A stretch of DNA of 35,124 bases from Gammaproteobacteria bacterium. Its GTDB lineage: Bacteria > Pseudomonadota > Gammaproteobacteria > SG8-11. Positions 1-35,124 of this stretch are shown piece after piece; position 1 is the first letter of the stretch, and every line of letters starts with the position of its first letter. The position numbers and the translations under genes are program-made. The DNA is taken from the NCBI GenBank assembly GCA_024641505.1, contig JAHECY010000039.1, forward strand, positions 1-35,124, in the 5' to 3' direction. The notes under the pieces are model-generated. The model had not been told where the DNA came from, made no database searches, and saw only the letters and a program-made list of their open reading frames with translations.

Positions 1-1870
1 CAGGTTGGTCCGCGGCCGCAACTTCCGCTTTATTGAGATAGGTGCCACTGCCTCGTACCCTTGCGGTAATGACCAAAGTGGCGCTGTTACCGGCATTGAG
101 CGCGCCCACCGTCCAGACGCCGGAGCCGGCGGCATAACCGCCTTGGGACGGCGCGGCGCCGACAAATGTGTAGCCGCTGGGTAACAGGTCGACGACCTGC
201 ACATTGCCGGCATTGCTCATGCCTGTGGTATTGCTCACCGTGACCGTGAAAATGACATTGTTGCCGACGTTCGGTGCGCTATTGTCCACACCCATCAGCA
301 GCGACAAGTCAATTAATACCGCGGGTGTAATGCCCAGGGTGACATCGTCGTCCTCGGTGGTGCTGTTATTGTTGGCAATGGAATCGCGGTCGTACTGGTC
401 AACGGCGCTGACTTGCGCGTAGTTACTGTAACTGCCGCTGCCCAGTACCGTGGCCACGATATCGATACTGGTGCTGGCTCCCGCCGCCACCGTACCCAGG
501 GTCCAGACGCCGGTTCCCGCGACATAGGCGCCAGCGCCGGTGTCGCTGACGTAATTGTAGCCGCTGGGCAGGAGGTCTGTGACCTGGACATTGGTGGCAG
601 CGCTCAGTCCCGCGGCATTGCTCAGCGTGAGAGTGAAGGTAACATCGCTGCCAACGTTAGGATTGGTGTTGCTGACGATTTTTGTCAACGCCAGATCCAC
701 GGTGGCGATCGGTGCCGTAGTACGGGTGACATTGTCGTCTTCACCATTGTTGCCGTTATTGGGCACGGAATCCACATCGGTCTGGTCGGCGCCCGTAACC
801 TGCGCGAAATTGCTGTAGCTGCCACCGGGCATCACCGTGGCTACGATATCAAGACTGACCGCGGCGCCGGCGGTCACCGTACCAACGGTCCAGACGCCGG
901 AGCCGGCATTATAGGTACCGGTACCCGCGGCGCTGACAAAACTGTAACCGGCGGGCAGGAAATCGATTACCACCACATTGGTGGCGGTGCTCAAGGCCGT
1001 GGCATTGGCAATATTCAAGGTAAAGGTCACGTTACCGCCCACATTGGGCGTGGCGTTGCTGACGGTGTTGGTCAACGACAGATCGATGCGCGCTACCGGC
1101 AGTACCGGCAATGTGACATTGTCATCTTCCGCGTTGCTGCCGTTGGCGGCAACGGAGTCGACATCCGTTTGGTCCGCCGCCGTGACCTGGGTGAAATTGC
1201 TGTAAACGCCGCTACCCAGGACCGTGGCCACGATATTCAAAGTGGCGCTGGCGCCGGCGTTGACGGTAGTAACGGTCCACACGCCGGTGCCGCTGTTATA
1301 GGTCCCCTGGCTGGGGGTGGCGCTGACAAAACCATAGCCGCTGGGCAGCAGATCGGTGACCGAGACATTGCTGGCGTTGCTGAGGCCGGCGACGTTGCTC
1401 AACGTCAGGGAAAATGTGACATTGCTGCCGACATTGGGTGTATTGTTATCCACGGTCGCACCCATCGACAAGTCAATGCGCGCTACCGGTGTGGTTGAAC
1501 GGCTGGCATCATCGTCTTCGGTGGTGCTGTTATTGCCTGGTATGGAGTCGACATCGAGTTGGTCCGCGGTGTTTACCTGGGCGTAATTATTGTAAACGCC
1601 ACTACCCTTGACCGTAGCAACGATATCCAGGGTGGCGGAGGCGGCGCTGGCGATAGTGCCTACCGTCCACAGCCCGGTAACGGAAAGGTAGCTGCCCTGG
1701 CTGGGCGTGGCGCTGACGAACGTATAACCGCTGGGCAATAAATCCTGTACGGTGACATTGGTGCTTTCGATGGCCCCGGTGTTGGACAGGGCCAGGGTGA
1801 AGCTCACATTGCCGCCTACCAACGGAGTGCCGGTACTAACGCTATTGGTGAGCGATAAATCTATGCTGAC
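1..1870 (-). repeat. Five tandem DUF11 repeats, period about 385-390 bp
   Basis: Within the giant surface protein, five units begin with the motif (I/V)DL(S/A)(L/M) at about 1862, 1477, 1088, 702 and 315. Each continues with NVG(G/S/N)(N/D)V(T/S/I)F, DLLPSGY(T/G/N), a GVWTVG-like turn, (T/S)(L/I)(D/N/V)I(V/T)A(T/R)V, GSG.Y.N(Y/F)AQV and ADQ(.)DVDS. The unit is about 128-130 residues. The repeats are diverged rather than identical, which suggests old duplication and not recent expansion. The fifth unit is cut close to its end by the window edge. Confidence 0.85.
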
Positions 1871-4800
1871 CACCGCGGTGGTCGTTGCCGACGCGATGTT
1901 GGATAAAGCGCTGATATTTGGTACTTCGTCCTTGGCGCGAATGGCGAAGTAATACAAGGTATTGGCCGCCAGACCGCTGACGGTGAAGGTTTGGGCCGTG
2001 CCTGGCGCCGCCGGCAACGGTTCGCCGGTGACCTGCGTGGCACTGTTCCAGTTGGCGCTGGTGATCGGCGTGGTGGCATAGCGAATATCGTAACTGCTGG
2101 CAGTGCCGCTGATGCCATCGTCACCGGGGGCGGTCCAGGTTAAGGTGACCGTATTGTCAGTGCTGGCGGTAGTCGCCAGGTTGGTGATCTGGGCCGGTGG
2201 TGAGGTATCCGCCGGATTGTAATCCACCTCCACATAGAGCTCGGTAAGACGCATATTGTCGCTGTCACTATGATCCAGAATGGCAATCAGATTGTTGATT
2301 TCCGGCCAGCTCCAGGCCTGACCGGTGGCAGGACTTTTGGTTAAGGTGTTGCCGCTGTACTGGCTGTAGGTGGTGCTGCCGTGGGACAAACTGCCACTGA
2401 AATTCTGGCTGCCGTTGACGTCGACGCCGATCCGGAAGCTGAAGCTGTTGTCCTCGAAATTATTTTTGGCCACATAAACCTTCACGGTTACGGAATTGAT
2501 ATCGCCTTTGAGCGTGGTGTCATCGATATTCAGGTAATAGTCCGTGTCCGAGTTGCCGGAGTATCCATAGGTGCTGCTGCCATCATTGGTATCCAGGGCG
2601 GTGACCGCGCTGGCGCCGTTATAAGTGGCGGAGTCGCCGGCAGCGGTACCCGAGGGATGCAGGATGACGATGGTGCCGGTGGTCGCTGCCGCGGTAGTGT
2701 TACTGGCGTTGTTGGATAGCGGCGCGCTGTTGGCGGCTTCATCCCGAGCGATGATGGCAAAGTAGTATTTGGTTGCGGGGTTGAGATTGGATACGGCAAA
2801 AAACTCGGTATTGCCCGCCAGTTGTGGTGTCGGCTCGCCCGTTACCTGGGTGGCGCTGGCCCAGTTGGCCGCGGTAATCGTCGCCGTGGCATAGCGGAGG
2901 TCGTAGCTGGCGGCGGTGCCCGTATAGGCGTCATCCCCGGGAGCGGTCCAGGTCAGATAAATCGTACCACTGGTGGGGGTGCCGATCGTGGATAAATTGG
3001 TGATTTGTCCCGGTGCGAAACCGTCGACACCCGATGTGGTGCCACTGGGAGAATTGGATACCGCGGACCAATTAAAAGCTTCGTCCAGACTGCGCAACGC
3101 AAAGTAGTAGGTAACGCCGGAACTTAAACCGGTGACGATAAAGGATTCGGGACTGCCGGCCACGCTGGGTACGGGTTCACCGGTAACCGGTGTGGCATTG
3201 CCCCAGTTGGCGGCAGTGATCGGCGCGTCGGTGCGATAACGCACATCATAGTAGGAAGCGGTACCGATGTTGCCGCTGTCCCCGGGTGCGCTCCAGGTAA
3301 GTTGGATACTGGTGTCCCAGACGTTGGTCACCGCCAGATTGGATACCGTTGACGGCGCAACATTGTCAACCAAAGTGGTGACACCTATTGAATTGGAAAC
3401 GCCGGACCAATTGACGACTTCATCACCGGTTTTGATGGCAAAATAGTACAAAGTGTCGGAGCTGAGTCCGGTAACGGTAAAGCTCTCGCTGCTGCCCGCA
3501 AGTGCCGGTGCCGGTGCGCCGGCCGCTACGGTCGAGGTGACCCAGTTACCGGCGTTGAGCGGCGTATCCGTGCGGTAACGGATGTCATAACTGGTGGCGG
3601 TGCCGGTGGTGTTGTCATCCCCCGGTGCCGTCCAGGTCAGTTGCACCGAAAGATCGGTGACCACGCCACTGGCCAGATCGCTGATGGTGGCCGGCGCGGT
3701 ACCGTCGGACTGCTGGGCGCCCAGGGTTTTGATAAAGCCGCCGATGCCTGGGTTGTTCTGGTTGTTATACTCGGTCTTGACCCAATTGGCGCTGCGGGCG
3801 GCGGCGGAAATACGCACTTCATCCACCATGCCGTTGAATTCACGATTGCCCGGTGATTGGGCGCCGATCATAATGGTATCCGCGCTGCCGGCGGTCATGC
3901 TGCCTTCCGAAGCGGTGGCTTCCTGGTTGCCATTGAGATACACATAGAGGGTGGTGCCGTTGTAGGTGACGGTGCCATAGTAATAGGAACTGTTATTGAG
4001 CGTGGTCGAGCCTTGCAGCAAATTGCTGTTGCCGTCGGACCAGAAAATGGAAAACCGGTTGTTATTGATACCCATGGCGAATCTGGTACCGCTGCTGGAA
4101 CGGCGTTGGGTCAGTACGCGCTGGGCGACGGAATCATTGCCAATAGCGCCGGCATTGTCGGCACGGAACCATGCGCTGTAGGTGAAGTTGGTGAGGCTGC
4201 TGCTGGCGATATTAGTGTCGATATCATCATTGCTGCCGTCCAGATCCTGACCTCGGTAGATCCTGGCATTGGCATCGACGCCATTGTGCTGATCCGCGTC
4301 CTGGTTGTTGCTGGTGGCGTCCTGGTGCATGTTGGTGACGCTCGTTTCGTCCGAGGTGTTTTCGTCCAGATGCCATACCGCTCTGTAATTGCCATCCCAG
4401 ACGCCGGTGCCGTTTTGCTGGTTGGCGGCGCCGGCATTGCCATAATAGATATAGAGGGTTTTGTCGCTGCCGGCGCTCAGGGTGGGGATGCGCACCCAGG
4501 CAAGGACCAGTCCTGATCCGGTGACATAACGCTCGATTTCATGATTCAGTTTGGTGGTACCATCGCTGTCGGTAAACAGGATGTCATTGCCGCTGGCTTG
4601 GGCACTGGCGCTGATATCGGTGTCAGTTAAAGAGATCAGCACAGGAAAATTCGTGAGGTTGCCGGTGATCTGGCCGCCGTTCAGCGTGATGGTCTTGCGG
4701 TTTTGCCAACCGGGGTTATACCACGCGGCCTCGGCGAGAACGGGCAGGCACAGGCCGGCGCACAGCAGCAGGGCGACAATTTTTTGCGAACGCCAGGCAG

Positions 4801-4894
4801 CCAAGCGCACCACCGCCCGGGCCGCCGACAGGCTTGCAGGCTGTAATACTCGGTTACTGGAACCGCCGATGACTTTCCACCTGAACTGCAACAC
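1..4894 (-). CDS. Giant secreted modular surface protein (DUF2341 / LamG / FN3 / DUF11 repeats), 3' end outside window
   Basis: An open frame runs without interruption from a GTG at 4892-4894 to the left edge, giving about 1,631 residues with no stop. An in-frame TAG lies just upstream, and GGAG sits 6 nt before the GTG. A hydrophobic stretch (about residues 39-54) ending in AEA looks like a signal peptide with a long n-region, so an internal start near residue 28-31 is possible. Domains in order: DUF2341-like (about 57-152, starting WYNPGWQNRKTITL), LamG/concanavalin-like (about 165-382), three FN3 domains (about 399-500, 512-619, 626-730) with the repeated core LTWTAPGDD, an unassigned beta-rich domain (about 732-890), a fourth FN3 (about 895-1002) and five DUF11 repeats to the edge. 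Such proteins are exported adhesins or surface-layer components. The C-terminal anchor, and therefore the export route, is not visible. The domain calls are by eye. Confidence 0.85.
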   Translation of the reverse strand, partial: MLQFRWKVIGGSSNRVLQPASLSAARAVVRLAAWRSQKIVALLLCAGLCLPVLAEAAWYNPGWQNRKTITLNGGQITGNLTNFPVLISLTDTDISASAQASGNDILFTDSDGTTKLNHEIERYVTGSGLVLAWVRIPTLSAGSDKTLYIYYGNAGAANQQNGTGVWDGNYRAVWHLDENTSDETSVTNMHQDATSNNQDADQHNGVDANARIYRGQDLDGSNDDIDTNIASSSLTNFTYSAWFRADNAGAIGNDSVAQRVLTQRRSSSGTRFAMGINNNRFSIFWSDGNSNLLQGSTTLNNSSYYYGTVTYNGTTLYVYLNGNQEATASEGSMTAGSADTIMIGAQSPGNREFNGMVDEVRISAAARSANWVKTEYNNQNNPGIGGFIKTLGAQQSDGTAPATISDLASGVVTDLSVQLTWTAPGDDNTTGTATSYDIRYRTDTPLNAGNWVTSTVAAGAPAPALAGSSESFTVTGLSSDTLYYFAIKTGDEVVNWSGVSNSIGVTTLVDNVAPSTVSNLAVTNVWDTSIQLTWSAPGDSGNIGTASYYDVRYRTDAPITAANWGNATPVTGEPVPSVAGSPESFIVTGLSSGVTYYFALRSLDEAFNWSAVSNSPSGTTSGVDGFAPGQITNLSTIGTPTSGTIYLTWTAPGDDAYTGTAASYDLRYATATITAANWASATQVTGEPTPQLAGNTEFFAVSNLNPATKYYFAIIARDEAANSAPLSNNASNTTAAATTGTIVILHPSGTAAGDSATYNGASAVTALDTNDGSSTYGYSGNSDTDYYLNIDDTTLKGDINSVTVKVYVAKNNFEDNSFSFRIGVDVNGSQNFSGSLSHGSTTYSQYSGNTLTKSPATGQAWSWPEINNLIAILDHSDSDNMRLTELYVEVDYNPADTSPPAQITNLATTASTDNTVTLTWTAPGDDGISGTASSYDIRYATTPITSANWNSATQVTGEPLPAAPGTAQTFTVSGLAANTLYYFAIRAKDEVPNISALSNIASATTTAVVSIDLSLTNSVSTGTPLVGGNVSFTLALSNTGAIESTNVTVQDLLPSGYTFVSATPSQGSYLSVTGLWTVGTIASAASATLDIVATVKGSGVYNNYAQVNTADQLDVDSIPGNNSTTEDDDASRSTTPVARIDLSMGATVDNNTPNVGSNVTFSLTLSNVAGLSNASNVSVTDLLPSGYGFVSATPSQGTYNSGTGVWTVTTVNAGASATLNIVATVLGSGVYSNFTQVTAADQTDVDSVAANGSNAEDDNVTLPVLPVARIDLSLTNTVSNATPNVGGNVTFTLNIANATALSTATNVVVIDFLPAGYSFVSAAGTGTYNAGSGVWTVGTVTAGAAVSLDIVATVMPGGSYSNFAQVTGADQTDVDSVPNNGNNGEDDNVTRTTAPIATVDLALTKIVSNTNPNVGSDVTFTLTLSNAAGLSAATNVQVTDLLPSGYNYVSDTGAGAYVAGTGVWTLGTVAAGASTSIDIVATVLGSGSYSNYAQVSAVDQYDRDSIANNNSTTEDDDVTLGITPAVLIDLSLLMGVDNSAPNVGNNVIFTVTVSNTTGMSNAGNVQVVDLLPSGYTFVGAAPSQGGYAAGSGVWTVGALNAGNSATLVITARVRGSGTYLNKAEVAAADQP

Positions 4895-5333
4895 TTTCTA
4901 CTCCGCCCGGTAAGAACGTGTTTCAGAAATGGCTTGCGAGCGCGCTGTCGTGAGATTTCAGATTGGTGTATGTGACCACAACGTAAACCTGACTCGACCA
5001 GCCGCCCGCCGGCCCCCTTGGATCAGGAATTTATAAAACACCTTTTCCAGCCAGGGTTTTCGTCCAAGGATTAACGATTCTCCACAATCAATTTGTTTAA
5101 GAATGTCAATTGTTCTATGAAATCAATATATTGAAAATCCTGCGGGGGGATGGGAAACCCAAGGTAATCCATCAGCTTAGGGCTGTTTGAGCGTGGTTTG
5201 TGCGATATCAGGTATAACGATGTTTAAAAGACTTATATAAACGAAGGGGTGAAACTGTGCGCCAGGTCCTAAAGTATTGTGAAGGTATTTAATTGAATGG
5301 AGATAACCGAGCGGTTTTATATAAAGTTTCGTT
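4895..5333. other. AT-rich intergenic region upstream of the giant surface gene
   Basis: There is no convincing gene here. Positions 5040-5300 are clearly more AT-rich than the flanking genes, as expected for a promoter or leader of the surface-protein gene. On the minus strand a TTGACA hexamer lies at 5104-5109, but no good -10 follows at 16-18 nt, so I do not call a promoter. The segment around 5150-5180 contains GGGAAACCC inside a GATGG/CCATC inverted repeat, a possible leader hairpin. Confidence 0.4.
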
Positions 5334-5570
5334 TTAATTGCGCAACGGCTGCAACAAGTGCTCCAGCCCGTTTACTTTTATCTCATAAACGATCTGCATC
5401 AATCTGCCCAATTCGCCGTCCGGAAATCCCTTGCGCGCGAACCAGACCACATAGGGTTCCGGTAAATCAATCAACAGACGGCCCGAGTATTTTCCGAAAG
5501 GCATTTGGTAGCGCGCCAGTTTGAGCAGTTGGCTCGGGTCCGGTATCAGCGGTGGTGATGGTTCCGTCAT
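5334..5570 (-). CDS. DUF3820 family protein
   Basis: This encodes a 78-residue protein with the family signature MPFGKYSGRLLIDLPEPYVVWF followed by a KGFPDGELGRLMQIVYEIK-type segment. The family is small, cytoplasmic and of unknown biochemical role; some members are labelled quorum-sensing-regulated virulence factors, a label I would not transfer. The ATG at 5568-5570 lies 16 bp after the stop of the upstream NTF2-like gene, so the two are probably co-transcribed. Longer upstream readings of this frame run through the neighbour's coding sequence and are rejected. The family call is by motif; no function is inferred. Confidence 0.8.
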   Translation of the reverse strand: MTEPSPPLIPDPSQLLKLARYQMPFGKYSGRLLIDLPEPYVVWFARKGFPDGELGRLMQIVYEIKVNGLEHLLQPLRN

Positions 5571-5586
5571 GGCGGTCGGGCTTCGC

Positions 5587-5985
5587 TCAATGCAGTAATC
5601 GGTCATGTTCGGTTTCATCGGCGGGCAGGATGCGTTCTTGCACCAGGCGCCATTTACCGTCTTGTTCTTTTTCCAGTAACACCTCGATGCCTTGGGCATT
5701 GACCTGCCCGTCGGTGGCCTCAACCGTTTCAAAAGTCTTGAACATGATGCGCGCATCGGTTGCCGCCAGCAGTTTAAAGCCCTGGTAACGCACGCTCTTG
5801 ATAATGTTGTTGGTAAATTCGTGCAAACATTGGGCGGACCATTGTTCATGACCAATGAAGTCAAATCCTGGCACGCCCACAAGATTCACGCGTTTAGAAA
5901 TCAGGTCCATGTGCGCTGAGTGGTCTCTGCGGGTCGCGGTGGTGGCGGAGTCGTGGAGCCATTGTTTGGCGATTTGCTCGGACAT
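5587..5985 (-). CDS. NTF2/SnoaL-like fold protein
   Basis: This encodes 132 residues. The ATG at 5983-5985 is preceded by AAGGAAG at 5-nt spacing, which decides the start over an in-frame opening reaching 6204 that would run into the kinase gene. The pattern (N-terminal helices with DLISKRVNLVGVPGFDFIG, then HEFTNNIIKSVRYQGFKLLAATDARIMFKTFET, then VLLEKEQDGKWRLVQERIL) matches the cone-shaped NTF2/SnoaL fold. In that superfamily the cavity binds small ligands or carries out acid-base chemistry. No catalytic residues can be assigned by eye. It sits upstream of the DUF3820 gene in a likely two-gene operon and about 110 bp downstream of the hybrid kinase stop. Confidence 0.7.
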   Translation of the reverse strand: MSEQIAKQWLHDSATTATRRDHSAHMDLISKRVNLVGVPGFDFIGHEQWSAQCLHEFTNNIIKSVRYQGFKLLAATDARIMFKTFETVEATDGQVNAQGIEVLLEKEQDGKWRLVQERILPADETEHDRLLH

Positions 5986-6094
5986 GGTAACTTCCTTTGA
6001 ATTTGACGATAGGCGCATCCTACACTCATGGCGCGATCGCGCAAACATAAAAAATTCCCGGTGCGCGGCCGTCGCAGTTTGTGATCCCGGCAAA

Positions 6095-8116
6095 TCAGGA
6101 TACCAGTTCCTGCACTTTGTCGAGCAGCATTTTTGAGGAAAATGGCTTGGTGAAATAATACGAGATACCCGATTCCCGGATTTGATCTTCAGTGATTTTG
6201 TCACTGAAACCAGTACACAACATTATTGCCGCATTGTTATTATAATGTCTGAGTTGGATTGCCAGTTCCAGTCCCGACATCGTCGGCATGATATAGTCCG
6301 TCAAGACCAACTTATAGTCATTGGGTCTTTCCTTGAATGCCGCCAGCGCCTCCGCCGGATCGTAAAAGACATCAACTTCATGGCCGTACAGGGCCAACAA
6401 TTCCCGAAGATAATTGCCGATGCTTATTTCATCATCAATTACCATGATTCTAACGCCTTTTGTTGCCCTAGCCATTCGCGTGAAAGCGACGGGACTATTT
6501 TCAATAACTACTGCGCCTTGGACCAACGTTGGGAACAGCAATACAAATTTGGAACCCGCGCCGTGGGCGGTGGTCACCAGTATGTGGCCGTTGGCGTCGT
6601 GCATGATGCCATGTACTACCGATAGTCCCATGCCGCTGCCTTTTCCCGCCTCCTTGGTGGTGTAAAACGGCTGAAATATTTTCCCCACGACGCCCTCAGG
6701 CAGTCCGGTTCCGATATCCTGCACTGATAAGCCGACATACCGTCCTCTGACCTCTGCGCCACAGGACGCGCAAGTGCCGGTATTGTAGTCGTGCATGCTG
6801 ATTTTGATAGTAATTGTTCCCTGCCAGTCCATGGCGTCACGCGCGTTAATGCACAAGTTCATCAGAACTTGTTGTAACTGTATCGGGTTGATTTTGACGC
6901 GGTAAATTTCCCAGGGCTTTTGAAACTCGATAATGACGGAGGTTGGCATCAGTTTTTTCGTGAGGCGGAGCGCGTCATCGACCGCGGTTTCAAGATTCAA
7001 GACCTGGGTTTCCTGAATCGTGCCCCGACTGAACTCCAGAAGTTGCGCCACCAGTTCCTTTGCACGGCGTCCTCCTTCGATAACTTCGCTGAGATATTCG
7101 GCATTCCTTTTGTCGCGATCTTTAATGCCCGCATAAGCGAGATCGGAATAACCGACGATACACGTTAGTATGTTGTTAAAATCATGCGCGATACCTCCGG
7201 CAAGTTGCCCGATAGCTTCCATTTTCTGCGCCTGCAACAATTGTTTCTGCAAAGTTTCTTTTTCTTTCTCCATTTTAACTCGGTCGCTGATATCGTTGAT
7301 TACCACGACAAAGCCGTTGACGCAGCCGTCCGCCCCGATATCGGGGACATACCTTACCCATACATGCCGCGTCCCCTGCCTCTGAAAGACCATTTCCGCC
7401 TCATACTCGACCAACTCCCCACGTAATGCAGTTTGAATGTGAGGTTCCACGGTGATCCAGTTTTCTTCTCCGATTACGTCCCGTACCTTGCGTCCGATCA
7501 TTTCTTTGCATCTTATGCCATGCCATTTTTCGTAAGTATCGTTGACATATTTATAGCGCATGTCTTTGTCGACATGCGATACGAGCGCCGGAATGGCGTT
7601 TACCACCAGGCTTAATTGCTGTTCTTTCTTGTCCAGCAAGGCGGTTTCCGCAACCAGCTCACTGACCTTTTTATTAAGCTTGTCCGCCATCACGCTTTTG
7701 TGAAAGCTTTCAAATTCATTTTCGCTGAGCGACACATGATTGTTCGAATGTGTATCCAGCTTTACGTTTTTAACGACCTCATGTAAAACTTCCGGTAACT
7801 CCGGCTTTATCATGAAGTGCTGTGCGCCCAGGGCCAGCGCCAGTTTTTTATCCCGCTCTTCCGTATAGGTCGCTGTGTAAAAGATAAACGGAATGTGTTC
7901 GATCGCGGGGTCCGATTTGACTGTTCTGCACAGTTCAAAGCCATCCATGCGCGGCATCAGGATGTCGGATATGATGATGTCCGGCTGGTGTGCCCGAATT
8001 TTCCCCAAAGCTTCGAGCCCATCTACAGCGGTAACCGCGGACTCGCCCGCGGCTTCGAAGTAGTCACGCAACAGTACTCGTGAATCTTCCGTATCTTCGA
8101 CAATCATGATATTCAT
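6095..8116 (-). CDS. Hybrid sensor histidine kinase (REC-PAS-HisKA-HATPase-REC)
   Basis: This encodes 673 residues with no obvious membrane segment. The N-terminal receiver (about 1-120) has acidic E7/D8, acceptor D51 in SDILMP, and K104. A coiled linker (about 135-170) is followed by a PAS domain (about 165-280). The dimerisation helix carries H311 in GGIAHDFNNIL; the ATPase domain has N420/N424, DIGTGLPEG (about 467-475) and GKGSGMGLS (about 491-499). A CASCG pair (C449, C452) sits in the ATPase domain, a feature seen in this kinase subclass. The C-terminal receiver (about 556-673) has D607 in LTDYIMP and K657. The ATG overlaps the stop of the upstream receiver gene by 4 bp. It is probably a cytoplasmic phosphorelay hub; the signal is unknown. 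Confidence 0.93.
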   Translation of the reverse strand: MNIMIVEDTEDSRVLLRDYFEAAGESAVTAVDGLEALGKIRAHQPDIIISDILMPRMDGFELCRTVKSDPAIEHIPFIFYTATYTEERDKKLALALGAQHFMIKPELPEVLHEVVKNVKLDTHSNNHVSLSENEFESFHKSVMADKLNKKVSELVAETALLDKKEQQLSLVVNAIPALVSHVDKDMRYKYVNDTYEKWHGIRCKEMIGRKVRDVIGEENWITVEPHIQTALRGELVEYEAEMVFQRQGTRHVWVRYVPDIGADGCVNGFVVVINDISDRVKMEKEKETLQKQLLQAQKMEAIGQLAGGIAHDFNNILTCIVGYSDLAYAGIKDRDKRNAEYLSEVIEGGRRAKELVAQLLEFSRGTIQETQVLNLETAVDDALRLTKKLMPTSVIIEFQKPWEIYRVKINPIQLQQVLMNLCINARDAMDWQGTITIKISMHDYNTGTCASCGAEVRGRYVGLSVQDIGTGLPEGVVGKIFQPFYTTKEAGKGSGMGLSVVHGIMHDANGHILVTTAHGAGSKFVLLFPTLVQGAVVIENSPVAFTRMARATKGVRIMVIDDEISIGNYLRELLALYGHEVDVFYDPAEALAAFKERPNDYKLVLTDYIMPTMSGLELAIQLRHYNNNAAIMLCTGFSDKITEDQIRESGISYYFTKPFSSKMLLDKVQELVS

Positions 8117-8487
8117 GTGACGGATTTCCTGTAAACAGCCTCTATTTGCGCCACCACGCGCTCCGGATCAATTGGTTTCTCAATGTACGCATTGCAGCCC
8201 GATGCCAGCAATTTTTCCCGGTCTCCGGCCATGGCATACGAGGTCATGGCGACCACGGGGACGGTTCTGCCGCATTTGTGAGCCCTGATACGTTTTATCA
8301 CCTCGGTACCTTCGATGTCCGGAAGCTGAATATCCAGGATTACCATATCGGGTTGTTCTTCGATGGCCATGCGTACGCCATCCATGCCGGTGTAAGCGCG
8401 TAGGGTTTCGTAGCCGGAGTTTCTCAGGATGTACGTGATCAATTCCATATTATTGTCATTGTCTTCAATGATAAGAGTGCGTTTCAT
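8113..8487 (-). CDS. Single-domain response regulator (CheY/DivK-like), copy 1
   Basis: This encodes a 124-residue stand-alone receiver with no output domain. E8/D9 form the acidic pocket, D52 in ILDIQLPDIEG is the phospho-acceptor, T82 is in AMTSYAM and K104 is in YIEKPID. The chosen ATG (8485-8487) has AGGAG upstream at 9 nt and starts with the usual MKRTLIIEDN. The frame stays open to 8607, but that extension lies inside the kinase gene. It overlaps the upstream kinase by 23 bp and the downstream hybrid kinase by 4 bp. It closely resembles the receiver at 10459-10827 (shared IIEDN(D/E)NNMEL, ILDIQLPDI/LLDIQLPDI and SYAM), which suggests module duplication. Output must be through protein contacts or phosphotransfer. 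Confidence 0.93.
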   Translation of the reverse strand: MKRTLIIEDNDNNMELITYILRNSGYETLRAYTGMDGVRMAIEEQPDMVILDIQLPDIEGTEVIKRIRAHKCGRTVPVVAMTSYAMAGDREKLLASGCNAYIEKPIDPERVVAQIEAVYRKSVT

Positions 8488-10462
8488 TTGCCATGGCTCC
8501 TGAGCGATTGACCAGGTGTTCCGACCCGGCGGACACTTGATCAGTGGGTAACGTAATCGTAAAACATGATCCTTGTCCGGGATTACTGGTTGCGTGAATA
8601 TTTCCACGCAAAACCTCGGAGAGCAGTTTTTTTGTCAAATACAAGCCGAGTCCGGTACCTCCGGATTTAACTGAAAGTGAATTATTTACCCGTTCAAAAG
8701 GCTCGAACAGACGTTCCATGTCCTTGCTATCGATACCCACTCCGGTATCCTGCACGTCTATTCTGATGCTCTGCATTTCGCGAACGGCATTGACATGAAT
8801 CGTTCCTTGTTCAGTGTATTTTGCCGCGTTGCTTAGAATGTTGATCAGTACCTGCCTGAGACGAACTCGGTCCGTATGCAGGTCTATATCTTCCGGTACC
8901 TCGATGTGCAATTCGATCCCTCTGCCGTCCAGAAGGGTTTTCACATTACTCATCGCTTCATTCATGGTTTGATGCAGATTTACCGGCTCCAGGCTGACTT
9001 CGACGCGTCCGGCTTCAATTTTTGAAATATCGATGATATCCGAAATCAGAGCCAGTAGATGCTGAGCCGAGGCGCGTACACGTCCCAGTTGATCATTTTG
9101 CGCGTTGTTCAATGTTCCTGTCATTCCCTTGAGCATGATGCCGGTAAAGCCTATGATCGAATTCAGCGGCGTGCGCAGTTCATGCGACATGCTGGCGATG
9201 AACATTGATTTCAATCTGTCAAGCTCCTGCAATTTATTATTGGCGGTCACCAGATCCATGGTGCGTGCGCGTACTTGATTTTCCATGGAGTCGTACGCTT
9301 CTTTGAGAGCGAATTCCGCTTTATGTTGCACCGTTAAATCACGTACCGTTTGCACCATGCCGGTCACTTCCCGGCCGGTGACGACCGGCGCCAGAGTATA
9401 TTCGAACCAGATGTCCCGCTGCGGGTGGTGCAGCGTCAATTTGTCTACCGGGCGCCGGTCTTGTATGTGCAGACATACCGGGCACTCCGCTGCCGGTGTC
9501 GATCCCGGATGCAACACCGCATGGCAGTGTTTCCCCACGATTTTATTTCTTTCCAGCCCGGCCAGCGCCAGGCTTGCCTGATTGGCTTGATAGATAATAC
9601 CCGCGTTATCAATGGCCAAGGTGGCATCCGGAATGGCCTCATAAGTGCTTACGTCACGGGCCATTGCGGTAAATGGCTGTTGCAAACAGGTGCGTACCAC
9701 CGCGACATATATCAGCCAGTAGGAGCACAGTTTGAATATGTGACCGACAATATTGGAAAGTCCATATACGCTCACATAAAAGGTGAACGCGAGCTCCGCT
9801 CCCATGGTCAGGACGATTGAGGCGATCATCAGTTTTAGCATGCCGGGCTCAATGAAATTTCTTCGTTGCCAGAGCATGCTGATGGCAACGGCCAACAGGG
9901 TGATGATGACATATTCACTATTGATTTTGAATGCGGTAAGTCCCTGACCCTCGATGAAGCCAAGAGGGAAGTTACCGTTCATGACCAGGGTGAATATGGC
10001 GATGGCGATAACCGCGAACACTGCGAACGCCATGTGACGTGACACCGTTCTGGTGAGAAAAAGCGGAGCACAAAGCAATATCGAGCTTTCGAGGTATCGG
10101 GATCCAAGCCACAATTGCACGGAGGGATTGGAGTCGACAACGGATGGAAATATATTCATCCCTTTGTAAGCGAGAGTATGCATTAAATCCAGAACCCCTA
10201 CCCAGAAATAGCCGCTGCCAAGAAATACGAGAAAGTTGTTTTTCGTAAAGAAATACATTTGCCATGCGACGACGCTTAACAGTACGGCCACTACAATGGA
10301 AAACAGTTCGGCCAAAGTATGAAACAACAGGAAGCTGTAGTTGGCGGAAAATATGAGTAGCGCCGACATGGCGATCGGTAGTGCCACAAAGCCGGGATCG
10401 CGAGTAGTGGATGTATGCGTCTTCGTGGGCAAGGTGCCCGATTGAGCCGGCGATGTAGTCAT
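8465..10462 (-). CDS. Membrane sensor histidine kinase (MASE3-PAS-HisKA-HATPase)
   Basis: This encodes 665 residues. Residues about 28-260 form a MASE3-type membrane sensor with several hydrophobic helices (NYSFLLFHTLAELFSIVV, GSGYFWVGVLDLMHTLAYKG, LWLGSRYLESSILL). A PAS domain (about 270-385) contains three cysteines (C313, C327, C330) in an HCHAVLHPG...CPVC pattern, and a coiled coil runs about 385-415. The acceptor is H427 in SMSHELRTPLNSIIGF; the ATPase domain has N541/N545, DTGVGI (about 572-577) and GGTGLGLYL (about 601-609). There is no receiver of its own; single-domain receivers lie on each side. The start overlaps the upstream receiver's stop by 4 bp (ATGA). The ligand of MASE3 is not known, and a metal or haem role for the PAS cysteines is speculative. 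Confidence 0.92.
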   Translation of the reverse strand: MTTSPAQSGTLPTKTHTSTTRDPGFVALPIAMSALLIFSANYSFLLFHTLAELFSIVVAVLLSVVAWQMYFFTKNNFLVFLGSGYFWVGVLDLMHTLAYKGMNIFPSVVDSNPSVQLWLGSRYLESSILLCAPLFLTRTVSRHMAFAVFAVIAIAIFTLVMNGNFPLGFIEGQGLTAFKINSEYVIITLLAVAISMLWQRRNFIEPGMLKLMIASIVLTMGAELAFTFYVSVYGLSNIVGHIFKLCSYWLIYVAVVRTCLQQPFTAMARDVSTYEAIPDATLAIDNAGIIYQANQASLALAGLERNKIVGKHCHAVLHPGSTPAAECPVCLHIQDRRPVDKLTLHHPQRDIWFEYTLAPVVTGREVTGMVQTVRDLTVQHKAEFALKEAYDSMENQVRARTMDLVTANNKLQELDRLKSMFIASMSHELRTPLNSIIGFTGIMLKGMTGTLNNAQNDQLGRVRASAQHLLALISDIIDISKIEAGRVEVSLEPVNLHQTMNEAMSNVKTLLDGRGIELHIEVPEDIDLHTDRVRLRQVLINILSNAAKYTEQGTIHVNAVREMQSIRIDVQDTGVGIDSKDMERLFEPFERVNNSLSVKSGGTGLGLYLTKKLLSEVLRGNIHATSNPGQGSCFTITLPTDQVSAGSEHLVNRSGAMANETHSYH

Positions 10463-10827
10463 GACATCAGGACTTCTTCGACCTGGCGGACGATCAGGTC
10501 GGTGTCGATTGGCTTCTCGATATATCCGTTACAGCCGGCGTGCAGAAGTTTTCGGCCATCTCCGGTCATGGCGTAAGAGGTGACGGCGATAACGCGCATG
10601 TTTGCGGTCCCCTGTTGTTCGCGGATCGCCTTGAGTACTTGAAAGCCGTCGATGTCCGGCAACTGGATATCCAGTAGCACCAAGTCAGGATCGTCGGTGC
10701 GTGCCATTTCGATGCCGTCATGGCCGCGAAATGCCTTTAATACGTGATAGCCGCTGTTTTTTAAGATGAAGCTCATGAGCTCCATGTTGTTTTCGTTGTC
10801 TTCGATAATCAGTATTTTTTTTTTCAC
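10459..10827 (-). CDS. Single-domain response regulator (CheY/DivK-like), copy 2
   Basis: This encodes 122 residues from a GTG at 10825-10827. I prefer it to the ATG at 10837-10839 because GGAG lies 6 nt upstream of the GTG and the product then begins MKKKILIIEDN, matching copy 1. From the ATG the protein has 126 residues. Counted from the GTG, the pocket is E9/D10, the acceptor is D53 in LLDIQLPDIDG, with T83 and K105. It is a pure receiver without an output domain, paralogous to the receiver at 8113-8487. It overlaps the downstream MASE3 kinase by 4 bp and starts 17 bp after the stop of the PAS-GAF kinase. Codons 2-4 contain a run of ten A residues on the coding strand. Confidence 0.9.
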   Translation of the reverse strand: MKKKILIIEDNENNMELMSFILKNSGYHVLKAFRGHDGIEMARTDDPDLVLLDIQLPDIDGFQVLKAIREQQGTANMRVIAVTSYAMTGDGRKLLHAGCNGYIEKPIDTDLIVRQVEEVLMS

Positions 10828-10844
10828 TATGGGCTCCATAGAGG

Positions 10845-12638
10845 TTACGATTCGCGTAAATCTTTCGCGATGCGGATCGAAAATGTACTGCCGATTCCGT
10901 GTTCGCTTGCCACGTGAATGTCACCCTTTAAGATTTCGGTAACGAGTTTTTCGGTGAGGTAAAGGCCCAGGCCGGCGCCACCCTCTTTGATTTTCAGGTG
11001 TGTGTCAATGCGTTCGAATGCCACGAACAGTTTCGGCATGTCGTCGTGCATGATGCCGATTCCCGTGTCAGATACTGTAATCGTGACTAACTCAAAGTAT
11101 TCTGCTGCTGTCACGGATACCGAGCCATGTTCCGTGTATTTGATCGCATTGCTGACGAGATTGCTGATCACTTGCGTCAGGCGTTTTCTGTCGGAAAACA
11201 ACGCAATACCATGTGCATTTTCAAATTGCAGCGTGAGGTTCTTGCGGAGCGCCTGTTTCGAGAAGGCCGCCGACACTTCGCTGAAAATATCCTTCAGGCT
11301 GATGTGGGAGGGAAAAACCTCAATTCTATCGCCTTCAATTTTAGCGATGTCGATCACGTCGCTGATAAGTTCCAGCAGGTGTTTTCCGGAACCGTATACC
11401 CGCTCGAGGTGTTCGCGTTGCTTGTCAGATATGACGCCCGACATGCCTTTAAGCATGATGCCGCTGAAACCGATGATGGAGTTGAGTGGAGTGCGTAATT
11501 CGTGCGACATGGAAGCGATAAACATGGATTTCAGGCGATCCAGTTCCAGCAGCCGGGTGTTGGCAGTCGTGAGTTCCCGTGTGCGTTCGGACACTTTATG
11601 TTCCAGATGATCATGGGCGCTGCGCAACGCGGATAACATCGTGTCACGTTCCGCGCGCGTGCGTAACGAAATGATGCCGAATGTAAGGTCACTCGCCAGG
11701 CGCGTCAACAAATTCACTTCTTCGCTGTCAAAGGCGTCTTCGTCGCACGCATAAATATTGAGCACGGCATAGGGGGTGTCGTCATTGATTAACGGCAGGG
11801 AAATGGTAGACTTATATCCGCTATCGGTGGCATGCTGCCAACATTTTTCACAGCCGTGCCGGCGCTTTATGTTGCGGACGATGAAGTGAGTATTCGTGTC
11901 AAGCGCCGATCCCACCGGGCCGCAACCGAAGTTCTTTTCCTGGCAAATTGTCCTGACATCCCTGGCGTCGTTGGTGAGTCCCGCGTACGCCATGATCCGC
12001 AGTCTGTCGGTGGCCGCATCCTCGATATAGGCTATCCACGCATGGTGGTAGCCTTGATTATGCACGATGATATCGACGATTTTTTGCAGGAAGGCGCCCT
12101 CGCTCTGCGCGTGCAACATCGCCTGGTTGACCTCGCTCAGTGCGCCCAGAGCGCGATTGACACGTTTTAGTGCGCGCTCGGTGTGCTTTTTCTGGGAAAT
12201 ATCCCGGATGGTCTGAATAGCACCATAACTATTGCCATCACCCGCCAGCAGCAACGATGCATCAAGCCGTGCCCATCCGCCGTGGCCGCTATTCATTACC
12301 GGCAGCCATTGTTCCGCGCTAATGCTTTGGGTTTCAACGCTGATATTCTCAAATTCATCACCTATCTCCCGCGTGCCCGTCAGTAGATAATCCACCAGTG
12401 AGTCCTGCCGCTCCCGGTACAATGCCGTGGTGTACTCAGTGGATGTTTTGCCCATCATGGCGGTTCGTGATACGCCGGTCATTGTTTCCAGTGCATGATT
12501 CCAGGCGATCACTCTTCCCTCCAGGTCGACGGCAAAAATCGCATCGGGCAGCAGGTCGACAACGCCGGTGAATTGCTGGCCCTTGATGAATGACACCGGC
12601 ATGAGAGAGGGGCGAATGTCATGTTGTAATTCAGACAT
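10845..12638 (-). CDS. Sensor histidine kinase (PAS-GAF-HisKA-HATPase)
   Basis: This encodes 597 residues from the ATG at 12636-12638, which has GGGA 6 nt upstream. The ATG at 12648-12650 would add four residues but has no visible ribosome-binding site. There is a PAS domain (about 25-150, LLPDAIFAVDLEGRVIAWN), a GAF domain (about 165-325, with HAWIAYIED and SLPLINDD) and a coiled coil (about 325-365). The acceptor is H379 in SMSHELRTPLNSIIGF; the ATPase domain has N493/N497, SDTGIGI and GGAGLGLYL. There are no membrane helices, so it is probably cytoplasmic. The catalytic half is strikingly similar to that of the MASE3 kinase (identical LDRLKSMFIASMSHELRTPL). It is the first gene of the signalling operon. 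Confidence 0.92.
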   Translation of the reverse strand: MSELQHDIRPSLMPVSFIKGQQFTGVVDLLPDAIFAVDLEGRVIAWNHALETMTGVSRTAMMGKTSTEYTTALYRERQDSLVDYLLTGTREIGDEFENISVETQSISAEQWLPVMNSGHGGWARLDASLLLAGDGNSYGAIQTIRDISQKKHTERALKRVNRALGALSEVNQAMLHAQSEGAFLQKIVDIIVHNQGYHHAWIAYIEDAATDRLRIMAYAGLTNDARDVRTICQEKNFGCGPVGSALDTNTHFIVRNIKRRHGCEKCWQHATDSGYKSTISLPLINDDTPYAVLNIYACDEDAFDSEEVNLLTRLASDLTFGIISLRTRAERDTMLSALRSAHDHLEHKVSERTRELTTANTRLLELDRLKSMFIASMSHELRTPLNSIIGFSGIMLKGMSGVISDKQREHLERVYGSGKHLLELISDVIDIAKIEGDRIEVFPSHISLKDIFSEVSAAFSKQALRKNLTLQFENAHGIALFSDRKRLTQVISNLVSNAIKYTEHGSVSVTAAEYFELVTITVSDTGIGIMHDDMPKLFVAFERIDTHLKIKEGGAGLGLYLTEKLVTEILKGDIHVASEHGIGSTFSIRIAKDLRES

Positions 12639-12926
12639 GAATAATCCCATAATATTTTAATGACGTCGGCAAAGTAACATGCTTACGCGCCTAGGCTTAC
12701 AGGAGGCTAAGTATAGTTTAAGATTTATTGAATGGGTGAGTATGAAGGTGCAATTCAATTTATCGGTAACAATTTAAATCGAGCGCTGGGTCGTTTCAGT
12801 GCTCGTGGTGAAAAGCCTGCGGCTGCTTTTATATAGACACAAATATTTACATTTGATGGCGCGCAACTGAGCGTGATTATGGTAGGTGTGACGAGGTCGT
12901 CTGCCAATGACATCTTGCGCGCTATG
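12639..12926. other. Intergenic region between the ATPase operon end and the signalling operon start
   Basis: This is an AT-rich spacer. It contains the hairpin terminator at 12811-12830 and, on the minus strand, a TATACT hexamer around 12710-12715 that could be a -10 element for the signalling operon, although no matching -35 is visible. No gene is seen. Confidence 0.4.
12811..12830 (-). terminator. Candidate intrinsic terminator after the rotary-ATPase operon
   Basis: The inverted repeat AAAAGC / GCTTTT with an 8-nt GC-rich loop lies about 100 bp downstream of the subunit D stop. Ends are A-rich and T-rich, so it could work in either direction. The stem is short, so efficiency is uncertain. 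Confidence 0.45.
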
Positions 12927-13532
12927 TTAGCGCCGCATGTGCGCCCGCAGCACGTCTTCCTGATCGTGTTCTTCGAGCTGGTGGCTGATGATGCGCAGAT
13001 CATTGGCGATCTCCGGCATGATGACATTTTCCAGCGCGCGTGCGCGGCGCTGGGTGCGTTGATATTCCGCCAGCAACCGGTGCAGGTTGCCGGACAAGGC
13101 GGCAAGCACCGTATTGTGACGCGCCAGTTGCAGAAACAATTCACGGCAGGTCTCCGCTTCCGGCGAGCGATAGCTCACAATGTCCGGCGCGGTCATTTCC
13201 GGCAGTTGCAGGTCGCTGCGTATCAGATTGACACCCATAAAACGCGAACGTTGGCGCGTGATACGGGCGTCCTCCAGAAACCGGGCGGGATAGACCTGTA
13301 CACCGTGCAATCCGTGACGCTGCACCGCGGCCTGTAACGCTTGGTGCGCCTGCTCATGCAGCAGCGCGTACTGTGCCATGAGGTCTTCATAGTGGCGCAG
13401 TTGACGCAGCAGCTCCGCCGCCAGCAACAAGCGTTTCTCATCGAGGAAATCATAGGCTTCCTGCACCACAGCCTGTTCTTCCTTGAGCTGGATCAGCGCC
13501 GAGCGGGTGGCGACACGTTCGCTGCTCAACAT
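12927..13532 (-). CDS. atpD: V/A-type ATPase subunit D (central stalk)
   Basis: This encodes 201 residues, the normal length for the V/A-type D subunit, which forms the long coiled coil of the rotor inside the A3B3 ring. The N-terminal helix (ATRSALIQLKEEQAVVQEAYDFLDEKR) and the C-terminal helix (YQRTQRRARALENVIMPEIANDLRII) carry the family pattern, including the conserved RRxxALExxxxP segment. The ATG shares one base with the stop of the B subunit (TAATG), so translation is coupled. It is the last gene of the ATPase operon. Confidence 0.93.
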   Translation of the reverse strand: MLSSERVATRSALIQLKEEQAVVQEAYDFLDEKRLLLAAELLRQLRHYEDLMAQYALLHEQAHQALQAAVQRHGLHGVQVYPARFLEDARITRQRSRFMGVNLIRSDLQLPEMTAPDIVSYRSPEAETCRELFLQLARHNTVLAALSGNLHRLLAEYQRTQRRARALENVIMPEIANDLRIISHQLEEHDQEDVLRAHMRR

Positions 13533-14920
13533 TATTTCGGAGTCTCCTCACGGATGTGACGCTTGATCTGAGCGTCATTGAGTCGTGTCAGCTCCGCCGG
13601 CGGTAACTTACGCAGCAATTCCCAGCCAATGCTCATGCTTTGCTCCAAGCTGCGGGCGGCGGTCTGGTGCACCAGTTTCTGTTCGAAGTGGTCACCAAAT
13701 TCCAGGAACAACCGATCCACCTCCGCCAAACCTTCGGTACCCATGACGCTGGCGAGTACGCGTACATGGATGGCGCGGGCATAAGCGGCATACAACTGGT
13801 TGGACAGCGCCGGGTGATCCTCATGGGTATAGTGGCCGCCGGTGCCGTCTTTCATCAGACGTGACAGGCTGGGCAGGACTTTGATCGGCGGATAAATATC
13901 GCGCCGGTCCAGATCCCGATCCAGGACGATCTGACCTTCGGTAATGTAACCGGAGAGATCGGGTATCGGATGCGTAATATCATCGGCGGGCATGGTCAAA
14001 ATCGGTAATTGTGTGAGGGAGCCGGGCAGGCCGTCAATACAGCCGGCGCGTTCGAATAGTGACGCCAAATCGGAGTACATGAAGCCGGGGTAGCCCTTGC
14101 GACTGGGAATGTCACCGTGGCTGGCGGAAACTTCGCGTAAAGCCTCGCAGTAATTAGTCATGTCGGTGAGAATCACCAACACATGCCGGCCTTCGATAAA
14201 TGCCAGATATTCCGCGGCGGTGAGTGCGTAACGCGGCGTTAACAGGCGTTGAGTGCTGGAGTCGGAGGCAAGATTCAGGAACAACACGGTATGTTCCAGG
14301 GTGCCGCTGTTCTGCATCGCCTCGCGAAAACGGTCCGCGGTGTCGTAGGGTACGCCGATGGCGGCGAACACCACGGCAAAACCACCGCTGGCTTCATCGC
14401 GCAGGCGGGCTTGATGCGCGATGGCGGTGGCCAGACGATCATGTGGCAAGCCGCCGCCGGAGAACAAGGGCAGTTTCTGACCCCTGACCAGGGAGTTCAT
14501 TAAATCGATGGCGGAAACGCCGGTTTCAATGAAGTCCCGCGGCTGGGCGCGCGCCGCAGGATTGATGGACATGCCATCGATGCGTAACCGACGCACTGCG
14601 GACACCGGTGGGCCGTGATCCAGGGGGCGACCCACGCCGTCGAGAATCCGACCCAGGATATCGGGGCCAACATTGAAGTGCAGCGGTTCGCCCTGAAAAC
14701 GCACCCGGGTATCGGGCAGAGAGAGTCCGGCGGTGGACTCAAGGACCTCGACGATGATGGTGTCATCATCCAGTTCCGCGACCCTGCCCAGGCGCACGCG
14801 CCCCCGGGCGTCCACCACCTCTACCGCTTCATTGAAGCCGACATTGATATTGCGCCGCAGGTATATCAACGGACCGTCGATGCGCGTGGCGGCGCCGATG
14901 CTGGCAATCTCAGGTTTCAT
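13532..14920 (-). CDS. atpB: V/A-type ATPase subunit B (non-catalytic)
   Basis: This encodes 462 residues from the ATG at 14918-14920 with GGAG 8 nt upstream. The frame stays open to 15016, but that part lies within subunit A. Conserved segments are GPDILGRILDGVGRPLD, ETGVSAIDLMNSLVRGQKLPLFSGGGLPH (a degenerate P-loop, as expected for the non-catalytic subunit), LILTDMTNYCEALRE-type (here VILTDMTNYCEALRE) and SRKGYPGFMYSDLASLFERAG. The C-terminal arm includes GWELLRKLPPAELTRL. It assembles with A into the A3B3 head and contributes the arginine finger at the interface. It overlaps subunit A by 11 bp. Confidence 0.95.
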   Translation of the reverse strand: MKPEIASIGAATRIDGPLIYLRRNINVGFNEAVEVVDARGRVRLGRVAELDDDTIIVEVLESTAGLSLPDTRVRFQGEPLHFNVGPDILGRILDGVGRPLDHGPPVSAVRRLRIDGMSINPAARAQPRDFIETGVSAIDLMNSLVRGQKLPLFSGGGLPHDRLATAIAHQARLRDEASGGFAVVFAAIGVPYDTADRFREAMQNSGTLEHTVLFLNLASDSSTQRLLTPRYALTAAEYLAFIEGRHVLVILTDMTNYCEALREVSASHGDIPSRKGYPGFMYSDLASLFERAGCIDGLPGSLTQLPILTMPADDITHPIPDLSGYITEGQIVLDRDLDRRDIYPPIKVLPSLSRLMKDGTGGHYTHEDHPALSNQLYAAYARAIHVRVLASVMGTEGLAEVDRLFLEFGDHFEQKLVHQTAARSLEQSMSIGWELLRKLPPAELTRLNDAQIKRHIREETPK

Positions 14921-16676
14921 CGGCGTGACTCCGTTGCCGCAGTTGCGCGCACGCGGCCTCCAGATCCTGGGACAACGCGCGCAGTTGTTCCAGATGCCGA
15001 TCGTCGATGTCTTCATTCATACGCCGCAGGCGCCGCAGCACGGGCAGGGCATAAATGGCGTCCATGGGGATGTCGGCGTCGATTACCTGTAAGGTGAGAT
15101 CGATGAAGCGATCGATGAGTTGCATCATCAGGGATTGCCGTTGCGGTGAGCAGTAGCGGTCATTGTCGGAAAAGGCCGACTGGCGCAGGAAGGCATCGTT
15201 GATGATATCCGCGCACAATAATATATGCTGTTGGCGCGGCGGCAGGGCATCCTTGCCGACAATGCGCGCCATGCGTTCCAGATGGGACTGCTGTTCCAGA
15301 ATGGTGAGAAAACGCCGCCGCTGCTGCAACCAATGGGGATGATCGTGTTGCCGCCAAAAATCCACCAGTTCCTCGATATCGCCGGAATAGGATTGCAGTG
15401 GATGGATCGCCGGATAAAAGCGCGCCTGCGCCCGCGTGGCATCCAAAGCCCAGAATGCGCGCACATAGCGTTTGGTGTGTGTGGTCACCGGTTCGGAAAA
15501 ATCCGCCGATGGGGGACTCACCGCGCCAATGATGCTCAATGCGCCGGTGGCGCCTCCCAGAGTGCGCACCTGCGCCGCCCGCTCATAAAATTCCGCGAGC
15601 CGGCTGCTGAGATAAGCCGGGTACCCGGCCTCGCTGGGCAATTCTCCGAGGCGGCCTGATACTTCGCGCAGTGCTTCCGCCCAGCGGCTGGTGGAATCGG
15701 CCATCAGCGCAACGCGCAGTCCTTGATCACGGAAATATTCGGCGACGGTGACGCCCGTGTAAATACTCGCTTCCCGCGCCGCAACCGGCATGTTGGAAGT
15801 GTTGGCGATGATTACCGTACGTTCCATCAACGGGCGACCGGTGCGTGGATCTTCCAGGGTCGGTAATTCCGCCAGAACCCCGGCCATTTCATTGCCGCGT
15901 TCACCGCAACCCACGTAAATGATGACATCCGCGTCACACCACTTCGCCAGGGTTTCCTGCAAAATAGTTTTGCCGGTACCGAAGCCGCCGGGCATGGCGG
16001 CGCGCCCGCCGTTGGCGATCGGGAACAGGCTGTCCAGAATGCGTTGTCCGGTGAACAGTGGGCCGGTGGCGGCCTGGCGTTCACTGACCGGCCGGGGTTT
16101 ACGTATCGACCACCAGTGGTTCATATGAATCTCATGGGGCCGGCCGGCGGCATCTTCGAGGACGGCGATGCATTCATTGTCAAGGTAGGTGCCACCCGTC
16201 TTGATACTGGTGACGGTTCCCGACACATCGGGCGCCAGCAGACATACCTGATTGTGCCCGCCGTCTTGACGCACCGTGCCCAGACTGGCGCCCGGTGTCA
16301 GCTGTTGTCCGAGGTTTACGCCAGGTTCGAACATGAAGCGCGCCGGACGCGCGCTGCGCATACCGGGGCCGATGAATTTATCGGTGGCGTGATGCAAGGG
16401 ACGCAACAAGCCATCGAAGATGTGGCCCAGGATATAAGGTCCGAGTTTTACCGACAGCGGCATGCCGGTACCGACGACCACATCACCGGGACGCATGCCG
16501 CTGGTGTCTTCGTAGACCTGCACCACGACCAGATCCTCCTCGATACGAATAACTTCGCCGAGCAGCGCCTGAACGCCGACCAGCACCGCTTCATACACGG
16601 TGAAGGCATCCCGGGTGTGGGCGCGCAACACCGGTCCGCTGATCCAATTGATGACCGCCTGATTTCTGTTGCTCAT
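14910..16676 (-). CDS. atpA: V/A-type ATPase catalytic subunit A
   Basis: This encodes 588 residues, the usual size for the catalytic A subunit. Features are an N-terminal barrel with GPVLRAHTRDAFTVYEAV, GPYILGHIFDGLLRPL, the P-loop PGGFGTGKT (about 229-237), YVGCGERGNEMAGVL (about 254-268; E259/R260 near the catalytic site), MADSTSRWAEALRE and GRLGELPSEAGYPAYLSSRLAEFYERA. It hydrolyses or makes ATP at the A/B interfaces. The P-loop GGFGTGKT differs from the common GPFGSGKT only conservatively. The ATG overlaps the stop of subunit E by 4 bp. Confidence 0.96.
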   Translation of the reverse strand: MSNRNQAVINWISGPVLRAHTRDAFTVYEAVLVGVQALLGEVIRIEEDLVVVQVYEDTSGMRPGDVVVGTGMPLSVKLGPYILGHIFDGLLRPLHHATDKFIGPGMRSARPARFMFEPGVNLGQQLTPGASLGTVRQDGGHNQVCLLAPDVSGTVTSIKTGGTYLDNECIAVLEDAAGRPHEIHMNHWWSIRKPRPVSERQAATGPLFTGQRILDSLFPIANGGRAAMPGGFGTGKTILQETLAKWCDADVIIYVGCGERGNEMAGVLAELPTLEDPRTGRPLMERTVIIANTSNMPVAAREASIYTGVTVAEYFRDQGLRVALMADSTSRWAEALREVSGRLGELPSEAGYPAYLSSRLAEFYERAAQVRTLGGATGALSIIGAVSPPSADFSEPVTTHTKRYVRAFWALDATRAQARFYPAIHPLQSYSGDIEELVDFWRQHDHPHWLQQRRRFLTILEQQSHLERMARIVGKDALPPRQQHILLCADIINDAFLRQSAFSDNDRYCSPQRQSLMMQLIDRFIDLTLQVIDADIPMDAIYALPVLRRLRRMNEDIDDRHLEQLRALSQDLEAACAQLRQRSHADET

Positions 16677-17323
16677 GGCGTGTCCGTGTCAGGTGTTGGC
16701 ACCTGTGCCGCATGATAAGCTGCCAGCAATTGCGCTTCGATGGTCGGGCGATCCAGCAGTAAACCCGTCAGCGAACCATCAACCACGGCACCCATGGTTT
16801 GAATCAGCATGCCGGCGTCACTGCTGGCGGCATCACGCAGTTCCGGTTCCTGACCGGTCACCACGTGCACTTGTTGCGTGATGTATTGCAGGTCGGCATC
16901 GCTGTAACCGGGTGCCAGCTCAATGCGCCACTGGCTTACCGGCAGGGCTTTTGCGCCCAGATTGAGCATGTTGCCGATCCAGGCTTTGCGCGCCTGCGCT
17001 TGCTGCCAGCATTGACGCAAGCTGGTTTCCAGTTGCAGCCAGGCACTGCGCAGAAACTCCTGGTCAAGTGTATGCTGCAGTTGCTTGATGGCGGTGTGAT
17101 GCCGCGCCCGGGCGCGCGCCGTTTCCTGTTGCTGGCGCTCGCGATTGCGCGCATTTTCTTCGCGTACCTGCAGGCGAGCATCATGGAACGCGCGACGCAC
17201 AATGGTTTGCGCTTCTTGTTGCGCCTGGGTGATGATTGACTGTCGCTGTTGTATTTCAAACTCATGGACCACATCCAGTAGACGCTGTACTTGGGCGTTA
17301 ATAATGCTGGAGGGCAGGGTCAT
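16673..17323 (-). CDS. atpE: V/A-type ATPase subunit E (peripheral stalk)
   Basis: This encodes 216 residues. A long, charged, glutamine- and arginine-rich helix (about 5-110) is followed by a mixed domain with ELAPGYSDADLQYITQQV, and ends in a segment (VDGSLTGLLLDRPTIEAQLLAAY) typical of the E subunit C-terminus. It pairs with the G/H subunit to form the stator stalk that binds the top of the head. It overlaps subunit F by 4 bp and subunit A by 4 bp. Sequence conservation in this subunit is normally low, so the call rests on length, helix pattern and operon position. Confidence 0.88.
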   Translation of the reverse strand: MTLPSSIINAQVQRLLDVVHEFEIQQRQSIITQAQQEAQTIVRRAFHDARLQVREENARNRERQQQETARARARHHTAIKQLQHTLDQEFLRSAWLQLETSLRQCWQQAQARKAWIGNMLNLGAKALPVSQWRIELAPGYSDADLQYITQQVHVVTGQEPELRDAASSDAGMLIQTMGAVVDGSLTGLLLDRPTIEAQLLAAYHAAQVPTPDTDTP

Positions 17324-17616
17324 CCCAGAACTCCCAGTTGGGAGCGCAGTGCGGCGGTCAGATGCGACGCATCTACCGGGCTGCGTATATCCGGAATGAC
17401 GACGAAGAGCGGCGTTTCCTGCGTCAGGTACACCTGGAGTTGCGCCGGCGGCAGCAAGGCGGCATAGCCGGCGCTGATCATGATCAGCGATGCCTCCTGG
17501 TTGGCCCAGGCCAGGGTCTGCGCCAATTCCTCCGGCAACGGCGAACGAATGCGTGTTCCCGACAGGCGAAATCCCGCGGCACTGATGTCGTCACCGATGA
17601 ACAGCGGGGTTCTCAT
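17320..17616 (-). CDS. atpF: V/A-type ATPase subunit F
   Basis: This encodes 98 residues with the small Rossmann-like pattern of subunit F: FIGDDISAAGFRLSGTR at the N-terminus, EASLIMISAGYAALLP in the centre and ETPLFVVIPDIRSP near the C-terminus. It binds the lower part of subunit D in the rotor shaft. It lies 3 bp after the K subunit stop and overlaps E by 4 bp. Gene order F-E here differs from the more common E-C-F arrangement. Confidence 0.9.
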   Translation of the reverse strand: MRTPLFIGDDISAAGFRLSGTRIRSPLPEELAQTLAWANQEASLIMISAGYAALLPPAQLQVYLTQETPLFVVIPDIRSPVDASHLTAALRSQLGVLG

Positions 17617-17619
17617 GGT

Positions 17620-17976
17620 TCACAGTACCTTGTTTAGAATAAGGATGGAAATGATCAATCCGTAGATCGCGATGCCTTCCGCCAGACCCACCATGATCAA
17701 TACGCGACCCAGCAATTCCGGCTTCTCCGCCAGGGCGCCGATCGCGGCGCTGCCGACACCGGCGACGGCGTAACCGGCGCCCAGGGCCGACAACCCGGTG
17801 GCGAGTGCCGCCGCCACATAGCCCCAGCCTACGGACTCGGCGGTGACCGTGGTGGCGGTGGCACCGAGGGCGTCCGCCGCCATGGCCGGTGCGAACCAGA
17901 ACACGAAACTGGCAGTGATTGTCGCCAGGGCGGCGACGCCCAACAGCGCCAGCAGCTTATTGGTTATTCTTGGCAT
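17620..17976 (-). CDS. atpK: V/A-type ATPase membrane rotor subunit K (c-ring)
   Basis: This encodes 118 residues. A hydrophobic N-terminal segment (about 8-30) ending APAMAAD looks like a cleaved signal or extra helix, as in the Thermus rotor subunit. It is followed by one hairpin: helix 1 (about 53-80, glycine/alanine-rich) and helix 2 (about 90-114) with the ion-carrying E100 in GLAEGIAIYGLII. The glutamine and threonine residues typical of sodium-coupled rings (PGTQ-type motif) are absent, so proton coupling is inferred. AGGAG lies 6 nt before the ATG. It overlaps the I subunit stop by 20 bp. Confidence 0.92.
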   Translation of the reverse strand: MPRITNKLLALLGVAALATITASFVFWFAPAMAADALGATATTVTAESVGWGYVAAALATGLSALGAGYAVAGVGSAAIGALAEKPELLGRVLIMVGLAEGIAIYGLIISILILNKVL

Positions 17977-19819
17977 GGTGCGCTCCTTGTGCTGAGGATT
18001 CGGAAGTGGCGGGTGCGGTCAACGGCTCAAAAATACGGCCGGTGCCTTGCAAAAAGCGAATAAAAAATTCAAACAATACCAGGCGTGTTGTCTGAATGGA
18101 GACTACCAGTCCCTCCAATACCAGTACCACGATGTTGCCGGTGACGATGATAAGCAGCTGCGCGAATAAATTGGTAGTGGCTTCAGCCAGGGTCGTGACT
18201 GCCAGGGACAATCCCGCGTGCGCCAGCGCGAAGGCGCCGATGCGCACAAAGGACACGGTGTTGATTAGCAATTGCATCATGCTTTCCAGCAAGTGCCCCA
18301 CCGCCGCGCCCAGGGTCTTCAGGTATTGGTGGCCGCCGGCGCAGAACAAGCTGCCCGCCAGATACCAGAGTACGCAAAAAGCCGCGACTAACAGCGCGCG
18401 CGCGTCATAAAATATCAGAAGCAAGCTGACATAAATGCCGATCACCGCCGCTTCCACCTGCAACCATGGCCAGAGCTTACCGCGCCAGAAAGCCTGAACG
18501 CCATTCAAGGTCAACCCCAGTATCAAGATCGCAATACCGCCGAGCATCGGGATAAACAATACCGGCAGGGCGGAAGTCATCGGATTGATCCACAACGGCG
18601 TCACCAGATGTTCCATGCCGAAAACACTGCCGAATACCCAGCCAAAAAACATCGAGGCCAGTCCGCAACTGATGAACAGACCCATGATCGGCCAGCGTGC
18701 GCGCAACGTCAGACCCGCCAGCAGCAATACCAGCCCCTGGCCGATATCACCGAACATATAGCCGAACATCAGTGGTACCATCAATACCAGAATGGTTGAC
18801 GGGTCCAGTTCATCCCGCGCCGGCGTGCCGAGCATGCGCGCGAACAGTTCGAATGGACGCGACCACCAGGGGTTGTGCAGCACCATGGGCGGGTTGTGGT
18901 CCATGGGCGTACCGGGAAAGTGCAAGGCGGCCCGCAGTTGTGATTTTTCCAGGGCACGCTGCAGTTGATCGCCGGTCAGGTCGCTGGTCCATCCCGTGAC
19001 CCAGGCGAAATTTTCGGTTACCGGCAAGTCACTGACGTGAGTGAGAAACCACTCCAATTGACGAATATCCCCCAACACCTGTGGCAGGGAATGGTGCGCG
19101 GCCAGTGCCGACAATTGCGCATTGCCGTGCCGGATATCGGTGGCGAGCTGCTGCAATCTTTCCGCAACCATTTGGCCCGCGTGTCGGGCGTCACCCTTGA
19201 TCCAGGCGGGCAAGGGCAAATGCCTGCCTTTGACCAACGCCAGATCCTTTTCCAGTTGTTGGATATCATCGGGCAAACCGGCTACCACCAGGAACTGGTT
19301 CTCTTCGCCGGTAACGGGTATTACCAGCAGTGCCGGTGGCATGTGGGCGATGCGGCTGCCCAGGGGCAAAATATAAATCCGCGCCAGCACATTGGGACCG
19401 CTGCCGGTGAGCAGGCCGAAATCCAGGACGTCCGTGCTTGCCGCGCTGAGCATCTGACGCAGACGTTGTAAATCCGCTTGCTCGCCCTGGCAGGTCTCCA
19501 GTTGCGCGAGCACCGGGTCCGCGGCGTGTTGCCAGGCGCGGAGTTTCTCCAATGCGTGCTGTAAGCGGGTGTCGGGACGTTCGGGCACGCCTGCAGCGGG
19601 TAACTCCGCCGGTGGCCAATAACGTTGGTAACGGTTAAGTAATCGGTTGTATTCCTCAAAGCGGTCGCGCAGATCCGGCATCACCGCCTGACGCGTGGTG
19701 CGGCTTTGCGCTTCCAGCTGGATGTTGCCGGTATGCGCCAATATTTCCACGGCGCGCACCAGATCCTCGCGGGTGGTGAGCAACTCGAACCAGCGAGCCG
19801 GTACCGGACGCAAGCTCAT
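17957..19819 (-). CDS. atpI: V/A-type ATPase membrane stator subunit I (a)
   Basis: This encodes 620 residues, typical for bacterial subunit I. The soluble N-terminal half (about 1-330) forms the collar arm. The membrane half has roughly seven to eight helices, beginning STILVLMVPLMFGYMFGDIGQG (about 342-363). The essential arginine of the ion path is R526 in SFVRIGAFALAHAG. The subunit holds the K ring and forms the ion half-channels. Its ATG overlaps the stop of the upstream C-like gene (ATGA). There is a short hydrophilic tail rich in Ser, Ala and Asn. Confidence 0.94.
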   Translation of the reverse strand: MSLRPVPARWFELLTTREDLVRAVEILAHTGNIQLEAQSRTTRQAVMPDLRDRFEEYNRLLNRYQRYWPPAELPAAGVPERPDTRLQHALEKLRAWQHAADPVLAQLETCQGEQADLQRLRQMLSAASTDVLDFGLLTGSGPNVLARIYILPLGSRIAHMPPALLVIPVTGEENQFLVVAGLPDDIQQLEKDLALVKGRHLPLPAWIKGDARHAGQMVAERLQQLATDIRHGNAQLSALAAHHSLPQVLGDIRQLEWFLTHVSDLPVTENFAWVTGWTSDLTGDQLQRALEKSQLRAALHFPGTPMDHNPPMVLHNPWWSRPFELFARMLGTPARDELDPSTILVLMVPLMFGYMFGDIGQGLVLLLAGLTLRARWPIMGLFISCGLASMFFGWVFGSVFGMEHLVTPLWINPMTSALPVLFIPMLGGIAILILGLTLNGVQAFWRGKLWPWLQVEAAVIGIYVSLLLIFYDARALLVAAFCVLWYLAGSLFCAGGHQYLKTLGAAVGHLLESMMQLLINTVSFVRIGAFALAHAGLSLAVTTLAEATTNLFAQLLIIVTGNIVVLVLEGLVVSIQTTRLVLFEFFIRFLQGTGRIFEPLTAPATSESSAQGAHHAKNNQ

Positions 19820-20589
19820 GGCGTGAGTTCCCCCGGACCTGGAAACAGGCAGCGATGCATGACATCGCCCCGTAATCGCTCACAATCCAGCGCCACCAGT
19901 GCCAGATGGACGAACAATGCGGCCGGATGAAAGCTACACCGGCGAAACAGGTATTCCAGACGCCGGCGCAACGTATCGCGTTCCGGCCAACCGCGCGACG
20001 CTGGCAATTGCGCAAACGCGACCTGATGCCGGATGAGCATGTCGAGCACCTGTTGCAACTCGGCATAGCCGCCGGGGGCGCGTCGTGGCCACAGGCGTTG
20101 CCAATGTTCCAGCCACGCGGCCAGCAACGGGGTATGCTGCTGCCAGGCGTCGACCAGGGGCGCATAGATGGATAGCTGCAGTGTTTGCAGCCGTTGTTTG
20201 TGGTCGATGACCGTGAAATTCTTTAACCGCGGATCTTCCAACATCCAGCGCGGCACTGTATTGCCCTGCAATAAGAATTGCACCACGGGCAGATCCACCA
20301 GGCATTGCACCCAAAGTATCGATTGCCGCCAGGGGCGCGCCAACCACCAGGTACTTTGCTGTACATAGTCATGAAATTGCCTGACCAATATGCTCTCCAG
20401 GCGATGCGGTGCGTCGGTGCTGTGCAGGCCCAGTACCCAGGGACGTAACGCCGTGCGCCGCGCCAGTTGCAGGTATCCACCCAGATCCCGCTGGCCGGCC
20501 AACTGTTGCCACACGGCAGCTTGCGGGCGCAGACCATGGCGCAGTTGCACCCGGGTTTGCATATAGGCATAACTGCCGATGGCTTTCAT
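19816..20589 (-). CDS. Probable V0D/AC39-family subunit C of the V/A-type ATPase
   Basis: This encodes 257 residues, shorter than the usual 320-350 for subunit C. The start (SYAYMQTRVQLRHG) fits the YxYxxARVRxL-type opening of the family. The rest is helical, rich in Trp, Arg, Leu and Gln, without membrane spans. In the family, subunit C is the cone that couples the rotor shaft to the K ring. Position between the stalk gene and subunit I and tight coupling (7-bp gap upstream, 4-bp overlap downstream) support the call. The sequence is divergent and short, so identity rests mainly on context. Confidence 0.65.
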   Translation of the reverse strand: MKAIGSYAYMQTRVQLRHGLRPQAAVWQQLAGQRDLGGYLQLARRTALRPWVLGLHSTDAPHRLESILVRQFHDYVQQSTWWLARPWRQSILWVQCLVDLPVVQFLLQGNTVPRWMLEDPRLKNFTVIDHKQRLQTLQLSIYAPLVDAWQQHTPLLAAWLEHWQRLWPRRAPGGYAELQQVLDMLIRHQVAFAQLPASRGWPERDTLRRRLEYLFRRCSFHPAALFVHLALVALDCERLRGDVMHRCLFPGPGELTP

Positions 20590-20596
20590 TTGGCGC

Positions 20597-20923
20597 TTAC
20601 TGACACAACGTGGAAGTCAGGGTTGCGACTGCCGCCGCCACGTGCCGGGCGGAAATCTCCTGCCCGCTTTTTGCCAATTCGCCGCGGGTTTGGGCCGCGA
20701 AGTGTTCCGCCGCCGTGGCAATGGTGAGATTGCATTGCTGGTCCAGGCGGGCGATGCGGTTGCGGGCGCGTTCATCGATGCGTTGCGCCTGCTGATGCGC
20801 GGTGGCGAGGATGGCCGCCGCTTCCTGCCGGTACTGTGCGACGCTGGCATTAGCTGCCTGTTCGGCTTGCAGTACCTGCTGAATCGCCTGTTCCGTGCTG
20901 ACATCCCCGGATGCGTCTTGCAT
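20597..20923 (-). CDS. V/A-type ATPase peripheral stalk subunit G/H
   Basis: This encodes 108 residues from the ATG at 20921-20923, chosen because GAGAGG lies 8 nt upstream; a GTG at 20930-20932 would overlap that site. It is almost entirely alpha-helical and rich in Ala, Gln, Arg and Glu (AEQAANASVAQYRQEAAAI, AHQQAQRIDERARNRIARL), as expected for the helix that pairs with subunit E. A central stretch contains one Cys. It is the first ATPase gene of the operon, 33 bp after the hypE stop. Confidence 0.8.
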   Translation of the reverse strand: MQDASGDVSTEQAIQQVLQAEQAANASVAQYRQEAAAILATAHQQAQRIDERARNRIARLDQQCNLTIATAAEHFAAQTRGELAKSGQEISARHVAAAVATLTSTLCQ

Positions 20924-20956
20924 TGTGTTCACCTCTCAACGTTGTTGTCAGGTTTA

Positions 20957-21958
20957 TTAACAGATACGCGGCAGCGGACTGTCCTCCAGTTCTTCCAGTA
21001 AACGTTGCCCGCCCAGTTCCGTTTCCAGGATCACCCGTCCGGGATCACTGACGCTGACTTCGCCGACGATACTGGCGTCGGCGCCTTCCGGCATACGACG
21101 CCAGCGCTGCAAGGCTTCCGTGGCATCATCCGGCGCCATCACCGCCACCACCCGCCCTTCACACGCCAGATACAAAGGATCATAGCCCAGCATTTCGCAT
21201 ACCGCGGTGACCGTATCGCGTACCGGCAGGTGCTGCTGTTGCAGGATCACACCCATGCCGGTACCACGGCAGATTTCGTGCATTACCGTGGCCAATCCGC
21301 CCCGGGTGGGATCGCGCATGAAACGCAGACCGGGTAGATCCAGCAGGCTCTGGCACAAGGGCAGGACGCTGCCCGCGTCGGACTGTAATTCGCCGGACAG
21401 ACCGAACTGTTCCCGCGCCAGCAGCACGGCGGTGCCGTGATCACCAACCGGACCGCTAACCAGAATATGGTCACCGGGCTGGATGTGTTTCAAATGCAGA
21501 TCGATGTCGGGAGCGCGCACACCGATGCCGGTGGTCGTCAGGTACAATCCGCTGCCTTCACCCCGTGGTACCACCTTGGTGTCGCCGCAGGTGATCTGTA
21601 CACCGGCATGCGCCGCGGCTTCCCCGGCGGTGGCGATAATGCGCTGCAGCACCGCCGTTTCCAGTCCTTCTTCGATAATAACCGATAAGCTCAGAAATTT
21701 TGGCAGGGCGCCGCTCACCGCCAGGTCATTGATGGTGCCGTGGATGGCCAATGAGCCAATATTACCCCCGGGAAATTCCAGCGGTTTTACCGTAAAGCCA
21801 TCCACGGTCATCATCAGTTCGCCCGGTAACGCTCCCAGGTGGGCGGCATCCGTGGCGATATCCAGATAAGGGTTTGCCAGGCATTGTTGGAATACCTCAG
21901 CAATCAACTCTCGCATGAAGCGCCCACCGTTACCGTGAGCGAGGGAAATACGGCTCAT
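20957..21958 (-). CDS. hypE: HypE, carbamoyl dehydratase of NiFe-hydrogenase maturation
   Basis: This encodes 333 residues with the HypE pattern throughout: N-terminal LAHGNGGRFMRELI, a TVDGFTVKPLEFPGGNIGSLAIHG metal/nucleotide region, GDTKVVPRGEGSGLYLTTTGIG, VSGPVGDHGTAVLLARE, MRDPTRGGLATVMHEI and the terminal PRIC. In HypE the last cysteine carries a carbamoyl group from HypF and is dehydrated with ATP to a thiocyanate, the source of cyanide ligands of the NiFe centre. The cysteine is present, so the protein should be active. No other hyp or hydrogenase gene is in the window. It sits at the head of the ATPase cluster, 33 bp before the first subunit gene. Confidence 0.93.
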   Translation of the reverse strand: MSRISLAHGNGGRFMRELIAEVFQQCLANPYLDIATDAAHLGALPGELMMTVDGFTVKPLEFPGGNIGSLAIHGTINDLAVSGALPKFLSLSVIIEEGLETAVLQRIIATAGEAAAHAGVQITCGDTKVVPRGEGSGLYLTTTGIGVRAPDIDLHLKHIQPGDHILVSGPVGDHGTAVLLAREQFGLSGELQSDAGSVLPLCQSLLDLPGLRFMRDPTRGGLATVMHEICRGTGMGVILQQQHLPVRDTVTAVCEMLGYDPLYLACEGRVVAVMAPDDATEALQRWRRMPEGADASIVGEVSVSDPGRVILETELGGQRLLEELEDSPLPRIC

Positions 21959-22287
21959 TGGATTCTTGGTTGTGTTGTTAACGGTTCGATAATACTCTTT
22001 TTAGCATATTCAGCGCTCGTGGAGAATGGCGATCCGGAAAACGCCCTTTGTGGTGGACGACAAGATTATAGTGTCATGCGTTGCGCCATCTTGGCCGCCG
22101 ACAGTGACGCGATCAATTACCGCTGGTAAAGTAAGACATTCTCGTCACCGAGTGAAGCTCGCCAGGGATTGACCGATGCGCATGGCGCGGCAGATTGCCG
22201 TTGGTCATCAGGTTCTACCGGCGAGCCGGTACCGTCGATCGGGTGTACCGCGGTATTTGGTGCGCTGTTCTAGAGGAGTAGTTTCTT
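21959..22287. other. Divergent intergenic region between hypE and mak
   Basis: No gene is seen. On the minus strand a TATAAT hexamer lies at 22065-22070, about 107 nt before hypE, but with no recognisable -35 at 16-18 nt. An AGAGGAG ribosome-binding site precedes the mak start at 22288. No clear operator or palindrome was recognised. Confidence 0.35.
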
Positions 22288-23208
22288 TTGGCGTTTAGCA
22301 TTGGTGTGGATCTGGGTGGGACAAAAATCGAAGTCATAGCCTTGGCCAATGATGGCGCGGTGCTGTGGCAAAAAAGGCTGGCGACGCCCCAGGGCGATTA
22401 TCAGGGAACCTTGCAGGCGATCACCGGACTGGTGACTGAGCTGGAAGCGCATTGTGGACACGGCGCCACCGTCGGTGTTGGCACACCGGGTTCCATATCG
22501 CCACGCAGTGGTATGATGCGTAACAGCAATTCCGAGTGCCTCAACGGGCAAGCCTTGCAGCGGGATCTGGAGCAGCGATTACAACGTCCAGTGCGCCTGG
22601 CCAATGATGCCAATTGCTTTGCATTGTCGGAAGCTCATGACGGAGCGGGGCAGGGCATGCCGGTGGTGTTTGGTGTCATCCTCGGTACCGGTACGGGCGC
22701 CGGCATCGTGGTCAACGGTCGGCTATTGGTCGGATGTAATGGCGTGGCTGGAGAATGGGGGCACAATCCACTGCCCTGGCCTGAGGCCAACGAGTGTCCC
22801 GGTCCGTTATGTTATTGCGGTAAATGCGGGTGCATCGAAACTTACCTGTCCGGTCCCGGACTTGGCGCGGACCATCGGCTCCATACGGGAAATGAATGCC
22901 GCGCCCAGGACATCGTGGCCGGCGCCCGGGCGGGGAATCCGGAATGTCAGGCCAGCCTGTGCCGTTACTGGGAGCGCCTGGCGAAATCCCTGGCGCATGT
23001 CATTAATATTCTGGATCCGAATGTCATTGTCCTGGGAGGCGGGATGTCGAACATCACGGAAATTTATCACGAGGTGCCCCGGCGTTGGGCGCGCTATATT
23101 TTTTCCGACAGTGTGCAGACGCTTCTGTTGCCCGCCGCCTTCGGGGATGCCAGCGGTGTGCGCGGCGCCGCCTGGTTATGGACAAGACCCGACACCGATG
23201 ATCGATAG
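22288..23208 (+). CDS. mak: ROK-family sugar kinase, Mak-type fructokinase
   Basis: This encodes 306 residues from a TTG at 22288-22290 with GAGGAG 8 nt upstream. Motifs in order: phosphate-binding GVDLGGTKIEV (about 6-16), GVGTPGSISPRSG, LANDANCFALSE (catalytic Asp in NDAN), GTGTGAGIVVNG, the ROK block GEWGHNPLPW, the zinc-binding CYCGKCGCIETYLSG, and the C-terminal block HVINILDPNVIVLGGGMSN...GDASGVRGAAWLW. These match the E. coli fructokinase Mak closely along its whole length. It should phosphorylate fructose (possibly mannose or N-acetylhexosamine) with ATP in the cytoplasm. It appears monocistronic. Exact sugar preference cannot be read from sequence. Confidence 0.9.
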   Translation: MAFSIGVDLGGTKIEVIALANDGAVLWQKRLATPQGDYQGTLQAITGLVTELEAHCGHGATVGVGTPGSISPRSGMMRNSNSECLNGQALQRDLEQRLQRPVRLANDANCFALSEAHDGAGQGMPVVFGVILGTGTGAGIVVNGRLLVGCNGVAGEWGHNPLPWPEANECPGPLCYCGKCGCIETYLSGPGLGADHRLHTGNECRAQDIVAGARAGNPECQASLCRYWERLAKSLAHVINILDPNVIVLGGGMSNITEIYHEVPRRWARYIFSDSVQTLLLPAAFGDASGVRGAAWLWTRPDTDDR

Positions 23209-23538
23209 GGCGGTACACCAGGCGCGCGCTGCCCACGATTGCTGTGCACGCAACTGCGTCACTTCGATGATGCCGATACTTATCTTTGTCTATCCAGTGC
23301 CGTGGATTTGCTCAATGCCTCTGAGCATGAGGACGCGCCGGCCGGGAGGTGCTCGCGTCGCGCCACGTGCAGATCATGAACCCGGACTCCCAATTTCTTT
23401 TGCCGCTGGGGCAGCCACGGTGCCGGCCCGGTCGTGGGTCGGGGTTGCCAAGGAAACGCACTTGCTGCCGATAAACTTTCAACGCAGACCAGTTCGTTCA
23501 CCGATCGCGTGATTTTTCCATTAACCATAGTATGTCCC
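23209..23538. other. Unexplained 330-bp spacer between mak and the Rieske gene
   Basis: Base composition is gene-like, but no frame has a credible start plus ribosome site. In the mak frame beyond its stop, a short open stretch (23209-23379) reads protein-like (for example LRHFDDADTYLCLSSAVDLL) before a TGA; another frame carries a second stretch (about 23345-23470). A decayed gene is possible but no family is recognised. Confidence 0.25.
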
Positions 23539-23871
23539 ATGAAAAAACTTTGTTCGCTAGACGATTTTAAAGACGTGCAAGTCCTGGGTTTTGACACCAC
23601 CGGCGATGGTGAGCAGGATATCTTTGTGATCTACCGCGATGGTCAGGTATTTGCCTACCGGAATTCCTGTCCACACACGGGTGCCCCCCTGAATTGGATG
23701 CCGGATCAGTTTCTGGCCAGTGATGGCGCCCTGATTCAATGTCAAAACCATGATGCCTATTTCCAGATTGAAGACGGGGTATGCGTCGGCGGTCCATGCC
23801 CGGGAGAGACTTTGCAACCGGTCAACGTCAGTATCGTGGGGCGGGACATTCTGATTGATGTGACGTCCTAG
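23539..23871 (+). CDS. Small Rieske [2Fe-2S] protein
   Basis: This encodes 110 residues from the ATG at 23539. The Rieske ligands are C44 and H46 in SCPHTGAPL, and C68 and H71 in CQNHDAYF, with a further GPCPGETLQPV loop typical of the fold. It consists of a single domain without a membrane anchor or catalytic partner domain, so it resembles the soluble Rieske ferredoxins that pass electrons to oxygenases or other redox enzymes. No partner oxygenase is next to it. There is no strong ribosome-binding site; an in-frame upstream opening to 23434 exists, but the shorter product fits the family best. Confidence 0.85.
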   Translation: MKKLCSLDDFKDVQVLGFDTTGDGEQDIFVIYRDGQVFAYRNSCPHTGAPLNWMPDQFLASDGALIQCQNHDAYFQIEDGVCVGGPCPGETLQPVNVSIVGRDILIDVTS

Positions 23872-24048
23872 TGTTCGCATTCGACCCGCTTTGAATTCCA
23901 GCTATACTAGTTAGTTATTATGACTATCATTGAAATAATGCTTTCGTCTAACAATGCGGACCAGACACCCCGTGTAATCACATTTTTCAACAATGCTTTG
24001 AAGGCTTATAGGGCGCCGTTATAAGGTGTTGATTTTTTTAACATAATC

Positions 24049-24077
24049 TTTACAAGTGTGCACTTGATAAATACAAT
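24049..24077 (+). promoter_or_regulatory. Candidate sigma70-type promoter for the 24244 gene
   Basis: TTTACA (24049-24054), 17 nt, then TACAAT (24072-24077); each hexamer matches the consensus at five of six positions. Transcription would start near 24084, giving a leader of about 160 nt before the ATG at 24244. Confidence 0.55.
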
Positions 24078-24083
24078 GACTAA

Positions 24084-24243
24084 CGTTAGCTTAAGATTTC
24101 ATGAAGACGCGGCGGGTCCCCGAGGGGAAACGCCGGTAAAAGAACGCATAAGGGTGTTGATAGCGGGGTTGTAGTCAGGGATCGTGCAAAGGGCCAGCGG
24201 AGGGCCACTTTATAATTATTATTAGAGTGTGAAGGAGGTTTAA
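24084..24243 (+). promoter_or_regulatory. Structured 5' leader, possible cis-regulatory RNA
   Basis: Two hairpins can be drawn. The first is CGGCG (24110-24114) with CGCCG (24131-24135), enclosing TCCC/GGGA around a CGAG tetraloop. The second joins AAAG-GGCC and GGCC-A-CTTT at about 24187-24211. Between them is a purine-rich stretch with AGCGGGGTT. The leader ends in AAGGAGG 5 nt before the ATG. It does not fit a riboswitch class I can name. Confidence 0.35.
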
Positions 24244-24633
24244 ATGGTTGCCAGACTCGCTGCGAAAATGATCGTAGTTTTCCTGGGCTGTAGTGTGGTT
24301 TCAGTCGCCACGTGTGCAGATAACTCCTTGGATTTAAAATATAAGGTGGGACTCATGGGACTCGATGAGTTTTCCACGACGCCGATTACCCTCACCGTCA
24401 CCAATCATTCGCAACAACCAATGAAAAACGTGGTACTCAGGGCAAACCAGGCGATCAGTATGTATTTTAAGAATAACAAGATTAACGTCGGCGATCTCAA
24501 ACCCGCCGAATCCCGAAAAGTCACCGCTTATCTGACGGCACCGGTGTTGTCGGGCGATGACCTGGCGGAATGGAATGCGGAATACCAAAGCCGAGGAGAA
24601 ACGGTGTCTTCAAAAGTGATGGTGTCCAAGTAG
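24244..24633 (+). CDS. Small secreted protein, Ig-like/CARDB-like fold, function unknown
   Basis: This encodes 129 residues. A hydrophobic N-terminus (about 8-22) ending VSVATCA gives a likely signal peptide cut before DNSLDL, so the mature protein would be about 104 residues in the periplasm or outside. The mature part has an all-beta pattern with PITLTVTNHSQQPMKNVVLRA and VGDLKPAESRKVTAYL, resembling CARDB or NPCBM-associated Ig-like modules that occur in binding proteins. A strong AAGGAGG precedes the ATG at 5 nt. It is monocistronic, bounded by its own promoter and the terminator at 24682-24730. I recognise no specific family. Confidence 0.75.
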   Translation: MVARLAAKMIVVFLGCSVVSVATCADNSLDLKYKVGLMGLDEFSTTPITLTVTNHSQQPMKNVVLRANQAISMYFKNNKINVGDLKPAESRKVTAYLTAPVLSGDDLAEWNAEYQSRGETVSSKVMVSK

Positions 24634-24681
24634 TCGGTCACCAGTCGTAATCCCCGGGCACTCATTCCCGGACGCTGATCA

Positions 24682-24730
24682 CCGGGCGCAAATCACCAGG
24701 TAATTCTGGGGGGTTGCCCGGTTTTTTTTT
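24682..24730 (+). terminator. Intrinsic terminator after the secreted-protein gene
   Basis: The outer stem CCGGGC(G)CAA / TTGCCCGG encloses an inner CCAG/CTGG hairpin and is followed by nine T residues (24722-24730). A second small hairpin (TTTGGC/GCCAAA, 24728-24744) follows at once. Confidence 0.8.
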
Positions 24731-24853
24731 GGCTTTCAGCCAAAGCCAACCTGGCCGTTGTACAATATCCGGTTTTGACCTCATCAGTGCCGCCGCAACG
24801 GCGCGCGCTTGGCGTCAGGCAATTACCGGAAACCCATGGATGGGGAGAGAGCT

Positions 24854-27800
24854 ATGCACGCGATTCGACCAGAAGATATCAAACGTTGTTCCGACCCCGG
24901 GAGTTTTGCCCGAGGCGTGAAGTATTTCAGCGATGGTCGGGTGTTGTCCCTGGATGTAGGCGCCGGTGCCGATGCGGGCGGAGATTTCCTGGTACGCGCC
25001 ACGGTTGCCGGCAGTGAAGGCCAGATCTATGAACAGGAAGTGGAGATTCATCGACTGCATGGACGCCATGCCGATATCCTGGGTGAGTGTACGTGTCCGG
25101 TGGGTTATAACTGCAAGCATGTCGTCGCCGCGTGCCTGCAATTCAATAAGTGGCGCCAGCAACCGGAAAAAAGTTCACAGAACTACTGGCGGGAATGGCT
25201 GCAACGATTCGCGGCACCGGCGCCCGCCAGCAACCCTATGCTCGAAGGCGCGGAGTTCATTGCCTATGTGCTGACCGAGGCGGCGCATCATTCCGGAGTC
25301 AGCCTGTCGGTGTTGCAAACGCGGCCCTTGCAGCGCGGTGGCTTCAGTAAGGGCAAGCCTCTGGATATCGCCAATCTCTTTTACGACCACCGCCGTTTGC
25401 GTTGCGCCACGCCCCAGGATGTGTTGCTGGTGGAGTTGATGATGCCGTTGTGCCATACGCACGTGGACGGCGTCACCTTGCATGGCGAGTTGGGTTTTCT
25501 GGTGTTGCGGCGCATGTTGGCGACCGCGCGCTGTTTCTGGGGGGAAGTGAGCGCGCAACCACTGCGGCCCGCGGCGGAGCGTGTGGCGCGTTTGCTGTGG
25601 GAGCCGACCAAGGATGATAAACAACGCCTTGCCCTGCAGGTGGAGCCCGCGGCGATTTTGCTGCCCACGATACCTACCACGTATGTCGATCCCTACCAGC
25701 TGGTCTGCGGCAGTGTCAGCAACGCGCAATTTTCCGAAGATCAGTGGCATTTATTGGAGCGGATGCCCATCGTACCGGCGGATGAGGTGGAAGAATTCAG
25801 CCGCAAATTGCTCATCGCGGTTCCCGATGCGCCGCTGCTGGTGCCGAGTCAGGTTCAGGTGCTGCAGGTGACAGGGCCGGCGATCCCGTGCGTGTATCTG
25901 GAAGGCGGCGGCGCCGGTGCGGGGAATGCGCGTTTTATGCGTTTGTGCTTTGATTACCAGTCGCTGGAAATTCCTTTATGGCCGGCGGAGGAACGCACGG
26001 TCCGGGAACAGGGCGCCGCTATCGTCACCGTGCAGCGCGACTTGGCCGCGGAGAAAGCCGCGTTGGAGCGCTTGCTGGCGGCGGGCTTCAGGTTGCACCA
26101 GGACACCGATGCCAGCGTCTTGTTGCTGCCGTCGGCCGGATCAGAACTGGGGGCGGCGCAATGTTGGCATGACTTCCAGCAACAGGAGGTCGCGCACTTG
26201 CGCGCGGCGGGTTGGCGGGTACAGGTCACCGATGATTTTGATTTTCGGGTGCATGATGCCACGGATTGGGACGTGAGCGTGGACGATCACAATGAATGGT
26301 TCGACCTGCGTTTTGATCTGGAGGTGGACGGACGAAAACTGCCTTTGCTGCCGATTATCAGCCAGCTTTTGGCCCGTTATGAACCGGATGAGCTGCCGGC
26401 GCAGGTAATGGTGTCCCTGGAAGGTGGTGGTTACCTGCGCCTGCCGGGGGACCGCATGCGCTCCATGTGCCGAATCCTTTACGAATTACATGATGGTGTG
26501 TTGTCGCCCACCGAAGATCACCTGGTATTGCATCGCCACGATGCCGCGCGCCTGTCGGAGTTGCACGCCACCCTGGACACGAATCGGCCCTGGCACGGGG
26601 GCGAGCGCCTGTTGCAACTGGGACAGGAATTGAGCGATTTCGCGGGAATTGCGACCGTGCCGCCACCGGCGGCATTGCAGACGACGTTGCGCCAGTATCA
26701 GCAGGTGGGGCTGAACTGGCTGCAATTTCTCCGACGCTATGGATTTGGCGGCATCCTCGCCGATGACATGGGCCTGGGTAAAACCGTGCAAACCCTGGCG
26801 CACCTGCTGGTGGAAAAAGAACAGGGCCGTCTGGACCGGCCATGCTTGATTGTGGCGCCCACCAGTCTGATGGGGAACTGGCGCCGGGAGGCCCGGCAGT
26901 TCGCGCCGGCGCTATCGGTGCTGGTGCTGCAGGGTACGCATCGACAGCAGGATTATGCGCGCATTGCCGCACATGATCTGGTATTGACTACCTATCCTCT
27001 GGTGGTGCGCGATGCGCAGGTGCTGGCCGCCGGCAATTATCACTATCTGATTCTGGATGAAGCGCAATACATCAAGAATCCCAAATCGAAGAGCGCGCGT
27101 GTGGTGCGTGACATCGATGCCCGGCATCGTTTGTGTCTCACGGGCACGCCCATGGAAAATCACCTGGGGGAGTTGTGGGCGCAGTTTGATTTTTTGATGC
27201 CGGGCCTGCTTGGCAGGGACAGCGATTTCGTGCGGCGGTTTCGCACTCCCATTGAAAGGCACGGTGACGGCCTGCGGCGGGAGCAATTGGCCCGAAAGGT
27301 CGCGCCTTTCATGTTGCGGCGCACCAAGGCGCAGGTGGTAACGGAACTGCCCCCGAAAACTGAAATGCTGCGCTCCGTGGTGTTGGGCAGCAAACAGGCG
27401 GGCCTGTATGAAAGTATCCGTCTTGCCATGGAAAAAAAGGTGCGCCAAGCCATCGCCAGTAAAGGTCTGGCGCGCAGTCATATCATGGTGCTCGATGCTT
27501 TGTTGAAGCTGCGTCAGACCTGCTGTGACCCCGGTCTGTTGGCGCTGGAGGAAGCGGCGCAGGTGCAGGAGTCCGCGAAGCTGGAAATGCTCATGGAGTT
27601 GTTGCCGGCGTTATTGGAGGAAGGGCGGCGCGTATTATTGTTTTCGCAATTCACGCGTATGTTGACGATTATTGAAAAGCAACTGCAGGGGCAGGGCATT
27701 AGCTATGTCAAGCTGACCGGCCAGACGCGCGATCGGGATGCGGTGATCGATCGATTCAAGAGCGGCGAGGTACCGTTGTTCTTGATAAGTCTCAAGGCGG

Positions 27801-28078
27801 GCGGCGTGGGGCTGAATCTCACGGAAGCCGATGCGGTGATTCACTATGACCCCTGGTGGAATCCGGCGGCCGAAAATCAAGCCACGGATAGGGCGTACCG
27901 TATCGGCCAGGACAAACCGGTGTTCGTTTATAAACTGATAACCGAGAATACCGTGGAAGAGAAAATTTTGCTCATGCAGGAACGTAAGCAGAATCTGGCG
28001 CAAGGAATCTATCGTGATAAATCCACGACCGGTGATTTTCCGTTCAGCGCGGAAGATCTGGTGGATCTGTTCACCTGA
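24854..28078 (+). CDS. SWIM zinc-finger SNF2/RapA-like helicase (DEAD-like ATPase)
   Basis: This encodes 1,074 residues from the ATG at 24854, chosen for GGAG 6 nt upstream; the frame opens earlier at 24809. A SWIM zinc finger (C79, C81, C87, H89 in CTCPVGYNCKH) is followed by a long bacterial SNF2 N-terminal region. The ATPase core has ILADDMGLGKT (about 632-643), LIVAPTSLMGNW, DEAQ in LDEAQYIKNP (about 733), LCLTGTPMEN and MLRRTKAQV. The C-terminal helicase half has LFSQFTRML, KAGGVGLNLTEADAVIHYDPWWNP and the Q-R motif TDRAYRIGQ. SNF2 proteins translocate on duplex DNA and displace bound proteins; in bacteria the RapA branch recycles RNA polymerase. The precise target here is unknown. It is monocistronic. 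Confidence 0.93.
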   Translation: MHAIRPEDIKRCSDPGSFARGVKYFSDGRVLSLDVGAGADAGGDFLVRATVAGSEGQIYEQEVEIHRLHGRHADILGECTCPVGYNCKHVVAACLQFNKWRQQPEKSSQNYWREWLQRFAAPAPASNPMLEGAEFIAYVLTEAAHHSGVSLSVLQTRPLQRGGFSKGKPLDIANLFYDHRRLRCATPQDVLLVELMMPLCHTHVDGVTLHGELGFLVLRRMLATARCFWGEVSAQPLRPAAERVARLLWEPTKDDKQRLALQVEPAAILLPTIPTTYVDPYQLVCGSVSNAQFSEDQWHLLERMPIVPADEVEEFSRKLLIAVPDAPLLVPSQVQVLQVTGPAIPCVYLEGGGAGAGNARFMRLCFDYQSLEIPLWPAEERTVREQGAAIVTVQRDLAAEKAALERLLAAGFRLHQDTDASVLLLPSAGSELGAAQCWHDFQQQEVAHLRAAGWRVQVTDDFDFRVHDATDWDVSVDDHNEWFDLRFDLEVDGRKLPLLPIISQLLARYEPDELPAQVMVSLEGGGYLRLPGDRMRSMCRILYELHDGVLSPTEDHLVLHRHDAARLSELHATLDTNRPWHGGERLLQLGQELSDFAGIATVPPPAALQTTLRQYQQVGLNWLQFLRRYGFGGILADDMGLGKTVQTLAHLLVEKEQGRLDRPCLIVAPTSLMGNWRREARQFAPALSVLVLQGTHRQQDYARIAAHDLVLTTYPLVVRDAQVLAAGNYHYLILDEAQYIKNPKSKSARVVRDIDARHRLCLTGTPMENHLGELWAQFDFLMPGLLGRDSDFVRRFRTPIERHGDGLRREQLARKVAPFMLRRTKAQVVTELPPKTEMLRSVVLGSKQAGLYESIRLAMEKKVRQAIASKGLARSHIMVLDALLKLRQTCCDPGLLALEEAAQVQESAKLEMLMELLPALLEEGRRVLLFSQFTRMLTIIEKQLQGQGISYVKLTGQTRDRDAVIDRFKSGEVPLFLISLKAGGVGLNLTEADAVIHYDPWWNPAAENQATDRAYRIGQDKPVFVYKLITENTVEEKILLMQERKQNLAQGIYRDKSTTGDFPFSAEDLVDLFT

Positions 28079-28122
28079 ATCGGGTGTGTCGGAGGCCGGG
28101 ATTGCGCAGGGAACGATGCATT

Positions 28123-28147
28123 GCAGGGTGCGTATTGCGCGCCCTGC
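28123..28147. terminator. Hairpin between convergent genes, candidate bidirectional terminator
   Basis: GCAGGGTGCG (28123-28132) and CGCGCCCTGC (28138-28147) form a 10-bp stem with one G-T pair and a TATTG loop. It lies between the helicase stop (28078, plus) and the reductase stop (28175, minus). There is no long T run, so termination is inferred from position. Its centre resembles the palindrome at 35050-35066. Confidence 0.5.
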
Positions 28148-28174
28148 GCAAACACTATCTGCTTGGGGGTGTTC

Positions 28175-29221
28175 TCAGCTAAGAGACGCCAGTTCCAGAG
28201 GTCTTGCGGTTACCGGTGCGTGGATCTGGTTCACCGGCGCGGCAGTGGTGCCGGCGATTTCAAAAGGATCGGTGTGTATGTCCTTGAGGTTGGCGCCGGC
28301 CAGAAACGCTTTACGCTTGCAGGCGCGTACCATATTCGGATTACCGCACAGGAACACGCGATAACCTTTCAAATCTTTGTGGGTTGCCAGCGCCACGTCG
28401 GCGGGCGAGCCGATACTGTAGCGCGCGCTGTGTGCTTCCGGGTCGGCGACGCAGGGCGTGTAGGAAAAATTCTCGTGGTGTTTCGCGTAGGCTTCCAATT
28501 CCTTGATCAGATACAGTCCCATGGCATTATGGCTGCCATGATACAAGTGTATCGGTCCCCGGTGCCCCTGCAATAACGCATCCTTGGTCACCGCCAGCAG
28601 CGGCGCCAGACCGGTGCCGGTGCCAACCAGCAGCAGGGGTTGATCGAGACTGCTGGCTTGATAGTAACAATCCCCATGGGGCCCGTTCAGGGTCACGGTA
28701 TCCCCTCTGTGGACCTTGGTCGCGAGCCATTCGGAAATCTTGCCTCCGGGGATGATGCGAATATGTAATTCCAGGTAGGCTTCACCCAGGGTGGCGCTGG
28801 CGATGGAATAACTGCGCACCGAGCCATCAGGGCCGTAGAGATTGATGAACTGACCGCCACGGAACAACAGGGTTTCGCGGGGCGCCAGACGCAGGCGCAG
28901 GATATCGGGGCGGAGTTCCGTTTTGTCCACGACCGTGGCGCTGATCGTGGGCGAGATGACTTCGTCGGGTAGTGCAACTTCCAGGTCTTCCCCGGGTTTG
29001 CACATGCAGGCGAGAAAATACCCTTGCTGCTTCAGGCTGTCGCGCAAACCTTCTTGCGCAGCGGCGGGTGGTGTTCCGTTCACGGCCTTCATGGTGCAGG
29101 TTTGACAGACACCACTACGGCAAGATGAAGGGACGGCGGCGCCTTGCCGAGTCAGCGCATCCAGCACTGACTCGGCCGGGTCCACGTGGTAAGTGTGATC
29201 CCGAAACGTTATTGTCGGCAT
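28175..29221 (-). CDS. Ferredoxin-type NAD(P)H oxidoreductase (2Fe-2S, FAD, NAD domains)
   Basis: This encodes 348 residues. An N-terminal plant-type ferredoxin domain has cluster ligands C34, C39 and C42 in CRSGVCQTC and C72 in FLACMC. The flavin domain (about 90-190) has RSYSIAS (136-142) and a GGKISEWLA loop. The NAD(P)-binding domain starts LLLVGTGTGLAPLLA (about 196) and contains FLCGNPNMV (about 298-306). This layout is that of the reductases of phenol, toluene or methane monooxygenases. Here the only neighbour is the truncated haemoglobin gene, 25 bp upstream and co-oriented. The likely job is to pass electrons from NADH to the haemoglobin (inference). The C-terminal 35 residues are a loosely structured tail. 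Confidence 0.9.
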   Translation of the reverse strand: MPTITFRDHTYHVDPAESVLDALTRQGAAVPSSCRSGVCQTCTMKAVNGTPPAAAQEGLRDSLKQQGYFLACMCKPGEDLEVALPDEVISPTISATVVDKTELRPDILRLRLAPRETLLFRGGQFINLYGPDGSVRSYSIASATLGEAYLELHIRIIPGGKISEWLATKVHRGDTVTLNGPHGDCYYQASSLDQPLLLVGTGTGLAPLLAVTKDALLQGHRGPIHLYHGSHNAMGLYLIKELEAYAKHHENFSYTPCVADPEAHSARYSIGSPADVALATHKDLKGYRVFLCGNPNMVRACKRKAFLAGANLKDIHTDPFEIAGTTAAPVNQIHAPVTARPLELASLS

Positions 29222-29246
29222 AAAAAAACGTCGCCGTCCTGGGGGG

Positions 29247-29630
29247 TTACCGGTCTAATACGTCGTTACGAACTGATTCCGCGATCGCGGCGACTTCCTG
29301 AATCATGTCGCCACTGACGCCCAGTTCGGTCAATACTGCCGCCAGGTTTTCCACGACTGCGTCAAAATGTGTATCGTTCAAGCCGCGTTTGACCAGATGT
29401 TTGTGGCCTTCACGCATGTCCCTGCCGCTGTAATTGTTAGGACCGCCGAAAGCGAAAGTCAGAAACGCTTTCTGTTTGGCAGCTTGCTTGTCCATATCCA
29501 CGCCTTCGAAGAACGAGCTGATTCGATCATCAGCAAGAACTTTACGATAGAAAATATCAACAGCGGCATCAACCGCGGCTTCGCCGCCAATACGTTCGAA
29601 CAGCGGGGTTTCAGCAAGATTCGCACCCAT
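29247..29630 (-). CDS. Group I truncated haemoglobin (GlbN/trHbN type)
   Basis: This encodes 127 residues. It starts LFERIGGEAAVDAAVDIFYRKVLADDRI, contains FLTFAFGGPNNYSG and REGHKHLVKRGLNDTHFDAV with the proximal haem histidine at H76, and ends VAAIAESVRNDVLDR. The match to cyanobacterial GlbN is good along the whole length. Group I proteins bind O2 and NO, and several act as NO dioxygenases when supplied with electrons. AGGAGA lies 8 nt before the ATG. It is the first gene of a two-gene operon with a 2Fe-2S flavoprotein reductase, and its promoter is flanked by NsrR-like sites. Confidence 0.93.
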   Translation of the reverse strand: MGANLAETPLFERIGGEAAVDAAVDIFYRKVLADDRISSFFEGVDMDKQAAKQKAFLTFAFGGPNNYSGRDMREGHKHLVKRGLNDTHFDAVVENLAAVLTELGVSGDMIQEVAAIAESVRNDVLDR

Positions 29631-29695
29631 AACTACACTCTCCTTTTTTTACACCCAAAAAATTTGTATCTAAAAATTGTTTACTGTATCGGTAG

Positions 29696-29718
29696 AAAAT
29701 ATATCTGAAATACATGTT
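29696..29718. promoter_or_regulatory. NsrR-like operator, promoter-proximal site
   Basis: This is an 11-1-11 inverted repeat. The right half AAATACATGTT matches 9 of 10 informative positions of the NsrR half-site AAATGCATNTT, and the left half AAAATATATCT matches 7 of 10. It covers the expected transcription start of the haemoglobin operon. No nsrR gene lies in the window. Confidence 0.5.
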
Positions 29719-29722
29719 CGGC

Positions 29723-29751
29723 ATTAGACCATCAAGGGCATTGCATGTCAA
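29723..29751 (-). promoter_or_regulatory. Sigma70-like promoter of the haemoglobin-reductase operon
   Basis: On the minus strand TTGACA (29746-29751), a 17-nt spacer and TCTAAT (29723-29728). The -35 is perfect and the -10 matches five of six. The start should be near 29716, giving a leader of about 85 nt. Confidence 0.75.
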
Positions 29752-29753
29752 CA

Positions 29754-29776
29754 AAATAGTATTTTAAATGTATGTT
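29754..29776. promoter_or_regulatory. NsrR-like operator, upstream site
   Basis: This is a second 11-1-11 inverted repeat. The right half AAATGTATGTT matches 9 of 10 informative positions and the left half AAATAGTATTT matches 7 of 10. It begins 3 bp upstream of the -35 element, so the promoter lies between two similar sites. Confidence 0.45.
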
Positions 29777-29900
29777 TCTATGTTGCTGTTTATTATGTGC
29801 AAACCGAGTGTCTCCCTCGAGTTGCTTATGATGTGGACGATGCCGCGACAATCGGTCGCAACCACGGCGTACCACCCGCTTCAGCATGTTACAGATGAGA

Positions 29901-29919
29901 TATACGAACGATCCGTATA
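29901..29919. promoter_or_regulatory. Inverted repeat upstream of mtnD, possible operator
   Basis: TATACG and CGTATA arms with a 7-nt spacer, about 85 bp upstream of the mtnD start. No regulator family is assigned. The right arm overlaps a TATACAAT stretch that could be part of a -10 element. Confidence 0.3.
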
Positions 29920-30004
29920 CAATAGACCGCCTTTTATATCGTAATCGTCTTAAGCAGTTCTTAGCGGATTGAACCGATTATTATCTCACTCAATGGAGGA
30001 ATCT

Positions 30005-30553
30005 ATGAGTACGTTGCGAATTTTCAATGCCAGTGACGCCAAGGAACAAGAATCGATCACGGATTTTGACGCCATCGCCACCCGCTTGCATGGTATCGGT
30101 GTGCGCTTCGAGCGCTGGCAGGCGAATCGGGAACTGCAGGATGGCGTGAGCAACGATGAAATCATCGCCGCCTACCGAACCTCGGTGGATACCTTAATGG
30201 AGGAGTACGGCTTTCAGTCGGCGGATGTGGTGGCGTTAACGCCTGAACACCCGGATAAAAAGGCGCTGCGGGAAAAATTTCTGGACGAGCATACACACAG
30301 TGATTTCGAGGTGCGTTTTTTCGTCGATGGCTCCGGTCTGTTCTATATCCGCCAGAACAACACCGTCTATGGTGTGATGTGCAATCGTGGCGATCTGATC
30401 AGCGTACCCGCCAATACCACCCATTGGTTTGACATGGGGGCGAATCCGCGATTCAAGTGCATACGCTTGTTCACTTCGCCGGAAGGTTGGGTGGCGCAGT
30501 ATACCGGCGATAAAATCGGCAGTCGTTTTCCCGCCTTTGAACAGTTTCAATGA
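30005..30553 (+). CDS. mtnD: Acireductone dioxygenase
   Basis: This encodes 182 residues from the ATG at 30005, with GGAGG 5 nt upstream; an earlier in-frame start at 29969 has no ribosome site. The cupin metal ligands H96, H98, E102 (in EHTHSDFEVRFF) and H140 (in ANTTHWFDMG) match the positions known for the Klebsiella enzyme. It oxidises acireductone with O2; the iron form yields the methionine precursor keto-acid plus formate, the nickel form an off-pathway product with CO. It is in the methionine salvage pathway, cytoplasmic. Its stop overlaps the mtnC start by 4 bp (ATGA). Confidence 0.96.
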   Translation: MSTLRIFNASDAKEQESITDFDAIATRLHGIGVRFERWQANRELQDGVSNDEIIAAYRTSVDTLMEEYGFQSADVVALTPEHPDKKALREKFLDEHTHSDFEVRFFVDGSGLFYIRQNNTVYGVMCNRGDLISVPANTTHWFDMGANPRFKCIRLFTSPEGWVAQYTGDKIGSRFPAFEQFQ

Positions 30554-31239
30554 CCCTGCAAGCCATTGTCACGGATATCGAAGGCACCACGAGTTCCCTG
30601 TCATTCGTGAAAGAGGTGTTGTTTCCGTATGCGCGGGAACGACTGCCGGAATTCGTTGCCCAACACGCGGCTGATCCGGTGGTGCAACCGCTGTTGTCGG
30701 CAAGCGCGGAACTTGCGGGCATCGCCCCCGATCCCGGGCTGGTGGTGGCGCAATTGCAACGTTGGATGGATGAGGACCGTAAAGCCGCGCCTTTGAAGGC
30801 CTTGCAGGGGTTGATCTGGGAACATGGCTATGCCGTCGGTGATTTTACCGGCCATGTCTACGAGGATGCGGTGCGGAATTTGCGGCAATGGCAGGCGGCG
30901 GGATTGCGCCTGTATGTGTATTCCTCGGGTTCCGTGCTGGCGCAAAAGCTGTTATTCGCCCATACTGCTTACGGCGATTTGACGCCCCTGTTCAGCGGTT
31001 ACTTCGACACCCAAGTGGGGGCGAAGCAAGCCGCGGCGTCCTATCGGATGATCACGGACGCCATTCGTTTGCCGGCGCGTGATATTCTGTTTTTGTCGGA
31101 TGTCGCCGCGGAGTTGGATGCCGCTCACGAGGCCGGTATGCAGGTGGTGCAATTGCTGCGCGACGCGGCCGTGGTGCGTGGTAACCATGCGGCGGTGACT
31201 GATTTTGATGGCATTGATCCGCGGCATTTGCGGCAATGA
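30550..31239 (+). CDS. mtnC: Enolase-phosphatase E1 (methionine salvage)
   Basis: This encodes 229 residues of the HAD superfamily with the E1 signature: AIVTDIEGTTSSLSFVKEVLFPYAR (nucleophile D9, E11), LYVYSSGSVLAQKLLF and DTQVGAKQAAASYRMI, then ILFLSDVAAELDAAHEAGM. The enzyme enolises and dephosphorylates 2,3-diketo-5-methylthiopentyl-1-phosphate to acireductone, the substrate of MtnD. It is translationally coupled to mtnD. The pathway's dehydratase gene mtnB, often adjacent, is not next to them here. Confidence 0.96.
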   Translation: MTLQAIVTDIEGTTSSLSFVKEVLFPYARERLPEFVAQHAADPVVQPLLSASAELAGIAPDPGLVVAQLQRWMDEDRKAAPLKALQGLIWEHGYAVGDFTGHVYEDAVRNLRQWQAAGLRLYVYSSGSVLAQKLLFAHTAYGDLTPLFSGYFDTQVGAKQAAASYRMITDAIRLPARDILFLSDVAAELDAAHEAGMQVVQLLRDAAVVRGNHAAVTDFDGIDPRHLRQ

Positions 31240-31249
31240 TAATTTTACG

Positions 31250-31273
31250 GGTTCGCGCAGGCGGGCCTTTTTT
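31250..31273 (+). terminator. Intrinsic terminator after mtnC
   Basis: GGTTCGC / GCGGGCC (7 bp with two G-T pairs) around a GCAG loop, followed by six T residues. It sits 10 bp past the mtnC stop and argues that the next gene starts downstream at 31296 and not at 31236. Confidence 0.65.
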
Positions 31274-31295
31274 ACCTATGAAGATGGAGAACAGC

Positions 31296-31967
31296 ATGTA
31301 TAAAAAAGCTTTGATCGTGGCTGGTGTCATGGCCGCTGGCGTAAACCTGGCCCATGCCGCTGAACTCAAAAGCGATACGCAAAAGTTCAGTTATGCCCTG
31401 GGTTACCAGATTGGTAATACCATCAAACGCGAAGCCGGAGAAATCGATGTCAAGGTGTTGAGCGAAGCGATCGCCGATGTGCTCAAGGGCAAGGATCCGC
31501 AGTTGTCCATGGAAGGCATGCAGGCGTCTTTCACCAAGCGTCGCGAAGAACAGCAGGCCGGCAAGAAAGTCGCGGGCGAGAAGAATCTGAAAGCCGGTGA
31601 AGAATATCTCAAGGAAAACAAGAAAAAGCCCGGCGTCACCGAAACCGCCAGCGGTATTCAATACAAGGTGATCAAGGCGGGTGACGGCAAGCAGCCCGCC
31701 ACCACCGATACCGTGTCCGTGCACTATCAGGGCACGTTGATTGACGGCACCGAATTCGACAGTTCCGTGAAGCGCGGCCAGCCCGCGACCTTTGCCTTGA
31801 ACCGCGTCATTCAGGGCTGGCAGGAAGTGTTGCCGATGATGAAAGTGGGTTCCAAGTGGCAAGTGACGATCCCCTCCAAGCTGGCCTATGGTGAATCCGG
31901 CGCCGGGGACATCATTGGCCCCAATTCCACGCTGGTATTCGAAATCGAACTGTTGGAAGTCAAGTAA
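31296..31967 (+). CDS. Secreted FKBP-type peptidyl-prolyl isomerase (Mip/FkpA-like)
   Basis: This encodes 223 residues from the ATG at 31296 with GGAG 6 nt upstream. A signal peptide (MYKKALIVAGVMAAGVNLAHA) is cut before AELKSD. The N-terminal dimerisation domain (about 25-110, FSYALGYQIGNTIKRE) leads by a lysine-rich helix into the FKBP domain (about 118-223) with VHYQGTLIDGTEFDSS, FALNRVIQGWQEVLPMM, LAYGESGAGDIIGPNSTLVFEIELL. It should assist folding of exported proteins in the periplasm or at the outer membrane. The upstream open stretch to 31236 contains the mtnC terminator and is not used. A strong terminator follows. Confidence 0.94.
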   Translation: MYKKALIVAGVMAAGVNLAHAAELKSDTQKFSYALGYQIGNTIKREAGEIDVKVLSEAIADVLKGKDPQLSMEGMQASFTKRREEQQAGKKVAGEKNLKAGEEYLKENKKKPGVTETASGIQYKVIKAGDGKQPATTDTVSVHYQGTLIDGTEFDSSVKRGQPATFALNRVIQGWQEVLPMMKVGSKWQVTIPSKLAYGESGAGDIIGPNSTLVFEIELLEVK

Positions 31968-31983
31968 ACGCGAGTGCTCCGAG

Positions 31984-32017
31984 CTGGTCGGCATGCCTCC
32001 ATGCCGGCCAGTGTTTT
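31984..32017 (+). terminator. Strong intrinsic terminator after the FKBP gene
   Basis: CTGGTCGGCATG (31984-31995) and CATGCCGGCCAG (32000-32011) form a 12-bp stem with one G-T pair and a CCTC loop, followed by TGTTTT. Confidence 0.85.
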
Positions 32018-32052
32018 AGCGGTGTGTGCCGGACGCCGGTAACCGGGATGCC

Positions 32053-32664
32053 ATGTCCTTGACTGGCGCGTCTCTGGATGAGCAACGGCTGCGCGCGATC
32101 AGCGCCCGCTTGCTGACGCTGCTGGAAGCGTGTTTGGATCAGGGCCTCGGCGAATATGAGCTGCTAACGGCTTTGCGTAGCGCGCGGGTGGCGCCGTTTA
32201 CCGACCTCAGTTTCAGCGACAACCTGACCTTGTTCCGGGCGCATTTCGTGCTCTACCATGTTCTCTATCGTTTGCGGGAGGAGCTGTGCGCCCGTCAGAC
32301 GTATCATCTGGAAATCACCCCCCTCAAAATTCGCCTGTTACCCTTCGTCCACAGTGCCGACGCTGCGCTGGCGGCGCAGGACCCGTTGCGCGCGTACTAC
32401 GGCGATTTGCGGCAATTGGCAACAGTTACCGAAGCCGACGTCCGGGAATTGCTGTTGGCATTCTGGCGTGATTTTGCTCAATCGAGCCAGCGTCGTGACG
32501 CATTGCAAGTGCTGGGCCTGGAGGCCGACGCGGATGCCGCCACGGTGCGGCGCCGTTATCGGGAGCTGGCCATGCGCCACCACCCGGATCGGGGCGGTGA
32601 CAAAGAAAAATTGCAGGAACTGAATGCCGCGATCAAGGTGTTGCGGCGCCGCCGTAAAACTTGA
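32053..32664 (+). CDS. DnaJ-related protein with C-terminal J domain
   Basis: This encodes 203 residues from the ATG at 32053 (GGGA 4 nt upstream); an in-frame GTG at 32026 would add nine residues. The N-terminal part (about 1-145; LLTLLEACLDQGLGEYELLTAL, LFRAHFVLYHVLYRLREEL) matches the DNAJ-related N-terminal domain found in gammaproteobacteria. The J domain is at the C-terminus (about 147-203) with the HPD triad H177-P178-D179 in MRHHPDRGG. The J domain should stimulate a DnaK-type chaperone; the N-terminal part presumably chooses the client. There are no zinc-finger or G/F regions. It is separated from the FKBP gene by a terminator. Confidence 0.9.
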   Translation: MSLTGASLDEQRLRAISARLLTLLEACLDQGLGEYELLTALRSARVAPFTDLSFSDNLTLFRAHFVLYHVLYRLREELCARQTYHLEITPLKIRLLPFVHSADAALAAQDPLRAYYGDLRQLATVTEADVRELLLAFWRDFAQSSQRRDALQVLGLEADADAATVRRRYRELAMRHHPDRGGDKEKLQELNAAIKVLRRRRKT

Positions 32665-32671
32665 CGCGCGT

Positions 32672-32708
32672 CCTGAATGGGCGGACTTTGTGGTGTTCGC
32701 CGTTCAGG
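32672..32708. repeat. Imperfect inverted repeat after the DnaJ-related gene
   Basis: CCTGAA/TTCAGG (6 bp) stacks on GGCGGAC/GTTCGCC (7 bp, one G-T) with a small internal loop and an 8-nt terminal loop. It begins 8 bp past the stop codon. No T run follows, so it may act in mRNA 3'-end protection or as a weak terminator. Confidence 0.5.
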
Positions 32709-32913
32709 CGTGGATCAACATTTGCGGTGATGAATGATTTATGTCCCCGCGCGGCCGGGTCGTTCGGTTTCGCGATCGCGGTCCGGCATGAGTCGCCTTC
32801 GTGAGGGGCCTCTGCGTCATGAACTTTTACTCTAAACAAATCATCGCGCCGCCTGACGCTTTGGGATTGGTCGTGATGCCGACAATGGGCTGGTGCGGCC
32901 AGGTCATCGGCGT
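32709..32913. other. Spacer between convergent genes
   Basis: No gene is supported. It contains a GCGATCGC-type palindrome within CGCGATCGCGG near 32772. The minus-strand open frame through it has no ribosome site and unusual composition. Confidence 0.4.
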
Positions 32914-33492
32914 TCAGCCAAAATAATCCGGTTCGTGACCCGGCTTCCATTTGATATTGCAACCCATGCTGGGTTTCTGATCCGTGTCGATGGTTTGGCC
33001 CGACAGCAAAGCGTCCGTCGCGGCGCGCAGATCCTTGCCGGTGACCGGCACGTCATTCCTGGGCCGGCTGTCGTCGAATTGCCCGCGGTACACCAGTTTC
33101 AATTGTTTATCGAACAGGAAGAAGTCCGGCGTGCAAGCCGCTCGATAAGCCTTGGCGGTCTGCTGTGTGGCATCGTACAGGTAGGGGAAACAGAATCCCG
33201 CCGCCTGCGCTTCTACGCGCATTTGTTCGGGACCGTCTGCGGGATATTTTTCCGCATCATTGCTGCTGATGGCGACAATCCCCAATCCTTTGGTCTGGTA
33301 GTCTTGGGCAAAGGAAACCAGGGCGGCGCGCAGGTGGATAACATAAGGGCAATGGTTGCAAATGAACATGACCAGCAGTCCCTGCTGGCCGCGAACATCT
33401 TCCAGAGTCGCCACAATATTATTGGTGTCGGGAAGGGCGAATGCCGGCGCCCGGGTGCCTAAGTCCAGCATTGTTGAAGGTGTTACCGCCAT
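32914..33492 (-). CDS. Thioredoxin-fold AhpC/TSA-like protein
   Basis: This encodes 192 residues. An AhpC/TSA-like thioredoxin fold has C45 and C48 in MFICNHCPYV, AISSNDAEKYPADGP, and YDATQQTAKAYRAACTPDFFLFD (cis-proline region TPD), ending SMGCNIKWKPG. This subfamily is widespread in bacteria and annotated as thioredoxin family or peroxiredoxin-like; the substrate is undefined. It is cytoplasmic, with no signal peptide. GAGG lies 5 nt before the ATG. It is divergent from the outer-membrane gene at 33749. Confidence 0.9.
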   Translation of the reverse strand: MAVTPSTMLDLGTRAPAFALPDTNNIVATLEDVRGQQGLLVMFICNHCPYVIHLRAALVSFAQDYQTKGLGIVAISSNDAEKYPADGPEQMRVEAQAAGFCFPYLYDATQQTAKAYRAACTPDFFLFDKQLKLVYRGQFDDSRPRNDVPVTGKDLRAATDALLSGQTIDTDQKPSMGCNIKWKPGHEPDYFG

Positions 33493-33503
33493 GGGTGCCT
33501 CAT

Positions 33504-33532
33504 TTGTTAGAGTGAACTAGACTCAGTATAAT
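33504..33532 (+). promoter_or_regulatory. Candidate sigma70-type promoter for the outer-membrane gene
   Basis: TTGTTA (33504-33509), a 17-nt spacer and a perfect TATAAT (33527-33532). Transcription would begin near 33539, giving an unusually long leader of about 210 nt. Confidence 0.6.
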
Positions 33533-33534
33533 AT

Positions 33535-33557
33535 CTTATCGCGCTATATTAGATAAG
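33535..33557. promoter_or_regulatory. Inverted repeat over the predicted start of transcription
   Basis: CTTATC (33535-33540) and GATAAG (33552-33557) with an 11-nt spacer. Its position over the +1 region would suit a repressor. The regulator is unknown and the arms are short. Confidence 0.3.
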
Positions 33558-33748
33558 CCCTAGTGTAGCGCGCATGCAGTTTTGTTACAGAATTTGCGCC
33601 TGCGCCTGCGTTGTGCATGTAAACGGCGTTCATCGCTGGGGGACGCAAGAACCCACAGGTGCCATCAACGGGCAAGTTTCCTGTTTTCTTTTGGCTGGCG
33701 AGCTGTAGAATTGAATTTTTACATTTCGCTGCTTGCGATTCACAAAGG

Positions 33749-35026
33749 ATGGTTTATTTCGCTATGGCTATTTCCTGCGCGCGTTTGACCCTGGTCTGGC
33801 CGATCCTCGTCTTTCTCAGCACCGCCGCCATTGGCGATGATGATGCCGCCGCCGACCGGCGCAAGGATCAATTTCCAACAAGTTATGGCTATCTGCTGGC
33901 GCCCTTGCCGTATTCTGTTCCCGGTATCGGCGAAGGAATGTTTATCCTGGGGTCATTCACCAACGTATTCGGTACTACCACGGACCCGACCCTGGTGTTG
34001 ATCACCGGTGACGCCCAGGGTGAAGGAGCGTTTTTCGACGAGCTGCCGTTGTATCCCGAACATCTGTTCCTGCGCACGGAGTTTCTCAACATCAGTGCCG
34101 CGGCGGTGAATAATTATGAGAGCAGGGGTATGGATACCGGTAAGAATGACTACAACCTGTTGCAGATCTCACGGTACCAGGAGCGGAATTTCGGGCTGGA
34201 TCTGGCGTTTTTAAACCGGAAAATAATGCTGTCCGTAACCCGCGATCAGAACCGGGGCGATCTGAACAAAATTCGGGATGCCAAGGGCAATATCATCGAT
34301 GATCTTGCCAGCCCCTATCGATTCCGCAATAAATCATGGCAGTGGGCGGCGCAACTGGACATGACTGACGATTATCTCGATGCCCGCAAAGGTGTACGGA
34401 TCAATCTGCGCTATCAAAACAACCCGCCGCAGAGTAGTAATGAAGCCGACTACTTCGTGACCGAAGTCAACTCCTTGTTTTTTGTGCCAACCTTCGGGGA
34501 GGATACCCTGGTGTTGAATTATTTTCAGTCCGACGCCAATGTGCGCAAGAAGGGGAATATCGACCGGGCGGCTATCACTCAGGAGTTGGGTTTCAACTGT
34601 CCAGTGGATAATGTCGAATGTTTGTACGCCGAGTCGCATCTGGTGGATGTCATCAGCAATCAGCGGCGTTATGGCACGGCGTCCTCCCTTGGCGGCGACA
34701 ACCGGTTTCGGGCATTTCCGCAGGGGCGCTTCAACGGCGCTCACGTATCCTTTATCGGCGCGGAGTACCGTATGAACTTCGTTCGGGAATCCACGCCGTT
34801 TAATTTTTATATTTGGCGGGATGCCCATACCGGCTTCCAATTGGCTTTTTTTACCGAATTTGCCACGGTGTCGGAAACCTGGGGTGATTTATGGGATGAT
34901 TCCCGGTTCGTGCAAGGCGTGGGAGTGCGCCTGGTCACCAAGTCCGGCAGCGTTTATCGGGCGGATCTGGGCGTGAGTGACGAAGGCGCCGAACTGAGCG
35001 TGTTCTTCTATTATCCCTGGGATTGA
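33749..35026 (+). CDS. Outer-membrane beta-barrel protein, Omp85/BamA-superfamily-like, without POTRA domains
   Basis: This encodes about 425 residues from the ATG at 33749; ATG 33764 is equally possible, and no start has a good ribosome site. The frame opens at 33659, but that extension is less credible. A signal peptide (ARLTLVWPILVFLSTAAIG) is followed by a mature chain with many alternating beta strands and no helical POTRA repeats. Near the C-terminus, SSLGGDNRFRAFPQGRFNGAHVSFIGAEYRMNF resembles the (V/L)RGF-type loop and following strand of BamA-like barrels. The last strand, VFFYYPW, has aromatic residues, but the chain ends in D. The function is not known; a role in lipid or protein handling at the outer membrane is only a guess. 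A terminator follows. Confidence 0.7.
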   Translation: MVYFAMAISCARLTLVWPILVFLSTAAIGDDDAAADRRKDQFPTSYGYLLAPLPYSVPGIGEGMFILGSFTNVFGTTTDPTLVLITGDAQGEGAFFDELPLYPEHLFLRTEFLNISAAAVNNYESRGMDTGKNDYNLLQISRYQERNFGLDLAFLNRKIMLSVTRDQNRGDLNKIRDAKGNIIDDLASPYRFRNKSWQWAAQLDMTDDYLDARKGVRINLRYQNNPPQSSNEADYFVTEVNSLFFVPTFGEDTLVLNYFQSDANVRKKGNIDRAAITQELGFNCPVDNVECLYAESHLVDVISNQRRYGTASSLGGDNRFRAFPQGRFNGAHVSFIGAEYRMNFVRESTPFNFYIWRDAHTGFQLAFFTEFATVSETWGDLWDDSRFVQGVGVRLVTKSGSVYRADLGVSDEGAELSVFFYYPWD

Positions 35027-35049
35027 GATGGGCGACGTGCCGGGGTAAC

Positions 35050-35074
35050 GGTGCGTAATACGCACCGTTTTTTT
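35050..35074 (+). terminator. Intrinsic terminator built on a perfect 17-bp palindrome
   Basis: GGTGCGT-AAT-ACGCACC (35050-35066) is followed by GTTTTTTT. It ends the outer-membrane protein gene. The same 17-bp sequence occurs again at 35108-35124. Confidence 0.85.
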
Positions 35075-35107
35075 AGCAAACGAAGACGCGGAAACCAGGG
35101 CAAAAAA

Positions 35108-35124
35108 GGTGCGTAATACGCACC
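35108..35124 (-). repeat. Second copy of the GGTGCGTAATACGCACC palindrome at the window edge
   Basis: This is identical to 35050-35066. It is preceded on the plus strand by six A residues, so read on the minus strand it is a hairpin followed by six T, suiting a terminator for a gene entering from the right. Confidence 0.7.

Follow-up and report, generated by a model that had tools for sequence, protein, structure and literature searches.

Two candidate NsrR-type operators flank the promoter of a truncated haemoglobin and reductase gene pair in a gammaproteobacterium

What decides when a gammaproteobacterium makes a truncated haemoglobin (trHb) and the reductase encoded just after it? The question is raised by a 35,124-base stretch of DNA, hereafter the window, in which such a gene pair lies downstream of a promoter with an inverted repeat on either side. 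Our answer is that this promoter region very probably controls the pair as an operon for NO detoxification, under an NsrR-family repressor, with repressor binding and induction by NO predicted from the features described below. Because likely NsrR sites flank the haemoglobin promoter, the NO scrubber would probably be made only when NO is present. The coordinates of the features are collected in Table 1.

Table 1. Features of the trHb–reductase locus; positions are those of the window.
Feature	Position	Strand	Details
Group-1 truncated haemoglobin (trHb), cyanoglobin-like	29247..29630	-	PF01152; best solved matches are cyanoglobins
Reductase, 2Fe-2S, FAD and NAD domains	28175..29221	-	25 bp after the trHb gene
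Proximal NsrR-type operator (candidate)	29696..29718	-	AAAATATATCTGAAATACATGTT; 16/20 to consensus; spans the expected transcription start
Distal NsrR-type operator (candidate)	29754..29776	-	AAATAGTATTTTAAATGTATGTT; 16/20 to consensus; ends 2 bp from the -35 box
-10 box TCTAAT	29723..29728	-	6/6 kept in congener; no A at position 2
-35 box TTGACA	29746..29751	-	Perfect hexamer; 6/6 kept in congener

The two genes presumably share one transcript. As an orthologue set we used the best 80 trHb relatives in one genome collection (the closest of at least 80 in total), and at 62 of these 80 loci trHb is followed by a codirectional gene for a reductase homologue; of the remaining 18 contigs, a few stop shortly past trHb. 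Numbering the B, E and F helices of the window protein by aligned cyanoglobins and the customary globin numbering, we find Tyr B10, Gln E7, Lys E10, Gln E11 and His F8, all identical in 80/80 of the best orthologues, an identity that may be favored around E7–E10, which one of the six trHb search peptides covers. Lysine is known as a distal haem ligand from Chlamydomonas THB1 (works cited in PMC7082302). By its haem-pocket residues the window trHb fits a group-1 NO dioxygenase; NO dioxygenase activity and electron transfer are both predicted.

The original prediction had placed two 11-1-11 inverted repeats resembling the NsrR motif at 29696–29776. Both are there, each 23 bp long and each matching 16 of the 20 informative positions of the NsrR consensus AANATGCATTTNAAATGCATNTT; the best other score against this consensus in the whole 35,124-base window is 14. 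Between the repeats, on the minus strand, lies TTGACA-17-TCTAAT (29751–29746 and 29728–29723). Its description as a near-consensus promoter holds for the spacing and the perfect -35 hexamer but was oversold for the -10 hexamer, which matches at 5 of 6 positions and is without the A at position 2, and the absence of this A explains why a promoter scan did not report TTGACA-17-TCTAAT. The placement of one repeat on the start site and of the other against the -35 box proved accurate: the proximal repeat begins 4 bp past the -10 box, over the expected start point, and the distal repeat lies 2 bp from the -35 box. Against the published core gATGyAT-N5-ATrCATc, the proximal site scores 11/14 and the distal site 9/14, making the distal site the weaker of the two. 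The case for these putative operators rests on the 23-bp motif and on conservation.

Sites of this quality are rare by chance. Dinucleotide shuffling of the 250 bp upstream, repeated 20,000 times, gave one site scoring at least 16 on 26 occasions and two such sites on none. To score the sites by matrix, we used 45 distinct sites 5′ of trHb orthologues, with congener L008 left out (the matrix contains no sequence from the window's genus), and applied the matrix to 22 pattern matches and 97,708 bases of the window's own genome. The proximal operator scores 29.7 bits and the distal operator 22.4 bits, with roughly 0.0005 and 0.07 such sites, respectively, expected per genome; these expectations, computed for 4.78 Mb at the single-base composition of the genome, understate what AT-rich DNA would give. 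By the same matrix, the proximal site ranks 1st and the distal site 6th among the 22 pattern matches of the genome. A degenerate pattern, AANATRYAT-N5-ATRYATNTT, was composed after the sites and orthologues had been seen, and the matrix sites were chosen with it. Allowing up to two mismatches, it occurs at 21 places in the genome, against 11 for its reversed control, so about half of the genomic matches are due to chance; the proximal site is the sole match with zero mismatches, to a motif devised after that site was seen. The concern that the repeats might do no better than random AT-rich DNA is answered by their scores, which exceed those of both shuffled and composition-matched DNA.

The sites recur upstream of orthologous genes. 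By the AANATGCATTTNAAATGCATNTT consensus, 28 of the 80 best orthologue upstream regions score at least 16; shuffling yields about 0.1 per 80, and the reversed motif none, its top score being 14. With the degenerate motif, 52 of the 80 upstream regions reach 14/16 (about 0.4 per 80 when shuffled; 2/80 for the reversed motif). Among these best 80 orthologues, the site-bearing loci range over many Gammaproteobacteria and some Betaproteobacteria, and include methanotrophs. The congener keeps 21/23 positions of the proximal operator, 17/23 of the distal operator and all six of each promoter box, within DNA that has diverged around the operators (8/17 positions kept in the spacer, 22/60 upstream and 43/83 downstream). 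This congener locus, L008, probably comes from the same genome as G003, since the upstream DNA and the NsrR position agree. Within the family, the trHb site is present in four of five genomes, namely the window's own, G003, G002 (22.3 bits) and G004 (28.6 bits); none was found in G001.

If NsrR controls the operon, the genome should encode it, and as the original prediction expected, it does contain NsrR-family homologues, two in number (C94 and C8). These score 138.5 and 118.9 bits, respectively, against the NsrR model, both under the NCBI curated cut-off of 182. Of 49 related genomes, 43 have a match to the model, and every match is below 182 bits, which suggests a cut-off tailored to enterobacterial NsrR; we file C94 and C8 as NsrR-like rather than as certified NsrR. 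The iron–sulphur cluster of NsrR is bound by three cysteines and Asp8. All four residues are kept in C94 and C8 when aligned with the Streptomyces coelicolor protein (5n07). Neither nsrR gene adjoins the operon in the window genome, and at the thresholds used neither has a site in the flanks examined. The second gene, C8 (G000:C8:26249-26632, L089), is a paralogue of C94; within the family of five genomes, the congener alone showed a close relative of it (L136). Two NsrR-model matches also occur in 6 of the 49 other genomes.

Linkage to nsrR provides a further line of evidence. At 37 of the 80 best loci, a divergent nsrR gene of the C94 type (closer to C94 than to C8) lies within 0.8 kb of the trHb gene; in 3 of the other 43 loci, linkage is not visible in the less than 450 bp of upstream sequence. 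By the degenerate motif, the site is present at 35/37 nsrR-linked loci versus 17/43 others (Fisher p = 1e-7). The presence of NsrR was tested for the genomes of 50 of the 80 best loci, and the site occurs at 34/44 loci whose genome has an NsrR versus 0/6 of those in whose genomes, of unstated completeness, no NsrR was found (Fisher p = 5e-4). Both p values are too small, because the loci are related (many are from Methylobacter). At 10 of the 44 NsrR-bearing loci, no site was found at the threshold used; one step looser, the counts become 38/44 and 1/6. With the AANATGCATTTNAAATGCATNTT consensus at 15/20 or better, the site is found at 26/37 nsrR-linked loci versus 10/43 others, and at 25/44 loci with NsrR versus 0/6 without. 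One family genome, G004 (L122; 78% complete), has a strong trHb operator at 28.6 bits, yet no NsrR was detected in it. The candidate site is conserved 5′ of orthologous genes and associated with nsrR.

Could the repeats nevertheless be chance palindromes in AT-rich DNA that no regulator reads? The upstream DNA is AT-rich, the matches to the published core are just 11/14 and 9/14, and the 21 genomic matches of the degenerate motif stand beside 11 for its reverse, but the shuffles, the reversed motifs, conservation, linkage and position all counter this reading, and we find it scarcely credible. That the proximal repeat alone is an operator, and the distal repeat a by-product of AT-rich promoter DNA, is doubtful but a real possibility. 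As this reading would have it, only one site passes the threshold in many orthologues, and the distal repeat matches the published core at only 9/14 positions; against it stand the 22.4 bits of the distal site, a score for which base composition predicts about 0.07 sites per genome, the 0/20,000 upstream shuffles with two such sites, and the congener, which keeps a distal site at the same place with 27.1 bits by the matrix.

Two further alternatives accept the operators and dispute their reader or their target. The stretch SRNHLVKVVHHL, which we take to be a putative recognition helix, is common to C8, its congener relative L136 and several trHb-linked NsrRs. The congener yielded only the C8 type, the C94 type not being found in a genome that is 79% complete, and Paracoccus denitrificans is described (PMC5588039) as having two NsrR homologues with separate predicted targets. 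It is conceivable, though in our judgment unlikely, that in the window's genus a real operator is read by C8, or by C8 and C94 together. C94 is nearer than C8 to the trHb-linked NsrR at 37/37 loci, and in a tree it falls within the trHb-linked group, with C8 and L136 outside (99/100 support; long branches, midpoint root); moreover, the incompleteness of the congener genome weakens the argument from its missing C94 type. The sites might also, or instead, serve the divergent acireductone dioxygenase gene (PF03079; start near 30,000), with which the trHb gene has a common intergenic region of about 340 bp. We consider this very unlikely, as the sites flank the trHb promoter and lie at least about 190 bp from the dioxygenase gene, and at 37 of the 80 best loci the upstream neighbor is nsrR instead, 35 of these having a site.

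We therefore return to NsrR control of the haemoglobin operon. An NsrR-family repressor, most likely C94 and possibly its paralogue C8, would sit on the start-site operator, helped by the weaker operator against the -35 box, and RNA polymerase would be blocked. NO would attack the iron–sulphur cluster and NsrR would let go, whereupon trHb and its reductase would be made; trHb would use O2 to convert NO into nitrate, and its haem would be brought back to the ferrous state by the reductase. The candidate sites, their conservation, the nsrR linkage and the haem-pocket residues can be read from the DNA itself, and the steps of this scheme are what they suggest.

Several other sites in the genome resemble NsrR operators. 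One of 16/20 and 24.0 bits (G000:C84:21941-21963, L098) lies 32 bp upstream of iscR, and the congener has a weaker site, 17.4 bits, upstream of its own iscR (L141); iron–sulphur cluster assembly may possibly come under NO control via this site. A 25.6-bit site (G000:C141:11000-11022, L112) precedes an H-NOX gene by about 101 bp; the H-NOX site is also found in the congener (L131, 22.4 bits), and none was found at the H-NOX relative in G004 (L132). A third, of 17/20 and 22.8 bits (G000:C111:13917-13939, L113), comes 61 bp before a multicopper oxidase gene, which is followed by a cytochrome c gene and then, across a 437-bp gap, by a NirK-like gene whose product scores below the curated cut-off. 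At 1e-30 the multicopper oxidase of this run finds no match in the congener; its matches in G001 and G002 are partial. No site was found in the examined flanks of the two nnrS genes, or, at the thresholds used, in those of a second trHb gene (C28). We rejected three other candidates: the site at a cytochrome c′ gene (C133:50570) is at chance level (14.1 bits, about 4.7 expected), the site at C128:43168, at 22.7 bits, has no counterpart in the congener, and at C166:14913 a 17/20 match falls within an open reading frame and reaches 10.5 bits.

The arrangement of operator and promoter differs between the window's genus and most of its site-bearing relatives. In 43 of the 52 site-bearing loci, a TTGACA-like -35 (at least 5/6) is found 16–18 bp before a hexamer in the -10 position; this hexamer opens one base ahead of the operator, whose left arm forms the -10 in these 43 loci, and it reads TAAGAT, TAACAT or TAAAAT in 32 of them. 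In the window's genus, by contrast, the operator starts 10 bp after the start of the -10 box rather than 1 bp, a downstream shift of about 9 bp, and a second operator stands upstream, behind the -35 box. In Methylobacter a weaker second site often follows 54–77 bp downstream, the usual distance being 65 or 66 bp, and many orthologues have only a single site at the threshold used. From this comparison of spacings, an operator over the promoter is general, and the two-operator bracket is seen only in the window's genus. Bracketing had been put forward as a typical repressor layout; it is seen in the window's genus, but most site-bearing relatives have the operator over the -10. We tentatively suggest, with the odds against it, that a widespread NO-dioxygenase module (divergent nsrR, Lys-E10 trHb and separate reductase, with an operator doubling as the -10) was rewired in the window's genus: nsrR would have gone from the locus, a second NsrR paralogue would be present, the operator would have moved downstream by roughly a turn of the helix, another would have been added behind the -35, and the regulon would extend to the H-NOX NO sensor and the isc iron–sulphur operon.

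NsrR control of the trHb operon would be a further case of a known kind, since Rodionov et al. (2005, PMC1274295) predicted that NsrR controls glbN-lpg2536 of Legionella pneumophila, encoding a cyanoglobin and a ferredoxin reductase, for NO oxidation. Gardner (2012, PMC3820574) repeats this prediction. The two systems are alike in having an operon for a cyanoglobin-type trHb and a ferredoxin reductase behind an NsrR site, with the same NO-oxidation role proposed; they are unlike in that glbN-lpg2536 is the sole NsrR target in Legionella, whereas the window genome has bracketing operators and further candidate targets. More broadly, the NsrR motif gATGyAT-N5-ATrCATc, often with nsrR beside a globin gene, is described from proteobacteria and bacilli, and in Bacillus subtilis predicted tandem NsrR sites overlap the mapped hmp promoter (PMC1274295). 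The window operon resembles these NsrR–hmp systems in regulator family and motif, and in that nsrR often adjoins the globin gene, but its globin and reductase are separate proteins and its globin is truncated, not a flavohaemoglobin. The 17/20 site 5′ of the NirK-like gene run recalls Nitrosomonas europaea, where nirK is an NsrR target (PMC1274295; PMC2844404), although in the window genome the NirK run lies apart from the trHb operon; nirK of Nitrosococcus oceani is reported to be without the NsrR motif (PMC4103548). In the literature searched, seen partly as excerpts and with subscription journals scarcely covered, we recognised no experimental test of an NsrR-controlled truncated haemoglobin.

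Elsewhere in the window, 13532–20932 on the minus strand holds an apparent V/A-type ATP synthase cluster, here in a gammaproteobacterium; the comparison with models covered its subunit I homologue. At 33659–35026 on the plus strand, a 455-aa open reading frame has no Pfam match.

With these results the 2005 prediction, made for a single species, widens to a pattern conserved across many Gammaproteobacteria and some Betaproteobacteria, including methanotrophs. For bench work the system offers clean targets in its compact promoter, its two candidate NsrR proteins and its Lys-E10 haemoglobin, which has a reductase partner encoded alongside. How methanotrophs and nitrite-reducing bacteria deal with NO may matter for the emission of nitrous oxide.
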